From Deltaproteobacteria bacterium (GTDB lineage: Bacteria; Myxococcota_A; UBA796; GCA-2862545): 64,000 bases of DNA. The stretch is from assembly GCA_007693595.1 (NCBI GenBank), contig REDI01000034.1, positions 62,001 through 126,000 of the forward strand, in the 5' to 3' direction. The translations under genes were made by a program, and so were the position numbers. Below are positions 1 through 64,000 of this stretch, in pieces (the stretch's first letter is position 1; the number at the start of each line of letters is the position of its first letter). The notes under the pieces were generated by a model that made no database searches, was not told where the DNA came from, and saw only the letters and a program-made list of their open reading frames with translations.

Positions 1-732
1 GGCGGCGGAGAGGACGCGGGTGCGGCCGGTGCGCAGGTCCTTGATGTAGGCGTCGGGGTTGTCGCGACGATAGCTGGTCCATGCGATGGAGCGGCCATCG
101 GGCGACCAGGCGGGCGAGATGTTGATGGAGCCGTTTCGGGTCACGGGTACGGTGCCCTGGCCGTCGATGTCGAGCACGACGATCTCTTTATTGCCGCGCT
201 GGCGCACGGCGGTGAGCCGGGCCCCGAAGAAGCCGGGGTCGCCGGTGAGGGCCAGCAGGATCTCGCGGGCGAGGGCTTGCCCCAGGGCGCGCTCTTGTCC
301 GGCGTTGCCCTCGAAGCGCTTGGCGGCCAGACGCTCGCCAGAGTTGACATCGTAGATCCAGACCTCTGCCGAGAGGGCGTCCCCGACGGCCCGCACGCCG
401 GTCTTGGCCAGGGCGGCCGCCCGCACGGTCCGCCAGTCCTGCATCGAGAAGGTGCCGGGTTCCAGGCCGCCGGTGTCGATGGTGGCGTCAGGGTCGATGA
501 GCCGGAAGTAGCCGGTGAGCTCGAGATGCCGCCGGGTCGACTCCCAGACCGCGCGGGCGGAGGACTCCCCGCCGGTGGCCTGGGAATACGGGAGGCCGAG
601 CGGGAAGTCCTTGCGGCCGGGACCGACGTCGATCACAAAGCCGCTGCTCGCGAAGGCGGGCAAGCTGCCGATCAGGAGCAAGGCAAGGACCAGGAAGCGC
701 AGCGCGGCGCGGAGGTGGCGGGTTGGGTTCAC
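1..732 (-). CDS. tolB: TolB, Tol-Pal periplasmic beta-propeller protein (partial)
   Basis: The first 244 codons of TolB; the rest lies beyond the left edge. TolB is the periplasmic partner of the Tol-Pal system, which links inner-membrane TolQRA to the outer-membrane lipoprotein Pal during cell division. The N-terminus is a signal peptide (hydrophobic LVLALLLIGSLPAFA, cleavage expected after AFA). The TolB N-terminal domain follows, with ELTGYFRLIDP, and the first propeller blades with SPAWSPDGRSIAWTS, a typical TolB WD-like repeat. The start is a GTG three bases after the stop of the upstream TolA-like gene. An overlapping longer frame starting at ATG gives an arginine/proline-rich shadow and was discarded. 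Gene order tolQ-tolR-tolA-tolB supports the call; pal would be expected just outside the window. Confidence 0.9.
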   Translation of the reverse strand, partial: MNPTRHLRAALRFLVLALLLIGSLPAFASSGFVIDVGPGRKDFPLGLPYSQATGGESSARAVWESTRRHLELTGYFRLIDPDATIDTGGLEPGTFSMQDWRTVRAAALAKTGVRAVGDALSAEVWIYDVNSGERLAAKRFEGNAGQERALGQALAREILLALTGDPGFFGARLTAVRQRGNKEIVVLDIDGQGTVPVTRNGSINISPAWSPDGRSIAWTSYRRDNPDAYIKDLRTGRTRVLSAA

Positions 733-735
733 GGG

Positions 736-1575
736 TCATCTCGCGTTGAATCGGACTAGGTATCCGTTGACGAACTTGTCGCGATGGCGGTCGGGGGGCA
801 AGGGCACCCGGTCGACTGACTCGACCGCGCGCTCCGAGGCGCCATCCCACGAGGGGTTGCCGCTCCGGCTGACCCAGTCCCACGAGGTCACTCGGCCGGA
901 GTCCAGATCGAACCGGACTCGGAGAACCCCCTCGATGTCGGGGTTGTTCTCGGCGATGGTGGGGAGGGGGTTGAAGCGGCTCATGAAGAGGTCTCGTACG
1001 CGCTGGGCGTAGCGCGCGAGCTCTGGGTCGGTGACCGCCCCGCTCCCGCCGAGATCGATGCGCTCGTCGGAGGTGCTGTCGGGGTCCGAGGCGACGCTGG
1101 CCTCGGCGCCGGTCGGGGCGTCGAGGTCTTGGAGAGCGAGCCGTCGTAAGGCCTCGCGGCGCTCTCGGTCTCGGCGCTCGCGGTCGGGGTCGCCCTTGGG
1201 CTCCGGGGTCTGGGTCTTGTCTTGTACGACCAGATCGCTCTGGGTGGTCGGGGTGGGCTCGACCTCGCCGATGTCGGCCACGCCTGGATCCTCTTGGGGG
1301 GCGGCGGCCTTGGGGTCGACCGGGGCCGGAGGGGCCGGGGGCGCGACGTCCATCTGAGCCATTCGGCTGTCGCTCTTGGGCAGAGAGACGAGGCTGACCT
1401 CGATGACGTCGTCGAGGTCGAGCGCGTCGTCTTGGCAGCTCGGGAGCATCGAGAAGAGGGTGAGCGCACCGAGCACGAAGACATGACCGAGGATCGACGG
1501 GACGATCCACAGCCCTAGCCTCAGAGCATCTCCCGTCCAAGACCAGGGGTTGAGGCTGGAGCGCGCCCGACTCAC
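736..1575 (-). CDS. TolA/TonB-like energy-transducing protein
   Basis: A 279-residue bitopic protein that takes the TolA position between tolR and tolB. One transmembrane segment lies at about residues 20-44. A proline/acid-rich periplasmic stretch (VAPPAPPAPVDPKA, then charged RERRDRERREALRR) precedes a C-terminal TonB/TolA-like domain (SRFNPLPTIAENN, then GVLRVRFDLDSGRV and RAVESVDRVPLPP). TolA couples the TolQR proton channel to TolB and Pal. The chosen start is GTG at 1575, overlapping the tolR stop as GTGA. The frame stays open far upstream, but that part overlaps tolR and tolQ and has no protein-like composition. It is shorter than E. coli TolA (421 residues), as is common outside the gammaproteobacteria. 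TonB-family is the alternative label. Confidence 0.8.
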   Translation of the reverse strand: MSRARSSLNPWSWTGDALRLGLWIVPSILGHVFVLGALTLFSMLPSCQDDALDLDDVIEVSLVSLPKSDSRMAQMDVAPPAPPAPVDPKAAAPQEDPGVADIGEVEPTPTTQSDLVVQDKTQTPEPKGDPDRERRDRERREALRRLALQDLDAPTGAEASVASDPDSTSDERIDLGGSGAVTDPELARYAQRVRDLFMSRFNPLPTIAENNPDIEGVLRVRFDLDSGRVTSWDWVSRSGNPSWDGASERAVESVDRVPLPPDRHRDKFVNGYLVRFNAR

Positions 1576-2006
1576 TCTTCGTCCTCCATGCCTTCGAGGG
1601 CTCCTGGATTCGACACGAGGCCGACCTTGGGCATTCCCGCGTTCTTCAAGGCGGCCATGGCCCGGATGACATAGCGATACTCGATCGAGGCGTCGGCCCG
1701 CACGAAGACGGGCTGCCCGGGGGCCTCGCGGGCGATGGCCGCGAGGCGGGACTCGAGGTCTCGGACGGGGATCTCGTTGTCGTTGAGATAGTGCTTGAGA
1801 TCCTTGTCGATGGACAGGACGAGCTGGTCTTCGTCGCCCTCGAGAGGCTGCGCGGAGGCGCGGGGCAGATCGATCTCGACCCCTTGGTTCATCAGGGGGG
1901 CTGTGATCATGAAGATGATGAGCAGCACGAGCATCACATCGACCAACGGGGTGACGTTGATATCGCTCATCGTGCTGCCAGGGCCGCCGCCGGAGCTCAT
2001 GCCCAT
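1572..2006 (-). CDS. tolR: TolR, ExbD/TolR-family inner-membrane protein
   Basis: A 144-residue ExbD/TolR protein. After a Gly/Ser-rich start it carries the family signature [20 protein letters not shown]. The Asp in [10 protein letters not shown] is the conserved membrane carboxylate used in proton flow through the TolQR channel. The periplasmic part ([40 protein letters not shown]) is the usual ExbD/TolR fold. The ATG at 2006 is preceded by a GGAGG ribosome site and lies 18 bases after tolQ. The stop overlaps the next gene's GTG, which suggests translational coupling. Confidence 0.93.
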
Positions 2007-2024
2007 GAGGATCCTCCGTGGGGG

Positions 2025-2726
2025 CTAGTTCAGGTGTCGCTTGACGATGTTGAGGAAGTCGGACGAGAAGTTGTCCATCTCGGTGTGCATGACCCGCAGG
2101 CGGGTGTTGAAGTAGTTGAAGCCCATGACCGCAGGGATGGCCGCGACCAGCCCGACGGCGGTGGCGATCAGGGCGTGGGCGATGTCGGGGCCGACGACCT
2201 GGATGGTGGCCTGCTGCGCGGCGCCAAGCTTGTTGAAGGCCTGCAAGATGCCCCAGACCGTTCCGAAGAGGCCGATGAAGGGGGCGGTCGAGCCGGTGGT
2301 GGCGAGGAAGGCGATCCATCGCTCCAACGAGGTCATCTCGTGGGCGGCGGCTCGGCGGAGGGTACGCTGGAGGTTGTCGGCGGCTCCTTCTTTCGTTCGG
2401 CCCCCCTTGGTGACCTTCAGGAGCTCTTGGTAGCCCTGCTTGAAGACGGTCGCGATGGGGCTGCTGCCGTAGCTATCCAGGTTGTCGTAGACCTCGTCGA
2501 GGCGCTTGGACTTCCAGAAGGCGTCGAGGAAGCGGGAGGAGCGGCTGGATGCCAGCAAGAACTGGACGCCCTTCAGGAGAATGATCGCCCAGCAGCCGAT
2601 GCTCATGAAGACGAGGAGCAAGAGGGTGCCGACCACGATGGGGCCACCGCCGAACAGCAGCTCGAAGGTGCTCATATCGCTGGCCGCACCGGGCACGACC
2701 AGGTAGGCTTCGATGATCTTTTCCAC
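2025..2726 (-). CDS. tolQ: TolQ, MotA/TolQ/ExbB proton channel protein
   Basis: A 233-residue proton-channel subunit with an N-terminal membrane segment ([23 protein letters not shown]) and a C-terminal pair of membrane helices. The pair contains the family motif [20 protein letters not shown] and ends [20 protein letters not shown]. It forms the TolQ-TolR motor that energises TolA. I chose the GTG at 2726 because a GGAGG ribosome site sits six bases upstream. A 26-codon extension to ATG at 2804 is proline-rich and has no ribosome site. First gene of the tol operon; the 121 bases to the divergent EcsC-family gene should hold the promoter. Confidence 0.93.
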
Positions 2727-2847
2727 GGGGACCTCCGGAGGGAGGAAGGGGATGATAAGCGGGGAGTGAGGCGGAGGGAATACCCACCTGCGGGGAAGGC
2801 GCAACGCCAGAGATGCGCGCCGGGGAGACGCGACTTAGAGATAGCCC

Positions 2848-3564
2848 ATGTCGAGCGTATGGGACAGCGTAACCGAAGGGGCGGCCGCCGCATCACGTCG
2901 TGCCGATGAGCTGGCGATCCAAGGCATTTACGCCTCGGTGAGCGTGCCGGCTCCAAAGGTGCGCGAGCTCCTTCGAACCCGCGGATGGCCCTTCGTCGAT
3001 CCCCACGCCCCTTCCCCGGACCCCGCCCAGGTGCGTCAGACCGCCGAGCGGGTGCTGGCGCGGTCGGTGGATCGGGCCACGGCTCTGGGGGGCCTGGCCG
3101 GGATGGGGGGCATGCTCTCGGTGCCTCCCGAGATCGCCGCCCAGATCGTCGCGCTCGTTCGCCTCTCGCAGCGCCTCGCGGTGGTCTATGGCTTCGACCC
3201 CGAGTCTGAGCGGGGGCGGCTCGCCATGCAGCAAGCGCTCTCGGCTGGCCTGCACGTCGACCTGCCCGAGGGCGGGCCCATGGGGCTGCGTCTCAGCGAT
3301 CTGCCCTCCATCCTGGCGCGGCGGGCGCCTCGCGATGTGAGCGTCGCCATGACCCGCGCTCTGGTTCGGCGGACCACCTTCATGGTCGTAGGACGGGTCG
3401 GTCGGTTCATCCCGGTGGTGAGCGCGGGCTTCGGCGCGGTGTCGGGTCGTCGGCGGGTCCGACGGGTGGGCGAGCGAATGATCGAGGTGCTGGAGCGTCT
3501 GTCGGATCTGCCCCTGGACCGTCGCGAAGGCGTGGTCGACGCCGTCGAGGTGGCGCGCTCGTGA
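2848..3564 (+). CDS. EcsC-family protein
   Basis: A 238-residue protein resembling the EcsC family. Visible family features are ATALGGLAGMGGMLSVPPEI, then a helix with AAQIVALVRLSQRLAVVYGFDPE, and near the C-terminus a Gly/Val-rich amphipathic stretch (GRVGRFIPVVSAGFGAVSG) followed by basic residues. EcsC-like proteins have no settled biochemical role; in Bacillus the ecs locus is linked to transport and processing. The stop overlaps the GTG of the following nuclease gene by four bases, so the two are probably co-translated. It is divergent from tolQ. The family assignment is fairly sure, the function unknown. Confidence 0.75.
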   Translation: MSSVWDSVTEGAAAASRRADELAIQGIYASVSVPAPKVRELLRTRGWPFVDPHAPSPDPAQVRQTAERVLARSVDRATALGGLAGMGGMLSVPPEIAAQIVALVRLSQRLAVVYGFDPESERGRLAMQQALSAGLHVDLPEGGPMGLRLSDLPSILARRAPRDVSVAMTRALVRRTTFMVVGRVGRFIPVVSAGFGAVSGRRRVRRVGERMIEVLERLSDLPLDRREGVVDAVEVARS

Positions 3565-5276
3565 CCGGGCCTGTCGCGGATCAGGATCTCGCGCTCGCCG
3601 ATCTGCATCTCCTCCTCGATCTCGGCATGGAGCGGGCGGCGCGCTTGTGTACCCGGCGAGAGCGATCGATCCTTGCGGCGATGGCCTCGATCCACGGACC
3701 GCCCGGTCGCCTGCTCGCGCGCTTGTCTTGTCGCGCGCGCGACGCCTTCGTGGTCGATGAGCTGGTCGTGCCTGGGGTGCCCGACGCTCACCTTGCCTGC
3801 GATGTCTTGGTGAAGCGGGGACTCTTGACGGAGGGAGCTCCCTGGTCCGCGAGGCTCGCCGCAGCGCGGCGTTCCACCCTCTCGGCCTATTGCAAGGCGA
3901 GGGGACTGCCGCGCTCCGGTCGAAGAGAAGCGTTGATCGAGAGGCTCCTCAACGCCGAGCCTCTCGCCCCCCCAGCGCGGATGGTCGGCTGGCCTCATCG
4001 TCGGCTGCTGGACCGGATCGAGCGCTTCGCGACCCTGCGCAAGCGTCCGGACCGTGGGCTGCTCGTCGCCGAGCGCCTGGGGTACCTCGCTTGGCCCTCC
4101 TATCCCCCCACCCAGGGGGCGGTATTCTTCGAAGATCGCGAGGCCCTGCTCGCTTGGGAGTCGCTCTGGGAGGCCCTTTGCCAAGGCGAGGTCGGCCCTG
4201 AGGGCGCTTTGGTGGCGCTGAGAGAGGGACGAGGCGAGGCGCCGGGAGGGTTGTCGCTGCGGCGGCGGCTCTGCCGGGTGGTGCAGGAGCACGCCGAGGC
4301 GGCGGCTAAGCGAGGGGACTACCAGGAAGCCGACGGGTGGCTGGATCGGCTACAGCGCTGTGCAGCGCTCTCGCCGGACGCCCTCGCGGTGCAGCGTGCG
4401 CGCTACATGGAGCGGAGTGGACGTCCTGAGGAGGCCTTGGCCCACCTCTCGGCCTGCCGCGAAGAGGCGCGACCGGACCGGCGCCTCGCCATCGCGCGGG
4501 CCGGTCGGCGGATCGCTCGTTCGATCCGAAGGTCCTGGGCGCCCGAGCACCCGCTTCGGGAGCCGAAGGTGCGTCGACTCGATCTGATGCAGACCGCTCG
4601 TGGCGGGAGCCGACCTCGTTGGCGGGTGGAGGGGCGGGAGCGCTTGGTCGAGGGGGCGGTGGCGGCCTACCTCCTGGCTCATGGACGCCGTGCCCTGCGC
4701 TGTGAGGGGGGGCTGGTGCGCACGCTCTTCGCGCTGCTCTTTGCCGAGGCGATGTTCGCGCCCATCCCCGGCGCGCTCCCCGTCCCTCGGCTCTCGGGCC
4801 CCCTGGACCTGGGCGGACCGCGCTTTTCCTGCCGTCGTCCTCGGTGGATCTTCGAGGTCCTCGACGAGATCGCTGCGGGTCGGGCTCCCTGTCGTCTTGC
4901 TGAGGCCTGCGAGCGCTACGCGGGGGTCCGTCTCGCGGGGGTCTCGATGGCGCTCGAACCTGCCGACTCGCTCGTCGAGGTCGCGCAGGCCCTCGGCCCT
5001 GAGGGGCTTCGCGCCCTGCTTCTCCCCTTGCTTCGAGAGGGGCTTCGTGCGGCGGCCGGGCTCCCCGACCTGCTCGTGCTGCCGGGCCCTCGGGCCAGGC
5101 TCGAGGGCGCCTTCCCCTCGACCCTTCGACCCGAGCTCTGCCTGGTCGAGGTCAAGGGGCCAGGGGACAGCCTGCGTGATGCCCAGCGGATCTGGATCGA
5201 CCGGCTCCTGCGAGCGGGGCTCTCCGTCGAGGTCTGGCGGGTCCGGCCCTCAGGCCCCGCCCCCTCGACCTCGTGA
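3561..5276 (+). CDS. FAN1-type VRR-NUC structure-specific nuclease
   Basis: A 571-residue protein with the order expected of bacterial FAN1: an N-terminal helical part, a SAP-like segment near residues 105-132 (STLSAYCKARGLPRSGR), a helical TPR-like middle (residues about 270-330), and a C-terminal VRR-NUC domain. The PD-(D/E)XK catalytic set is visible as GLPDLLVL (D503) and LVEVKGPGDSL (E530, K532), followed by QRIWIDRLLRAG. FAN1 enzymes cut 5' flaps and unhook DNA interstrand crosslinks. GTG start overlaps the EcsC-family stop by four bases. It is shorter than human FAN1 (1,017 residues) but in the bacterial size range. The fold is a confident call; the crosslink-repair role is inferred from family. 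Confidence 0.82.
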   Translation: MTGPVADQDLALADLHLLLDLGMERAARLCTRRERSILAAMASIHGPPGRLLARLSCRARDAFVVDELVVPGVPDAHLACDVLVKRGLLTEGAPWSARLAAARRSTLSAYCKARGLPRSGRREALIERLLNAEPLAPPARMVGWPHRRLLDRIERFATLRKRPDRGLLVAERLGYLAWPSYPPTQGAVFFEDREALLAWESLWEALCQGEVGPEGALVALREGRGEAPGGLSLRRRLCRVVQEHAEAAAKRGDYQEADGWLDRLQRCAALSPDALAVQRARYMERSGRPEEALAHLSACREEARPDRRLAIARAGRRIARSIRRSWAPEHPLREPKVRRLDLMQTARGGSRPRWRVEGRERLVEGAVAAYLLAHGRRALRCEGGLVRTLFALLFAEAMFAPIPGALPVPRLSGPLDLGGPRFSCRRPRWIFEVLDEIAAGRAPCRLAEACERYAGVRLAGVSMALEPADSLVEVAQALGPEGLRALLLPLLREGLRAAAGLPDLLVLPGPRARLEGAFPSTLRPELCLVEVKGPGDSLRDAQRIWIDRLLRAGLSVEVWRVRPSGPAPSTS

Positions 5277-5355
5277 CGGGGCCTCGGCGCACCGCGCGGG
5301 CTCGATCCGCGTGCCAGATGCGCTACAGGATCCGGGCGTGCCTGGAGGTGGCGAT

Positions 5356-6000
5356 ATGGACGCAGACTTTTGGAAGCAACGATGGGTCGAAGGTCAGATC
5401 GGCTTTCATCGCGACGAGGTTCACCCCGATCTCTTGGCCTACGGGGAGGACCTGACCGACGGAGCGGGGGTGCTCGTACCGCTCTGTGGCAAGTCCCTGG
5501 ATCTGCTCTGGCTGGCCGAGCGGGTGCCGACCGTCGGCGTGGAACTCTCGGAGATCGCCGTGCGGCAGCTCTTCACGGAGCACGGCCTCAAGCCCGAGAT
5601 CGAGTCCTTCGGGCCGATCACCCGGTATCGTTCCGGGCAGCTCGTGGTCCTGCAGGGCGACCTCTTCGAGGTCACGACGGAGCACCTCCCTTTCCCGGTC
5701 GACCGATGCTGGGATCGAGCGGCGCTCGTCGCGCTGGACCCCGCCCGTCGCCCTCGCTACGCCGCCCGGCTCCCGGCGCTGCTCCGCGCGCCATGGCGGA
5801 TCCTGCTCAACGCCTTCACCTATGACCCAGACGTCATGGACGGGCCGCCCCACAGCGTACCCGAGGTCGAGGTGCGCGCGCTGTACGCGCCGGCCGTCGT
5901 CGACGTTCTCGACGAGCGCGACGAGCTGACCGAGCGCTTCGCCCAGCGGGGTCATACCTGGTGGCGCACCCAGGTCTATCGAATCGAGCACGCGCCATGA
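5356..6000 (+). CDS. tpm: Thiopurine S-methyltransferase family protein
   Basis: A 214-residue SAM-dependent methyltransferase. The TPMT signature is clear: FWKQRWVEGQIGFHR near the N-terminus, then the SAM-binding loop VLVPLCGKSLDLLWLAER, VELSEIAV, and WDRAALVALDPARRPRYA. Bacterial TPMTs methylate thiopurines and also selenium and tellurium oxyanions. The size equals bacterial Tpm (about 215-220 residues). The ATG at 5356 is preceded by GGAGG at 5344-5348; the longer frame upstream of it is arginine/serine-rich shadow sequence. Its stop overlaps the ATG of the next gene (ATGA), so a two-gene unit is likely. Confidence 0.9.
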   Translation: MDADFWKQRWVEGQIGFHRDEVHPDLLAYGEDLTDGAGVLVPLCGKSLDLLWLAERVPTVGVELSEIAVRQLFTEHGLKPEIESFGPITRYRSGQLVVLQGDLFEVTTEHLPFPVDRCWDRAALVALDPARRPRYAARLPALLRAPWRILLNAFTYDPDVMDGPPHSVPEVEVRALYAPAVVDVLDERDELTERFAQRGHTWWRTQVYRIEHAP

Positions 6001-6635
6001 GCCGATCGGTCCTGATCACGGCGGGTGCGACTCGCAACCCCGTCGACGCCATCCGGGTGCTCACCGCCAACGCCTCGGGGCGGACCGGGGTGTCGATCGG
6101 TGTGCAGCTCGCCCGTCAAGGGGCCGAGGTGCTCGTGCTCGGCTCTCCCGAGGCTGCCTTGCGCGCCGAGCTCGCGGGGCTGCCGGCCGAGGTCTATGGC
6201 AGCACGCGCGATCTGATGTCCCGCATGGAGATCTGGGTGAGGGCTCATCCGGGTGGCTCGGTGGTCCACTCCGCCGCGGTGGGCGATTACGAGGTCGCCT
6301 CGTCATCGTCGGCTAAGCTTCCCAGTCAGCAGTCCGAGCTCCTGCTCCGCCTCTGCCCCACTCCCAAGATCGCCGATCACCTTAGAGCTTGGGGGTTATC
6401 GGGCTATTATGTTACCTTCAAAGCAGCATCCCCCGAGGTCAAGCCCGAGGAGCTCTGCCAGATCGCCGTGGCACAGCGCGAACGTACCGGCTGCGATCTG
6501 GTCTTCGCCAACGTGCTGGGCCAGCTCGACCAGTCTGTGATCCTAGTCGGCGAACGCGCTCGTCCTTTCGCGGACCGCGACCGAGCCATCGAGGCCCTGG
6601 TCGAGTGCATCCTCGAGGCATCGCTTCGAGGCTGA
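5997..6635 (+). CDS. CoaB-like (DNA/pantothenate flavoprotein) domain protein
   Basis: A 212-residue protein resembling the phosphopantothenoylcysteine synthetase (CoaB) half of CoaBC. It has VLITAGATRNPVDAIRVLTA, the glycine turn ASGRTGVSIG, VVHSAAVGDYEV, and GCDLVFANVLGQ, in the CoaB order. There is no CoaC decarboxylase half. The Lys-rich KIKK-type segment of CoaB is replaced by SAKLPSQQ, so catalysis is uncertain. Around 6385-6440 the GC content drops locally (codons TAT, GTT, AAA, GCA). ATG at 5997 overlaps the tpm stop. Its 3' end faces the convergent MreB-like gene with five bases between. Either a stand-alone synthetase or a diverged paralogue. Confidence 0.7.
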   Translation: MSRSVLITAGATRNPVDAIRVLTANASGRTGVSIGVQLARQGAEVLVLGSPEAALRAELAGLPAEVYGSTRDLMSRMEIWVRAHPGGSVVHSAAVGDYEVASSSSAKLPSQQSELLLRLCPTPKIADHLRAWGLSGYYVTFKAASPEVKPEELCQIAVAQRERTGCDLVFANVLGQLDQSVILVGERARPFADRDRAIEALVECILEASLRG

Positions 6636-6640
6636 GCGAC

Positions 6641-7669
6641 TCAGCTCGCCATGGCCTGCAAGAGGTCCAGCTCCTCGAGCACGCGGCCAGCACCGTCGAT
6701 ACAGGTTCGCTCCGGTGCATCGGCGACGACGACCGGAAGCCCGGTGCGAGAGGCGAGGGCTCGGTCGAGCTCCTTGAGGTGCGCGCCGCCGCCGACGAGG
6801 ATGATCCCATGCTCCACCACATCGCTCGCGAGCTCCGGCGGCGTGGCCTCGAGGGCGGCGTGGATGCCCGCCGCGATCTCGTCGATGGGGCGACGGAGGG
6901 CGGTGGTGACGTCGCTGGCGGCGATCTCTTGGGCTCGCGGGACGCCGGTGACCAGATCGCGGCCCCGCACGGTCCTCCGCTCCTCGTCGGAGCCTCCCAT
7001 CGCGCTCCCGAGCGTCTCTTTGAGCTCGCGGGCCGAGGTCTCTCCGATGAGCAGGCCGAACTCACGTCGCAGGTGCTCGATGAGCGCGAGATTCATGCCT
7101 TCCCCCCCTCCGGCCACGACCTGGGCGTGGGCGACGCCCGAGAGGGAGAGCACGCTGACTTCGGTGCCACCTCCGCCGACGTCGACCACCATGAGGCCGC
7201 TCGGCTCCCGCACGGGCAGCCCCGCGCCGAGCGCGGCCGCCAAGGCCTTCGGGACGAGGTGAACCTGTCGAGCCCCCGCTGACTCGCAGCACTCGCGCAC
7301 CGCGCGTCGCTCCATCTCGCCGGCCACGCAGGGGACGGTCACCACCATCTTAGGACTCATCCATCCGTTTCGACCGTGCAGCCCCCGGAGCAGGTGCACC
7401 ATCAGGGCCTCGGCTACCTCGTAGTCCTCGATGGTGCCGGCGCGGACTGGGCGGACGGCGGCGATGTCGGGCGGCGTCCTTCCGAGCATCGCGGCCGCCT
7501 CGTCGCCGACCGCCAGCACGCTTCGCACGCCCCGCCTGTCGGTCTTGACCGAGACCACAGCCGGCTGATCCACGACAGGTCCGCGTCCACGCAAGTAGAT
7601 GCGCGTACGGGTCGAGCCGAGGTCGAGGGCGACGTCGAGCGAAAACAGGCCGAGGACGGCGGAGATCAT
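6641..7669 (-). CDS. Divergent MreB-like actin-fold protein
   Basis: A 342-residue protein of MreB length. It follows the MreB sequence from end to end: LDVALDLGSTRTRIYLRG (phosphate-1 loop), AAAMLGRTPPDIAAVRPVRA, ERRAVRECCESAGARQVHLV, AAALGAGLPVREPSGLMVVD, GGGGTEVSVLSL, and a C-terminal GIILVGGGAHLKELDRAL. Key positions differ from canonical MreB. The acidic EEP segment before AAA is PKA, and GGGTTE reads GGGGTE. MreB forms membrane-bound filaments that guide lateral wall synthesis; whether this copy hydrolyses ATP is doubtful. No mreC or mreD is adjacent. I chose ATG at 7669 because it gives MreB-like length; no clear ribosome site is visible, and the frame stays open further upstream. Confidence 0.78.
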   Translation of the reverse strand: MISAVLGLFSLDVALDLGSTRTRIYLRGRGPVVDQPAVVSVKTDRRGVRSVLAVGDEAAAMLGRTPPDIAAVRPVRAGTIEDYEVAEALMVHLLRGLHGRNGWMSPKMVVTVPCVAGEMERRAVRECCESAGARQVHLVPKALAAALGAGLPVREPSGLMVVDVGGGGTEVSVLSLSGVAHAQVVAGGGEGMNLALIEHLRREFGLLIGETSARELKETLGSAMGGSDEERRTVRGRDLVTGVPRAQEIAASDVTTALRRPIDEIAAGIHAALEATPPELASDVVEHGIILVGGGAHLKELDRALASRTGLPVVVADAPERTCIDGAGRVLEELDLLQAMAS

Positions 7670-7811
7670 GGGTAAAGGAGGGAGGGAGGGGGAGGGGATG
7701 GGGAAGAAGACTGTACCTCGACGCGCCATCCTCGTCAATGGGGCTGACGAACCAAAGAGGATCGAATAGAAGGCAGACGCACGGCGTCGCAGCCAGCGGC
7801 CGGAGGTCTCC

Positions 7812-8648
7812 ATGTATAAACATTCTATCGTCGCGCTCGCTCTGCTCTCGATGGGGGCGGGCACCGTCTACGCCGCGTGCAACAAGGTTCCCTACACCAA
7901 CCGGCGGCAACTCCGGCTGATCCCGAACAAGGTCATGCTCGGCCTGGGCGAGAACTCTTTCGCCTCCATGCTCGAGGGTAAGCGGCTTCAGACCACCGGC
8001 GAGAACCACACGACCCTCAACCGCGTCGGGGATCGCGTGAGTAAGGTCGCCCATCAGCCCAAGTTCAACTGGGAGTACGCGATGATCGACGATCCGACGG
8101 TCAACGCATGGTGCTTGCCTGGAGGAAAGATCGGGTTCTACACGGGTATCCTTCCCGTCCTCGAGAACGAGGCTGGGATGGCCTTCGTCATGGGCCACGA
8201 GGTCGCCCACGCCACCGCGAACCATGGGGCAGAGCGCCTCTCTCAGAATATGGCCCTCGTCGGCGGCATGGGGGTGCTGCAGGCCGCCGCGAGCGGGTCC
8301 GGTCGGCTCACGCCTCAGCAGCAGGGGCTCATCTTCGGGGCCTTGGGCGTCGGCGCCTCGGTCGGGGTCATGCTCCCCTTCTCGCGTCGCCACGAGACCG
8401 AGGCCGATGTGATCGGGCTCATGTATATGGCGAACGCCGGCTATCCACCCGAAGAGTCCGTCGACGTCTGGGATCGCATGGCGGAGCTCACGGGGGGGGC
8501 CAGTGGACCGGCCTTCATGTCGACCCACCCGCCTCATGAGCGGCGACAAGAAGCCCTGCGCGAGTGGATGCCTCGTGCCATGAAGCGCTACGAACGGAAC
8601 AAGCTCTCTGGCAACCTCCAAGCTCCCCTGTGGCGGTCCGGTGGTTGA
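7812..8648 (+). CDS. M48-family zinc metalloprotease, probable lipoprotein
   Basis: A 278-residue M48 peptidase of the LoiP/YcaL/Oma1-like type. An export signal ends at Cys23 (GTVYAAC), followed by NKVPYTNRRQL, which resembles the start of mature LoiP-type lipoproteins; the lipobox itself is not ideal. The zinc site HEVAH lies in VMGHEVAHATANHGAERLSQ, and the third ligand is the Glu of SRRHETEADVIGL. These proteases do envelope protein quality control. GGAGG lies a few bases before the ATG. The gene is divergent from the MreB-like gene with 142 bases between; I see no convincing promoter boxes there. A periplasmic chaperone/PPIase gene follows on the same strand. Confidence 0.88.
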   Translation: MYKHSIVALALLSMGAGTVYAACNKVPYTNRRQLRLIPNKVMLGLGENSFASMLEGKRLQTTGENHTTLNRVGDRVSKVAHQPKFNWEYAMIDDPTVNAWCLPGGKIGFYTGILPVLENEAGMAFVMGHEVAHATANHGAERLSQNMALVGGMGVLQAAASGSGRLTPQQQGLIFGALGVGASVGVMLPFSRRHETEADVIGLMYMANAGYPPEESVDVWDRMAELTGGASGPAFMSTHPPHERRQEALREWMPRAMKRYERNKLSGNLQAPLWRSGG

Positions 8649-8779
8649 CCCTGCGGGAACGGTCCGTCTCTGAATCGCGCCCCAGGCCTTCAGGCGTCTA
8701 CGGGTGCGATTTCGCGGGTTCTGCGGAAGGTGTTGAACTGCGGCCCCCGCCCCGATAGGGCGCGCCGTCGGAGGTCGTG

Positions 8780-10291
8780 ATGTCGATCATGGAGAAGATG
8801 CGGGGGAGCACGGACTCCACCCCCATGCAGATTGTGCTCATCTTGATTGTGGTGGCGTTCATCGGGTGGTATGCGCTTCCACAGGGCGAGCAGGTGCGCG
8901 TGGCCCTCGAGGTCGATGGGCAGCGCATTCTCATGTCGGAGTATGGCCCTCGATATGACCAAACCAAGGCCATCTATCAGTCCCGCGATCAGAACCTCTC
9001 CGACGCCGATGAGCGGCGGATCGCCCACGAGGTCAAGCAGCGCATCGCCTCCGACGTGGTCTTTGCTCGCGAGGCGAAGCGGCTCGGCTTTCAGGTCGGA
9101 CCCAACGAGCTCAAGTACGCCATCGTCAACGATCCGATCTATCAAGACAAGAAGGGCCGCTTCAACGAGCAGCTCCGCAACGACGCGATCAAGGACAGCG
9201 GTCGCTCGAAGTCCGACTTCGAGCAGGTGCTCCGGCGCGAGATCCTCCGCGACAAGCTCCGCGCGGCTGTCACCTTGGGGGTCACCCTCGATGAGTCCGC
9301 GGTGCGCGCTGAGTTCGAAGAGACCGCTTCGACGATGAAACTCGAATACGTGCGCATCGAGCCGTCCCAGGTCGAGCAAGCGCTCGCCCCCGATCCCCAG
9401 ACCCTGCTGACTTGGGCCGACGAGCACGACGACACCCTCCGTCAAGCCTACGACCGGCTGCTCCCCTCCCGCTTCGACAAGCCCGAGCAGGTCACGCTCC
9501 GGGTGATTCGCCTCCAAAAGGGGGTGACCGAGGAGTCTGATGCGCTCCAGGAGCGGCTCGAGTCCATCCGCCAAGAGCTCCTCGCCGGGGCTGACTTTGG
9601 CACGCTGGCGCGCCGGTGGTCCGAAGATCCGGGTACTGTCCGCGAAGGGGGTCGCATGGGGGCCCGCCGGGTCAGCGCCCTCACGACCGCGGTCCGGGAG
9701 CTTCTCGAGGGGGTCGCCGTAGGCGAGCTCACCCAGGTCCTCGACGAGCCCGATCGGCTCTCGATCTTCAAGGTCGAGGATAGGCAGGAGGCCACGGTCG
9801 TCCCGTTCGCCGAGGCTCGGGAGTCCCTCGCGGCCGAGGTCTACCTCAACACCCAGACCGAAGCCCGGGCGCGCGCCATCGCGGAAGGCTGGACGGAGCT
9901 TCCGCCCGTCGATCTGCTGGTCGAGATCGGCGCGCAGCTCCAGACCCTCGACCAGGTCTCGGCCAGCGAATACGTCCCGCGGCCTGCGGATCCGCCGGCC
10001 ACCCTCGTCCAGAGCGCGGCCGACGCGGAGCTGGGCGCTGTGCTCGAGCCCGTCTCGAGCGAGGGCGATCGCCCGGTCTGGTTCGTTGGGCGGCTCGTGG
10101 AGCGGCACGAACCCGAGGAAGACCTCTTCAAGGCTTTCCGCGCGCAAGAGCTGGCCAAGAAGCGGCGGCAGGTGCTCGATCGCTTCGCCGACGACCTTCA
10201 GGCAAAGGCCCGCATTGATACCGGCGAAGGCGAAGTGACACAGGGTGGCTGGCAAGACTGGCTCGCCGGCGTGCTGCCGAGCAGCGAGTAG
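8780..10291 (+). CDS. Membrane-anchored peptidyl-prolyl isomerase (PpiD/SurA-like)
   Basis: A 503-residue periplasmic folding factor. One N-terminal membrane anchor (QIVLILIVVAFIGWYALP) precedes a SurA_N-like helical region (ADERRIAHEVKQRIASDVVF, FNEQLRNDAI). A parvulin-type PpiC domain covers about residues 235-345 (EQVTLRVIRLQKG, GADFGTLARRWSEDPGTV, GGRMG, VGELTQVLDEPDRLSIFKVE). Such proteins assist outer-membrane protein folding. The downstream helical part repeats the SurA-like scheme. GGAGG at 8770-8774 serves either ATG 8780 or the overlapping GTG 8777; I prefer ATG. The neighbouring M48 protease gene fits a shared role in envelope quality control. Confidence 0.85.
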   Translation: MSIMEKMRGSTDSTPMQIVLILIVVAFIGWYALPQGEQVRVALEVDGQRILMSEYGPRYDQTKAIYQSRDQNLSDADERRIAHEVKQRIASDVVFAREAKRLGFQVGPNELKYAIVNDPIYQDKKGRFNEQLRNDAIKDSGRSKSDFEQVLRREILRDKLRAAVTLGVTLDESAVRAEFEETASTMKLEYVRIEPSQVEQALAPDPQTLLTWADEHDDTLRQAYDRLLPSRFDKPEQVTLRVIRLQKGVTEESDALQERLESIRQELLAGADFGTLARRWSEDPGTVREGGRMGARRVSALTTAVRELLEGVAVGELTQVLDEPDRLSIFKVEDRQEATVVPFAEARESLAAEVYLNTQTEARARAIAEGWTELPPVDLLVEIGAQLQTLDQVSASEYVPRPADPPATLVQSAADAELGAVLEPVSSEGDRPVWFVGRLVERHEPEEDLFKAFRAQELAKKRRQVLDRFADDLQAKARIDTGEGEVTQGGWQDWLAGVLPSSE

Positions 10292-10336
10292 CCTCGGTCG
10301 TGCCGCGGCAGCCTGGTCGTGCGCAGGAGGCTGTGC

Positions 10337-11410
10337 TCAGGACGGGTCGGGCTTGGGAGTGTCGGGACCGCTCTCGGGCAGGTCGGGCTTGGCGATGTGG
10401 TCCTCGGGGATATCTCCGGTGAGCACGTTGAGGAAGACGATGATCTTGTCGACGTCTTCGTCGGCGAGCTCCTTGCCGAGCTGGTGGGTCGCCATGAGCT
10501 TGACCGCCTCGGGGAGGCTCTCGACGCTCCCGTCGTGGAAGTAAGGCGCGGTCTTGGCGATGTTGCGCAGGCTCGGCACCTTGAAGACGTACTTGTCGGA
10601 CTCCTTCTCGGTGACCTCGTAGCGACCCCGATCATCGGTCTCGTAGGGCTTGACCAGGCCGACCTTCTGAAACATGCTCCCACCGAGGTTCTCGCCCAGG
10701 TGGCAGGTGGTGCACCCGGTCTGCACGAAGAGCTTCGCGCCTTCGACCTCGGCCTCGGTGAGCGCCGAGGCGTCGCCCTTGAGGTAGTCATCCCACTTGG
10801 AGGGGGTGACGAGGGTACGCTCGAAGGCCCCGATGGCGATGGCGAGGTTCTCGTAGGAGATCGGATCGTCATCGTCGGGGAAGGCAGCGGTGAACTTCTC
10901 TTTGTAGTCGGGGATGCTGCTCAGGGTCGCGAGGACGGTGGGCTCGTCGAGCATGGCCATCTCGACCGGGTTGAGGATCGGTCCCTTGGCCTGTTCCTCG
11001 ACGTCTTCGGCGCGCCCGTCCCAGAACTGCGCGACGTGCAGGGCTGCGTTGTAGACGGTCGGGCTGTTGCGGTCGCCGCGCTGGCCCTTGTGACCGGGCG
11101 AGGTCTTCTCGTTGTCGACGCCCCACTTGTCGAGCATGTGGCAGGAGTTGCAAGAGATGTCGTGGTTCTTCGAGAGGCGCGGCTCGTAGTAGAGCATGCG
11201 CCCGAGGTCGACCTTCGCGTCGGTGATCGGACGCTTTTCGGTCGCCATGTCGGACGGGAGGGGCTTGAACATCGAGAGGAGCAGCGGATCGGGCTCGGAG
11301 GGGGCTTCCTTGGCCTGCTCGGCCTTCTCGCCTTCATCGGGGGAGGGGGAAGGGGTGGACGTACCGTTACATGCAGCCAGGAGGAGAGCGAGGGAGATCG
11401 AACGCGTCAT
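10337..11410 (-). CDS. Di-haem cytochrome c peroxidase (CcpA/MauG family) lipoprotein
   Basis: A 357-residue lipoprotein with lipobox LLLAAC (Cys14) after a short signal, then a Pro/Glu-rich linker. Two c-type haem sites are present: CNSCH in the first half and CTTCH in the second. Around them are family motifs (DLGRMLYYEPRLSKN, RNSPTVYNAALHVAQFWDGR, VPSLRNIAKTAPYFHDGS). Bacterial CCPs reduce hydrogen peroxide with electrons from small cytochromes; MauG relatives oxidise protein side chains. The start at 11410 has GGAG upstream and gives the clean lipobox. It is convergent with the PPIase gene, with 45 bases between. Peroxidase activity is inferred from the family. Confidence 0.9.
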   Translation of the reverse strand: MTRSISLALLLAACNGTSTPSPSPDEGEKAEQAKEAPSEPDPLLLSMFKPLPSDMATEKRPITDAKVDLGRMLYYEPRLSKNHDISCNSCHMLDKWGVDNEKTSPGHKGQRGDRNSPTVYNAALHVAQFWDGRAEDVEEQAKGPILNPVEMAMLDEPTVLATLSSIPDYKEKFTAAFPDDDDPISYENLAIAIGAFERTLVTPSKWDDYLKGDASALTEAEVEGAKLFVQTGCTTCHLGENLGGSMFQKVGLVKPYETDDRGRYEVTEKESDKYVFKVPSLRNIAKTAPYFHDGSVESLPEAVKLMATHQLGKELADEDVDKIIVFLNVLTGDIPEDHIAKPDLPESGPDTPKPDPS

Positions 11411-11433
11411 TGGGACTCCAATCGTGAGGCCAC

Positions 11434-11439
11434 AGTATA
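11434..11439 (-). promoter_or_regulatory. Possible -10 box of the peroxidase gene
   Basis: Read on the minus strand, TATACT lies 24 bases before the peroxidase start codon. That is a good position for a sigma-70-type -10 element with a short leader. The region 16-19 bases further upstream has only a weak -35 match, so the call is tentative. Confidence 0.3.
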
Positions 11440-11539
11440 GGGCACGCCTGCGTCCCTCGGAAAGACCTCTCGCGGTCTGGCGGTAGGGAGGGCTGCAGTT
11501 CGTGCGGTGAGGTCGAGACGCGCCCGGTCGCAACGAGGC

Positions 11540-12085
11540 TCAGCAGTCGGAGTCGCCCCGGTCGCGCCAGACCACGACTTCGCCGGGGCCACCCGTGATA
11601 TCGACGCGGTAGGGGCCGAGATTGTAGGACCCCTTGGGGAGGATGCCGAAGAAGGCTCCGGTCTCTTCGAGCTCTTGGGCGGCGAAGTCGATCGCTGCCG
11701 ACTTCACGGGGTCGAAGGGACGCTCGAGGGGAGACAAGCGAATGCAGGAGCGATCGAGTCGATGGACGGCGAGGCGGCCGTATTCCCAGACGTACCGCTG
11801 GAACATGCCTTCGGTGGAGCCCTGGCGCCCCCGCTCGGCGTAGATGGCCCGGCGAGAGGCTGTCTGGGCATCGCCCGCTTGAGCGGCGGCTTGGGCGCCC
11901 AGGTAGAGGACCTCGGGCGAAGGGATGTCGAGCGCGTCGATCTCGTTGTAGATCCGCTCGACGCCCGACCACTGCCCCTTGGCGGCGCGCGCTTCGATGT
12001 CTTCGGTGAGGCGCTCGATCTCGGCATCGTTGGCGAAAGCGGGCAGGCTGAGCAGCGAGGGTAGTAGGAGGGGGATCGTGTGCAT
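11540..12085 (-). CDS. Secreted protein of unknown function
   Basis: I do not recognise this 181-residue protein. It has a clear Sec signal peptide (HTIPLLLPSLLSLPAFA, cleavage before NDAEIERL). A helical, TPR-like stretch follows (DIEARAAKGQWSGVERIYNE, YLGAQAAAQAGDAQTASRRA). The C-terminus (GILPKGSYNLGPYRVDITGG, then VVVWRDRGDSDC) resembles the small glycine-turn beta domain of other myxobacterial periplasmic proteins. ATG at 12085 is chosen because it starts the signal peptide; the longer frame overlaps the divergent hydrolase gene. It is a single gene behind the peroxidase gene on the same strand, 129 bases upstream of it. Confidence 0.6.
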   Translation of the reverse strand: MHTIPLLLPSLLSLPAFANDAEIERLTEDIEARAAKGQWSGVERIYNEIDALDIPSPEVLYLGAQAAAQAGDAQTASRRAIYAERGRQGSTEGMFQRYVWEYGRLAVHRLDRSCIRLSPLERPFDPVKSAAIDFAAQELEETGAFFGILPKGSYNLGPYRVDITGGPGEVVVWRDRGDSDC

Positions 12086-12175
12086 GCCGAGATGGTAACC
12101 CGCGTGGAGGGCCCGCGTCGACGGGCGAGGAGAGGGAGGGAGCGATAGGTAGAGCCCCTGCGCTTGGAGGAGCAC

Positions 12176-13396
12176 ATGGCGAATGTAGAGGGCCACGTCG
12201 CAGAGCGTTTCGCCGCAGTCGGCGAACGGTTTCGCGAACACTTCCAGACCGAGGGCGAGGTCGGGGCGTCGCTCTGCGTGTGGCACAAGGGCGAGATCGT
12301 AATCGATCTAGCGGGGGGAACCCTCGGTCTCAATGACGACCGCCCTTGGACTCACGACACCCTGGTCAACGTCTTTAGCGTGACCAAGGGTATGGTCGCC
12401 ACGGTCTGCCTCTGGCTTCAAGATCGGGGCGAGCTCGATCTTGATGCCCCCATCTCCGAGGTCTGGCCCGAGTTCACGGGCGACGGCAAAGCGGTGATCA
12501 CTTGGCGTCAGGTGCTCAACCACACCTCGGGCATGGTCGCGATCGACACCCCCATTACCCTCGAGGATCTCGAGGCCTGGGAGCCGGTGGAGCGAGCTCT
12601 CGAGGCTCAGGCGCCCTTGTGGAAGCCTGGCGATAAGCAAGGTTATCACGCTATTACCTTCGGGTTGCTCCTCCGCGCGGCGGTTCGGAAGCTCACGGGG
12701 CGGAGCATCGGCGATCTGCTCGCCTCGGAGATCGCGGGCCCGCTCGGGGCCGATGTCTACCTCGGGCTGCCGGAGGCCCTCGATGAGCGGGTCGCCACGC
12801 TGGTCACCTTGCCCCCCCTCGGCGCGGTCAAAGCGGTGGGGGGGCCCCTGCTCTTCGGCGACTCCATGGAGTCGAGGTTCTTCCGAAACGTGCTCTTCCG
12901 TCGTAGCTCTCCAGGTTCTCGGGCGGTTCGTCACCCCAAGGATCTGGGCGGCACCAAGCTCGCGAACTTCAACCAGCCGCGCGTGCGCCGCATGGAGCTG
13001 CCCTGGGCCAACGCCCACGCCTCCGCCCGAGGCCTCGCGCGCGTCTACCAGATGTTGGTGCAGGGCGGGGAGCTCGACGGCGTGCGCGTCCTCTCGGCCG
13101 AGGCCTGTCGCCGCCCGATCGAGCCTCAGTCTTGGGTCGAGGTCGACGAGACCATGCGCAAGCCCCTCGGCTTCTCTCAGGGCTTCATCAAGGAGCAGAG
13201 CAGCTTGTTTAGCCCGAGCCCAGGCTGGTTTGGGCACCCGGGGATCGGCGGGAGCCTCGGCTATGCCGATCCCGATGAAGAGCTCTCTTTCGCCTACGTC
13301 ATGAACCGCCTGCGCCCCCAGGTTCGCTCCCCGACGGCGCTCGCCCTCTCTCGGTGCGTCTACGACTGCCTCGGCAAGGCTTCATCGTCCTCCTGA
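12176..13396 (+). CDS. Serine beta-lactamase-fold hydrolase (esterase type)
   Basis: A 406-residue protein of the beta-lactamase/EstB esterase family (class C fold). The catalytic SxxK is S68-V-T-K71 (VNVFSVTKGM). The Tyr of the YxN-like box is probably in KQGYHAITFG, and the HxG-type third motif is GHPGIGGSLGY. VLNHTSGM is another family landmark. There is no signal peptide, so a cytoplasmic esterase or carboxypeptidase-like role is more likely than antibiotic hydrolysis. GGAGG at 12166-12170 supports ATG 12176. It is followed on the same strand by an SDR gene 57 bases away. Confidence 0.87.
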   Translation: MANVEGHVAERFAAVGERFREHFQTEGEVGASLCVWHKGEIVIDLAGGTLGLNDDRPWTHDTLVNVFSVTKGMVATVCLWLQDRGELDLDAPISEVWPEFTGDGKAVITWRQVLNHTSGMVAIDTPITLEDLEAWEPVERALEAQAPLWKPGDKQGYHAITFGLLLRAAVRKLTGRSIGDLLASEIAGPLGADVYLGLPEALDERVATLVTLPPLGAVKAVGGPLLFGDSMESRFFRNVLFRRSSPGSRAVRHPKDLGGTKLANFNQPRVRRMELPWANAHASARGLARVYQMLVQGGELDGVRVLSAEACRRPIEPQSWVEVDETMRKPLGFSQGFIKEQSSLFSPSPGWFGHPGIGGSLGYADPDEELSFAYVMNRLRPQVRSPTALALSRCVYDCLGKASSSS

Positions 13397-13453
13397 GTCA
13401 GCCAGCCAAGGGAGCTTGGCCGATCCGGGTTACGCTCCGCCTAGGAGGTCCCC

Positions 13454-14389
13454 TTGACCCGACAGACGCACGCTTGGTCCACCGCAGACATCGTCGACCA
13501 GACTGGCAAGACCTTCTTGATCACTGGGGCGAACAGCGGGATCGGCCTCGAGGCGGTTCGGCCCTTGGCCGCTCAAGGGGCGCGGATCCTCATGGCTTGC
13601 CGCAACCTCGAGAAGGCAGCGCGGGCCAAGGCCTCCGTCCTCGAGCAGAGCCCCTCTGCGGACCTGCAGATCGTGCCGCTCGATCTCTCCGATCTCGACA
13701 GCGTTCGGCGCTGCGTGGACGAGGCCGCCGAGCGCGTCGATCACCTCGACGTGCTCATCAACAACGCAGGCATCATGGCCATCCCCCGCCGCGAGACGGC
13801 TCAGGGATTCGAGATGCAACTTGGCACCAACCACCTCGGGCATTTTGCGCTCACGGGTCTCCTGCTCCCCCTCCTGCGCTCCCAAGGGCAGCGGGTCGTG
13901 ACGATCTCGAGCCAGGCGCATCGCATGGGCTCCATGCACTTCGACGATCTCCAGCTCGCGCGAGGGTACGGGGAGTGGAAGGCCTACGGGCAGAGCAAGC
14001 TCGCTAACCTTCTCTTCGCCTTTGAGCTCGAACGTCGCTTTCGCGCCGCGGAGCTCGGGCTGATCAGCGTCGCGGCGCACCCTGGCTATGCCGACACGGA
14101 TCTTCAGCATGTAGGCCCTCGAGTCAAGGGGAGTAAGCTCATGGATCGCGCGATGGGCTTCTTCAACCGCAACGTCGCCCAGTCGGCGGCCGATGGCGCG
14201 CTCCCGACCTTGCGGGCGGCGGTCGATCCCGACGTGCAGGGGGGGGACTACTACGGGCCCTCGGGCATCATGGAGGTCGCGGGCCCCCCGGTCCGAGTCG
14301 GGGCTAGCACCAAGGCGCGCGATGGCGAGCTCGCAGCCCGACTCTGGACGATGAGCGAGGAGCTGACGGGCGTGAGCTACGACCTCTGA
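13454..14389 (+). CDS. Short-chain dehydrogenase/reductase
   Basis: A 311-residue SDR similar to retinol dehydrogenase/WW-oxidoreductase-like members. It has the cofactor loop TFLITGANSGIGLEA, DLSDLDSV, LINNAGIMAIP, the catalytic SS near VVTISSQAHRM, and YGQSKLANLL (Tyr and Lys of YxxxK). The Arg in MACRNLEKA suggests NADP preference. The start is TTG at 13454, preceded by a strong AGGAGGT at 13443-13449; no better start is near. Its substrate cannot be inferred from context. It is convergent with the glutathione peroxidase gene. Confidence 0.88.
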   Translation: MTRQTHAWSTADIVDQTGKTFLITGANSGIGLEAVRPLAAQGARILMACRNLEKAARAKASVLEQSPSADLQIVPLDLSDLDSVRRCVDEAAERVDHLDVLINNAGIMAIPRRETAQGFEMQLGTNHLGHFALTGLLLPLLRSQGQRVVTISSQAHRMGSMHFDDLQLARGYGEWKAYGQSKLANLLFAFELERRFRAAELGLISVAAHPGYADTDLQHVGPRVKGSKLMDRAMGFFNRNVAQSAADGALPTLRAAVDPDVQGGDYYGPSGIMEVAGPPVRVGASTKARDGELAARLWTMSEELTGVSYDL

Positions 14390-14439
14390 GCTCGGTCTCG
14401 AGGTTCTCACAGCCTGCCTCGCTCCTGTCGCGCGAACCG

Positions 14440-15009
14440 CTAGAGCAGAGCCTCGACGGCCTCGATGAGCTCTGGATCGTCCGGCTTGGTCCGGCTGCCC
14501 CAGCGATGGACGACCTCGCCCTTCCGGTTGACCAGGAACTTCTCAAAGTTCCATTTCACGCGCCGGCCGGCTCCGACCTCGGAGTCGATGAGGAATCGGT
14601 AGAGGTCTGATCGGTCCTTGCCATTGACGTCCTGCTTCTCGAGCATGGTGAACTCGACGCCGTAGTTCTTCTTGCAGAAGTCTTGGATCTTCTCGGCGTC
14701 GCCGGGCTCCTGACCCGCGAACTGGTTGCACGGCACTCCGACCACGCGAAGGCCGCGAGCCTGGTACTTGTCGTGAAGGCGCTGAAGGCCCTCGTACTGC
14801 GGGGTAAAGCCACACTTGCTCGCCACGTTCACCACAAGCACCACGGAGCCCTCGAGCTCCTCGCCCTCGAGGGGCGCGCCGTCGAGGCGTGTCATCGACA
14901 GCTCGGTCAGGGACAGGGAACTCCCCTGCGCGGGGGCGGGATCTGCGGCGCTCGAGTCGCCGGCGCAGGCGCCTGTCGCGAGCAGGAGCAAGAAGAGTAG
15001 TCGTGGCAT
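14440..15009 (-). CDS. Glutathione peroxidase family lipoprotein
   Basis: A 189-residue glutathione-peroxidase/thiol-peroxidase protein with an N-terminal export signal ending ATGAC (Cys15), probably lipid-modified. The active site is NVASKCGFTPQYEGLQ with Cys rather than selenocysteine. It is followed by VPCNQFAGQEPG and the C-terminal VKWNFEKFLVN (Trp and Asn of the tetrad). Enzymes with this Cys usually use thioredoxin. AGGAGG lies seven bases before the ATG. An envelope peroxide-scavenging role fits the di-haem peroxidase 3 kb away. Confidence 0.9.
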   Translation of the reverse strand: MPRLLFLLLLATGACAGDSSAADPAPAQGSSLSLTELSMTRLDGAPLEGEELEGSVVLVVNVASKCGFTPQYEGLQRLHDKYQARGLRVVGVPCNQFAGQEPGDAEKIQDFCKKNYGVEFTMLEKQDVNGKDRSDLYRFLIDSEVGAGRRVKWNFEKFLVNRKGEVVHRWGSRTKPDDPELIEAVEALL

Positions 15010-15114
15010 CGGGACCTCCTGGACAGATGGTAACGCTGCCACGGGGAGAGGGCTGACGCGGCGTCTGGTAGGTCTGGACTTCGTGACCGCGGGCACCGAG
15101 GCAGAGGCCCTGGA

Positions 15115-16095
15115 TCAGCGCATAGCCAGCACGGTCGCGTCGTCACGGCCGTTGTGGTGCCGGTCCAGCAACCGCCAGGCGAGGCCCAGCGGCCAGCCGA
15201 GTAGCCCGGCGCGATCGAGGCTGGGATCCGTGCGATCCGGCAGGCCGTCGGTGAACAGGACCAGGGTCCGGCCCCGTCTTGGGAAGGTCGAGAGCTGGGG
15301 AGGTCGGCCGCGTCCTCGGCCGAGCACGCTCGGGGTGTAGGGAACGCGCTGCCCGCCGTCCGGGCCGTACAGCCCGACCCGAACATTCCCCGCGATGCTC
15401 GCAGAGACCGCGTCGGTCTGAAGGTTGACCGAGACGACCGCGACCGCGCTGCCTCGGCTCCCGCGCAGCGAGAGGTCGCACTCGCGAAGGGCCTGATCGG
15501 GTCGAAGGTCGGCGTGTTGGGTGCAGCAGCGGCAGGCGATCGTGGCGGCCTTACGGGCCTCGGGGCCGTGACCCAGACCATCGGCGAGGATGAGGGTGAG
15601 GTGCGTCTCTGTGCGAACGATCGCGGCGTCGTCTCCGCTGAGGGACTCCTCGGGGTGGGGGCGCCCGAAGAGGACGACGCTCGGACCCGCGCGGGTGTGC
15701 TCGGGGAGGATGCGAGCGCGGATCCGAACGCCCTCGAGGGTGCGGCTCTCGACGTCGAGCTCGGTCGCGAGCCTGCGTACCCCTGCCAGCCCGATCCCGA
15801 GCCCGGGTCCTTCGGCCTTTGGGACGCCCGCGAACGCCTCCACCGGATCGGCCAGGCCGTCCCCCGCGTCGACGGCGGTGATCTCGATCCCGCGGTGCTC
15901 CCCTCGGGTGATTGGGGCGAGGGTGACTTCGCCTAGGCGCGCGTGTCGGAGCTGGTTGTGGGCGAGCTCGCTGACCACGATCGCGGCGCGCTCCACCTCG
16001 TGCTCCGCCACTTGGTGGCGGTCGCCCAGGAGCCGAACCGCTCGCCGGGCCAGAGCGACGCTCGCGCCGTCGTCCATCGCGATCACCTGGCTCAT
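15115..16095 (-). CDS. Stressosome phosphatase: RsbT-like ATPase fused to RsbX/SpoIIE-type PP2C
   Basis: A 326-residue two-domain protein, last gene of the stressosome module. Residues about 1-140 form a HATPase_c/anti-sigma-like domain (VVSELAHNQLRHARLG, AVDAGDGLADP, GLGIGLAGVRRL). Residues about 145-326 form a SpoIIE/PP2C-type phosphatase (LTLILADGLGHGPEARKA, GRTLVLFTDGLPDRT, GRDDATVLAMR). RsbX-like phosphatases reset the stressosome by dephosphorylating RsbR and RsbS. The ATG at 16095 overlaps the rsbT stop as ATGA. The much longer upstream frame is a shadow. The ATPase half may act as a second RsbT-like switch; that is inference. Confidence 0.82.
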   Translation of the reverse strand: MSQVIAMDDGASVALARRAVRLLGDRHQVAEHEVERAAIVVSELAHNQLRHARLGEVTLAPITRGEHRGIEITAVDAGDGLADPVEAFAGVPKAEGPGLGIGLAGVRRLATELDVESRTLEGVRIRARILPEHTRAGPSVVLFGRPHPEESLSGDDAAIVRTETHLTLILADGLGHGPEARKAATIACRCCTQHADLRPDQALRECDLSLRGSRGSAVAVVSVNLQTDAVSASIAGNVRVGLYGPDGGQRVPYTPSVLGRGRGRPPQLSTFPRRGRTLVLFTDGLPDRTDPSLDRAGLLGWPLGLAWRLLDRHHNGRDDATVLAMR

Positions 16096-16514
16096 CGGCG
16101 GCTGAACCGGGTCCACTTCGCGACGGTGATCGTGGTCCCGACGTCGACCTGAGTCTTGAGCTCGAACTCGTCGACCAGACGCTGACTCCCGGACAGGCCG
16201 AGGCCGAGGGAGCGACGGCTGCTGTAGCCCCCGGAGAGGGCTCGCTGGACATTGGCGATTCCGGGTCCCTGGTCGGTGAAGGTCAGGCGTAGCCCATGAC
16301 CCTCTTCGCGCTGGAGCTCCTCGATGCGGACCTGACCCCCGCCGCCATGGGTCCACACGTTCCGCGACAGCTCGCTGGTGGCGGTGGTGATCGCCGCGGT
16401 CGCGAAGACATCGAAGCCGTGCCGCTCGGCCAGATCCCGCACTCGTCGTCGCACCAAGACCACATCGTGCTCGCAGACGATGGACATGTCGGTCGACCCG
16501 AGCACCCTCTCCAT
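16092..16514 (-). CDS. rsbT: RsbT-like serine/threonine protein kinase (switch kinase)
   Basis: A 140-residue GHKL ATPase matching RsbT in size and motif order: ATSELSRNVWTHGGGG (N box), LTFTDQGPGIANV (G1), and SSRRSLGLGLSGSQRLVDEF (G2), ending VDVGTTITVAKW. RsbT phosphorylates the STAS domains of RsbR and RsbS and, once released from the stressosome, activates a downstream partner. The start is ATG at 16514 (or GTG at 16517) overlapping the rsbS stop. No rsbU, sigB or anti-sigma gene is present in the window, so the output partner is unknown. Confidence 0.87.
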   Translation of the reverse strand: MERVLGSTDMSIVCEHDVVLVRRRVRDLAERHGFDVFATAAITTATSELSRNVWTHGGGGQVRIEELQREEGHGLRLTFTDQGPGIANVQRALSGGYSSRRSLGLGLSGSQRLVDEFELKTQVDVGTTITVAKWTRFSRR

Positions 16515-16888
16515 CACGTCTCCTCGGCGAAGAGACGTTCGAGAAGCTCGAGCCCGTGATCGACGTTGAGCGCGGCTTCGATCCCGTCGAGTTGGTAGCC
16601 CATTTGCACCAGGGTCGCCGCGACCTCGGGGCGCATGCCCACGATCACGGTCCGGGTGCCCATGAGGCGCGCCATCTGTGCGGTATCGGCCAGCGCCCGC
16701 GCGACGTAGGTGTCGACGATGTCGAGAGAAGAGATCTCGAGCATCAAGCCTCGGGCGCCGGTGCGCTCGATTCTGGCGAGCACATCTTGCTGGAAGCGTT
16801 CGGCAACCCGGTCTGATAGCTCGCCCTGAAGCGCTGCGATCAGGGTTCCGCGGATCTGTAGAATCGGCACGGGGCTAGGACGGTTCAT
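16514..16888 (-). CDS. rsbS: RsbS-like single-STAS stressosome scaffold protein
   Basis: A 124-residue STAS-domain protein. The phosphoacceptor region reads LEISSLDIVDTYVARALADT, with Thr60 where Bacillus RsbS has Ser59, then GTRTVIVGMRPEVAATLVQM. RsbS forms the stressosome core with RsbR and binds RsbT. ATG at 16888 overlaps the rsbR stop (ATGA), and the stop overlaps rsbT. The longer frame upstream is a shadow inside rsbR. Confidence 0.87.
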   Translation of the reverse strand: MNRPSPVPILQIRGTLIAALQGELSDRVAERFQQDVLARIERTGARGLMLEISSLDIVDTYVARALADTAQMARLMGTRTVIVGMRPEVAATLVQMGYQLDGIEAALNVDHGLELLERLFAEET

Positions 16889-17808
16889 GACACATCGCTC
16901 CGGACGATGTGACGCCCGACGATACGCAGGGCCAGCTCGATACCATCCGACAGCTTGTTGCGCGTCTCCATGGCGGAGATGTCGACGCCGAGCTCGACCA
17001 TGGTGCGCGCGACCTGCGGGCTGATCCCGGTGAGGATCGTGCGGGCTCCCAGAAGCCGCACCGCTGCCGTCGCCTTCAGCAGGTAGTCTGCGACCTGGGT
17101 ATCGACGACGGGGACGCCAGCGATGTCGAGGATGAGCACCCGCGCTTGCTGGTCGGTGATGCGGGTGAGGACCGTCTCCATGATCTGCTGGGCCCTGAGG
17201 CTGTCGATGGTGCCGACCAGGGGCAGCAGCAAGACGCCGTCGTGAACCAGGATCACCGGCGTCGACAGCTCGCGGATGGCCGCTTGGTGGCGCGAAAGGG
17301 TATCGAGCTGAGCGAGCATGTAGGCGTCGATCGCCAGGGTGGAGTCGAAGAAGACGACCTTTTGCAGAGAGCGGTAGATCTCGTGCGCCTCGACGGGCTC
17401 GTAGTTCTGCTGGAGGAGGTCGAGCAAGATGAGCAAGTAGCGGCTGTAGGAGCCCATGTACCACTTGAAGGGGAGGCCGACGCGCTCATGGGTGCTGCCG
17501 ACTCGGAGGCGATCGTGCACATAGTCGGTGTCGATCACGCCGTCGAAGAGGCCGAGGAAGTAGCTGCGCTGGAGCCGCTTGAGGCGTCGCATGCGCTCGG
17601 GATCGTCCATGTAGGCGGCGGTCTCAGGGTGTTTGAGGATGAGATCGTAGAAGCGCTCGACGACCTCGTCCATGTGCGCCTCAGCGAAGGGGCGATGGGC
17701 GGCGAGGCGCTCGAGGTCGCTCGGAGTGATCTCGAAGTAGGCCAGCCTTCGCTCGACCTCTTGAGGGTCCATCTTCAGGCGCTTGGGGCTGCGGTCGCTA
17801 TCGAGCAT
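16885..17808 (-). CDS. rsbR: RsbR-like stressosome sensor with N-terminal protoglobin domain
   Basis: A 307-residue sensor. Residues about 15-165 form a globin-coupled-sensor (protoglobin-like) domain; VGSTHERVGLPFKWYMGSYS holds the predicted haem-binding His107. A linker helix (about 165-185) leads to a C-terminal STAS domain (about 185-305). The STAS domain has VPVVDTQVADYLLKATAAV and GISPQVARTMVELGVD, so T237 and T269 match the two phosphoacceptor threonines of RsbR proteins. Such RsbR proteins bind haem and may sense oxygen or redox state. First gene of the module, it is divergent from a histidine kinase gene over 150 bases that should hold both promoters. I see no clear promoter boxes there. 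Confidence 0.88.
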   Translation of the reverse strand: MLDSDRSPKRLKMDPQEVERRLAYFEITPSDLERLAAHRPFAEAHMDEVVERFYDLILKHPETAAYMDDPERMRRLKRLQRSYFLGLFDGVIDTDYVHDRLRVGSTHERVGLPFKWYMGSYSRYLLILLDLLQQNYEPVEAHEIYRSLQKVVFFDSTLAIDAYMLAQLDTLSRHQAAIRELSTPVILVHDGVLLLPLVGTIDSLRAQQIMETVLTRITDQQARVLILDIAGVPVVDTQVADYLLKATAAVRLLGARTILTGISPQVARTMVELGVDISAMETRNKLSDGIELALRIVGRHIVRSDVS

Positions 17809-17958
17809 GATCGGGGTCCTCGGTCAGGCAGATCGGGGGGGGGCTAACCGATACGGCGCCCCCGGGCGCGGCGGCAGGGAACATCGGGTATCGGGCGCGT
17901 AGGGTTCAGGACGCCGACGCGCTATACCCGAGGGGCTCGGTCGAGCAAAGGAGATTCG

Positions 17959-19092
17959 ATGAAGCCCGCGATCGCCATCGATGTGCTCGTCGCCTTCAGC
18001 CGTGAGGCCAGCGAGGGCGACGAGCCCCCCCGGAGGGTCTTGGAGCGTCTGGCTCAGGCCCTCGCCGGGCTGGGTCAGCTCAAGGGAGCGGTCGTCGTCG
18101 AGACCTCGGACCAGGGCGAGCCGGTGCTCGTGGCCTCGGTGGGGTTCTCGCTGGAGGCGGATCCCGAGATCGAGAGCCTCGATGAAGAGCTGGAGCGATG
18201 GGTCTTGCGCGCCGCCGGCCCGGGACAGACCACGACCCTGCCTCTGGTCAGCGCGGGCGGGCTCTTTGGAGCGGTCGTTCTCTTGTGGTCAGGCAGCCAG
18301 CCGGACAGGCTGGAGCTGCGACTGGCGGAAGGCCTGGTCGATCTCGCGGCGGTGGCGGTGGACCGTGCCCACCGGACCCGCGCGCTGCGTGAGACGCTCT
18401 CCGAGTTGCGCGCGAGCAAGGAGTCGCTCGCTCGCCGTGAGAAGCTCGAGGCGCTGGGCGAGATGGCGGCGGTGGTCGCCCACGAAGTGAAGAATCCGCT
18501 CGCGAGCATCTCCGGCGCACTGCAGGTCCTGGGCCAGCGCATGCCCTCGGACAGCACCGAGGGCAAGGTCGTCGACATGGCGCTGCAGCGCTTGCGTGAC
18601 CTCGCGTCCATGGTCGATGAGCTGTTGACCTTCGCCCGCCCTCGGTCGCCGACCTTGACTCGGGTCGCGGTCCGTTCCTTTCTCGACGGGGTGTGTGGGC
18701 TCCTTCAAGCGAACCCCCAGTGGAGCGAGCTCGAGCTTCAGGTCTCGATCGAGCCCGCCGATGCCCAGCTCCTCGTCGACGCGGGACAGCTTCAGGGCGT
18801 GCTGCTCAACCTGCTGCTCAACGGAGCGCAGGCCATGGAGGGTCGGGGGACGCTCGCCCTCTCGGTCTGTGTGACCTCGGAGGATGCCCGGATCGAGGTC
18901 CTAGACCAGGGCCCAGGAGTGCCCGCGCACGTTCGAGATCGGATCTTCGACCCCTTCGTGACCACCAAGATCCGAGGCAGCGGTCTGGGGCTCGCGGTCG
19001 CCAGGCAAGTGGTCGAGGCGCACCAGGGGCACATCGAGCTCGAGCATCCCGAAGCGGGAGGCGCGCGCTTCGTGATCACGCTCCCGGCATGA
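17959..19092 (+). CDS. GAF-domain sensor histidine kinase
   Basis: A 377-residue soluble histidine kinase. Residues about 1-140 look like a GAF domain (RRVLERLAQALAGL, FGAVVLLWSGSQPDRLEL). A coiled segment follows, then HisKA with H175 (AAVVAHEVKNPLASISGA). The HATPase domain has LLNLLLNGAQAMEG, VLDQGPGVPAHVRDRIFDPF and GSGLGLAVARQVVEAHQGHI. No transmembrane segment is visible and no cognate response regulator is adjacent. AGGAG lies seven bases before ATG 17959. It is divergent from the stressosome module and could be its output or an independent system. Its last 17 bases overlap the convergent hydrolase gene. Confidence 0.9.
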   Translation: MKPAIAIDVLVAFSREASEGDEPPRRVLERLAQALAGLGQLKGAVVVETSDQGEPVLVASVGFSLEADPEIESLDEELERWVLRAAGPGQTTTLPLVSAGGLFGAVVLLWSGSQPDRLELRLAEGLVDLAAVAVDRAHRTRALRETLSELRASKESLARREKLEALGEMAAVVAHEVKNPLASISGALQVLGQRMPSDSTEGKVVDMALQRLRDLASMVDELLTFARPRSPTLTRVAVRSFLDGVCGLLQANPQWSELELQVSIEPADAQLLVDAGQLQGVLLNLLLNGAQAMEGRGTLALSVCVTSEDARIEVLDQGPGVPAHVRDRIFDPFVTTKIRGSGLGLAVARQVVEAHQGHIELEHPEAGGARFVITLPA

Positions 19093-20107
19093 CGAGCGTG
19101 TCGCTCACGAAGGACTGTATTTCGTGCAAAATAGCTTCTTTATCGGTTCGGACAAAGGCCGAGAGCAGAATGTGGTGGCCGTCCGCTATCGGAGCGAAGC
19201 GCGAGAGGGGGTGAGGCTGAAAGCAGCCGAAGGCCCAGTGCATAGCGGGTACGTCGGCGGACTGATCGTCGGGGGTGTAGAGCAGCAGGGCGGGACAGCG
19301 GACGCGCTGGAGCACGGAGGCCTGCGCGATCCAGCCTCGCAAGCGCTCCAGGTGTGAGAGCGCGCGGTAGCGTTGCTCGACGAGCCAGTGGTCCTCATAG
19401 CCATCGACGCGTCGGTCTTCGGGATCGGGGCCGAAGCGGGCGTCGCGTGCCGGGCCGAGCGCCGCCTCGACCGCGTCGAGGCCGAAGGGGAGCTGCAGCA
19501 CCGCCGCCGAGGGATCCGCGAAGCCGAAGAAGGGAGAGGCGAGGAGGATGGCGTGTACCTTGTCGGGATAGGTGGCGGCGAGCCAGCACGACAGCAGTCC
19601 GCCGGTGCTGCTGCCTACCAGGATCACCCGCTCCCCGATTGCACAGCCGACCGCCAGCGCCTCGGCTGCGGTGGCCAGGTAAGCCTCGGCCGGGGCGGAG
19701 GCGTGGGCTTCGGGATCGCGTCCATGGCCAGGGAGCAGCGGATAGTAGGAGTTGGCTCCGATCGACTCCGCGAGGGACTCGACCACATGCTCCCCGCTAG
19801 CTCGTGTCGCGCCGAAGCCGTGCAGGAAGATCAGCGCGATCGGGGAAGGCCCTTCGGCGCGACGGACCAGGCGCTCGGCAGCGGTCGGCCAGGCGCCCTC
19901 TCGGAGGCTGTTCCTGCGGCGGTCGGCCACGAAGGCATCGGCGTCGTGCACCGTGGGTAGGGAGGGGGCGGGGGGCTGCCACCCCGTGGCGAGATCGGCG
20001 AGCCACGAAGACCAGGAGGCGTCGTCGCCGTCGTCGAGCCAGCGGGCCCAGGAGCTCCAGTCGAGCCACGCGCTCCAGTCTTCGGGCGGAGGGGTTGAGT
20101 CGGTCAT
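19076..20107 (-). CDS. Alpha/beta hydrolase with tryptophan-rich N-terminus
   Basis: A 343-residue alpha/beta-fold hydrolase. It has the oxyanion region IFLHGFGATRASGEH, nucleophile elbow VGSSTGGLLS, the acid in LLYTPDDQSADVP, and the catalytic His in IADGHHILLSA. The family includes carboxylesterases and monoacylglycerol lipases. The first 45 residues are unusual: eight tryptophans, five of them at every third residue (W11, W14, W17, W20, W23). This segment may bind membranes or polymers (inference). There is no signal peptide. The 3' end overlaps the convergent histidine kinase gene by 17 bases. Confidence 0.85.
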   Translation of the reverse strand: MTDSTPPPEDWSAWLDWSSWARWLDDGDDASWSSWLADLATGWQPPAPSLPTVHDADAFVADRRRNSLREGAWPTAAERLVRRAEGPSPIALIFLHGFGATRASGEHVVESLAESIGANSYYPLLPGHGRDPEAHASAPAEAYLATAAEALAVGCAIGERVILVGSSTGGLLSCWLAATYPDKVHAILLASPFFGFADPSAAVLQLPFGLDAVEAALGPARDARFGPDPEDRRVDGYEDHWLVEQRYRALSHLERLRGWIAQASVLQRVRCPALLLYTPDDQSADVPAMHWAFGCFQPHPLSRFAPIADGHHILLSAFVRTDKEAILHEIQSFVSDTLVMPGA

Positions 20108-20249
20108 GCTGTGAAATCTAGCCTCCCTTACGGCATCGCCAATCCCCTATGCCACATCGAGGGTCAACCCCGTGGTGTGCCGAGCGCTTCGGCGTTAGCT
20201 CGCAGCCTTGACGTCGGAGCGGTGGTCCCGCTCGTTCCCCGGAGTTCGA

Positions 20250-21968
20250 ATGTCCCCTCCTATCCGAGTGCTTTTCGGCACCGAGACCGGAAACGCCGAA
20301 GGTTGCGCCGAAGAGCTGGTCGAGGACCTGAGCAAGCTGGGTCTGTCGGTCGAGCTGACCGACATGGATGATTACGAGCACGAGTCCGTCAGCGACGAAG
20401 ACGTGGTCCTCATCGTCACCAGCACGTTCGGCAACGGTGATCCGCCCTACAATGCCTTCACCTTCATGGAGCTGCTCAAGGGGCCCGACGCCCCCTCCAT
20501 CGAGGGCGTGCGGTTCTCGGTCTGTGGGCTGGGCGACAAGAGCTATCCGAACTTCGCACAGTGCGGCAGAGATTTTGACGAGCGTCTCGGAGCGCTCGGC
20601 GGCGAGCGTATCGTGCCTCGCATGGACTGCGATGTGGACTTCGAGGTCCCCTTTGACCAGTGGAAGCAGCAGGTGCTCGCCTGGGCGCGCGAGAATCTCG
20701 ACATCAGTCAGGCCGCACCGCCCCCCGCGGCCAAGCCTTCGGCCAAGTCGGGTGGACTATGGGGGAAGGTCTCGGGCTGGTTTGGAGGCAAGAAGGCCGC
20801 GCCCGTTCAAGCCTCTTCCGCAGCGCCCGCGGGCGTGGCGGTAGACGCTGCCACGGGCCCGCCGAGCCGTGATCGCCCCTTCCTCGCGCGGGTGAGCCAG
20901 AGCAGGCTGTTGAGCCGAGAAGGCTCCGCCAAAGAGACCCGCCATTACGAGATCGACCTCACGGGCTCGGGGATCGCGTTCCAGGGCGGGGACTCCTTTG
21001 GGGTGCTGCCGCAGAACCCGCCTGCCGAGGTCGAGGGCATCCTCGCACAGCTCGGGCTCGATCCCGAGGCCTCGGTCCAGGTGAAGGGGCGCACCTTGGC
21101 TCTCCGCGGCGCCCTGGCGCGCCGGCTGTGCCTTCAGTCGGTCTCGGTGGACCTCCTGCGCGAGCTCGCGAAGAGGGAGGGGCCGGGTCAGGAGGCTCTC
21201 CAAGACGGAGGCCCGGCGATCAAGGCTTACCTCGCCGAGCGTTACCTGCTCGATGTGCTCCGCGATCATCCCAGCGCCTCGCTCTCGGCCCAAGCGTTGG
21301 TCGACAAGCTCAAGCCGCTCCCCCCGCGCCTGTACTCCGTGGCATCGAGTCCCCTGGTCGACCGGGACAAGGTGGCGTTTCTCGTCGAGACCTTGCGCTA
21401 TGAGCGCGCGGGTCGGCCCTGCGAGGGCGTCGCGAGCGTATGGATGGCCGATCGGTTGGACGAGGGCGGTGAGATCCCGCTCTACCTCGCGGCGAACCCT
21501 GACTTCCACCTCCCGAGCGACGAGGTCGATATCCTCATGTTCGGACCGGGCACCGGGCTGGCTCCCTTCCGCGCTTTCCTTCAGGAGCGCGATGCGCGCG
21601 ATGCCTCAGGGCGGAGCTGGCTCTTCTTCGGGCACCAGCACGAGTCGACCGACTTTCTGTATCGCGAGGAGCTCCTGGCCTGGCTCGAGCGGGGCCGGCT
21701 CGCGCGGCTCGACCTCGCCTGGTCCCGCGACCAGGACCACAAGGTCTACGTCCAGCACAAGTTGCTCGAGGCGGGGGCTGAGGCTTGGCGCTGGATCGAA
21801 GGGGGGGCTCACCTCTACGTCTGTGGCGACGCCAAAGGTATGGCGCCCGGAGTTCACGAGGCTCTCCTTCAGGTCGCGCGGGAGCACGGCGGGCTCGACG
21901 CGGCGGCGGCGCAGGCCTGGCTGCGTGGCCTCGAGGAGCAGGGGCGCTACCACCGCGACGTCTACTGA
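20250..21968 (+). CDS. CysJ-like diflavin reductase (flavodoxin + FAD/NADPH domains)
   Basis: A 572-residue diflavin reductase. Residues 1-150 are a flavodoxin domain (VLFGTETGNAEGCAEELVED, STFGNGDPPYNAF, GLGDKSYPNFAQCG). A Pro/Ala/Lys linker (about 155-205) follows. The FAD/NADPH reductase module has LPPRLYSVASSPL, MFGPGTGLAPFRAFLQERD, FFGHQHESTDFLYREEL, LYVCGDAKGMAPGV and a terminal RYHRDVY. In CysJ this chain passes electrons from NADPH to the sulfite reductase haemoprotein CysI. No cysI is in the window, so another acceptor, for example a P450, is possible. ATG 20250 has GGAG upstream. Length and domain order match CysJ. Confidence 0.88.
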   Translation: MSPPIRVLFGTETGNAEGCAEELVEDLSKLGLSVELTDMDDYEHESVSDEDVVLIVTSTFGNGDPPYNAFTFMELLKGPDAPSIEGVRFSVCGLGDKSYPNFAQCGRDFDERLGALGGERIVPRMDCDVDFEVPFDQWKQQVLAWARENLDISQAAPPPAAKPSAKSGGLWGKVSGWFGGKKAAPVQASSAAPAGVAVDAATGPPSRDRPFLARVSQSRLLSREGSAKETRHYEIDLTGSGIAFQGGDSFGVLPQNPPAEVEGILAQLGLDPEASVQVKGRTLALRGALARRLCLQSVSVDLLRELAKREGPGQEALQDGGPAIKAYLAERYLLDVLRDHPSASLSAQALVDKLKPLPPRLYSVASSPLVDRDKVAFLVETLRYERAGRPCEGVASVWMADRLDEGGEIPLYLAANPDFHLPSDEVDILMFGPGTGLAPFRAFLQERDARDASGRSWLFFGHQHESTDFLYREELLAWLERGRLARLDLAWSRDQDHKVYVQHKLLEAGAEAWRWIEGGAHLYVCGDAKGMAPGVHEALLQVAREHGGLDAAAAQAWLRGLEEQGRYHRDVY

Positions 21969-22028
21969 GGTTTCACCTCGGACTGGGCGACGTCTCGGCG
22001 CCCAAGGTCCGGTTCGCGCGCCGACCCC

Positions 22029-22691
22029 TCACCGTCGCGTCGCGAGGAGGAGCCCGTCTCCGATTGGTACGAGCGAGGATCGGACGCGGGGATCCGCGGC
22101 GACGTGCTGCGCGACCGCCCGGATCGCCCGCGTGTCGGGATCCGTGGCGGAGGGGTCGGCGACCTTGCCGCTCCACAGGGCGTTGTCGAGGGCGATCACG
22201 CCCCCTGGTCGCACGAGCTTCAGGCACCGCTCGTAGTAAGCGGTGTAGTTCTCTTTGTCGGCGTCGATGAAGGCTAGGTCATAGGTGCCTTCCTCGCCCT
22301 GCGCCAGCCTCTGGTCCAGCGTGTCGAGGGCGGGGCCGAGCTGGAGCTCGATCTTGTGCTCGACCCCCGCGCGGAGCCAGTGTGCTCGCGCGATGTCCGT
22401 CCATTCCCTGCTCACATCACAGCATAGAAGCCGCCCCTCGGGCGGCATGGCGAGCGCGGTCACCAGCGCGCTGTAGCCGGTGAAGGTGCCGATCTCGAGA
22501 GCGCGTGCGACCCCGAGCGTGTGCACCAACCAGGCCATGAAAGCACCTTGTTCCGGAGAGATCTGCATGTTGGACTGCGGCATGGCCGCCGTCTGTTTCC
22601 GAACGCGCGCGAGGGACTCGGGCTCCTCGACGGTGGTCTGCAAGATCCATTGGTGCACAGGGTCGGGCAGGGCCCAGGATCGCGTCGACAT
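22029..22691 (-). CDS. SAM-dependent O-methyltransferase (CCoAOMT-like)
   Basis: A 220-residue class I methyltransferase of the caffeoyl-CoA/catechol O-methyltransferase family. It has MQISPEQGAFMAWLVHTLG, the SAM loop ALEIGTFTGYSALVTALAM, LLCCDVSREWTDIARAHWL, the metal/substrate motif YDLAFIDADKENYTAYYER, and GGVIALDNALWSGKVADP. The size is typical. The ATG at 22691 has no strong ribosome site. A possible TATAAT box lies about 90 bases upstream. Substrate unknown; no biosynthetic partner genes are adjacent. Confidence 0.9.
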   Translation of the reverse strand: MSTRSWALPDPVHQWILQTTVEEPESLARVRKQTAAMPQSNMQISPEQGAFMAWLVHTLGVARALEIGTFTGYSALVTALAMPPEGRLLCCDVSREWTDIARAHWLRAGVEHKIELQLGPALDTLDQRLAQGEEGTYDLAFIDADKENYTAYYERCLKLVRPGGVIALDNALWSGKVADPSATDPDTRAIRAVAQHVAADPRVRSSLVPIGDGLLLATRR

Positions 22692-22780
22692 CTTCGGCTC
22701 CTTGGTTGGGACCGTCGGCCTGGACGAATCGCGAGGTCGTAGGACATCCGGTGTTCAGGCGTGACAGGGGGTGAAGGTTG

Positions 22781-22786
22781 ATTATA
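22781..22786 (-). promoter_or_regulatory. Consensus -10 hexamer upstream of the O-methyltransferase gene
   Basis: On the minus strand this reads TATAAT, a perfect -10 hexamer in a GC-rich background, in the 188-base divergent gap before the O-methyltransferase gene. No convincing -35 element lies 15-19 bases upstream of it, so this is a candidate only. Confidence 0.3.
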
Positions 22787-22879
22787 CGATGTTGGTCACC
22801 GATGCATCGCGGGTCCACCTTTCGGTGTGGCAACGCGTCCTGTAGACTCACGCTGCCTCTCAGCTCAGGATCAGATCCC

Positions 22880-25800
22880 ATGAACATGCGCGCTCCCTTC
22901 TCGCTATCGCTCGGGTCCGCCCTCATGCTCGCCGCCCTGGCCGGGTGCAACGCTCCTCCGGTCGCTCCGGTGGTCCAGATCAACCCCGAAGGTCCGACCA
23001 CGCTCGACCAGCTCGAGCTCGAGTTCCTTACGCGCTCCGAAGATCCCGACGGTGGCGACGTCGTCAGCTACGAGATCCGCTGGCTCCGCGACGGCGTGGA
23101 GCTCGACGAGCTCGACGACGAGCTCATGGTGCGCGCGCGCCTTACCGCCAAGGATCAAGAGTGGCGCGTCGTGGTCACCCCCTTCGATTCGCGCGGCCGC
23201 GAAGGCCAGGCGGGCGAAGCCTCGACGGTCATTCAGAACACGCCCCCCTCAGGGGCCGAAGTCACCATCTCGCCCCCCATCCCCGTGCCCAACGAAGCGC
23301 TGACCGCGGTCCCCATCGCGCAGGATGTCGACGGCGATTCGATCACCTGGACCTACCGCTGGTTCAAGGACGACGAGCTCACCGAGCACATCGGGGTCAT
23401 GCTCCCCGAAGGCCTGACCTCCAAGGGTGATGTCTGGAGCGTCGAGGCCACCCCGAATGATGGCGACGACGATGGCGAACCCGCCACCGCCTCGGTCAGC
23501 ATCGACAACTCTGCGCCCGAGGTCGTCTCGATCACCATCGAGCCCGTCGAGGCGTTCACCACCACCGATCTCACGGCGGTCCCCGAAGGCTTCGATGAAG
23601 ACGGCGACACGATCACCTGGAGCTATCGGTGGTTCCGTAACGACACCGAGATCGGGGGGGCGGTCACCGATGAGCTCGCCTCCACGAACTTCGTCAAGGG
23701 CGACGACATCGTCGTCGAGGTCACGCCCAACGATGGCTTCGTCGACGGGGCGCCCGAGCGGAGCCTCCCGCTGCGCATCCTGAACACGCCGCCGACCTTC
23801 ACGGCGGCGGCGATCGAGCCGGATGTGGCCTTCACCAACACCGTGCTCGAGTGCGTCGGCGTCGGCTTCGAAGACATCGACGATGATCCCCCGGGCTACC
23901 GCTACCGATGGTTTGTCAACGGGATCGAAGCCTCTTCCGAGCGCTTCTTGCCCACCCCCCTCTTCCAGAAAGATGATGAGGTCTTTTGCGAAGCGACCGC
24001 CTTCGATGGACAGGACACGGGTAATACCGAACAGTCGGACTCGATCTTTATCCGCAACTCCCCTCCCTCCATCGAAGAGGTGGTGATCAACGTCGAAGAG
24101 CCCACGTCTCTCGACACCTTGGGCGTCTCGATCATCGGCCTGGTCGATCCCGATGGCGACGACGTCGTCTTGGAGTACCGCTGGTACACCCTCGATGACT
24201 CCGACGAGCAGGTCGTCCTGGGGACCGATCCCGAGCTCACCTCCGACGAGTTCGAGAAGAACACCGTCATCTGGGTCGAGGTCACGCCCGACGACCTCTT
24301 CAACCGTGGCGAGCCCGTGGTGAGTGAGCCGGTCACCATCCGCAACTCCGAGCCCGAGATCACCGAGTTCACCATCGAGCCTGAGCTCCCCTTCGCCTTC
24401 GACGACATCGTCGCCACCGTCGAGACCTTCGACGCCGACGGCGACGAGGTGATCGTCACCTATACGTGGACGGTCAACGACGACGTCATCGGATCGGCCG
24501 AAGGTCGCACCCTTGATAGCATGCACTTCGTCAAGGGCGATGTGGTGCGCCTCTCGGTCCTACCCTCCGACGACGAGAGCGATGGCGAGGAGCTCTTCTC
24601 GCCCTTCCTCATCGTCCAGAACAGCCTGCCCGAGATCAGCGACGTCGCCCTGAACGAGAGTGAGCTCTTCGCCGAGACCTCGGTCACCTGCATTCCCCTC
24701 GGTTGGTCCGACGCCGACGGCGACTCACCCGGCTACCGCTACCGTTGGCTCGCCGACGGCGAGGTGGTGGCGACCACCGCCACCCTCCAGGGCAGCTTCG
24801 CCCCGCGCGACATCGACATCCGCTGCGAGGTCACCCCTTACGATGGCGAAGACTTTGGCGATGCCTTGCTGTCCGACCCGATCCAGCGCGCCAACACGGC
24901 GCCCGTGATCGGCGGCGTGTCGCTCTCGAGCCTGAGCCCCCGCGAGGGCGAGACCCTCTCCCTAACCTTTGAAGGGGTCTTCGATGCGGACGGCGATGAG
25001 GTCGAGCTGAACATCGCCTGGTTCGTCGACGGGAGCGTGGTCTCTGGACAGACCTCCGACCTGCTCAGCAGCGAGTTCTTTCAGAAGGGCGACGAGGTCT
25101 ACGCCATCGTCACGCCGGTCGACTCCTTCGGGCTCGAAGGCGACTCGGCACAGTCGGTCTCCGGCTTCGTCGCGAACACGCCCCCGGTTATGGAGTCCGT
25201 CGTCCTCGACAACCTGAGCCCCTCCGCCACCGAGACGATCACGGCCACGGCGGTCGCGTCGGACATCGACCAGCGCGATGTGGATGCGGGCCTTCGGTTC
25301 ACCTATACCTGGCTCGTCGACGGCGATGTCGCGCGGGTCGATTCGGACACGACCTCCACCACGTCCTCCTTCGTCGGCATGACCGACTTCAGGAAGAATC
25401 AGAATATTCGCGTGCGAGTCCAGGTGAGCGACGGCGATGCCCAGAGCGGAACGCTCGTCTCAAGCTCGGCGAACTCGGTGAACACCCCGCCTCGGATCGA
25501 TGCGGCCTCGATCAGCCCCTCTGCCGACGTCCTCGCCGATACCACGCTCCGCTGCAACACCAGCGGGTGGAGCGATCCGGACCAGGTGGTCGCCGAGGGC
25601 ATCGATCTGGAGCGCTATCGCTACCGCTGGCGCATCAATGGGTCGAGCGCAGGCACGAGCCAGACCCTCACCTCCGGTATTCGGCGCGACGACGTGGTCA
25701 CCTGCACCGCCACCCCCTTCGACGACGAGGTCGATGGCGAGCCGCGGACGAGCACCGAGGTCACCGTTGGCAACAGCGTACCCACCCTGGGGAGCGTGAG

Positions 25801-28800
25801 CCTGTCGAGCACCTCGCCACGCACGACCGAGGTGTTGGTGGCGACTCCCGTCGACGCCCACGACCCCGATGGCGATCCGATCACCTTCTCTTACGAGTGG
25901 AACGTCAACGGCTCGCCCGAGGGCGGTGGGCCCAGCCTGGATCTCTCGGCCTATTCACCGGGCGCGCAGGTCTTCGTCACCGTCACCCCCTCCGACGACG
26001 CAGGCGGTACCGGCGAGCCCGTCGAGAGCGCGCTGGTCACCATTCAGAACTCCCCCCCGCGCATCCTGTCCATCGACCTCTCCCCCGACAGCCCACTCAC
26101 CCTCGACCCGATCGTGGCCACGGTTGAAGCCGACGATCCCGACGGAGGCACCCCGAGCCTCTCGTATGCGTGGAGCGTGAACGGGAGCCCCGCGGGGGGC
26201 AACAGCCCGACCCTGCCGGCCAACCAGACCCGGAAGGGGGACACGGTCACGGTCACCGTCACCGCGACCGACGACGACGAAGGCACCGACAGCCAGACCT
26301 CGGCCACCCTCGAGGTCGGCAACACCCTCCCGGTCATCAGCGGGGTCACCCTCAACCCCGACAGCTTCGACACCACCGAAAGTAACCTCACCTGCGAGGT
26401 CGCCTCGTGGGACGACCCCGACGTCGACGACATCCGAGAGTACCGCTTCGTCTGGACGGTCGGCGACGAACCCTTGCCCGAGGTGATCACCACGGATCCT
26501 TCCGACAGCCTCGACCCCGGCTTCTTCGTTCGTGGCAACGAGGTGTTCTGTTCGGTCACGCCCTTCGACGGCGATGACGTCGGGGCCACGGTCAGCTCCG
26601 AACCCTCGATCGTCGAGAACTACGTGCCTGAGCTGGAATCGGTCAGTATCGATCCGCCCACGGCCAACTCCACCACCACCCTCTCGGCGGTGATCGACGG
26701 CTTGTTCGACGCCGACGAGGCCGACGGGGACCCTCTCACGGTGAACTACGTCTGGCGGGATCTCACCTCGGACGTCGTGCTGAGCACCGCGTCCACGGTC
26801 TCGAGCGGCTTGGTCGCGGGCCATACCGTACAGGTCGAGGTCTTCGCGAGCGACGGCATCGCGCAGAGCCCCACCCAGACCGCCTCGGTGACGATCCAGA
26901 ACAGCCCGCCGGTCTTCAGCGATGTCTTTATTGGGCCGGTCTCGCCTCAGGCGCTCGACACCCTGGTCTCCAACGTGACCGCGAGCGACCCCGACGGCGA
27001 GTCCTTCTCGCTGTCCTACGAGTGGCAGGTCAACGGGGGCTCCGGCTGGCAGACCGTCACGGGTCAGACCGGGTCCACCCTGACCAACCCCGCGGCTCCG
27101 GCCGAGCCCTACTTCCGCCGCAGTCAAGATATCCGCGTTCGGGTCACCGGCACCTCCTCTCCCAGCGGCGCGACCAGTGAGCAGTTCTCCAACGTCGTGC
27201 AGGCGATCAACACGCCTCCAACTCTGGGCAGTGCGCGCGTGCGCCCCTCCGGGGGGGCGGGTGTCAACGGCACCTTCACCTGCGAGGCCGTGTCACCCTT
27301 CGACGCCGACGATGATCCCGTTATCATGGAATATCGTTGGTTCGTCGGATCGTCCGAAGTACCGGGCGCTACGAGCAGCTCGCTCTCCAATCCGGCGGGG
27401 AACTTCCAGCGCGACGACCTGATCCGATGCGAGATCACGCCCTTCGACAACATTGAGCGTGGCACCCCCCGCCTGAGCAGCGCGGTGCCGGTGGGCAATA
27501 CCGCGCCCAGCCTCACGACGGCGGTTTTGACTCGCGCCGACGGCGAAGACCTCGAAGACCTCACCACGCTCGACGACCTGCGCTGCACGGCCTCAGGCTG
27601 GTCCGATCCCGACTCAGGCGACACCCGAGAGTACCGCTTCCACTGGGAGATCACCCGTGGGACGGGTACGCTCCTCCTGACGGAAGACATCGTGTCTACC
27701 GACTCGGAGGTCGAGGCCATTCTCTCGAGCGAAGACATCCGCCGCGACGACGAGATCGCCTGCTTTGTCGTGCCCTTCGATGGCTTCGACGAAGGGGCAC
27801 CCGCGGTGGCCGTGGACGAGCCGGTGGTCCAGAACACGCCTCCCCAAATCGATCGTGTCGAGATCTCGAACTTGGCCCCGCGGACGACCGAGGCCATTAC
27901 CTGTACCGCAATGGGTTGGGACGACCCCGACGATGAGGACGATCGCACCTGGAACTTCGTCTGGACGATCACGCCGCCCTCCGGCGAGGGCTCGCCCTTC
28001 ACGATCATGGACTCCTACGAGGATCCGACGGGCACCGAGTCGTCAGCCAGCGTCGAGCTGGCGTCTTCGAACTTCTTCAAGGGGGACCTGATCTCGTGCG
28101 AGGTCACGCCCGAGGACCGCGACGAGACGGGGGACGAGGTCGACTCCGACGACGACGCGACCGTTGCCAACACCCCCCCGACCACCGGCGTCGCGAACGT
28201 TACCGGCACCTTCAGCGCCAACCAGGACCTCACCTGCACCCTCACGGGTGACTGGGGCGACATCGACCAGACGGAAGGGCGCGACGAGACCTTCTTCCGG
28301 TATCAGTGGTCGGTCGACGACGACTGGTTGTCAGGAACCGACAGCGCGATCTTCAACGACACGTCTCCGAACGACCGCGTGCGCTGTAGGGCATGGATCC
28401 GCGACCAAGACGAGGCCGAGGTCGGGCCCGTGGCCTCGCCTGAGATCCAGATCGGCAACGCGCCACCTGTGATCAGCAGCGTGACGTTTTCCGCCGAGAT
28501 CCGCACCCTCGACACCCCCGAGGTCACCGTCATGGCCACCGACCCCGATGGTCCAAACAATCAGATGGAGTACGCCTACGTCTGGCGGGTCGGCTCGGAC
28601 GTCGTCCGAGACGTGAGCGAGCTCGTGAACACCACCTCCGATATGCTGAGCGACAACACGCTGTTCGTGCGCGACAACGAGCTCTGCGTCACCGTCTCGG
28701 TCACCGACCGAGACGGCGCTACCACCGAGGCGGACCCCGTCTGCCGCATTATCCAGAACACGCCGCCTTCTGGAGGCGCTGCTGCGGTCGCTTCGGTCGA

Positions 28801-30367
28801 CGACAACGGCATCGACCGCGACACGGTGTGCACGGCCAGCGGCTTTACGGATCCCGATGTCACCGATGGCAACCAGACCCTCGAGTACCGATACGAGTGG
28901 TCGGGCACCGCGACGCGCGACTCGGGCTGGACCACGAGCCTCACCGACACCTTGCCGGCAAACTCGGCGAGCGCGGGCGATGTCACCTGCACGATCACGG
29001 CGCGGGACTTCGAGGGCGCGACCGAGACGGCTTCGGCACTGGGCACCTTGGGGCTGCTCGACCTCACCCCCACCTTGGTCGAGGCCTCACCCGGGACCTT
29101 CGCGGGGCAGACGTTGTTCACCAATACCGATGCAGCGGTCACGGTCGAGGCTGGCAACGCGGCGGGCGGCTCGTTTACCTACACCTACAACTGGAGCGTG
29201 GTCGACGGTTTCTCAGCCAGCCCGAGCGGGAGCGATCCGAGCTCCACCTTCGACAGCGGGAACTTCGTTCGAGAGAATCAGGTCTGTCTCACGGCGACGG
29301 TCAACAACACCTTCCGCACCTCGAGCACGCTGGATCTTGGCTGTGTGACGGTGCAGAACTCTCCGCCCGACGCGAGCGCTGCGACGGTCACCGTGACCTC
29401 CGCCGACGCACCCCACAACGGCATCGATCATCCTGTCACTTGCTCGATCTCGGGTGCGACCGATCCCGACATCCCTGCGGGGGACTCGCTGGAGTACCGA
29501 TTCACTTGGTCGAGCGATCCAGCCGGCCTGAACGTCCAGACCGCCTGGGGCTCGAGCCCCAGCGCCGAACTCTCTGCCGACTCGGTGAGTGCCGATGCCC
29601 AGGTCACCTGTACGGTCGCGGTCCGCGACGACACCGACACGCTGGCACCGACTCAACCCTCGGCATCCGTGGATCTCGTGGATCTCACCCCCACCTTGGT
29701 CGAGGCCTCACCCGGAGCCTTCGTCGCCCAGGAGCTGTTCACCAACGGCGTCGCTTCGGTCTCCGTGGCCGCCACCAACAGTCAGGGTGAGAACTTTACC
29801 TACAGCTACACGTGGACGGTGAACCCTGGCGAAACCGAGGTCACTTCGAGCAACGAGACCTCCGACGCGACCGACACCTCGACCCTCGCTGGCGAAGACA
29901 ACTTCGCCCGCGACGACGAGGTCTGCGTGACGGTCACCGTCGACAACACCTTGCGCACCTCCGACGCGGTCGGCCCGCTGTGCGTGACCATCAACAACAG
30001 CGCGCCGACCTCGCCCGGCATCGCGCTTCTTCCGACGGATCCTGAGCCAGAGGCCCAGATTACGTGCAGTGTGACCGACGAGAGCACCGATGCGGATGAA
30101 GACCTGTTCGACTACATCTTCGCTTGGTACTTGGGCGACGATCCAGCCACGAGGGTTCTCGTCTTCACCGAGATTTTAGAAGAGGAAGACGATCCGCTTG
30201 AGAGTGTCTACCCTCCCGCAGGCGATGTCTGTGGCGATGAAGGCGACGAGGTCTGCGATGTGCTCGCGTCGGGAGACACTTGGACCTGCGTGGTCACGGC
30301 TGATGATGGCGACGATGCCAGTGAGGCCGTCGAGGACTCGGTCGTCGTGACCGAGCCCGATCCGTAG
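22880..30367 (+). CDS. Giant surface lipoprotein with about 25 PKD/Ig-like repeats
   Basis: A 2,495-residue protein, the largest gene here. It starts with a lipoprotein signal (SALMLAALAGC, Cys23), so it is probably anchored to the outer membrane. The rest is about 25 repeats of roughly 90-105 residues. Each opens near NTPP or NSPP, has an acidic turn like DPDGD, a strand like YRYRWFVNG, an FxKGDxV segment and an EVTPFDG-like strand. The fold suggested is PKD/cadherin/Ig-like; many Asp residues could bind calcium. Repeats 4, 7, 10, 13, 16-19, 21, 23 and 25 carry two cysteines at Ig-like strand B and F positions. ATG 22880 is chosen because it gives the lipobox; the upstream extension is not signal-like. 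No enzyme domain or C-terminal anchor is visible. Adhesion or matrix structure is the inferred role. Confidence 0.85.
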   Translation: MNMRAPFSLSLGSALMLAALAGCNAPPVAPVVQINPEGPTTLDQLELEFLTRSEDPDGGDVVSYEIRWLRDGVELDELDDELMVRARLTAKDQEWRVVVTPFDSRGREGQAGEASTVIQNTPPSGAEVTISPPIPVPNEALTAVPIAQDVDGDSITWTYRWFKDDELTEHIGVMLPEGLTSKGDVWSVEATPNDGDDDGEPATASVSIDNSAPEVVSITIEPVEAFTTTDLTAVPEGFDEDGDTITWSYRWFRNDTEIGGAVTDELASTNFVKGDDIVVEVTPNDGFVDGAPERSLPLRILNTPPTFTAAAIEPDVAFTNTVLECVGVGFEDIDDDPPGYRYRWFVNGIEASSERFLPTPLFQKDDEVFCEATAFDGQDTGNTEQSDSIFIRNSPPSIEEVVINVEEPTSLDTLGVSIIGLVDPDGDDVVLEYRWYTLDDSDEQVVLGTDPELTSDEFEKNTVIWVEVTPDDLFNRGEPVVSEPVTIRNSEPEITEFTIEPELPFAFDDIVATVETFDADGDEVIVTYTWTVNDDVIGSAEGRTLDSMHFVKGDVVRLSVLPSDDESDGEELFSPFLIVQNSLPEISDVALNESELFAETSVTCIPLGWSDADGDSPGYRYRWLADGEVVATTATLQGSFAPRDIDIRCEVTPYDGEDFGDALLSDPIQRANTAPVIGGVSLSSLSPREGETLSLTFEGVFDADGDEVELNIAWFVDGSVVSGQTSDLLSSEFFQKGDEVYAIVTPVDSFGLEGDSAQSVSGFVANTPPVMESVVLDNLSPSATETITATAVASDIDQRDVDAGLRFTYTWLVDGDVARVDSDTTSTTSSFVGMTDFRKNQNIRVRVQVSDGDAQSGTLVSSSANSVNTPPRIDAASISPSADVLADTTLRCNTSGWSDPDQVVAEGIDLERYRYRWRINGSSAGTSQTLTSGIRRDDVVTCTATPFDDEVDGEPRTSTEVTVGNSVPTLGSVSLSSTSPRTTEVLVATPVDAHDPDGDPITFSYEWNVNGSPEGGGPSLDLSAYSPGAQVFVTVTPSDDAGGTGEPVESALVTIQNSPPRILSIDLSPDSPLTLDPIVATVEADDPDGGTPSLSYAWSVNGSPAGGNSPTLPANQTRKGDTVTVTVTATDDDEGTDSQTSATLEVGNTLPVISGVTLNPDSFDTTESNLTCEVASWDDPDVDDIREYRFVWTVGDEPLPEVITTDPSDSLDPGFFVRGNEVFCSVTPFDGDDVGATVSSEPSIVENYVPELESVSIDPPTANSTTTLSAVIDGLFDADEADGDPLTVNYVWRDLTSDVVLSTASTVSSGLVAGHTVQVEVFASDGIAQSPTQTASVTIQNSPPVFSDVFIGPVSPQALDTLVSNVTASDPDGESFSLSYEWQVNGGSGWQTVTGQTGSTLTNPAAPAEPYFRRSQDIRVRVTGTSSPSGATSEQFSNVVQAINTPPTLGSARVRPSGGAGVNGTFTCEAVSPFDADDDPVIMEYRWFVGSSEVPGATSSSLSNPAGNFQRDDLIRCEITPFDNIERGTPRLSSAVPVGNTAPSLTTAVLTRADGEDLEDLTTLDDLRCTASGWSDPDSGDTREYRFHWEITRGTGTLLLTEDIVSTDSEVEAILSSEDIRRDDEIACFVVPFDGFDEGAPAVAVDEPVVQNTPPQIDRVEISNLAPRTTEAITCTAMGWDDPDDEDDRTWNFVWTITPPSGEGSPFTIMDSYEDPTGTESSASVELASSNFFKGDLISCEVTPEDRDETGDEVDSDDDATVANTPPTTGVANVTGTFSANQDLTCTLTGDWGDIDQTEGRDETFFRYQWSVDDDWLSGTDSAIFNDTSPNDRVRCRAWIRDQDEAEVGPVASPEIQIGNAPPVISSVTFSAEIRTLDTPEVTVMATDPDGPNNQMEYAYVWRVGSDVVRDVSELVNTTSDMLSDNTLFVRDNELCVTVSVTDRDGATTEADPVCRIIQNTPPSGGAAAVASVDDNGIDRDTVCTASGFTDPDVTDGNQTLEYRYEWSGTATRDSGWTTSLTDTLPANSASAGDVTCTITARDFEGATETASALGTLGLLDLTPTLVEASPGTFAGQTLFTNTDAAVTVEAGNAAGGSFTYTYNWSVVDGFSASPSGSDPSSTFDSGNFVRENQVCLTATVNNTFRTSSTLDLGCVTVQNSPPDASAATVTVTSADAPHNGIDHPVTCSISGATDPDIPAGDSLEYRFTWSSDPAGLNVQTAWGSSPSAELSADSVSADAQVTCTVAVRDDTDTLAPTQPSASVDLVDLTPTLVEASPGAFVAQELFTNGVASVSVAATNSQGENFTYSYTWTVNPGETEVTSSNETSDATDTSTLAGEDNFARDDEVCVTVTVDNTLRTSDAVGPLCVTINNSAPTSPGIALLPTDPEPEAQITCSVTDESTDADEDLFDYIFAWYLGDDPATRVLVFTEILEEEDDPLESVYPPAGDVCGDEGDEVCDVLASGDTWTCVVTADDGDDASEAVEDSVVVTEPDP
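29063..29715 (+). repeat. 32-base perfect direct repeat marking a duplicated two-domain module
   Basis: The 32 bases at 29063-29094 recur without change at 29684-29715, exactly 621 bases (207 codons) apart and in frame. Both encode LTPTLVEASPG at the start of a repeat. The surrounding two-repeat modules (beginning about 28760 and 29360) also match at protein level, including IDLxxVTCxxSG-like and VNNTFRTSS/VDNTLRTSD segments. This shows a fairly recent tandem duplication of a two-domain unit inside the giant lipoprotein gene. Confidence 0.9.
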
Positions 30368-30424
30368 GTCACCCGCCTTCGCGAGGTCCGGGGCGGTGGC
30401 TGCCTTCTGCCTCGTCTCGCGCGC

Positions 30425-31999
30425 TCAGTCGTCGAGCAAGATCTCTTGCATGCGCGCACCCAGCTCAGCGTGGTGCCGCCAGCCTGTGAGGCGCCGCATC
30501 GCGGGCTCAGGGCCCCAGACCAGCACGGGTACCGGGGTGTGGGTGTGGGTCCCCGTCGCCCAGGTCACCCCTTGCCGATGCGCGATGGTGCGCGCGAGGA
30601 GCGAGGTCCGCGCTCGCTCGCCGGCAGGGTAGTAGGCCTCGAGCTCCTGGATGTTGGGCATGGTCTGGGGTAGCCGAGACTGGGGACCTTCGGGGCGGTG
30701 GTGGGGGTTGTCGCGGCTCGACAGCACCCGCTGGGCTTCGGTCAGGGTCAGGGGGAAGGCGGTGTCTGTGGTGGTCAAGGCGACCAGCGCTTCGGCGGTG
30801 CCGCCGTCGTGCTCGTCGAGCAGGGCGAAGAGGGGGCGTCTCTGGTTGGCTATCGCGTCGAGCCGCTCGGGCTTGCCGAAGTCGTAGCTTGGCTGGTAGG
30901 GTCGATCGGCGAAGCCCGCGCCGGGCAGCTCGACGGGTTCGGGCAGCTCGAACATAGAATAGGACACCCCGAATCCCCCGGTCTCGTGGTCGGCGGTGAC
31001 CACGATCAGCGTGTCGTCGCGGTCGGCCGCCCAGGTCATCGCCGCGTCGACCGCCGCGTCGAGGCGGAGCAGCTCGTGCAGCATCCAGCCGGTGTCGTTG
31101 GCGTGGGCCGCCCAGTCGATCTGGCCGCCCTCGACCATTAGGAAGAAGCCCTCCGGGCTGGACTCGAGCACATCGAGGGCCGCGATCGTCATCTCGCGCA
31201 GGGTGGGCTCGTCGGTCGCCGCCAACTTCTCGCGGACGGTGATGGCGTCGGTCATGCCCGAGCTGGCGAAGAGCCCGAGCAGCTTCTGGCCCGGCTGGGC
31301 CTTCTCGCGGAGGCTCTGGCGATCGAAGGCGAGCTGGTAGCCCTGCTCCTCGGCCCGCTTCAGCAGGTCCAGCTCATCGCGCCGGGTGGCGGTGGTCGGG
31401 TAGGGGATCGGATACCGCTCGCTGAGATCGGCGCCGCCTTGGGGGGCGAAGTGCCGCAGCCCGCCCGAGAGCAGGACCTCGGCCCCGGAGGCGAGCATCT
31501 GAACGGCGATCTCGTCTTCCATGGATCGGTGGGGCTGGTGGGCGGCGAAGCTCGCGGGGGTGGCGTGGGTGAGGCGGGTGTCGCTGACCAGCCCCGTCCA
31601 GAGCCCCTTCGCCTCGGCCCGCTGAAGGATCGTCGGCTGGGGCTCTCCGTGGACGTCGAGCCCGATCACCTCGGAGAGCGAAGGCAGGCCCAAGGCGAGC
31701 TGGGTCGCAGAGCAGGCGGAGTCGACGACGAGCTCGCGGCCGGGATCCGTCGCAGAGAAACCCGACATGCCCTGCTCGGCGAGGCGCATCATGGCCGGTG
31801 CTCCCGAGGCGAAAGGGGAGCCCGGCGCGCGCCGAGCATAGAGGTCGAGGAAGCCGACCTGCTGGGGACCCATGCCGTCGCCGATGAACAGGATCAAGTT
31901 GCGAACCTGGCTATGGGGAGGACCGGCGTTGACGATCGGCTCGGGGATCGGGCGCGGTGCGGTGCACGCCGCCAGCAGCAGCAAGGACGAGACGCGCAT
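30425..31999 (-). CDS. Alkaline phosphatase, lipoprotein
   Basis: A 524-residue PhoA-family phosphatase. It has lipobox LLLAAC (Cys12), then RNLILFIGDGMGPQQVGFL with the metal-binding Asp. The nucleophile Ser is in VVDSACSATQLALG (PhoA DSAAS type), and metal sites lie in MVEGGQIDWAAHANDT, VVTADHETGGFGV and TGTHTHTPVPVLVWG. It hydrolyses phosphomonoesters at the cell surface or in the periplasm. AGGAG precedes ATG 31999. A longer frame upstream overlaps the tetR gene and is a shadow. It lies 11 bases after the TetR-type gene, so the regulator probably controls it or is co-expressed with it. Confidence 0.92.
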   Translation of the reverse strand: MRVSSLLLLAACTAPRPIPEPIVNAGPPHSQVRNLILFIGDGMGPQQVGFLDLYARRAPGSPFASGAPAMMRLAEQGMSGFSATDPGRELVVDSACSATQLALGLPSLSEVIGLDVHGEPQPTILQRAEAKGLWTGLVSDTRLTHATPASFAAHQPHRSMEDEIAVQMLASGAEVLLSGGLRHFAPQGGADLSERYPIPYPTTATRRDELDLLKRAEEQGYQLAFDRQSLREKAQPGQKLLGLFASSGMTDAITVREKLAATDEPTLREMTIAALDVLESSPEGFFLMVEGGQIDWAAHANDTGWMLHELLRLDAAVDAAMTWAADRDDTLIVVTADHETGGFGVSYSMFELPEPVELPGAGFADRPYQPSYDFGKPERLDAIANQRRPLFALLDEHDGGTAEALVALTTTDTAFPLTLTEAQRVLSSRDNPHHRPEGPQSRLPQTMPNIQELEAYYPAGERARTSLLARTIAHRQGVTWATGTHTHTPVPVLVWGPEPAMRRLTGWRHHAELGARMQEILLDD

Positions 32000-32010
32000 G
32001 GGGCTCCTGG

Positions 32011-32658
32011 TCAGGACGAGACGTGCTCGGGTCGGGGAGGGCCGTCGAGGGCGACCTGCGAGAAGATCCATCGGAGGTCTTGGTAGAGCTGATCGAGCCG
32101 CTCGAGGTCTTGGGGAGAGCGCGCGTAGGCCAGCTCGACGACCAGACCGTGCACGGTGGTGCGCACGATGAGGGCGAGCCGATCCGGCGGCAGCGTCATG
32201 CGCTCGACGTCGGCGGTGAAGACACGACGGACGCCATCTTCGAGCAGCTCCATCACCTCGTCGTAGAAGGCGTCGAGCTGGCGGCGGATCGGACCATATT
32301 GCGCGGTGAGGCTCATGGTCTCGAGCAGAAAGGGCGCCCAGCTTCGGATCTCGCGAACGCTCTCCCAGAGGGCGTCGAGAGCTTCTAGCGCGGTCTCCAT
32401 GCCGACGTCCCCCTGCTCGAAGCGCTCGACGAAGGCGTCGTGAATGCGCCGAAAAGCTGCTTTCTGGGCCTCGAGGAGCAGCTCGTCTTTGTCTTTGAAG
32501 TGGTAGTGCAGGAGCCCCTTCGAGACCCCGGCGGCCTTGGCGACTGCGCTCATCGAGGCGCCGCGGAAGCCTTGCTCGCCGAAGGACGAGGCGGCGGCGT
32601 CGAGGATGCGGCGGATGGTGCGGGCTCCCCGCGGGGTTCGGTTCGAGGCGTCGGCCAT
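32011..32658 (-). CDS. TetR-family transcriptional regulator
   Basis: A 215-residue TetR repressor. The N-terminal helix-turn-helix reads RRILDAAASSFGEQGFRGAS then VAKAAGVSKGLLHYHFKDKD, the classical TetR signature. The C-terminal ligand domain is helical and more variable. GAGGAG precedes ATG 32658. It sits 11 bases upstream of the alkaline phosphatase gene in the same direction and is divergent, across 105 bases, from the double DsbA/HCCA-isomerase gene. An operator in that gap controlling both sides is the usual arrangement, but I could not pick out a clear palindrome. Confidence 0.92.
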   Translation of the reverse strand: MADASNRTPRGARTIRRILDAAASSFGEQGFRGASMSAVAKAAGVSKGLLHYHFKDKDELLLEAQKAAFRRIHDAFVERFEQGDVGMETALEALDALWESVREIRSWAPFLLETMSLTAQYGPIRRQLDAFYDEVMELLEDGVRRVFTADVERMTLPPDRLALIVRTTVHGLVVELAYARSPQDLERLDQLYQDLRWIFSQVALDGPPRPEHVSS

Positions 32659-32763
32659 GGGCTCCTCGGGCGGTGTGGGAGGGGGCGACCCTACCAACAT
32701 GGCCGGCTGGGCGCATGGGGTCAAGCGCGTGGGTTAGGCCTTAGGCATCGGCGAGGAGGATCG

Positions 32764-33993
32764 GTGCCTGTCCTGACCCTGTACTACGACATCGTGTGCC
32801 CCTACGCCTACTTGGGCGCCACCCAGGCCCAGGCCTTCGCCGACGCGATGGAGCTCGAGCTGCGCTGGTGCCCGATCTTGCTCGGCGGGGTGTTCAAGGC
32901 GCTGGGGACCGCCCAGGAGCCCGCCGCCACGATGAGTCCTGCCAAGGCTCGGCTGAACCTGCTCGACATGCTGCGTCAGGCCGAGCTGCTTGGGGTCGAG
33001 GCGGCGTGGCACCCTCATCATCCCGTGCGAACGGTGCGGGCGATGCGGCTGCTCGTCGCTTGTCCCGAGGCGATCCGCCCCGCGTTGAGCCTCGCGCTGT
33101 ACCGCGCCTACTGGGTCGAGCACCGCGACGTCTCCGATCCCGCCGTGCTGTCTGAGATCGCGCTCGCCCATGGAGTCGACCCGTCGCTCTCCACGTCTTC
33201 ATCCGCGAAGGAGGCCCTGTTTCGGACCACGGCAGAGGCGGTGGAGCTCGGCGGCTTCGGCGTGCCGATCTGGCGCCTGTCCGGCGAGGGGCACGACAGG
33301 TTTTGGTGGGGGGCGGATCGCCTGCCGCTGGTGGCCGCCGCCCTGGGGCGCTCCTGGCCCGCGCCCTCGCCGTATGCCCCCTCGAGCGAGCCGAGGCCCA
33401 TCACCTTCTTTCACGACTTCTCGAGCCCGTTCTCCTACCTGGGCAACGCGCAGATCGACGCCCTGGCCGAGGCGGAGTGGGCGACGGTGGAGCGCGTGCC
33501 GATTTTGCTCGGCGCCTTGTTCTCGCAGATAGGTACGCCCAACGTGCCGCTCCTCGCCATGGCACCCGCCAAGGCGACCTACCTCGCCCGTGACATGCGT
33601 GAGCAGGCGGCGACCCGAGGCATCCCCTTCACCATGCCCTCCGCCTTTCCGCTGCGCACGGTCCTGCCGCTCCGCGTCGCCCTCCTCCAGCCCGACGCGA
33701 CCCACGCCATCTACCAGGCGGCCTGGGTTCACAACCTGAACATCGGCCAGCCCGAGGTGCTTAGGAACATCCTCGATGACGCAGGATTTAGCGGTGCGGC
33801 CTTGATCGAGGCCACCCAAGATCCGGCGGTGAAGGCCCGGCTGCGCGCCAACACGGAGCGGGCACACCAGGCGGGCGCCTGTGGGGTCCCCACCTTCCAA
33901 GTGGGAGGCCAGATCTTCTGGGGCCAGGACCGGCTTGAGCAGGTGCGGCAAGCGGTCCGGGGCTGGCGTGGCCCCACCCTCCAGGCTGTCTGA
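32764..33993 (+). CDS. Tandem DsbA-like / HCCA-isomerase double-domain protein
   Basis: A 409-residue protein made of two copies of the DsbA/2-hydroxychromene-2-carboxylate isomerase (kappa-GST) fold. Copy 1 starts LTLYYDIVCPYAYLGATQAQ and has VRTVRAMRLLVACPEA and GGFGVPIWRLSGE. Copy 2 (from about residue 212) starts ITFFHDFSSPFSYLGNAQ and has LRTVLPLRVALLQPDA and ACGVPTFQVGGQIFWGQDRL. Copy 1 has Cys and copy 2 has Ser at the active position. HCCA isomerases use glutathione to isomerise aromatic-degradation intermediates. The usual protein has one such domain of about 200 residues. GTG start at 32764 with GAGGAGGA just upstream; the longer frame overlaps tetR and is a shadow. Confidence 0.83.
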   Translation: MPVLTLYYDIVCPYAYLGATQAQAFADAMELELRWCPILLGGVFKALGTAQEPAATMSPAKARLNLLDMLRQAELLGVEAAWHPHHPVRTVRAMRLLVACPEAIRPALSLALYRAYWVEHRDVSDPAVLSEIALAHGVDPSLSTSSSAKEALFRTTAEAVELGGFGVPIWRLSGEGHDRFWWGADRLPLVAAALGRSWPAPSPYAPSSEPRPITFFHDFSSPFSYLGNAQIDALAEAEWATVERVPILLGALFSQIGTPNVPLLAMAPAKATYLARDMREQAATRGIPFTMPSAFPLRTVLPLRVALLQPDATHAIYQAAWVHNLNIGQPEVLRNILDDAGFSGAALIEATQDPAVKARLRANTERAHQAGACGVPTFQVGGQIFWGQDRLEQVRQAVRGWRGPTLQAV

Positions 33994-34010
33994 GGGGTCA
34001 TCCCGCCCCC

Positions 34011-34038
34011 TTGACGATCGCAGGAGAGGCAGTAAGCT
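34011..34038 (+). promoter_or_regulatory. Weak candidate promoter before the matrixin-like gene
   Basis: TTGACG at 34011-34016 and TAAGCT at 34033-34038 are 16 bases apart, within the 73-base gap. The -35 is good and the -10 poor (three of six). Offered only as a candidate. Confidence 0.2.
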
Positions 34039-34066
34039 GAGGGCGGTTCTGTCTTTGGAGTCCGCG

Positions 34067-35350
34067 TTGCAACTTGGCGTCTTCCTTGCTTGCCTGCTCC
34101 CGACGACCGCCCTGGCGTGGTCGCACAATGGTTCGGTGCTCGCGCCCCAGGATCAACCCCTGCGCTGGAGCGTGCAGAGCGAGCCCCAGGTGCCGGGCAT
34201 GTCCTCGGCCGAGGTCATCGCCGACCTCACCGCGCTCTTCGACGCCTGGGGCGCCGCCTCTTGTGGGATCGAGGTGGAGTTCTTGGGGGAGCGCGACTTC
34301 GACGATCCCACCCAGGTGCCCGAGGGGGAGCTGCACCTCTACTTCGAGTCGCTGGGTTCGCAGGGGCAGCCCTGGGTTCGCCTGGGGGCCAACCCTCCGG
34401 GTGAGGTCGTCTTTCGCAGGGAGGGCCGGGACTATCGCCGCGAGAGGCTCGGCGCCTTCGTCATCAACACCGACTACCCCTACATCTCCGAGGCCTCGAT
34501 CCTCGCCGGGGAGTGTCAGGGCCAGTTCGCCCTCTCGGGTCGTCTTGGGCTCTTTGTCGGGCAGCGCCTCGGGCTCGGCTTCTCGACCGACGACGAGGCC
34601 ATCATGGGGATCCTTCCTCGCCCCTGCTCCAACCTTCGGCCCACCGAGGACGACGCCGAGGGCCTCGATGCGTTGTATGGCCCTTGGATCACCTTCGACT
34701 GCGCCACCGAGGACTCCGCCTTCGACCTCGACGACGAAGTAGGGGGTGTGGTGCCCTTCGAGGTGTCCTGCGGTATCGAGCCCGCGCCTCGAACCCGCGT
34801 CGACCAGGCCCGGTGGACCTGGGGCGATGGGACCTCGGGCGAGGGGCTCCCGGCGAGCCACACCTACACCACGGTCGGCAACCACACCTTGCGCGCCATC
34901 GCGGAAGGCGAGCACGAGACGTGCGGAGCCTTCGAGACCCTCTACGAGCGCTTCGGCTATGTGCGCTCCTGCGGGGAGCCCGACGTCGACTTCAACATCG
35001 AGCGCTACCGCGGCCTGGTCTTTCAGACCGTCAACGACTCCAACGTGCGGGTCTTCGGGTGTCACACCGGCGTGGAGTGGCGCGCCTTCGACGTGCAAGG
35101 CGAGCAGGTGATCGCCGTTCAGGCTTGGCAACCCCGGCTCGCCTTCCCTGAGCACGGGGAGTATCGGGTCGAGCTGGAGCTCACCGGCCCCGGCGGCGTC
35201 AGCCGCGATGAGCTGTGGGTCAACACCCGTGATGGCTCGGTTCGAGGCTACACCATGGGCGATGGCTGCGCCGTCATTGGACTTGCCGGATCCGGCGGAG
35301 GGCTGCTGGCGATGTTGGCGGCGACACTGCTGCTTCGTCGTCGCCGGTGA
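34067..35350 (+). CDS. Matrixin-fold pseudoprotease with PKD domain and MYXO-CTERM-like tail
   Basis: A 427-residue secreted protein. The signal peptide is LGVFLACLLPTTALA. Residues about 20-210 follow the layout of secreted matrixin-like metalloproteases, with RPTEDDAEGLDALYG at the end and AIMG as Met-turn. At the zinc site, residues 162-173 read LFVGQRLGLGFS where active enzymes have HExGHxLGLxHS, so all zinc ligands and the Glu are lost. A PKD-like domain follows (RWTWGDGTSGEGLPASHTYT). The C-terminus (GDGCA, glycine turn, hydrophobic helix, RRRR) is a MYXO-CTERM-like sorting tail, which predicts surface anchoring. Start: TTG 34067 with GGAG six bases before; TTG 34055 is an alternative. 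The stop overlaps the next gene (GTGA). Confidence 0.78.
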   Translation: MQLGVFLACLLPTTALAWSHNGSVLAPQDQPLRWSVQSEPQVPGMSSAEVIADLTALFDAWGAASCGIEVEFLGERDFDDPTQVPEGELHLYFESLGSQGQPWVRLGANPPGEVVFRREGRDYRRERLGAFVINTDYPYISEASILAGECQGQFALSGRLGLFVGQRLGLGFSTDDEAIMGILPRPCSNLRPTEDDAEGLDALYGPWITFDCATEDSAFDLDDEVGGVVPFEVSCGIEPAPRTRVDQARWTWGDGTSGEGLPASHTYTTVGNHTLRAIAEGEHETCGAFETLYERFGYVRSCGEPDVDFNIERYRGLVFQTVNDSNVRVFGCHTGVEWRAFDVQGEQVIAVQAWQPRLAFPEHGEYRVELELTGPGGVSRDELWVNTRDGSVRGYTMGDGCAVIGLAGSGGGLLAMLAATLLLRRRR

Positions 35351-35985
35351 GCACCCTCGTCGTTGGCGATGTGCATGGCTGCGCCGAGGAGCTGGCCGAG
35401 CTCGTAGAGCGAGTGAGCCCCGAACGTCTCGTGCTGGTGGGCGACGTCTATACCAAGGGGCCTGATCCGGTCGGAGTGTTCAGGATCATCCAGGAACGCC
35501 GCGCGGCGGTGGTGCGGGGGAACCACGATCAGCGCTTGCTCGACGCGCGTGCCGGGGAGCGTCCCGAGGATGACCGGGCGCTCGGGCTCTGCGCGCGACT
35601 CGAGCGAGAGGCCCCTGGGGCGCTCCCGGCGATCGAGGACTGGCCGCTGTGGTCGCGAGCGGGGCGGTACCTCGTGACCCACGCGGCCCTCCATCCGAGC
35701 GGTGACCCCTCCAAGACCGCCCCTGGTACCCATCTCACGCTCCGGCGTTGGCCCAGCGATCGTCCCGACGATCCGTTCTGGTACGAGCTCTATGAAGGAC
35801 CTCCAGTGATCTTCGGTCACGACGCGCGTCGGGGCTTCGTCCGTCGAGATCGGGAAGGTCAGCCCTGGATCCTTGGGCTCGACACGGGCTGTGTCTATGG
35901 GGGGCAGCTCACCGGCTGGATCGTCGAGGAGGAGCGGGCGGTCTCGGTGCCAGCTCGCCGAGCGTGGTGCCCGATCCCGGGCTGA
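35347..35985 (+). CDS. Calcineurin-like metallophosphatase (ApaH/PrpE-like)
   Basis: A 212-residue metallophosphoesterase. All motifs are visible: LVVGDVHGCAEEL, LVLVGDVYTKGPDPVG, VVRGNHDQRLLD, YLVTHAALHPS and VIFGHDARRG, then LDTGCVYGGQLTGW. The family hydrolyses diadenosine polyphosphates or protein phosphoserine/threonine. A protein-phosphatase role would fit the Ser/Thr kinases nearby, but the sequence alone does not decide. GTG start overlaps the upstream stop by four bases. It is convergent with the hybrid kinase gene with eight bases between. Confidence 0.9.
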   Translation: MSTLVVGDVHGCAEELAELVERVSPERLVLVGDVYTKGPDPVGVFRIIQERRAAVVRGNHDQRLLDARAGERPEDDRALGLCARLEREAPGALPAIEDWPLWSRAGRYLVTHAALHPSGDPSKTAPGTHLTLRRWPSDRPDDPFWYELYEGPPVIFGHDARRGFVRRDREGQPWILGLDTGCVYGGQLTGWIVEEERAVSVPARRAWCPIPG

Positions 35986-35993
35986 GTCTGAGG

Positions 35994-38636
35994 CTATGCG
36001 CGGCGGGGGCGCGGAGGCTCCGAGGGGGTGCCCCAGTGGGCGCTCTCGTAGGTGACCTCTTCGAGGCTGAGGAAGGGGTAGCCGTTGGGGCTCGCGTCGC
36101 CGTTGGCTCCGGCCCCGAGCACTCGCGCGACGGTGGCGAGCAGCCGGCTGGTTCGGATCGGCTTGTCGAGCCGATAGATGCTCGGGTCGTGCTCCAGGGT
36201 GTCTTCGGGGATGTAGCCACTGATCAGGACCACTGGGACCTCGGGGTGGATCGCGCGACACAGGCTCGCGAGCTGGAGCCCGTTCAGCCCTGGGAGGAGC
36301 ACATCCGTGAGCAGGGCGTCGGGCTGGTTCTCGGCGAGGTAGTCTGCGGCCTTGGCCCCGTCGCCGAAGTCCATCACCTCGTAACCTCGCTTTCGTAGGG
36401 CGGTGGCCCAGGTCTCGCGGAGCGCCCCTTCGTCTTCGACCAGCACCAGCCGCTGGCCTGAGGGGTCGACCTCGGGCATGGAGGCGAGCTGGTCGGCCTC
36501 GTGCAGGGCCAGGCAGAAGCGCGCGCCGCCGCCGGGTCGGTCCTCGACCCAGAGCCGACCGTGGTGCTCCCGGGTGATCTGGGCCGCGACGGCGAGCCCG
36601 AGCCCCGCGCCGTCCTGCCGCTCCTTGGTCGAGAAGAAGGGGGTGAAGACCTCGTCGCGTAGCTCCACTGGCACCCCAGGTCCGCTGTCTTCGATGGCGA
36701 GCAGCACGCCACGGGCCCCACCCGACGTGGTGAAGGGGCGCCCGATGATGCGCACCGAGCCCGCCAAGCCGACCGCGTCGCGGGCGTTGACCAGCAAGTT
36801 GACGATGACCTGTTCCAGATCGCTCCGGGATCCAGCGATCTTGGGCAGCCCCTCGGAGACGTCCACCATCAGGTCGGCGCGCTCTGGCCAAGAGGGCCGG
36901 ATCAGGTCCACGGCTGCTCCGACGACGCCGGAGAGCGAGGTCGGCTCCAGGATCGCGCTCGTGCCCCGGGTCAGCGCGAGCAGCCCACGGGTGAGTTGGC
37001 TGGCCCGCTCGATGGTCACCTCCATGCGTTGCAGCCGCGTCCGCAGCTTGGGCTGATCACCAGAGGTCGCCTGAAGGAAGCCGACGTGGGCCAGGAGCGT
37101 GCCGAGCTTGTTGTTGAAGTCGTGCGCCAGGCCGCCCACCAGCACCGCGAGGGTCTCCATGCGAGCGGCCTGGAGCAAGCCCTTGTCTTGGCGGCGCCGC
37201 TTGGTCACGTCACGCAGGGTGAGCATCAGACTCTGATCGTCGAGCTCCGTGGCGACGGACTCGAGGATCCGGTCGGTCCCGCGAAGGCGAAACTCCGCTC
37301 GCTCGGGGCGGTTCTCGCTCGCGGCGAGGTGGGCGCGGATGAGGACCTGGTCGTCGCTGACCACCCACTCCAGCAGGTTGCCCCCCTTGCCGCGCGGGCC
37401 GAAGAGCTGATCAGCGCTCTTGTTGGTGTCGACGATACGACCCACCCGATCGACGCAGAGGATGGCGTCGACGTTGGAGTGCACGAGCCGATCGAGCCGG
37501 TCGGCGTTGATGGCATCGCGCTGCATGAGAGAGGCGGCCATCCCGATCGTGGTGACAGCGACGGTGGGCAAGAGGTGGGAGCCCCCACCGATGATGCCAT
37601 TGGTGACGAGGACCTCCGAGACCGCGCCCCAGGTCAGGGGCACCATGGTCGACATGCCGAGCAACGGCGCTCCAGGCACGTTTCGGAGGGCCATGGGGAT
37701 CAAGATGACGAAGAACAGCCCTGCGGAGACCACGAGCAAGCCATCGAAGATCACCTCGAGGACGGGGAGCCAGTCCATTGGAAGTATCAGGGAGATGATG
37801 GATAGCGTGCCTGCGGCAGCCGTGAGGCCCACCACCCAGCCTGGGGTCTTGTTTCGTTCGAAGGTCGAGGCGAGACCCAGTCCCAACGGACCGATCCAGG
37901 CGGTGATGAGGCGGCGCAGGCGCAGCGGGGTCGGAGCGTCGGGGAAGAGCAGGGCTGCGAGATCGGTCCGAAGGAAGATGTAGGCGGCGAGCGAGAGGCA
38001 GAAGAAGCCAAAGAAGGCGTAAGACAGTCGAGGCTGGCGCCGGCTTGCCAGGAGCAGGTGCAAGATGGCGAGCGCGCTGAGCAAGAGGACCAGCGCGACC
38101 TTCTCGGCCTCCACCCGCGTCGCGAGACGCCAGACCTCAGGTAAGGGGCCGTGAACCATGCGGCCGACGATGCCGCCCTTGCCGTAGTCGCCTTGCAGGA
38201 TGAGCCGGAGCTCATGGGTGCCGTGGTTCAACGGTGGCACCGCGGCGAAAAGGCTCCGTTCGGATCGGGTCTGACCCTGAATGTCGCCGATCCGGTCCAG
38301 CAGCCGATCGTCGACATACAGCTCCGCGGCGTAAAGTGGACGCTCGATCCACACCCCCCAGCCCTCGGGGGTGTCGGCGGGGATGTCGAGCTCCCACGAG
38401 AGCTCGACCTGGGCGTTCGGGGGTAGGTCGGCGTGAGAGAGGAGCCCTGGCAGGTGAAGCTCGGTCGGTCCGAGCGCGACGCCCTCAAGGGTGGCCTGGG
38501 CGACCACGGTGCCGTCTAGCTTCCGAAGGTTGTCGTCGCCCGATATTGGTCGCGCAACCAAAATAATAAGCGTCGCCGCCAGCAAGGCGGCGAGGCCGAT
38601 CACCACCCGTCCGATCAGGTTCCCTCGGAGAGCCAT
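35994..38636 (-). CDS. 7TMR-DISM hybrid sensor histidine kinase with receiver
   Basis: An 880-residue membrane kinase. In order: an N-terminal membrane helix; a 7TMR-DISM extracellular beta-domain (about 40-185, VELSWELDIPADTPEGWGVW, LYAAELYVDDRLLDRIGD); seven membrane helices (about 195-410); a PAS-like domain (VDAILCVDRVGRIVDTNKSA); HisKA with H505 (GGLAHDFNNKLGTLLAH); HATPase (VIVNLLVNARDAVG, EDSGPGVPVELR, GAGLGLAVAAQI); and a receiver (729-841) with D778 (LLTDVLLPGLNG) and K825. A 39-residue tail ends the protein. Start ATG 38636 has GAGGAGG seven bases upstream. That ribosome site and the start lie inside the end of the preceding kinase gene (22-base overlap). It probably senses a carbohydrate-like or lipid ligand; ligand unknown. 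Confidence 0.9.
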   Translation of the reverse strand: MALRGNLIGRVVIGLAALLAATLIILVARPISGDDNLRKLDGTVVAQATLEGVALGPTELHLPGLLSHADLPPNAQVELSWELDIPADTPEGWGVWIERPLYAAELYVDDRLLDRIGDIQGQTRSERSLFAAVPPLNHGTHELRLILQGDYGKGGIVGRMVHGPLPEVWRLATRVEAEKVALVLLLSALAILHLLLASRRQPRLSYAFFGFFCLSLAAYIFLRTDLAALLFPDAPTPLRLRRLITAWIGPLGLGLASTFERNKTPGWVVGLTAAAGTLSIISLILPMDWLPVLEVIFDGLLVVSAGLFFVILIPMALRNVPGAPLLGMSTMVPLTWGAVSEVLVTNGIIGGGSHLLPTVAVTTIGMAASLMQRDAINADRLDRLVHSNVDAILCVDRVGRIVDTNKSADQLFGPRGKGGNLLEWVVSDDQVLIRAHLAASENRPERAEFRLRGTDRILESVATELDDQSLMLTLRDVTKRRRQDKGLLQAARMETLAVLVGGLAHDFNNKLGTLLAHVGFLQATSGDQPKLRTRLQRMEVTIERASQLTRGLLALTRGTSAILEPTSLSGVVGAAVDLIRPSWPERADLMVDVSEGLPKIAGSRSDLEQVIVNLLVNARDAVGLAGSVRIIGRPFTTSGGARGVLLAIEDSGPGVPVELRDEVFTPFFSTKERQDGAGLGLAVAAQITREHHGRLWVEDRPGGGARFCLALHEADQLASMPEVDPSGQRLVLVEDEGALRETWATALRKRGYEVMDFGDGAKAADYLAENQPDALLTDVLLPGLNGLQLASLCRAIHPEVPVVLISGYIPEDTLEHDPSIYRLDKPIRTSRLLATVARVLGAGANGDASPNGYPFLSLEEVTYESAHWGTPSEPPRPRRA

Positions 38637-41600
38637 GCGCTGGCCTCCTCGAAGCCGGGGCGGTACCCCAGCTCCTCGCAGCGGGTGCGCAGCGCCCTCC
38701 AGATCGTGCGCGCCCCCTCGGTGTCGCCGGCTCGCTCGCGTCGCCGGGCGTCGAGCTCCAGAGCTCCGAAGCATAGATCGGTCCAGAGGCTCGACGCCGC
38801 CTCGCGGGCCGTGTGATGCCAGATCTGCTCTTGGGTGTCGGAGGCGGCATGTTCGATGAGCCGGGCGTAGAGCTCCAGCTCGTCAAAGCCTCGCTCTAGG
38901 GCTTCGACCCGCGCTTGCCCCGCGTCGTGGACCGCGTCGTGCAGGGCGCCGATCAACAGGTTGGTCCTGGCGCGCTCGATCTGCCAGGCGAGATAGGCCC
39001 AGCTTGAAGGTGGGGGCGCAGGGACCCCGAGCGCGGCTTGGGCATCGCCCCGGATCCGCCACCATCGGACCACCACCGAGGCCATCTCGGGATCGGCGTC
39101 GGGCGCGCGGCGGTAGGCGGCGAGGGCGGCGTCGGCCTCGTGGGGATCGAACTCGGCGATGGCGGCCTGCAGGACGACCCGCAGCGCCTTGGGGAGCAGG
39201 TGCTCGGCGTGCAGGTTTCGCAGCCGCCGGATGGCGTCGTCGAGGTGAGGTCGTGCCCCCGCGGCGTCTCCCCGTTCGACCAGCAGGGTGGCGAGGCTCA
39301 GGCGGGCCTCGGCTTCGAGCTCGAGATCGCCCGTGCGTGCCGCGTCGGCGGTGGCGGCGCGGGCGAGGGACTCTGCGCGGCCTCGGCGCCCGACCAGTCG
39401 CAACACCCGACAGAGCAGGAGGCCGGCGCTTGCCGCGTCGTGGAGCTGGTTCTTGCGCCGCGCACGAAGGAGGAGGGCCTCGGCCTGGGCCCCTGCTGCG
39501 TCGAGCTCTTCGGTAGCGAGCAGGACCTCGCCCCGGAGCAGCGCGAGCCCGGCCTCCATGAAGGTGGGGGCTCCGCCGGCGATCAGGGCCTCGGCGCGGG
39601 TGAGCTGGGAGTGGGCGTCAGTGGTCTGCCCGAGTCGCAGTCGGCACCGCGTCGCGAGCATGAGCGCCCTGGCGGCCACCCTCGGACTGGGCGCGCGGCT
39701 CGGCGAGGCGATCCGCAGGGCTGAGACCAGGGCAGGCCGGACCTCGCCTCTCCTCAGGGCGTAGGCCGCTTGGAGGATCGCAACCCAGCCGCGCTCGATA
39801 TCGGTCGTGGCGGCGCGCTCACAGGCCTGGATGAGGAGCTCGCGAGGCTCCTCGGCCTCGGTCACCAGCGCCACCTCGGCGCGGGCGAGGGCCACGTTGA
39901 AGGGGAGGACCTCGTCGGCGGGGCTGGGGAGGATGTCGTGCTGGAAGAGCCAGCGGCGGGCGTCGGCGTAGCGACCCTCGCCGAGTGCTCGTAAAGCAGC
40001 CCTTGCCGAGGGCTTGCGGGCGCGCTCCAGGTCGCCGGCGAGGAGATAGAGGTGGGCTAAGGCCTCTGGGCTCGCGGAGGCGCCCAGGGCGGACTCCCAC
40101 GCCTTCGCCAGGGCCCCAGCCGCCTCGGCTTGATCGGCTAGGCGGCTTCGCGCGGCCCTGCGCGCGGTCGCTCCCCCAAGCTCGACCCCATGCTCGGTGC
40201 GAAGGATCCAAGGGCTCTCGAGGACCGAGTCGCCGACGAGATCGGTGAGTACCCGCTCGGGGATCGGCTCGTAGACCGCGAGGGGCCACAGCTTGGCATC
40301 GGGGGGAGACCACGTCTCGTCCCGCCACCCTGCAAGCGCTGCGTACGCCTGTTCGACGATGCGCTGAGGCGTGGCGTCGGGCGCGGGATCGGGGGCTCGA
40401 TCGGTGATGGCGTCGCGGATCGCGCGGGCGGCGTCGGCGCTGGGCGGGGGGACCTTGAGGATCCGGGCGTGTTGACGGGCTTCGAGGCCGCCCATCACCT
40501 GCTCGGAGAGGTCGGTCGCCCAACGGGGATCGTGGAGGAGGACCATGCCCAGGGCTCGGTCGGAGAGCACCGCGAGGCGGTGGAGCGCCCTCGCGGACAG
40601 AGGGTCGACCTGCTCCAGCTGGTGGACGACGAGCAAGAGGTCCACCTCGGTGGCGGCGCGCGACAGCACCTCGGCCGCGGCTTCGGCCACCCTCGAGAGG
40701 GTGGGCACGGGCTCTCGACCCTCGGTGGGGGGGAGCGGGAGGTGAGGCCACATCTGGCGTAGGGCCCCGGCGGCTGAGCCGACGATCCGACGGATCCACA
40801 GCTCGTCTTCCCCGGAACCGAGCACCGTCTCGAGGGTCTCGGCGATGGGGCCTCCGAGGGTGCTGATGTCGCAGCGGAGGTGAAGCGTGCGGATCCCTTG
40901 GAGCAACCCACTTCGTTGAAGCTGCTCGACGGCGCGGCGTCGCCCGCTGCCGGCCGGCCCGTCGAGGATCCAGACGAAGGGCTCGGAGGGGTGACCCAGC
41001 GCCCCCTCAAGCTCCCCCCACCAGGCTCCCGGATCGACGAAGGGAGGCTCCGGCCAGTCCTGGCTATCCTGGGTGGTCCTGACCTTTCGGAGCCGCTCTG
41101 CCGCCTCGCGCGCGCTAAGCCGCTGCCGAGGATCGACGTCGAGCAGCCGCTCCACCACCCGCGAGAGCCGACGGGGTACGTGGGGGCTCCGCGCGGCGAG
41201 GGGAGGCAGGCGATCGAGGCAGGTGCGGGTCACCCAGCCCAGGGGGTTGGCAGGGGAAGAGCGGTTCTCGGTCAGCGCCTCGTAGATCATCAGCCCGGTC
41301 GCGAAGATGTCGACGCGCTCATCGCTTCGGAGCCCGGCGAGCTGCTCGGGAGCCATGTACGGCATGGTCCCGAAGGCCTCACTCTCGCCCGAAGACCGGG
41401 CGACATGGTCGAAGTACCGCCCGATCCCGAAGTCGAGAAGCTGGACGCGACCTCGTTGATCGACGAGCACGTTGCTCGGCTTGATGTCGCGATGGGCCAG
41501 ACCCGAGCCGTGAAGCCGCGTCAGTACGTCGAGGAGCTGGCAGCTCAGATCCAGCACGCGATCGACTCGATCGACCGGATCCGCAGCAGTTCTCGCAGCG

Positions 41601-41896
41601 TCGAGGAAGGGCTGGCCGTCGACGAACTCCATCGAGAACCAGACCAGCTCTTGGGTCAGCCCGGCCTCGAAGACCCTCACCACCCCGGGCAGCCGCAGAG
41701 CTCGCATGGCCTCGAACTCGCGGAGAAATCGACGGTCTGCGGCAGGGACGCCGCGCCTACGGACCTTGACGGCGAAGGACTCGCCGTGGGCGTCGCGCAC
41801 GAGCAGCGCGATGGCCGTGGCTCCGCGACCGATCTCTCGCTCGACCGTGTACGGGCCGATGGGGTGTCCAGACGGTAGGGCGAGTAGGCCAGTCAA
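38615..41896 (-). CDS. Ser/Thr protein kinase fused to NTPase-like domain and helical repeats (PknK-like)
   Basis: A 1,093-residue signalling protein. Residues about 14-270 are a complete Hanks kinase: GRGATA loop, K44 in FAVKVRR, HRDIKPSN with D136, LLDFGIG with D154, and the APE-like MAPEQ. Residues about 285-600 resemble the STAND/AAA ATPase of multi-domain kinases such as PknK. Its P-loop is degenerate (DGPAGSGRRRAVE, Lys replaced by Arg), and LLLVVHQLEQVD fits a Walker B-like strand. Residues 600-1093 are Ala/Leu/Arg-rich helices like TPRs. TTG start at 41896 with GAGG upstream. It lies 45 bases after the PP2C gene, and its end overlaps the hybrid kinase gene by 22 bases, so all three are probably one operon. 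Confidence 0.85.
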   Translation of the reverse strand: MTGLLALPSGHPIGPYTVEREIGRGATAIALLVRDAHGESFAVKVRRRGVPAADRRFLREFEAMRALRLPGVVRVFEAGLTQELVWFSMEFVDGQPFLDAARTAADPVDRVDRVLDLSCQLLDVLTRLHGSGLAHRDIKPSNVLVDQRGRVQLLDFGIGRYFDHVARSSGESEAFGTMPYMAPEQLAGLRSDERVDIFATGLMIYEALTENRSSPANPLGWVTRTCLDRLPPLAARSPHVPRRLSRVVERLLDVDPRQRLSAREAAERLRKVRTTQDSQDWPEPPFVDPGAWWGELEGALGHPSEPFVWILDGPAGSGRRRAVEQLQRSGLLQGIRTLHLRCDISTLGGPIAETLETVLGSGEDELWIRRIVGSAAGALRQMWPHLPLPPTEGREPVPTLSRVAEAAAEVLSRAATEVDLLLVVHQLEQVDPLSARALHRLAVLSDRALGMVLLHDPRWATDLSEQVMGGLEARQHARILKVPPPSADAARAIRDAITDRAPDPAPDATPQRIVEQAYAALAGWRDETWSPPDAKLWPLAVYEPIPERVLTDLVGDSVLESPWILRTEHGVELGGATARRAARSRLADQAEAAGALAKAWESALGASASPEALAHLYLLAGDLERARKPSARAALRALGEGRYADARRWLFQHDILPSPADEVLPFNVALARAEVALVTEAEEPRELLIQACERAATTDIERGWVAILQAAYALRRGEVRPALVSALRIASPSRAPSPRVAARALMLATRCRLRLGQTTDAHSQLTRAEALIAGGAPTFMEAGLALLRGEVLLATEELDAAGAQAEALLLRARRKNQLHDAASAGLLLCRVLRLVGRRGRAESLARAATADAARTGDLELEAEARLSLATLLVERGDAAGARPHLDDAIRRLRNLHAEHLLPKALRVVLQAAIAEFDPHEADAALAAYRRAPDADPEMASVVVRWWRIRGDAQAALGVPAPPPSSWAYLAWQIERARTNLLIGALHDAVHDAGQARVEALERGFDELELYARLIEHAASDTQEQIWHHTAREAASSLWTDLCFGALELDARRRERAGDTEGARTIWRALRTRCEELGYRPGFEEASAWLSEGT

Positions 41897-41941
41897 GGGA
41901 CCTCGGAGGGCTGGCGCCGGTGGACGTCGGCCAGGTTCGGC

Positions 41942-44473
41942 TCAGTCGTCTTCCGGGACATCCCCTGTAACGTCGTCTTGGTTGGGAATCAGGGTGGCGA
42001 CGATCACGCTGCAGTTGTCGCCGCCTCCGCCGCGGTTGGCGGCTGCGGTGAGGGCGACCGCCGCGTCGGCGGGGTGAGACTCGGCCGAGGCTCGGTAGAC
42101 GATCGAGGCGGCTGCGGGGTGGTGCTGCGCGATGTAGTCGGTGATGCCGTCGGAGCAGAGGACGAGTCGCTCGCCGGGGAGCAGGGTGAAGCTGAGTTGG
42201 TGCGGCTGGAGGGGCTCGTCTCGGTAGTCCTCGTTGAAGTGGCCGATGTAGCCGATCAGGGCGTACCCCGCTGGATCCCAGCGCAGCTCATGCCCCCCCT
42301 GCCACAGCCGGAGACGCTCTGCAGCCTGGTTCATGTCGGCAGTAAGCAGGCTCGCGCCGTACTTTCCGACCACATAGGCTCGGCTGTCACCCAGCCAGCC
42401 GAGCTGGACACGGCTCCCTCGGACCAAGGCAACCACGACGGTGGTGCCCATCGGAACGCGGCCCGATAGGTCGCCATCGGCGTAGCGCAGGGCTTGCTGA
42501 CACACGGATCGGTTCGCGAGCGCGAGCGCCCGCTCGATGAAGGCTTCGGCGGTGAAGTCGTCGGCGTCGCGCAGCTGAGGCAGGCTCTGCTCCCACAGTC
42601 CGCTGATGACGTTGGTGGTCAGCCCGCTCGCCACATCGCCGCTGCCGGCGTTGGCAGTGCTGATCCCATCGCAGACACACAGCAGGTGCATGCCGCCGCG
42701 CGAGCTCACGGCGAGGGCGTCTTGGTTGGTCTGGGTGTTCAGCATCTTCATGACGCCAATGTGGGTGTCGTAGCCGACCACGATCTGACGGACCGCGGAG
42801 CTGTCGGACGCCCGGCGCGCGGTCTCGGCGGTGGCGGAGGCCTTCCAGAGCGCGCGCCACTCGAGGGCGTCGGCCGGTCGGCGGTCGGGGTCGGGGTGAA
42901 CCGCCGCGTCGAGGGGGCCCAGGACGGAGGGGGGGAGATCCGCGATGATGTAGCGCAGGTAGGGGACCACGCGATCGCCGGGCATGTTCCCGGGCCAGTT
43001 GCGGCCGATCATCGACTCGATCAGCAGGATGGCGGTGGCGTAGACGTCGCTCCGGGGAGAGGGCGACTCCCCTCGGAGACGATGGCTCGCGTCGGGGTCG
43101 CCGTCGCGGAGAAGCACGGTGCCGTCGGTCTGGAGCACGAAGCTCTGCTTGGTGGGGTTGACCGTGCGCCCTTGTTCGTGAGCTTCGGCGAGGGCCTGAA
43201 CCATCGACCAGGCGAGGGTCAGGATGGTACGGCCGCTGCGAGTGGGTAGATCGGCCAAGGACATCGGCTCTTGATCGCCGACGGGCACCATCTCGACTTC
43301 CATGGTGACCAAGGGGCCGTCTTCGAGGTCGTCTTCGAGGTCGTCGAAGTCGTCGTCGAGCATGTTCTCGCGGAGCCACCGTGCGATGAGGGCGTAGTTG
43401 CCCTCGACCCGATCGGCGATCTGGCTCGGCCGCTCCGGGCTGCTGTCGACCAGGCGCCAGCCCAGCCAGAGCGACGCGGGCCGCAAGCAGTCGTCGATGG
43501 CCTTCGAGAGGATCGCGAGGTGGAGCGCCTCGGCGCGGTTGGGGGGCAGGGCATTGAGGGCCGCGTCGACGAGGCGCTGGGTGCGGGGCTCCGCCGAGAG
43601 CTCGACCATGAGGGGCAGCCCACCTTCGGGCCACCAGCGCGCTGTGGCGGCGGCCAGGCGGCCCTCGTCGTCGAGCAGTCCGGGCTGCTCCGCCCCCTCG
43701 CGGATGCGATCGAGGAGCTGCTCGAGCACCGGCTCATCGAACTGATCCGGGGTCCAGCCCGATCGACGCATGAGGTGGATCAAGGCCTCGACGTTGTCGG
43801 GGCCGGGGCCGAGCAGGGCGCTCAGCACTTGGCTGGGTGGATGGCTCGAGAGAGCCTGAAAGGCCAGCTCACGGACTTGAGAGCCCCCCGAACGCCAGGC
43901 GGTGCACGCGTGCTGGCGAAAGGCGTCTTCGCCGATGCGCTCGCGCAACTCCAAGGCCAGATCGAGCCGCTGAGCAGCGGAGAGCAGGGGATCTTCGAGC
44001 TGTTGGTCGGCGCTGCCGGCCTTCTTGTCGGCCTTGAGGGAGATCATGCCCTTGTTCTCCCGGAACCGGGCGTCGCGTCGGGCGCGGGCTTCGGTGGCGC
44101 TCCACCACCGATCGTAGCCCTCGCGAGTGACGAGTCCGAGGGTGACGAGCCACTCGCGGAGGTCGTCAGGGCTCTGCGGCCCTGCCAGATCCCCGAGCAG
44201 CAGAGAGAGGGCTTCGAGAGGCTCGACCTGAAGGAACTCCTGCAGCGAGGAGGGGTGGAGCAGCGCGCGCTCGAAGAAGCCCTCGGGGCGGCAGACCGTG
44301 TAGACGCGCCGGAGCGTGTCGCGGGAGATGACCTCGGGGAGGTTCCGGTCGGCTTGGGCCCAGCGTACACAGACGTCGGCCTGCCGGATCTCGCGCACCT
44401 GGGCGAAGCCGAAGGCCGAGTGGTACAGCACGTTGCCTTCGCGGAGGTCGGCGATGTCTTTGATGGGTCTCAT
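41942..44473 (-). CDS. PP2C phosphatase fused to pseudokinase and CarD/GreA-like N-terminal domain
   Basis: An 843-residue fusion. Residues 1-70 (LREGNVLYHSAFGFAQVREI) resemble small CarD/TRCF- or GreA-associated beta domains. A helical region follows. Residues about 405-545 look like a kinase C-lobe (SPRSDVYATAILLIESMIGR, HPDPDRRPADALEWRALW) but lack catalytic residues: the HRD loop position reads GRTVNPTKQSFVL. Residues about 560-835 are a complete PP2C: NQDALAV, LLCVCDGIST, MGTTVVVALV, LGWLGDSRAYVV, LVLCSDGITDYI and GGGGDNCSVIVA. The likely role is removal of phosphate from targets of the kinase encoded next in the operon. ATG 44473 has no clear ribosome site. It is divergent from the HD gene. 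Confidence 0.82.
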   Translation of the reverse strand: MRPIKDIADLREGNVLYHSAFGFAQVREIRQADVCVRWAQADRNLPEVISRDTLRRVYTVCRPEGFFERALLHPSSLQEFLQVEPLEALSLLLGDLAGPQSPDDLREWLVTLGLVTREGYDRWWSATEARARRDARFRENKGMISLKADKKAGSADQQLEDPLLSAAQRLDLALELRERIGEDAFRQHACTAWRSGGSQVRELAFQALSSHPPSQVLSALLGPGPDNVEALIHLMRRSGWTPDQFDEPVLEQLLDRIREGAEQPGLLDDEGRLAAATARWWPEGGLPLMVELSAEPRTQRLVDAALNALPPNRAEALHLAILSKAIDDCLRPASLWLGWRLVDSSPERPSQIADRVEGNYALIARWLRENMLDDDFDDLEDDLEDGPLVTMEVEMVPVGDQEPMSLADLPTRSGRTILTLAWSMVQALAEAHEQGRTVNPTKQSFVLQTDGTVLLRDGDPDASHRLRGESPSPRSDVYATAILLIESMIGRNWPGNMPGDRVVPYLRYIIADLPPSVLGPLDAAVHPDPDRRPADALEWRALWKASATAETARRASDSSAVRQIVVGYDTHIGVMKMLNTQTNQDALAVSSRGGMHLLCVCDGISTANAGSGDVASGLTTNVISGLWEQSLPQLRDADDFTAEAFIERALALANRSVCQQALRYADGDLSGRVPMGTTVVVALVRGSRVQLGWLGDSRAYVVGKYGASLLTADMNQAAERLRLWQGGHELRWDPAGYALIGYIGHFNEDYRDEPLQPHQLSFTLLPGERLVLCSDGITDYIAQHHPAAASIVYRASAESHPADAAVALTAAANRGGGGDNCSVIVATLIPNQDDVTGDVPEDD

Positions 44474-44535
44474 GTCAGGCAGATGCTATACCGGATTGGG
44501 CCTCCGTGTCGCGGCCCTTTCAGGAGGCAGCCCCC

Positions 44536-45852
44536 ATGGAGGTGCGGGATCCCATCGTCGGAGCCATCCAGGTCGAGGAGGGCGAGCGGGCGATCGTCGA
44601 CCACCCCTACGTCCAGAGGTTGCGAGGCGTGCGGGCTACCGGCTTCTCCTCGATGGCGTTCCCGAGCGCCACGCACACCCGCTACGGCCACAGCCTCGGC
44701 GTCATGCACCTCGCCGGCAAGGCCTTCGATACGGCCTTCGACAGCTGGTCCTTCCGGGGCCCAGGGGCGCGGGCCCGGTTTCGGGCCGCCGTGAGGCTTG
44801 CAGCCCTCTGTCATGACCTGGGTCACAGCCCCTTCTCGCACTGTACCGAGTTTGCCATGCCCCCGTTGTCTGATCTGGGCTGCCGCTGGCTCGCGCAGAC
44901 GACGTCCCGCAAGGCGACCCACGAAGACTACACGATCGCTGTTCTCGAGAACACGAGCCTCAACGAGCGGATCCATCAGGTCTCGCCGTGCGGCGCTCGG
45001 CACGTGGCGGCCTTGATCTCGCCCGAGGTCGATCCGGGCGATGACTTCTTTGTGGATGGCGATCTGGATTACCGTCGGGTGCTCTCCCAGATCGTCAGCA
45101 GTGAGCTCGACGTCGATCGCCTGGACTATCTGGTGCGCGACTCCTATTTTTCGGGCGCGAAGTACGGCCAGATCGACGTCCCGTGGCTCATCGCGCACCT
45201 TCGGGCGGTGCCCGTTGGAGGGCTCGTGCACCTGGGGCTCGACGCGCGGGCGCTCTATGCCTTCGATGATTTCCTCATCGCGCGCCACCACATGTTCCTC
45301 ATGGTCTATTTCCACCACAAGAGCGTCATCTACGAAGAGCTGCTTCGGAGGTGGGTCGCCGATCCTCAGACCGAGTGGGCGCTCTCGGCTGATCTCGAGC
45401 GCTACCTTTGGCAGGACGATCTCGACCTCTTGAGCGCGCTGCGGGCTTCGGACTCCCCATGGGCGCGCCGCATCGTGGAGCGTCGCCCCTACCGACGTCT
45501 GCTCGAGGTGCACGGCGATCCTTCCCAGGTCGACCTCTCGGGGGAGGCGGCGGCTCTCACCGAGGCGGGCATCGATCCCATCGTCGCGGGAGCGACCGGG
45601 CGACTGTCTCGCTATGAGGCCTATGGGCAGAAGCGCAAACGGGCCCCCAGCATCATGGTGGTCGACACCCTCGCGGGCAAGGTGCGTCGGCAGCCGGAGC
45701 TACCCGGAATGCCCGCCCCCGAGCCCGTCCGCCCGCTGAACCGGGCCACGCGGGTCTTCGAGCGATATGCCGAAGCGCAGCGCGTCGCGCGGATCTTCGT
45801 GCCACCCCAAGATATCCCACGGGCCCGTAAGGTCTTGGGCCTGAGCGCCTGA
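44536..45852 (+). CDS. HD-domain phosphohydrolase (dNTPase/SAMHD1-like)
   Basis: A 438-residue HD-superfamily protein of the dGTPase-like COG1078 type. It has RLRGVRATG, TRYGHSLGVMHLAGKA (first His), LAALCHDLGHSPFSH (HD pair), and VSSELDVDRLDYLVRDSYFS (final Asp). The family hydrolyses deoxynucleoside triphosphates or related phosphate esters. AGGAGG at 44521-44526 supports ATG 44536 rather than the longer frame from 44506. It is divergent from the PP2C-pseudokinase gene across 62 bases, and 72 bases precede the acyl-CoA dehydrogenase gene. Confidence 0.88.
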   Translation: MEVRDPIVGAIQVEEGERAIVDHPYVQRLRGVRATGFSSMAFPSATHTRYGHSLGVMHLAGKAFDTAFDSWSFRGPGARARFRAAVRLAALCHDLGHSPFSHCTEFAMPPLSDLGCRWLAQTTSRKATHEDYTIAVLENTSLNERIHQVSPCGARHVAALISPEVDPGDDFFVDGDLDYRRVLSQIVSSELDVDRLDYLVRDSYFSGAKYGQIDVPWLIAHLRAVPVGGLVHLGLDARALYAFDDFLIARHHMFLMVYFHHKSVIYEELLRRWVADPQTEWALSADLERYLWQDDLDLLSALRASDSPWARRIVERRPYRRLLEVHGDPSQVDLSGEAAALTEAGIDPIVAGATGRLSRYEAYGQKRKRAPSIMVVDTLAGKVRRQPELPGMPAPEPVRPLNRATRVFERYAEAQRVARIFVPPQDIPRARKVLGLSA

Positions 45853-45924
45853 TCCTGCGCTGAGGCGATGCCCTCGCGCAGTCCCTGGGCTACCTACTTC
45901 ACCCCTCACGACAGGAGCATAGCT

Positions 45925-47067
45925 ATGATCGGGTTCGGCCTCACCGAAGAGCAACAGCAGATCTGGGACCTCGCCAAGGAGTTCGCGAAGAACGAGATCC
46001 GTCCTGTAGCGGAGCATCACGACCAGTCCGCGGAGTATCCGTGGGAGGTTATCCGGAAGGCGCACGAGCTCGGATTGCTCAATATCCACATCGAGCCCGA
46101 GTACGGTGGAATGGGCCTAGGGGCCCTGGATGGGGCGCTCGTCGCCGAAGCGCTGGCTTGGGGCTGCACGGGGATCGGCACCGCCATGGAGGCCAACGGC
46201 CTAGCGCTTCAGCCGGTGATCATGGGAGCGTCCGACGCCCTCAAGCGCAAGTATGTCGCCCCCATGACCGAAGAGCCCCGCATGGCGGCCTACGCCGTAA
46301 CCGAGCCCGGCGCAGGATCCGACGTCGCGGGTATGCGCACCCGCGCGGTCAAGAAGGGCGACAAGTGGATCCTCAACGGCTCCAAGATGTGGATCACCAA
46401 CGCGGGGGTCGCCGACTGGTACTTCGTGGTAGCCTACACCGATCCCGACAAGAAGCACCGCGGCATGTCCGCCTTCATCGTTGAGAAAGACTGGGACGGC
46501 GTCGAGGTCGGCAAGAAAGAGATGAACCTCGGCCAGCGGTGCTCCGATACCCGCGGCATCACGTTTACCGAGGTCGAGGTCCCCGCCGAGAACCTGGTCG
46601 GCACCGAGGGGGATGGCTGGATCCTCGCGATGAAGGCCTTCGACCATACTCGACCTCAGGTCGCGGCGGCGGCGGTCGGCCTCGCCCAGGCCGCCATGGA
46701 GCACGCGATCGACTACGCCAAGGAGCGCAAGACCTTCGGCAAGCCGATCGCGGCGCACCAGGCGGTGCAGTTCATGATCGCCGAGATGGCTCGAGACATC
46801 GAGGCCGCGCGGCTGCTGGTCTGGCGCGCCGCCTGGGAGATCGACGAGGGACGTCAGAACACCTATTACGCCTCGATCGCCAAGGCCTTCGCGGCGGACT
46901 CGGCCCACCGGATCGCCTCCGACGCGGTGCAGATCTTCGGTGGTTATGGCTACAATGCCGAGTATCCGGTCGAGAAGCTCCTGCGAGACAGCAAGATCTT
47001 CCAGATCTACGAGGGCACGAGCCAGATCCAGCGCATGATCATCGCGCGTGAGCTCCTTCGGCGTTGA
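45925..47067 (+). CDS. Acyl-CoA dehydrogenase
   Basis: A 380-residue FAD-dependent acyl-CoA dehydrogenase with all family signatures. These include the flavin site [33 protein letters not shown], and [40 protein letters not shown] comes next, then the FAD-binding [20 protein letters not shown]. The catalytic base is the Glu of [13 protein letters not shown], the medium/short-chain type. It performs the first step of beta-oxidation in the cytoplasm. ATG 45925 with AGGAG about eight bases upstream. There are no electron-transfer flavoprotein or thiolase genes beside it. Confidence 0.95.
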
Positions 47068-47202
47068 ACCTTGTCACTGATCGTGCAGGGGGGCGGTTGG
47101 TCGGCTAGCCTGAAGGAGCGCGGCGGGTTCTCGGCTCGTGAGCAGACCGCGTGCGTCCCTCCATGTCTAGCCTGATCACGGTTCCTTCCCCGAGGCGCTC
47201 CT

Positions 47203-48729
47203 GTGTTGCTCTTGTTCGTTGGCTTCGCGTTCGCGCACCTCCCCCTGCCCGATGGCCTCGACGCCGCCTGTGGCACCCCCCACTTCTGGGCACCCGCACA
47301 GGTTGGGCCGCCGACCCACCCGCCTCCGCCGAATCAAGAGCTGCTCGATCGCGATCCCTACGGCGTGCCGGGCGAGCTGCGTTCTGAGCACTTCGTGGTG
47401 CGGTTCGGTCAGGAGCAGCCGACCGATCCCGAGGCTCGTCAGCGATTGATCGATGCCCTTGAGCTGTCGTGGATCGTGCAGGTCGATGAGTGGGGGCACA
47501 CCCCCCCGGCCGGAACGGACACGCATCGGTTGAACGTCTATATCGGCGATACAGGCGACGGTGCGCCACCCGGCTACGGGACGGGGGGGTACTTCACGGC
47601 GGACTCGGAAGGTTGGCCGATGATCGTGGTGAGCGCCGCGACCTTGCAGAACCCCGACTTTGCAGACATCACCGCTTCTCACGAGCTCTATCACGCCGTG
47701 CAGTCAGCGACTCAGCGCTACACCTACGAGGCCCAAGGGGTCGGCTCCTGGTTCTGGGAGGCGAGCGCGACCTGGGCTAGCGCGGCGATCTATCCAGAGA
47801 ATCAGAGCTACCATGTCTTCCTGGTCGGCTACGCCTTCCACCCCCACCGGGCGTTGAACTTCTTCCGCTACCCCCGCGACGGGGTGCTCGAAGAGCTCTA
47901 CCAGTATGGCGCCTTCATCTGGCCGCTCTTCCTGCAGCAGCGTTTGGGCACGGTGGAGCCTCTGATCGAGGCCTGGGAGATCCCTGTGGTCGGGGGGGAT
48001 GACCCACTCGAAGCGCTTCGGATCGCGGTCGAGGGCCGCGGGTATGACCTGGACGAGCTCTGGCTGGAGCACATCGCGCGCAACGCGACTTGGGACTACC
48101 CGAACGGCGCGCAGTACCGGCGCAACCTGGCCGCCTATGCCCAGACCCCCGAGAGCGCCAATCTGGTGGCGGCCGATCTGCCTCGGCTAGGCTTCGACGG
48201 ATCTCGGCAGGTGCCCATCGAGCACCAGCCCGAGCGGTATGGCTCGGTTCGACTCTCGATGCTCGCGCCTCGCGATGGGGAGTATACCCTGATGCTCCGG
48301 GGTACGACCCAAGGAACGCATGGTAGCGAGGCGCGCTGGGGCGGGCATGTGGTGCTCACGCCCACGGTGGGGGAGCCCGAGTATGTGCCGATCCCCTTCG
48401 AGGGGCCGTTCGCGACCCTCGATTTAACGGACCTCCATGGCTACCAGCGCGCGGACGTCGTGGTGGGCGCCTGGACCCCCGAGCTCGGCCCCTTCTGGCG
48501 CACCGAGACCTTTCCCCTCCGCTACTGGCTGTCCTACGAAGCCCCTGATCCCGCCGATGCGCTGGCGGACGTGATCGAGCCCGAGAGCGTGCGCGCCCGT
48601 GGTTGTCAGAGCGCGGCGGGTTCGGTGCCGGGCTGGCTCGGGCTCGTCGCGTCCCTGCTGCTCTGGATACCCAGGCAGCGGCTCGCTGTCCGTGCCAACA
48701 CGACAGAGGGCCGACGCCAAAACCAGTAG
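47203..48729 (+). CDS. MXAN_6640-like secreted metalloprotease with MYXO-CTERM-like tail
   Basis: A 508-residue exported protein. A short signal (LLLFVGFAFA) is followed by a domain with SEHFVVRFGQ, then VNVYIGDTGDGAPPGYGTGG-like text and the zinc motif HELYH in ITASHELYHAVQSATQRY. Next come GSWFWEASATWASAAIYPEN and YQYGAFIWPLFLQQRLG. This is the pattern of the MXAN_6640-type putative metalloproteases of myxobacteria. A C-terminal beta region precedes ARGCQSAAGSVPGWLGLVAS, a hydrophobic stretch and basic residues, which resembles a MYXO-CTERM tail but continues for about 20 extra residues. GTG start with GAGG about seven bases upstream. The family call is from memory of the motif layout. Confidence 0.75.
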   Translation: MLLLFVGFAFAHLPLPDGLDAACGTPHFWAPAQVGPPTHPPPPNQELLDRDPYGVPGELRSEHFVVRFGQEQPTDPEARQRLIDALELSWIVQVDEWGHTPPAGTDTHRLNVYIGDTGDGAPPGYGTGGYFTADSEGWPMIVVSAATLQNPDFADITASHELYHAVQSATQRYTYEAQGVGSWFWEASATWASAAIYPENQSYHVFLVGYAFHPHRALNFFRYPRDGVLEELYQYGAFIWPLFLQQRLGTVEPLIEAWEIPVVGGDDPLEALRIAVEGRGYDLDELWLEHIARNATWDYPNGAQYRRNLAAYAQTPESANLVAADLPRLGFDGSRQVPIEHQPERYGSVRLSMLAPRDGEYTLMLRGTTQGTHGSEARWGGHVVLTPTVGEPEYVPIPFEGPFATLDLTDLHGYQRADVVVGAWTPELGPFWRTETFPLRYWLSYEAPDPADALADVIEPESVRARGCQSAAGSVPGWLGLVASLLLWIPRQRLAVRANTTEGRRQNQ

Positions 48730-48856
48730 GAAGTACTGGGGGGGGACTGTGGATTGGCGCCGGCCCTGGCAAGTCGTGTCGGCCGTGCCGACAGGTGCGT
48801 GGAGTCTAACCGATCCCCCCAGCACTCGCCGCCCGGTGTATGAAAAACTTGACCAT

Positions 48857-48893
48857 CCCGCCAAGAACTCAAGGCGCACTCGGGTTTTTTTTT
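48857..48893 (+). terminator. Possible intrinsic terminator, imperfect hairpin plus nine T
   Basis: CCCG (48857-48860) can pair with CGGG (48881-48884), directly followed by nine T residues (48885-48893), very unusual in this GC-rich window. The inner stem is weak (CC with GG, bulged). It lies 127 bases after the metalloprotease gene and 104 bases before argS, so it could end the upstream transcript or attenuate argS. Confidence 0.35.
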
Positions 48894-48997
48894 GACTTGT
48901 TGCGTTTCGTCTCCCTCGGAACCGGGGCTTGGTCGGCCTGTGAGGGGTGGCGAGGTGGTGGGCGTGAGATACGACCGCCCGGCCTGTGGAGGACGTC

Positions 48998-50731
48998 ATG
49001 AAGCTGGTCTCGGAGCTGCTCACCGAAGGCATTCGCGCTGCCGCCGTACAAGCGGGGCTTGTCGAACCGGACGCGGTCGCGGAGCCCTTCGTTCCGACCG
49101 CCGACCCCCGCCATGGGGACTACCAGTGTAACTGGGCGTTTCGGCTAGCCAAGATCGCGCGAAAGGCCCCCCGGGAGGTGGCGGCGATCCTGGTCGAGCG
49201 CCTCGGAGACAACCCGATGATCGCGCGGGTCGAGCTGGCGGGACCGGGCTTCGTTAATGTCTTTTTGAGCGATCCCTGGCTCGGGGAGAACCTCAGGGCT
49301 CGCTCCGTGGCGGCGGATCTCGGCGTGCCCCAGGTCGGGGCGGGCCGCACCATGGTGATCGACTACAGCTCCCCAAACATCGCCAAGCGCATGCACGTCG
49401 GCCACCTTCGATCCACGATCATCGGCGATGCGATCACCCGCATGTATCGCGTGCTTGGCTGGAAGGTCATCGCCGACAACCACATCGGGGACTGGGGAAC
49501 GCAGTTTGGCAAGCTGATCGTGGCCTGGGAACGCTGGCGCGATGATGCGGCTTATGCCGAGGATCCGGTCGCGGAGCTCCAGCGCCTCTATCAGGCCTTT
49601 GGCGAAGCGGCTCAGGAGCAGCCGGACCTGATCGAGCGGGCGCGCGCCGAGACCGTCAAGCTCCAAGAAGGAGAGTCGAAGAGCCGCGCGCTCTGGCAAG
49701 AGTTCTGCCGGGTGTCTCTCGAGGAGTTCGATCGGGTCTATGAGCGGCTGGGCGTCTCTTTCGATGTGGTGCTGGGCGAGTCCTATTATCGGGACCGTCT
49801 CCAGCGCTTGGTCGACGACCTCCTCGAGCGGGGCATCGCGGTGCATGACCAAGGTGCGGTGATCGTGCCCTTCGACGCCTCTGACGGCAAGGGGCTGAGC
49901 AAGAACCCCCTGCTGATCCGGAAGTCCGACGGCGCCGCGCTCTACGGCACGACCGATCTGGCGACGGTCCTGCACCGCGTCGAGACCTGGGCGCCTGAGC
50001 GCGTCCTCTACGAGACCGATGTTCGGCAAGCGCTCCACTTTCGGCAGGTCTTCGCCGCGAGTCGCAAGCTGGGGGTCGAGGTCGAGTTCGTGCACATCGG
50101 CCATGGCATGCTCAAGCTCGACGGAGGCGTCGCCTCGACTCGCGCGGGAACGGTGCTCAACCTCGTCGACGTGCTCGATACGGCCGTCGCCCATGCCCGC
50201 ACGGTGGTCGACCAGGCGAGCGCTCACCTCTCCGAGTCCGAGCGGGCCGAGATCGCCGAGGCGGTGGGGGTCGGCGCGGTGAAGATCACCGACCTCTCTC
50301 AGAACCCTTCGACCGACATCCACTTCGACTGGGAGCGCATGCTGGCGATCGAGGGTGACACGGCGCCGTACCTCCTCTATGCGAACGCGCGCTGCCACAG
50401 CATCTTTCGCAAGGCGGGCCTCGACATCGAGACCTTCGTGCCGGGCCTTCCCGATCTCACGCACGACACGGCGCGTGCGGTGGCCCTCCTCGTCGTGCGG
50501 ACCCCCGAGGTCGTGATCGCCGCGACCGAAGCGGCCAAGCCGAACGTGCTGGCGACCCATGTCTTCGCGTTGGCTAGAGCGTTCGCAAGCTTCTACAGCG
50601 CTTGTCGGGTCCTCGATGAGGACCTGTCGGCCGAGGTTCGGTTGGGCCGTCTCAGCCTGGTCTATGCGGTCGCACGTTCGTTATCTCTTTGTCTCGATCT
50701 GCTCGGTCTCGTGCCTCTTCGGCGGATGTAG
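48998..50731 (+). CDS. argS: Arginyl-tRNA synthetase
   Basis: A 577-residue class I tRNA synthetase charging tRNA-Arg. It has the N-terminal additional domain (RLAKIARKAPREVAAIL, GPGFVNVFL), the catalytic core VIDYSSPNIAKRMHVGHLRS (HIGH variant HVGH), and VIADNHIGDWGTQFGKLI. Further motifs are SDGAALYGTTDLAT, VHIGHGMLKLDGGVASTRAG and DRLD-free helical anticodon-binding C-terminus with YLLYANARCHSIFRKAG. No KMSKS is seen, which is common in ArgRS. GGAGG lies five bases before ATG 48998. The 268 bases upstream hold no annotated gene, only the T-tract hairpin and a 53-codon open frame (48840-49001) that I do not call. Confidence 0.96.
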   Translation: MKLVSELLTEGIRAAAVQAGLVEPDAVAEPFVPTADPRHGDYQCNWAFRLAKIARKAPREVAAILVERLGDNPMIARVELAGPGFVNVFLSDPWLGENLRARSVAADLGVPQVGAGRTMVIDYSSPNIAKRMHVGHLRSTIIGDAITRMYRVLGWKVIADNHIGDWGTQFGKLIVAWERWRDDAAYAEDPVAELQRLYQAFGEAAQEQPDLIERARAETVKLQEGESKSRALWQEFCRVSLEEFDRVYERLGVSFDVVLGESYYRDRLQRLVDDLLERGIAVHDQGAVIVPFDASDGKGLSKNPLLIRKSDGAALYGTTDLATVLHRVETWAPERVLYETDVRQALHFRQVFAASRKLGVEVEFVHIGHGMLKLDGGVASTRAGTVLNLVDVLDTAVAHARTVVDQASAHLSESERAEIAEAVGVGAVKITDLSQNPSTDIHFDWERMLAIEGDTAPYLLYANARCHSIFRKAGLDIETFVPGLPDLTHDTARAVALLVVRTPEVVIAATEAAKPNVLATHVFALARAFASFYSACRVLDEDLSAEVRLGRLSLVYAVARSLSLCLDLLGLVPLRRM

Positions 50732-50786
50732 GTTAGGCTTCGGGGAACCTTCGGGCGGCCGCAGGGTCCGTTGGGAACGGTGAAGC

Positions 50787-52574
50787 ATGGCGCCAGGCGC
50801 GGTCGACAAGTCCAGACAGCCCCCCAAGATCGAGCGTCTCGGGCGGTATCGCATCGTGCGCCCCTTATCGAAGGGGGGCATGGCGCTGGTCTACGAAGCG
50901 CGCCGCGAGTCCCTCGCGGGGGTGGCGCCCAGGGTGGCGGTCAAGCTGATCTTGCCCGAGCACGCCGACAGCGACACCTTTCGGGAGCTCTTCAAGAACG
51001 AAGCGCGCCTCGGTGCGAACATGCACCATCAGAACTTGGTTCAGATCCAAGACTTCGATCAGGTCGGCGAGCACTTCTTCCTCGTCATGGAGTACGTCGA
51101 GGGCATCACGCTAAGGCAGATCGTCTCGCTCTGCGTGCGGTCCGACCTCGAGATCCCCATCGGCGTCATCGCCGAGATCGGTCGGCAGGCCTGCGATGGC
51201 CTGCACTATGCGCACCAGGCCACCGATGAGCGCGGGGTGCACCTCGGCTTGGTCCACCGCGACGTCAAGCCCAGCAACCTGATGCTCAACCCTCACGGCG
51301 TCGTCAAGATCCTCGACTTCGGGATCTCCAAGGGAAACCTTCTCGCCGAGCGAACGGGGGCGGTTCGCGGAACGTGGGGCTACATGGCGCCCGAGCAGGC
51401 CTTTGGGCGCGAGATCGCCGCCAATGCCGATGTCTTTGGCCTCGCGACCATCCTCTACGAGATGGCCTCTCGCCAACCCTTGTTCCGCAAGAAGAAGCCT
51501 GACGAGATCAAACGCCTGCTCGACGATGACCACGCCGCCCGCATGGCGGCCACCTTGCCCGCCGCCTACGGCCCGCTCGTCGGCGTCCTCGTTCGTGCAC
51601 TCCAGCGCGACCCTGCGGCTCGCTACGCCTCCGCGGCCGACTTTGGTCGTGCGCTCTCGTCCCTCCTGCCGGATCCGATCACGGCCCGCGACGAGGTGGT
51701 GCGCTTCTACAAGGTCATCGACGCCCTCGACCAGGGGCGACCCGTGCCTACCGGCGCCACCTCCAAGCCAGGGCGCATGTCTCTGCCCGGACCGGGGCTG
51801 GCCTCCTCCCCGAGTCATGGCTCCTTCGTCCCCTCGCATAAGCCCAAGAAGGGGTCGGACCTTCGCTGGCTCTGGGGGGCGGCAGCGCTCGTCATCCTGA
51901 TGGCCCTCGCGATCGGCGGCGTGGTGATCGGCGCGAGCTTCTGGTCTCGGACCATGAACGCCTCCGAAGTCCTGACCCTCGACCTCGACGAGATCGAGGA
52001 CCTCGAGGGGGAGTTCATCGTCCCCGATCCTGTGGTGACCGAGCGGATCGCCGAAGCGGCCAAGCCCGAGCCCGAACCGCCCCCCGCTGCCCGCCCCGCC
52101 CCCGCGCGGCCACCCCCTCGTACCGAGCGCCCAGCGCCGCGGACCAGGGTCCCCGCTCGTGTCGCGCCCGAGCCCGTCGTAGAGCCCGAACCCGAGCCCG
52201 AGCCTGTCGAGGCTCCTGTCGTGGTGCGGGTCGATCGCACGGAGCCGCCTCCACGGATCGTCGAGGTCGAAGAAGAGCCCGAGCCCGAGGCGGTGCCGCC
52301 TCCCCCCCCCGACCAGCCGGTGGCGAAGGGCGTAGGCAAGGTCACGATTTCGGCGCAGCCCTACGGCACCGAGTACGACATCTTCATCAATGGAAAGCTG
52401 GTCAATCGCCCAAGTCCCAGCTCGCCGCTGATCAACTACGAGCTCCCATCGGGGCAGCACTTCGTCACGATCTCGGTCGCGGGGGGGGCTCGCAAGCAGT
52501 TCACCGTCGATGTTGAGCCTGATCAGACCGTGCGCCGTGTGTGGGACTTCGAGCGCAACGCCTTCCGCCGGTGA
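50787..52574 (+). CDS. Membrane-spanning Ser/Thr protein kinase with PEGA-like tail
   Basis: A 595-residue Hanks-type kinase. Residues about 20-295: glycine loop LSKGGMALVYEA, K53 in RVAVKLILP, HRDVKPSNLM (D159), ILDFGIS (D177) and GYMAPEQAFG. A linker leads to one membrane helix (361-386). Outside it is a Pro/Glu/Val-rich stalk (PVVEPEPEPEPVEAPVVV), then a C-terminal PEGA-like beta-domain (DIFINGKLVNRPSPSSP, LPSGQHFVTISV). This layout is typical of myxobacterial kinases. The stop overlaps the start of a small receiver gene (GTGA), suggesting the two act together. ATG 50787 has no strong ribosome site. Confidence 0.92.
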   Translation: MAPGAVDKSRQPPKIERLGRYRIVRPLSKGGMALVYEARRESLAGVAPRVAVKLILPEHADSDTFRELFKNEARLGANMHHQNLVQIQDFDQVGEHFFLVMEYVEGITLRQIVSLCVRSDLEIPIGVIAEIGRQACDGLHYAHQATDERGVHLGLVHRDVKPSNLMLNPHGVVKILDFGISKGNLLAERTGAVRGTWGYMAPEQAFGREIAANADVFGLATILYEMASRQPLFRKKKPDEIKRLLDDDHAARMAATLPAAYGPLVGVLVRALQRDPAARYASAADFGRALSSLLPDPITARDEVVRFYKVIDALDQGRPVPTGATSKPGRMSLPGPGLASSPSHGSFVPSHKPKKGSDLRWLWGAAALVILMALAIGGVVIGASFWSRTMNASEVLTLDLDEIEDLEGEFIVPDPVVTERIAEAAKPEPEPPPAARPAPARPPPRTERPAPRTRVPARVAPEPVVEPEPEPEPVEAPVVVRVDRTEPPPRIVEVEEEPEPEAVPPPPPDQPVAKGVGKVTISAQPYGTEYDIFINGKLVNRPSPSSPLINYELPSGQHFVTISVAGGARKQFTVDVEPDQTVRRVWDFERNAFRR

Positions 52575-53008
52575 GCCCCATGGATCCAAGCGGCGCCCTC
52601 TTCGTCGACGACGAGCCCGAGAACGTGCAGATCCTCGTCGACATCCTGAGCGATGTCGTGGACGGCCCGGTCATGATCGCGACCACGGTCACCGAGGCGG
52701 TCGAGCGCCTTCATGAGCACAACTTCCTCCTCGTGGTGATGGACGTCTTCATACCCCTCGGCGACCACCCCAACCGCGTCCTCGGGCCACGGGCGGCCCG
52801 CCTGCAAGACAAGGTCGACCACTTAGGGGGGCTCGTCCTCCTCGAAGAGATCGATCGGCTCGTGGACCGCCCTAAGGTGCTCGCCCATACGGCTTGCACC
52901 GATCACGCCTTGCTCGAGATCTTCAGCGGTCGCGTCGAGGCCCGGATCCCCAAGCCCGCCCCGATCGACACGGCGCTCCGCGACGTGCTGGAGGTCTTGC
53001 GTCGCTGA
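52571..53008 (+). CDS. Stand-alone response regulator receiver protein
   Basis: A 145-residue single receiver domain without an output domain. The acidic pair is in GALFVDDEPENVQILVDIL. The phosphoacceptor Asp is in LLVVMDVFIPLGD and the conserved Lys in ARIPKPAPID. A roughly 25-residue insert after the Asp (DHPNRVLGPRAARLQDKVDH) is longer than in CheY. GTG 52571 overlaps the kinase stop; ATG 52580 is an alternative start. It may link the upstream Ser/Thr kinase to two-component signalling (inference). Confidence 0.82.
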   Translation: MSPMDPSGALFVDDEPENVQILVDILSDVVDGPVMIATTVTEAVERLHEHNFLLVVMDVFIPLGDHPNRVLGPRAARLQDKVDHLGGLVLLEEIDRLVDRPKVLAHTACTDHALLEIFSGRVEARIPKPAPIDTALRDVLEVLRR

Positions 53009-53031
53009 GCTGTGCGCGACCTTCTGGGGCG

Positions 53032-54753
53032 CTACAGGTGGTGCTCGGTCAGCAGATCTTCGAGGGACCACCAGACGACTCTTCCGCTCGCCTCGACGGT
53101 CAGGAGTTGTTCGCCGCTGGCGCTCCAGCGTGCGACCCTCACGGGGCTCACCGGCACCCTCGCGATGGGGCGTCGGTCGATGGCGTTCCAGATCAGCAGG
53201 CTGCCGAGTGGGTTGGAGCGGCCCGTCGTGAGCCATCGGCCGTCGGGGCTCAGGGAGGCACCCGGGCGGTCGGCCCCGGCTCCGGGCAGGTCGATCGGAT
53301 CTCTGTCTGGCGCGATCAGGGCGCCGGTCACGTCGCAAGGCTCCGCGCAGGTCACCAGGGTACGCCCGGTCGATCGCTCGACGGCGGCGTCGGTGACGTA
53401 GCCGCAGCAGACGCGATCCGTGGTGCGGGGCTCGATCAGATCGAAGATCTCCCCGTTACCACTGACGCTGTGGCCCTCCTGCCCCGCCTTCCAGGCCGCG
53501 ACGATCGGGGTCGGCGCGGGGGTCCGCTGCAGAGGGCCACCCTCGGTGTAGGACCACAGCCCGTCGGCACGCGCGAAGAGCAGCGCTCGCTGACTCGACC
53601 AGCCCACCCAAGAGGGTTGACCTCGGTTGATGAGCCGAGCGCGGCGCGGCTCCAGGTCGAGCAGCCAGGTTCGTCCCGGTCCGCGCACCAGGAGCTGCTC
53701 GCCGGTGGCGCTGAGTTCGCCTTGCCAGGCGGTGTCCCAGCCGCTCAGGGATAGCTGGGCCCGGTTGTCGACGAGCCGAACCGGCCATCGCTCCACCACC
53801 TCGCGGGTCTCGGGGTCGACCCGCACGATCCCGCTCATGATTCGGTCCAGGTCCATGAGCAGGAGCAGGACGGTGCCGTCCTTCGGATCGGGCCATGCCT
53901 CGACAGCGCTGTACCCGATGTCGATCCCCGCACCCCGACCGACCTCATCGAAAGTCGGGGCATAGCGCTGAAGAGACGTGGTCTGGATGGAGGAGAGGTT
54001 GCGCCAGCGATTCGCCTCGGCTTTCGAGAGGCGCAAGGGGCTGTCGGGAGCCAGGTCGTCGTAGGAGAGGCGCCATCGACCCTCGAACCACCGCACGACC
54101 CAGGTATCTTCAAAGCCGTCGGCGTAGCGCACGTGAACGACGGGGTCCCGAGCCGCGATGACCTCCGCACCGCGGAGGACGCGGTCCAAGTAGCTCGCCG
54201 CCTGGTTGCGCTGCTGGAGCAGACCGACCCAATCGCTCCCGTAGCGCTCGGCGGCGCGGGTGACGTCGAGCTCGACGCCTGGCACGAGTCGTGCGCGCAG
54301 CCGCCCTCGGCGCTGGACCTCGTCGAGCAGGTCCGTGACGAAGCGGACAGGCTCGGAGCACAGAGCGCAGGTGGTGAGGCTCAGCTCGCGGAGGCCCACG
54401 CCTCGATCGGTCGCGACGACCACGGCGCTCAAGGCGGGTGGGGGGCCGAGCAGCACGCGCTGGTAGTCGGGGCCCGAGAGGGTCGCGACGGGGCTCGCCG
54501 ACTCGCGAAGTGCCCTCCCCACTGGGCGCTCCGGCCCCAGCGCGGAGAGCCAGCGCTCGGTCAGGGGGCGCTGGGGCCCGCTCGTCGCGACGGCTGGGGC
54601 CAGGCGTTGCGAGAGCCACTCCTCGTCGAGCTCGTCCTGCTCAAGCTGCTGGAGCAGGTCCTCGAGGAGCGCACGAGCCTGCGCTGCCGAAGGAGGGCTC
54701 GCCTGAGCGGAGGTCGGGCCGAGGAGGGCGAGCGCGATGGCGCGAACGATCAG
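53032..54753 (-). CDS. Secreted propeller-like protein; probable CTG start
   Basis: The function of this 573-residue protein is not recognised. From the CTG at 54753 the frame reads a convincing signal peptide (LLIVRAIALALLGPTSAQA), then a helical domain (ARALLEDLLQQLEQDELDEE). A middle region has WLSALGPERP, LTTCALCSEPVRFVTDLLDE and YADGFEDTWVVRWFEGRW. A C-terminal WD40-like propeller has ASLSPDGRWLTTGRSNPLGS, SLLIWNAIDRRPIARV and RVARWSASGEQLLTVEASGR. The first ATG/GTG/TTG in frame is GTG 54522, which would remove the signal and about 50 conserved-looking residues. The CTG overlaps the upstream TGA as CTGA, like other overlaps here. It is translationally coupled to the VWA lipoprotein gene. 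Confidence 0.7.
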   Translation of the reverse strand: MIVRAIALALLGPTSAQASPPSAAQARALLEDLLQQLEQDELDEEWLSQRLAPAVATSGPQRPLTERWLSALGPERPVGRALRESASPVATLSGPDYQRVLLGPPPALSAVVVATDRGVGLRELSLTTCALCSEPVRFVTDLLDEVQRRGRLRARLVPGVELDVTRAAERYGSDWVGLLQQRNQAASYLDRVLRGAEVIAARDPVVHVRYADGFEDTWVVRWFEGRWRLSYDDLAPDSPLRLSKAEANRWRNLSSIQTTSLQRYAPTFDEVGRGAGIDIGYSAVEAWPDPKDGTVLLLLMDLDRIMSGIVRVDPETREVVERWPVRLVDNRAQLSLSGWDTAWQGELSATGEQLLVRGPGRTWLLDLEPRRARLINRGQPSWVGWSSQRALLFARADGLWSYTEGGPLQRTPAPTPIVAAWKAGQEGHSVSGNGEIFDLIEPRTTDRVCCGYVTDAAVERSTGRTLVTCAEPCDVTGALIAPDRDPIDLPGAGADRPGASLSPDGRWLTTGRSNPLGSLLIWNAIDRRPIARVPVSPVRVARWSASGEQLLTVEASGRVVWWSLEDLLTEHHL

Positions 54754-56096
54754 CAGTCTTCGGACATCATGTAGGTGATGATGATGACGGAGCCCGGACC
54801 GGGGATCGCGCTCCGCGCGAAGCGGACGGCGTTGGCGTGGGCGTCGTAGTACCAGCCGTTGACAGGGTGCCGGGGGATCTCGACGCCATCGACCGTGACG
54901 GTGATGCCGCCGATGGTGATCGGCTCACGCTCGAGCTCGAAGGCGATGTGCAGGCCGGAGCTGCCATAGGCCATATGCGTGAGCACAGCGTCGAAGTCGT
55001 CTTCGCAGATAGACTGAAAGACCCCGCCGGTGGCCTCTTGCACCATGATGTATCGGCGGCCGGACTCGGCCATGACCGGGGGGAAGCCGCCGCTGGAGCA
55101 GCCGATCGCGCCAGGCGTGTCGTGCCAATCGCCGACGATCGCCGAGAAGCTGCTCTTGTCGGGATCACTCTTGTAGGCGTTGAACCAAGAGATAAAGTCG
55201 GGAGTCTCCATGCGGCTGTAGTCGTCTTCGTCGGACAGGATGATGACGGAGAGCGTGGCGTCGTCGCGGATCAAGCCGGCGTTGGGGCCGCTGATGAGCG
55301 GCTCGGTCAGCGCGGCGTAGGCGGCGTCGGTTCCACGCTCATCGGGGGAGCCAGAGGTGCCCAGGCTGGCAGCCTCGACGAAGAGATCGTACACGTCGGG
55401 GTCGTCTCCGGTCATGATCTTCTTGGGCCCGAGCAGATGTCCCGAGTGGGTGGGGTCATCCATGTCGGTCGAGGTGACGCCGATCTGGTAGTCGGCCCCG
55501 ATGGCATGAAAGGCTTCGATGAAGCTACGAAAGCGAGAGCCGAGCTGATCCTGAAGGCCGCTCATCGAGCAGGAGTTGTCCACGATGAAGAGCACGTCGA
55601 CCGAGTCGACCTCGGGTTGGACCCAGGCTTCTTCGTTGGTGCTGTAGTCGGCCCCGCTGCCCATCACGTCGACCGTGGCGGTGGGTCGGCGAGGATCGTT
55701 GCTGTCGATCTCGACTTGGACCTCGTAGTCTTGATAGGCGGGCGCCGTGAAGCCGACTTGGAACTCGAAGGAGCTGCCTGGGGCCAGGTCTTCGGGCTGG
55801 CCGTACAGGCTAAAGTGGCCCGCGCCTGCCCCCGCCAATCGGATCTCGTCGACCCGAAGCTCCATGTCGCCGATGTTGGTCACCTTGACGGAGCGCGGAT
55901 CGGAGGGGCAGTCGACCTGTCTCCAGCCGAAGCTGAAGGACTCTGGATCGAGCTTAATCTCGGGCGCGGGGCCGTCGACGTGGCCGCCACCGTTCGTGTT
56001 GCCGGGGCGGTCGCCAGCGTTTTGTCCGGTCAGGCTGTAGTCGCTGCAGCCGACCGAGGCGACGAAGGAGAGGAGGGCGATGGATGCGGCACGCAT
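54750..56096 (-). CDS. VWA-domain lipoprotein with ASH-like N-terminal domain
   Basis: A 448-residue exported protein with signal peptide and probable lipid Cys17 (ASVGC, not an ideal lipobox). Residues about 40-160 resemble an ASH/choice-of-anchor beta domain (FSFGWRQVDCPSDPRSVKVT, DPRRPTATVDVMGSG). Residues about 165-370 are a von Willebrand A domain with MIDAS residues in VLFIVDNSCSMSGLQDQLGS and DDATLSVIILSDEDDYS. The C-terminus has VTVDGVEIPRHPVNGWYYD. Such proteins are frequent in myxobacteria and may bind surface partners. ATG 56096 with GGAGA upstream. The stop overlaps the CTG of the next gene. Confidence 0.85.
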   Translation of the reverse strand: MRAASIALLSFVASVGCSDYSLTGQNAGDRPGNTNGGGHVDGPAPEIKLDPESFSFGWRQVDCPSDPRSVKVTNIGDMELRVDEIRLAGAGAGHFSLYGQPEDLAPGSSFEFQVGFTAPAYQDYEVQVEIDSNDPRRPTATVDVMGSGADYSTNEEAWVQPEVDSVDVLFIVDNSCSMSGLQDQLGSRFRSFIEAFHAIGADYQIGVTSTDMDDPTHSGHLLGPKKIMTGDDPDVYDLFVEAASLGTSGSPDERGTDAAYAALTEPLISGPNAGLIRDDATLSVIILSDEDDYSRMETPDFISWFNAYKSDPDKSSFSAIVGDWHDTPGAIGCSSGGFPPVMAESGRRYIMVQEATGGVFQSICEDDFDAVLTHMAYGSSGLHIAFELEREPITIGGITVTVDGVEIPRHPVNGWYYDAHANAVRFARSAIPGPGSVIIITYMMSEDC

Positions 56097-56204
56097 GGGA
56101 TTCTCCACGATCTCTCGACGAGGGTGTGGTCTAGCGACCCGGCAGTCTAACACAGGGGAGGGGTCTCCCGCACGAAGTGCCTGACGCGGAAGGTTAAGCT
56201 CGTG

Positions 56205-58154
56205 TCAGAGCGTGCGGGCACCCTCGACGATCGCCTGAACCACCGAGGGGTCCGCCAGCGTGCTCACATCGCCGAGCTTCTCGGGCTCGCCTTCGGCGAC
56301 CTTGCGCAGGATGCGCCGCATCACCTTCCCCGAACGGGTCTTCGGCAGCCCTGGCACCACCTGGAAGAGATCGACCTTGGCGTGGGCACCGATCTGGGCG
56401 CGGCAGGTCTTGTTCATCGCGGCCTCCAGCTCCACGGACCCGGAGAAGCCAGGCTGGAGCACGACGTAGGCGTAGACCCCTTGCCCCTTGATCGGGTGGG
56501 GGAAGCCGACCACGGCCGCCTCGGCGACCTCTTCGACGCTGTTCAGGGCGGCCTCGAACTCGGCGGTGCCCATGCGGTGCCCGCTGACGTTGATCACGTC
56601 GTCGACACGGCCGGTGATCCAGTAGTAGCCGTCGTCATCGCGCCGGCAGCCGTCGCCGGTGAAGTAGCGGCCAGGAAAGAGCCCGAAGTAGGTCGAGACG
56701 TAGCGAGCGTGGTCGCCCCAGACGGTTCGCGCCATGCCGGGCCAGGGCATCTCGAGGCAGAGCCGCCCCTCGCCGGGGCCGTGGATCACCCGATCTCTCT
56801 CATCGAGCAGGACCGGCATCACGCCGGGCAGGGGCAGGGTGGCGCTGCCAGGCTTGGCAGCGATGGCTGGAGCGACGGGGGTGATCATGTGCCCGCCCGT
56901 CTCGGTCTGCCACCAGGTGTCGACCACCGCACACCGACCCTCGCCCACGGTGCGTGCGTACCACTTCCAGGCGTCGGGGTTGATGGGCTCGCCGACGGTG
57001 CCGAGCACGCGCAGACTGGATCGATCGTACTTCTCGACGAAGGCATCGCCCGCTGCGGCTAAGGCGCGGATCGCGGTGGGGGCGGTGTAGAGGATGTTGA
57101 TCCGGTGACGTTCGACCATGTCCCAGTACCGGCCGGCGTCGGGGTAGAGGGGCGTGGACTCGAACATGAGGGTGGTGGCGCCGTTGCAGAGCGGTCCGTA
57201 GACGATGTAGCTGTGGCCCGTGATCCAGCCGACGTCGGCCACGCAGGCGTAGACGTCGCCCTCGCGCAGGTCGAAGACCGCCTCGTGGGTGAACGAAGTC
57301 CAGACCAGGTAGCCTGCGCAGGTGTGTACCACGCCCTTGGGACGGCCCGTGGAGCCCGACGTGTAGAGGATGAAGAGCGGATCTTCGGCGCCGACCGGCA
57401 CGGCTTGGTGCGTCGCGGAAGCCTCGCCGACGGCCTCGTGCCACCAGACGTCCCGTCCCTCGGTCCAGTCGATCTCACCGCCGGTGCGGCGGAAGACCAG
57501 GACTTTTTCGACGCCTCGCTCGCCCTCGAGGGCGGCGTCTGTCACGGCTTTGAGGGGGACGGAGCGGCCTCCGCGCCGGCCTTCGTCTTGGGTGATGACG
57601 ACCTGAGCGCCGCAGTCACGGATCCGGTCGCGCAGGGCCTCGGCGGAGAAGCCGCCGAAGACGACGGAGTGGATGGCGCCCAGGCGGGCGCAGGCGAGCA
57701 TGGCGATGGCAGCCTCGGGCACCATGCCCATGTAGAGGATCACCCGCTCGCCCCGCTTGACGCCGAGCTCCTGTAGTGCGTTGGCGGTCCTGCAGACCTC
57801 GGCGTGCAGCTCGCGGTAGGTGATCCGGCGGATCTCGTTGGGCTCGTCTCCTTCCCACAGGATCGCGACCTTCTCGCCCCGGCTGTCGAGGTGGCGGTCC
57901 AGGCAGGACTCCGTGACGTTGAGGACGCCATCACCGAACCACGAGATCGGGCCCTCCTGAATGTCGTGGAAGCTGCCCTTCAGGCCCAGCGTCGGCTCGG
58001 TGTGCCACGCCAGTCGAACCTTGGCCTCATCGAGCCAGAAGCCGCTGGGGTTGGCGATGGCGCGGGCCGAGAGCTCTCGGTGCGTCGCGAGATCGGGGAT
58101 CGGTCCTGAGGCACCGTGGCGGACGCGGTCGGGCACGGGAAAGCGGTCAGACAT
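56205..58154 (-). CDS. acs: Acetyl-CoA synthetase
   Basis: A 649-residue AMP-forming acetate:CoA ligase of the usual length. Motifs include FILYTSGSTGRPKGVVHT (P-loop), VFGGFSAEALRDRI, ADVGWITGHSYIVYGPL, VVDTWWQTETGGHM, YYWITGRVDDVINVSGHRMG and PKTRSGKVMRRILRK, the last with the Lys that is acetylated to regulate the enzyme. It activates acetate for entry to central metabolism. AGGAG seven bases before ATG 58154. It is divergent from the MoxR/Bat-type operon across 165 bases. Confidence 0.97.
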   Translation of the reverse strand: MSDRFPVPDRVRHGASGPIPDLATHRELSARAIANPSGFWLDEAKVRLAWHTEPTLGLKGSFHDIQEGPISWFGDGVLNVTESCLDRHLDSRGEKVAILWEGDEPNEIRRITYRELHAEVCRTANALQELGVKRGERVILYMGMVPEAAIAMLACARLGAIHSVVFGGFSAEALRDRIRDCGAQVVITQDEGRRGGRSVPLKAVTDAALEGERGVEKVLVFRRTGGEIDWTEGRDVWWHEAVGEASATHQAVPVGAEDPLFILYTSGSTGRPKGVVHTCAGYLVWTSFTHEAVFDLREGDVYACVADVGWITGHSYIVYGPLCNGATTLMFESTPLYPDAGRYWDMVERHRINILYTAPTAIRALAAAGDAFVEKYDRSSLRVLGTVGEPINPDAWKWYARTVGEGRCAVVDTWWQTETGGHMITPVAPAIAAKPGSATLPLPGVMPVLLDERDRVIHGPGEGRLCLEMPWPGMARTVWGDHARYVSTYFGLFPGRYFTGDGCRRDDDGYYWITGRVDDVINVSGHRMGTAEFEAALNSVEEVAEAAVVGFPHPIKGQGVYAYVVLQPGFSGSVELEAAMNKTCRAQIGAHAKVDLFQVVPGLPKTRSGKVMRRILRKVAEGEPEKLGDVSTLADPSVVQAIVEGARTL

Positions 58155-58319
58155 GGTAGGCTCCTTTCGATGCGGTAGGCGAGGCAGGATAGGCTACACG
58201 AGGCGGCGCTCCGGTGCAGCCCGCGGGGGAGCGGGGGGGCGGATCCGACCTCTCTTGACGACGAGGGGGGCCGGATCCTGCTAGGCTTGGCGCCCACAGT
58301 AGGATGCGGGCGGGAGGCC

Positions 58320-60187
58320 ATGGCGCAAGGCATTGTCACGAGTACCCTCGAGCGCTGGGCGGGGCACCGTCACCGCAACGCCGGGATCCGCTTGGCGCTC
58401 TGGGTGCTCGGGGGGGTGGCGTTGCTCGGTGCGCTGGCGGTGGTGAGCGCGCTCTTCCTGCCTGAGCTTCGTTTCGTCCCTATTCTATGCGGCTTTCTCG
58501 CGCTCGCCACGGTGGTGGCCGGGGCGGTCCTGCGCGCGCCGCGCCCCGAGCTGGCGGATCTCTCGATCGAGCTCGACCGCTCGGCCCAGACCCATGGCTT
58601 GCTTCGGACGGCGGTCGACGTCGAGGCGAACCGAGCGGTCGGGGGCGAGGTGGAGCGTGCCGCGGTCCTTCGACGCGCCTCGGTCGCCCTCCCGCAGCTC
58701 GAGCCACTGGGGCGTCCAGCCCTCGATCTACCCCTCCCCCCCTTCGCCGCGCTCGGTCTCGCTGCGGTGGTGATCGCCGGTGCGCTGGCCATAGCGGTCG
58801 TGGGCCCTCTGCCCAATCCCGGGCCCGGTCGCGATCTCCCCGAGGTCAGCGCCGGCTTCTCTCCCGAGGTCCGCCACGAGCTGGAGCGTGCGGTGGCGCA
58901 GCTCGATGCCCTCAGCGAAGAGCCGGGCCTGGATCCCAACGCCAGGGCCGCGATCTTGGCGGCCCACGATTCGGCCCGCGCCGCCCTCATCCAGCAAGAC
59001 GATGCGCAGGTCGCGGCGGGCGAGCTCGATCGCGCGCGCTCGGCCCTGCATCGGCTGGAGCGGGGTGCCATCTACAGCGATAAGGCCTTGGCGGCGGCTC
59101 GTTCCTCCCATGTGGCGCGGGGGCTCGACAAGGCGCTCGCGCAGGGTGACTCGGCGAGCGCCCGACGGCTAGCCGAAGAGGTCTTGCGGCGGGTTGAGAG
59201 CGAGCGAAGCGAGGGGGAGCTGCGGCGCCTGGGGCGCGAGTTGGCCGAAGGCGAGGCCTCCCAGAGCAGCGCGGCCGACGCCAAAAAACGCGCGGGGCAG
59301 CAGCTCGCTGGGGGCGATCGGAGCGGCACCCTCTCGGCGCTCTCCGATCTGATGGCCGCGCTTGGCGAGCCGACCTTGTACGAGCCGCGTCCGAAGGCCC
59401 TCGACCAGGCCTCCGACGCCGTCGACAAGGCCCGTCAGCAGGCGGTCGAGCAGCTCGAGCGCGCCGAGGGCGCCTCGGATCCTGACGCCGAGGGGCGCGG
59501 CGCAGGGCGCGAGAAGCCGGGTGCGGACGGCCCGGCGGTGGCCGAGGGCGAGGGCGAGGCCCCTAGCCCGGTCGACCTTCCCTCCGAGGGAGGGGAGCCC
59601 GACGCGGGGCCTCTCGATCCCGACGAGGCGCTGCGTGAGGGTCAGGGACTCGCCCCGCAGGAGCCCTCGGTCGCCGCAGAGTCCGGCGATGCCCCTCGCG
59701 AGGAGGGCGAGGGCGAGGCCGACCGAACGGCCGCCGGCGAGGGCGCTGCGAGCGCCGACACGCCGATGAGCGGTGACGGGGGCGCGGGCGAGGGGGCGCC
59801 GGCAGGCGAGGCGGGTGAGGCGGGCGAAGGTCGTGGCGCCCCTTCAGGCTCCCAGGTCTCCACTTCGACCGAGACCCCAGGGGAAGGGGCAGGGCAGGGC
59901 GAGGGCACGGGCGCCTCCCTCGACGGGCCCTTCGCCGAGGTCGAGCCCGACGCGGTCCCAGCGGACTGGGTTCGGGCTCAGTGGACCGGGGCCCCGGACG
60001 CCATGGGAGACCTGGTCCGATCCGCCGAGGCCCAGGGGCGCTCCACGATGTCGTGGGGCCAGGTCCACCAGCGCTACCAGACCATCGCCGAGGCCGCGAC
60101 CCGACGCGGGTCCGTCCCCCTGACCCGGCGCAACTATATCCAGCAGTACTTCGAGGCGATCCGCCCCGAACCCTCCACGGAGCAGCC

Positions 60188-60191
<4 letters not shown>
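58320..60191 (+). CDS. Membrane protein with Gly/Ala/Glu-rich region, DUF4175-like
   Basis: A 623-residue protein leading a MoxR-type operon. Two N-terminal membrane helices (WVLGGVALLGALAVVSALFL, FVPILCGFLALATVVAGAVL) and a third near residue 155 (LGLAAVVIAGALAIAVVG) precede long helical, probably coiled-coil text (residues about 180-370). Residues about 375-540 are low complexity, rich in Gly, Glu, Ala and Pro. The end (TRRNYIQQYFEAIRPEP) is ordered. It resembles DUF4175-type proteins next to MoxR/DUF58 genes, where they may assist membrane assembly. Start ATG 58320 has GGGAGG two bases upstream; the alternative start at 58287 is also open. Confidence 0.65.
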
Positions 60192-61206
<1,015 letters not shown>

Positions 61207-61210
<4 letters not shown>

Positions 61211-62100
61211 AGGTCGACCGTGTCCTTCTCACCCAGCTCGGGGGGGCTCGACTCGCGATCCCCGGCCTCGCCGTGGGGCGCCAGGCGGGCGATCGCCGGT
61301 CCCCCTATCGAGGGCGGGGCATGGAGTTCGCCGATCATCGCCCCTACCGTGCGGGCGATGACCTGCGCCTGGTCGACTGGAGCGCCTACCGGCGCTTGCG
61401 GACCGTGCTCGTGCGGCTCTTCCATGAGGATCGCAACCTGCGCGCCGGACTCTGCGTGGACTGCAGCGCCTCGATGGAGATCGGAGATCCGCCCAAGGCG
61501 GATCACGCGGCGACCCTGGCCGCGGTGCTCTCGATGCTGGGCCTTCAAGCTCGCGACGAGGTGAGGCTGGTCCTCGCTGGGGCCGCTGGCGCTCGCGTGA
61601 GCCTGCGCGGCTACCAGGCAGGGTCCTTCCCCTCCTTTCTCGATGCTCTTGAACAGGCGAGCCCTGAGGGCAGCCCCGATCTGGTGCGTGCGCTGCGAAG
61701 CCTGACCGACAAGGGTCGGGTGGATCGCAGCGTGCTGCTCTCGGACATGCTGTTCGAGCCCGACGAGCGCCATGCGGTGCTCCGGGCCTTGGCGTCGAGC
61801 GGTCGGCACCCAGTCTTGCTCCACGTGCTCGACCGGAGCGAGCTGGAGCCCGATCTCTCCCAAGGGCTTGAGGCGATCGACGTCGAGACGGGCGAGGAGG
61901 TCCGGGTCGGCGATGATCCGGCCTCGCTCAAGGCCTATCGGAGAGCACTCAGCGACTTCCTCTATGCACTCCGTACCCGATGTGTCGGGTTGAACATCCA
62001 CTATGTACCTGCTTTTACCACGGTCCCCCTGCGCGAGATCGTCCTCGATAGCGTGCGTCAGGGGCGGCTCGTGCGCAGCGTCCGGGGGGGAGCGGGATGA
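61207..62100 (+). CDS. DUF58 family protein
   Basis: A 297-residue DUF58 protein. The signature GRGMEFADHRPYRAGDDLRLVD-like segment is present (RGRGMEFADHRPYRAGDDLR), followed by RLRTVLVRLFHEDRNL and CVDCSASMEIG, a VWA-like strand with DCSASM. DUF58 proteins act with MoxR ATPases in envelope or respiratory-complex maturation. GTG 61207 overlaps the MoxR stop by four bases. Its stop overlaps the next ATG. Length is typical. Confidence 0.92.
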
Positions 62101-63719
62101 GTCTCGCCGCGCCGCTCTTCCTGCTGCTGAGCGTGCTCGCGCTGCCCCTCGCCGCGGCCTTCCTGGTTCGGCGCCGAGCCCCTAGGCGTCGAGTCAGCAG
62201 CGTGATCCTGCTAAAGGCGGCGGCGGCTCGCGCCAGCGCGCGACGGTTGCTCCCCAAGCTACGGGAGCCCCTGGCCCTGATCTTGAGTCTGCTCGCCCTG
62301 CTGGCGCTCGTGGTGAGCTTGGCGGGGCTCTCCTGTGGCGAGGGGCCTACCGGCCGGGTGGTCGTGGTGGTCGAGAGCTCGGCACGCATGGCTCGAGGCG
62401 AGGCCGAAGCTCGGTTCGCGCGAGCCAGGGAGCGGGTCGCCCAGCGGGTCGAGAACCTGCCCCGCTCCACCGAGGTCGCAGTGATCGAGGCCGCCGATCG
62501 TGCTGAGGTCCGTCGCGGACTCTCGAGCGATCGGGGTGCGGCGATCCAAGCGATCCGGTCGGTCACGCCCCAGGGCAGGGGAGGAGGACTGGGCGCTGCC
62601 CTGGACCTCGCCCACGCCTTGTGCCGCGACCCGGAGCGCGACGCCGTGTTCGTGCTGGCCGATGGTGCCCTGAGCCACGAGCTTCCTCGGTGTGCCTCCG
62701 AGGTTCAGGCCCTCGGGGGGAGCGGCGAGAACGTGGGCATCGCCGAGCTGACGGCGCGCCGGGGTGACGGGCTGGGCCTGCTAGAGGTCCAGGTCGGGAT
62801 CGCTGCGGACCACGCGCGGGTGGTCGATCTCGCCCTGCGCGTCGATGGTCGCTTGGCCGACACCGCCCGCGTCGAGACCCGCGAGGGGCAGACCGTCTGG
62901 TCCTTGCGTCGTCTCGACGTCGATGGGGAACGGATCGAGGTCTCGCTCGTCGATCACCGTGACGCGAACCCCGTCGATGATCGCGCCACCGTCCAGCTTC
63001 CCCGCCGCGAGCCCCTCGTGGTGGGCCTGATCACGGACCGCCCAGAGGGCTTCCTGGCGAAGGCCTTGCGCCTCCACCCGGGCGTCGAGGTGCGGCTGGT
63101 GGATGCCGAGGCGGCTCCTACGCTCGAGGGGCTGGCTCTAGGGGTGGTCGAGGTGCCGGCCGATCTCCCCGAGGCACCCCATTGGATCGCCTTCGGCGAG
63201 GGAGCGGCCACCTCGCTCGGCCTCACCGTCGGCGACTCGGTGGAGCGGCCCCAAGTGATCCGGTGGGCCTTCGACGACCCACGATTTGCCTTCGTAGACC
63301 TGGACGAGGTGCAGATCACGAGCGCTACCCTGATCGTGGCACCGCCGGGCGGTGAGATCCTGGTCGAGGCCGAGGCTGGCCCGTTGATGGTGTCGGGCGC
63401 TCGCGGTGAGGGGCGGGTCACCGCCTTGGGCTTTCGGCCCTCGCAGACCGATCTGGCGCTGCGGGTCGACTTTCTGCACCTGCTCGCCAACCTCATCGAC
63501 GCCGCGGCTCCTTCGGGAGCTCAGGTCGCCACGTCGAGCGCAGTGGGGGCACCCGACGTGCTGCCTCCAATGGAGCCTGCTCAGACCACCCTCACGTCGC
63601 AGGTCGCGGCGGGTGGCCCCTCGCTCGTCGAGGTCCTGGTGGCCTTGGGCCTGCTCGCGCTGCTCCTTGAGACGGTGCTGAGTGCAGCGGCGGGTCACTG
63701 GCGCAGGAGGCGCGCATGA
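62097..63719 (+). CDS. BatA/VWA-type membrane protein with degenerate metal site
   Basis: A 540-residue membrane protein. The N-terminus matches BatA (LAAPLFLLLSVLALPLAAAF then RRR, and KLREPLALILSLLALLALVVS as second helix). The VWA-like domain (about 95-220) begins RVVVVVESSARMARGEAEAR, where the DxSxS metal motif is ESSAR, so metal binding is unlikely. A C-terminal beta region (RREPLVVGLITDRPEG, GEGRVTALGFRPSQTDLALR) and a last helix (LVALGLLALLLETVL) end it. It is fourth in the operon, overlapping its neighbours by ATGA at both ends. Confidence 0.85.
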   Translation: MSLAAPLFLLLSVLALPLAAAFLVRRRAPRRRVSSVILLKAAAARASARRLLPKLREPLALILSLLALLALVVSLAGLSCGEGPTGRVVVVVESSARMARGEAEARFARARERVAQRVENLPRSTEVAVIEAADRAEVRRGLSSDRGAAIQAIRSVTPQGRGGGLGAALDLAHALCRDPERDAVFVLADGALSHELPRCASEVQALGGSGENVGIAELTARRGDGLGLLEVQVGIAADHARVVDLALRVDGRLADTARVETREGQTVWSLRRLDVDGERIEVSLVDHRDANPVDDRATVQLPRREPLVVGLITDRPEGFLAKALRLHPGVEVRLVDAEAAPTLEGLALGVVEVPADLPEAPHWIAFGEGAATSLGLTVGDSVERPQVIRWAFDDPRFAFVDLDEVQITSATLIVAPPGGEILVEAEAGPLMVSGARGEGRVTALGFRPSQTDLALRVDFLHLLANLIDAAAPSGAQVATSSAVGAPDVLPPMEPAQTTLTSQVAAGGPSLVEVLVALGLLALLLETVLSAAAGHWRRRRA

Positions 63720-64000
63720 GCTTCGTGGCCCCCTGGATCTTGCTCGCGCTCGCCTTGGTGGTCGCCTCGGTCGCCTTCGACGCTTGGCGGCCCTGGCGCT
63801 GCCATGGGGCGCTCAAGGGGGCGGCTATCCTCGTCCGAGGGCTCCTCCTATGCGCCCTCGTACTCGCCCTGGCCGGTCCCACCGTCGAGCAGCCCGGAGA
63901 GGCCCCCCTGCACGTCTTCGTGCTCGATCGATCGGCCTCCATCGATGAGGAGCGCCTCGACCTGGCGATGGAGCGGATCGAGGCCCTGGCCCATTCCGTG
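63716..64000 (+). CDS. VWA-domain membrane protein, partial (Bat-like)
   Basis: The first 95 codons; the gene continues past the right edge. Two N-terminal membrane helices (WILLALALVVASVAFDAW, GLLLCALVLALAGP) are followed by HVFVLDRSASIDEERLDLAM, where DRSAS is an intact MIDAS DxSxS. In contrast to its neighbour, it can probably bind divalent metal. ATG 63716 overlaps the upstream stop. It is fifth gene of the MoxR/Bat-type operon. Confidence 0.8.
   Translation, partial: MSFVAPWILLALALVVASVAFDAWRPWRCHGALKGAAILVRGLLLCALVLALAGPTVEQPGEAPLHVFVLDRSASIDEERLDLAMERIEALAHSV

Follow-up and report, generated by a model that had tools for sequence, protein, structure and literature searches.

Globin-coupled stressosomes encoded by rsbRSTX genes have been described in Vibrio vulnificus and V. 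brasiliensis (7o0i; PMC9237108, PMC4976288), where the sigma branch is lacking, two-component genes adjoin the module, and a downstream pair, D1-D2, has been assigned to the control of c-di-GMP. The stressosome of Moorella thermoacetica (3zt9, 3ztb) also has an output other than sigma-B, given (as cited in PMC12143880) as a diguanylate cyclase controlled by RsbU_N and RsbT, and the X solved from that organism is a phosphatase domain alone. In Myxococcus xanthus, protoglobin-based O2 sensing belongs instead to a cytoplasmic histidine kinase, as in AfGcHK, within the NmpRSTU system, whose NtrC-type regulator NmpR has the consensus GCGCA-N5-TGCGC and controls a low-O2 set that includes CBS and USP proteins (PMC11841059). 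We address here the role of the stressosome in bacteria that lack sigma-B, including the question, also posed by V. vulnificus, of which protein is the immediate target of RsbT.

The window analysed is a stretch of 64,000 nucleotides, in which an earlier note had claimed four minus-strand genes at 15115-17808, overlapping by 1-4 bases and encoding an RsbR with protoglobin and STAS domains, RsbS, RsbT and a HATPase-PP2C fusion (X), with a divergent histidine kinase gene adjoining them. The open reading frame coordinates bear out this arrangement and Pfam the domain assignments, including the HisKA and HATPase domains of the kinase (Table 1), and the identification of the module as a stressosome held in HMM searches, PDB sequence searches, structure prediction and fold searches. 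The rsbR and rsbS genes overlap by 4 bases, rsbS and rsbT by 1 base, and rsbT and X by 4 bases; an alternative GTG start of rsbT at 16517 would give a 4-base overlap with rsbS, and the same four starts were chosen by a codon-usage gene caller. Such a four-gene pattern lies far beyond chance. The gene and domain features of the known globin-coupled rsbRSTX class were found, namely an N-terminal protoglobin and a C-terminal STAS domain on RsbR, with RsbS, RsbT and X directly downstream in that order, and we regard membership of the module in this class as virtually certain. Its variant features are the fusion in X and a histidine kinase whose evolution is tied to that of the module, and what is new here is the evidence on stressosome output, including the conserved adjacency and co-occurrence of that kinase.

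Table 1. Features of the module and its flank (nucleotide positions in the window; aa, residues of the encoded protein)
Feature	Position	Strand	Description	Basis
X (rsbX-like fusion)	15115-16095	-	326 aa; RsbT-like HATPase + PP2C	Pfam, AF2, fold search
X domains	aa 11-126; aa 144-326	-	RsbT-like HATPase; RsbX-class PP2C	
rsbT	16092-16514 (ATG start)	-	switch kinase	Pfam HATPase_c_2
rsbS	16514-16888	-	124 aa; single STAS, scaffold/antagonist	Pfam
RsbS Thr60 codon	16709-16711	-	relatives have Thr or Ser there	
rsbR	16885-17808	-	307 aa	Pfam, PDB search, AF2 model
RsbR domains	aa 16-165; aa 184-277	-	sensor/co-antagonist; protoglobin, then helix, then STAS	
RsbR STAS stretch with Thr237 and Thr269	17002-17100	-	candidate RsbT phospho-acceptor sites	conservation
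RsbR His107 codon	17488-17490	-	predicted proximal haem ligand (HemAT His123)	ungapped alignment
RsbR Tyr54 codon	17647-17649	-	predicted distal (B10-type) tyrosine (HemAT Tyr70)	ungapped alignment
Intergenic region	17809-17958		between divergent rsbR and kinase gene	
Histidine kinase gene	17959-19092	+	soluble GAF (weak)-HisKA-HATPase	Pfam

The globin sensor proposed for RsbR was upheld by each of these four approaches. Protoglobin and STAS models both matched the protein (3.3e-40 and 4e-16), and in a phmmer search of the PDB its closest match was RsbR of the V. vulnificus stressosome (7o0i, E 6.7e-54, residues 17-299), to which it is similar over almost the whole globin-STAS length and with which it shares the haem-site residues. 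The STAS half also matched Listeria-type RsbR chains, and the isolated globin matched 2w31, 7o0i, HemAT 1or4 and the globin-coupled histidine kinase 5ohe. A missing globin fold had been named as the structural finding that would speak against the sensor; the AF2 model (pLDDT 84, pTM 0.56), confident for the globin and the STAS domain and of low confidence for their relative placement, predicts that fold, and Foldseek matched it to globin sensors with target-based TM scores of 0.85-0.90 (2w31 0.90; HemAT 1or4 0.86) and the STAS domain to RsbS 6jhk with 0.92. His107, the residue put forward as the proximal ligand, and Tyr54 align without gaps on HemAT His123 and Tyr70, which we take to be the proximal and distal haem-site positions. 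In an alignment of RsbR with 13 relatives, His107, Tyr54 and Thr269 are invariant and Thr237 is nearly so; the two threonines presumably occupy the positions of T171 (Thr237) and T205 (Thr269) of B. subtilis RsbRA.

Haem binding and a response to O2 are established for the two closest characterised homologues of RsbR (PMC4976288, PMC9237108), and by analogy RsbR here very probably binds haem, with O2 as its probable signal. That RsbR binds haem but responds physiologically to NO, CO or the redox state of the haem instead of O2 is improbable: with V. brasiliensis RsbR, Fe(III) gave low kinase rates and NO or CO intermediate ones, but the study makes a case against redox sensing (PMC4976288), for which reason redox is a less likely signal here, as is CO. 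Conservation of the distal Tyr speaks against this alternative too, as do the cbb3, USP and protoglobin-kinase neighbourhoods described below, which indicate O2.

RsbS matched the STAS model (8e-14), the acceptor Ser of B. subtilis RsbS being replaced by Thr, and RsbT matched HATPase_c_2 (2e-12) with conserved N, G1 and G2 boxes, E48, N52, D81, G83, G85, G104 and G106 being invariant among 23 relatives. The fused ATPase-phosphatase was again confirmed by HMM, PDB search, structure prediction and fold search: X matched HATPase_c_2 (3e-8) and SpoIIE/PP2C (5e-9), its AF2 model has pLDDT 93 and pTM 0.91, and its best fold match is the Moorella stressosome phosphatase 3zt9 (TM 0.92 to the target), followed by RsbX 3w40. 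The same order, Moorella 3zt9 and then B. subtilis RsbX, heads both the sequence and the fold search with the PP2C half, which sequence and model assign to the RsbX class and not to the RsbU class. Among 13 relatives, Asn47 of the N box, Asp76, Gly78 and Gly80 of G1 and Gly102 of G2 are invariant in the ATPase, and Asp155, Asp172-Gly173, Asp283-Gly284 and Asp318-Asp319 in the phosphatase, so that neither half looks dead.

In globin clusters X has been described by Heinz et al. as a single-domain PP2C (PMC9237108), and the Vibrio X lacks the N-terminal RsbT-like ATPase found here, as does the solved Moorella domain. The HATPase_c_2 domain thus places X outside the single-domain description and makes it a variant, which leaves the core definition of the class unaffected. 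We rejected the HATPase-PP2C fusion as a novelty by itself, since RefSeq names such proteins ('ATP-binding SpoIIE family protein phosphatase') and the order R-S-T-X(fused) occurs in Alloyangia (alphaproteobacteria) and, with an RsbR whose N-terminus is RsbRD-like, in Paraburkholderia (betaproteobacteria). In both the fusion is plasmid-borne, about 30% identical to X here and followed by a gene for an ATP-binding protein. No use of the RefSeq family name was found in the literature searched, and no relatives of X were found in viral contigs.

As the earlier note had it, genes for a sigma factor, RsbU and an anti-sigma factor are absent near the module, here across the window. The RsbR, RsbS, RsbT and X parts are common to this operon and the B. 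subtilis RsbRST-UVW-SigB-X system, but unlike the latter it holds no RsbU_N, no RsbV and no sigma gene. We extended the search to the draft genome (98.4% complete) with the STAS, STAS_2, RsbU_N and SpoIIE families. RsbR and RsbS are its only STAS proteins, a single STAS_2 match elsewhere falling below the cut-off, and neither an RsbV-type STAS protein nor an RsbU_N domain was found, these being the two components that mark a SigB-type cascade. Of six other SpoIIE/PP2C matches, five look like PPM/Stp phosphatases to judge by their N-termini, and one falls below the family cut-off. A canonical sigma-cascade output was therefore rejected, and RsbT is without its textbook target in this genome.

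One reading is that X itself is the output, its ATPase sensing free RsbT by hetero-pairing and its PP2C half acting on a further target, so that reset and output are combined. The retention of catalytic residues in both halves and the lack of any other recognised RsbU/RsbX-type phosphatase in the genome speak for this reading, but both fold and sequence place the PP2C half in the RsbX class, and no non-stressosomal STAS substrate remains in the genome; we hold it to be quite improbable.

The model that we favour, with moderate confidence, is instead a minimal globin RsbRSTX in which O2 would act through RsbR and RsbT on the adjacent kinase and possibly an NtrC regulator. RsbR and RsbS would build a STAS particle whose protoglobin turrets bind haem and sense O2. 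On a fall in O2, RsbT would phosphorylate RsbR and RsbS and be released, and X would dephosphorylate both and so reset the particle, its extra RsbT-like ATPase probably serving to dock or pair X with either RsbT or the core of STAS domains. Free RsbT would then act on the adjacent histidine kinase, not on an RsbU-RsbV-RsbW-sigma branch, and the kinase would control a two-component response, for which the best candidate regulator is an NtrC-type (NmpR-like) protein encoded beside a cbb3 operon. The haem, O2 and phospho-cycle elements of this scheme we infer from characterised homologues, and the steps from RsbT to the kinase and from the kinase to the NtrC regulator from genome context.

The kinase emerged from a survey of conserved neighbours, which had been suggested as a route to an output partner. 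The sample comprised 27 named loci with globin RsbR and RsbS, in 26 of which the contig also includes X; two loci stop at a contig edge before the flank, leaving 25 that could be scored, one of which (L119) was judged from a partial upstream gene. An orthologue of the kinase lies immediately beside rsbR in 17 of these 25, and the same adjacency with RSTX is found in the window itself, in L089 and in a genome of the same genus (G020). In the last, the assembly divides kinase and RSTX between two contigs, and since the kinase contig terminates within the first codons of rsbR (MSNSHEYMSRLH), the two are taken to be adjacent there too. A different histidine kinase adjoins the module in two further loci (upstream in L137, downstream in L141), cbb3 oxidase genes take the kinase position in three (L119, L128, L145), and L120, L126 and L129 have no adjacent kinase. 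Histidine kinases are common in these genomes, but chance would not be expected to keep one as the immediate neighbour at most of the loci. An imperfect inverted repeat, a possible operator, was seen in the gap between rsbR and the kinase gene here (17884-17897 and 17918-17931); by eye it was not seen in the short gap of G020, and no sigma54 or NmpR-type site in the gap here rises above background.

Whether adjacency reflects function is best weighed against the possibility that the stressosome senses O2 as above while the adjacent kinase is an independent sensor, the target of RsbT lying elsewhere in a kinase, a cyclase or a phosphatase without RsbU_N. No positive interaction was detected between V. 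vulnificus RsbT and the adjacent two-component protein D1 (PMC9237108), some RSTX loci lack the kinase, and one genome (G032) has the kinase orthologue and no RSTX. Within the order, however, full-length orthologues (E<1e-50) are nearly confined to RSTX genomes, occurring in all six with globin RSTX and in one of 54 others, and the adjacency survives inversions, the gene order being divergent in most loci and co-directional in G030 and G040. Furthermore, the gene after RSTX in other Myxococcota, whether X is fused or unfused and RsbR of the globin or another type, encodes a kinase extended at its N-terminus by about 120 residues, and a profile of this extension matched the RsbT profile over 105 columns (hhalign, 97.2%, E 3e-11). 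The RsbT-like extension lacks the ATP-binding residues and is thus degenerate; such a pseudo-RsbT fused to a kinase, a fusion-type link, would be expected if pairing with RsbT connects stressosome and kinase. We therefore regard an independent kinase as unlikely, if still a serious competitor.

Baral et al. describe RsbT-type inputs as exchangeable among phosphatases, cyclases and kinases through coiled-coil linkers (PMC12143880). The kinase here has a helical-looking stretch, judged by eye, at about residues 138-165, ahead of HisKA, and carries neither an RsbU_N nor an RsbT-like domain; in Vibrio the D1-D2 pair is downstream, whereas the GAF-HisKA kinase here is on the opposite strand. On the genomic evidence the adjacent kinase is the leading candidate for the output of the stressosome, a role we consider moderately likely. 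The pairing of RSTX and kinase in Myxococcota, the RsbT-kinase fusions and the cbb3/NmpR-type neighbourhoods provide named proteins in which this could be tested.

These neighbourhoods appear in relatives of the module. In L119 and L128 rsbR is divergent from cbb3 ccoN(O), for L119 by similarity of a partial gene only; L145 has the same cbb3 neighbour, but the 5' ends of ccoN and rsbR are missing, which makes the divergent order less certain. The gap in L128 contains a perfect GCGCA-N5-TGCGC, a second site matching its core, and a sigma54-like site facing ccoN. Protoglobin histidine kinases lie near RSTX in L089, L132 and L145, with an adjoining NtrC regulator confirmed in L089 and further regulator-like genes present in L132 and L145, and in L050 (G011) an NtrC regulator is found 2.5 kb past X. 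Of 13 genomes, 4 have USP genes no more than 10 kb from RSTX, where 0.47 would be expected (P ~0.0009 in a simulation that takes gene densities as uniform and genomes as independent). Taken together, these cbb3, USP and protoglobin-kinase neighbourhoods, with their NmpR-type sites, resemble the low-oxygen NmpRSTU system of Myxococcus. In that system the globin sits on the kinase NmpU, whereas here it sits on a stressosome that would act via a separate kinase, suggesting how one sensory domain, the protoglobin, may be transferred between a kinase and a signalling particle of megadalton size, possibly in the service of the same low-oxygen response.

In the genome under study RSTX lies away from cbb3 and USP genes; cbb3, an NtrC regulator and a USP gene are together elsewhere, on G000:C5. 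This regulator shares 65% identity with its counterpart in G032; in that genome, as in G040 and G010, the counterpart adjoins a protoglobin kinase. No protoglobin kinase was found on the G000:C5 stretch, and the genome has no protoglobin other than RsbR, so that the protoglobin histidine kinase of an NmpRSTU system is absent. Sigma54-like sites precede both ccoN and the regulator gene, with a score of 19.7 of 21.2, a score of 19 being reached in about 2% of random 300-bp windows, and no GCGCA-N5-TGCGC pairs were found at the cbb3 and regulator promoters of this genome. When the cbb3 promoters of the order were searched for palindromes, the only candidates were weak half-sites of the TGTG(C) type, and these were not used.

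From this arrangement we suggest, tentatively, that an NmpR-like (NtrC-type) regulator beside cbb3 is the final target. It is conceivable, though doubtful, that within the genus the RsbR-globin stressosome has taken over from the protoglobin kinase, RsbT acting on the GAF kinase and this on a regulator left without its own kinase, in a stressosome to two-component to sigma54 pathway onto a cbb3-oxidase (NmpR-like) regulon. Such a replacement would not be general, since RSTX and protoglobin kinases are both present in G030, G040, G010 and G011. The tree contains no supported clade of the RSTX-adjacent kinase with the protoglobin kinases. Within its own genome that kinase is nonetheless the best match to the protoglobin-kinase core (136 bits, against 102 for the next), and its phospho-acceptor helix (HEVKNPLASISGALQVL) is similar to theirs (HELRNPLAGISGAIQVI).

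At three loci in related genomes rsbR is divergent from cbb3 oxidase genes: L119 (whose partial ccoN was assigned by sequence similarity), L128, and L145 (where the 5' ends of ccoN and rsbR are missing and the divergent order is less certain). ccoN and ccoO are fused in L128 and L145, and an NmpR-type site lies in the gap between rsbR and the cbb3 genes in L119 and L128 (a perfect GCGCA-N5-TGCGC in L128). An orthologue of the window's divergent histidine kinase is present without the rsbR-rsbS-rsbT-X module (RSTX) on contig C28 of genome G032 (locus L107), roughly 8 kb from cbb3 genes; a USP gene adjoins it, and a protoglobin kinase and an NtrC regulator share the locus. Within the window, the rsbR/kinase gap carries an imperfect inverted repeat that is a possible operator; by eye, this repeat was not seen in the shorter gap of the congeneric genome G020.

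Histidine kinases 3' of RSTX in other Myxococcota bear an N-terminal, degenerate RsbT-like ATPase domain from which the ATP-binding residues are absent.

In a second globin stressosome copy, at locus L122, the RsbT gene is absent between S and X, and another STAS protein gene follows. Given that the N-box Glu is missing from its X (HATPase-PP2C), this protein may not simply replace RsbT. Single globin-RsbR paralogues, 52-60% identical to the window RsbR, occur with S, T and X all absent beside them in L124, L125, L139, L140, L143 (Nannocystis) and L144 (Pyxidicoccus fallax).

Two peroxidase-type genes lie close to the window's RSTX module.

Coordinates of features in the window and related loci
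Feature	Locus	Position	Remark
Histidine kinase, degenerate RsbT-like N-terminal domain	L102	8407-10473	
Same	L103	10231-12285	
Same	L091	10241-11839	
Same	L094	7787-9358	
Same	L099	7609-9063	
Same	L052	11441-14062	
Second globin stressosome copy, R-S-X	L122 (G040 C80)	501-2787	
Imperfect inverted repeat	window	17884-17931	14 bp, spacer 20 nt
Di-haem cytochrome c peroxidase-like gene	window	10337-11410	by eye
Glutathione peroxidase gene	window	14440-15009	Pfam
Lipoprotein-like protein	window	22880-30367	2495 aa, numerous repeated domains
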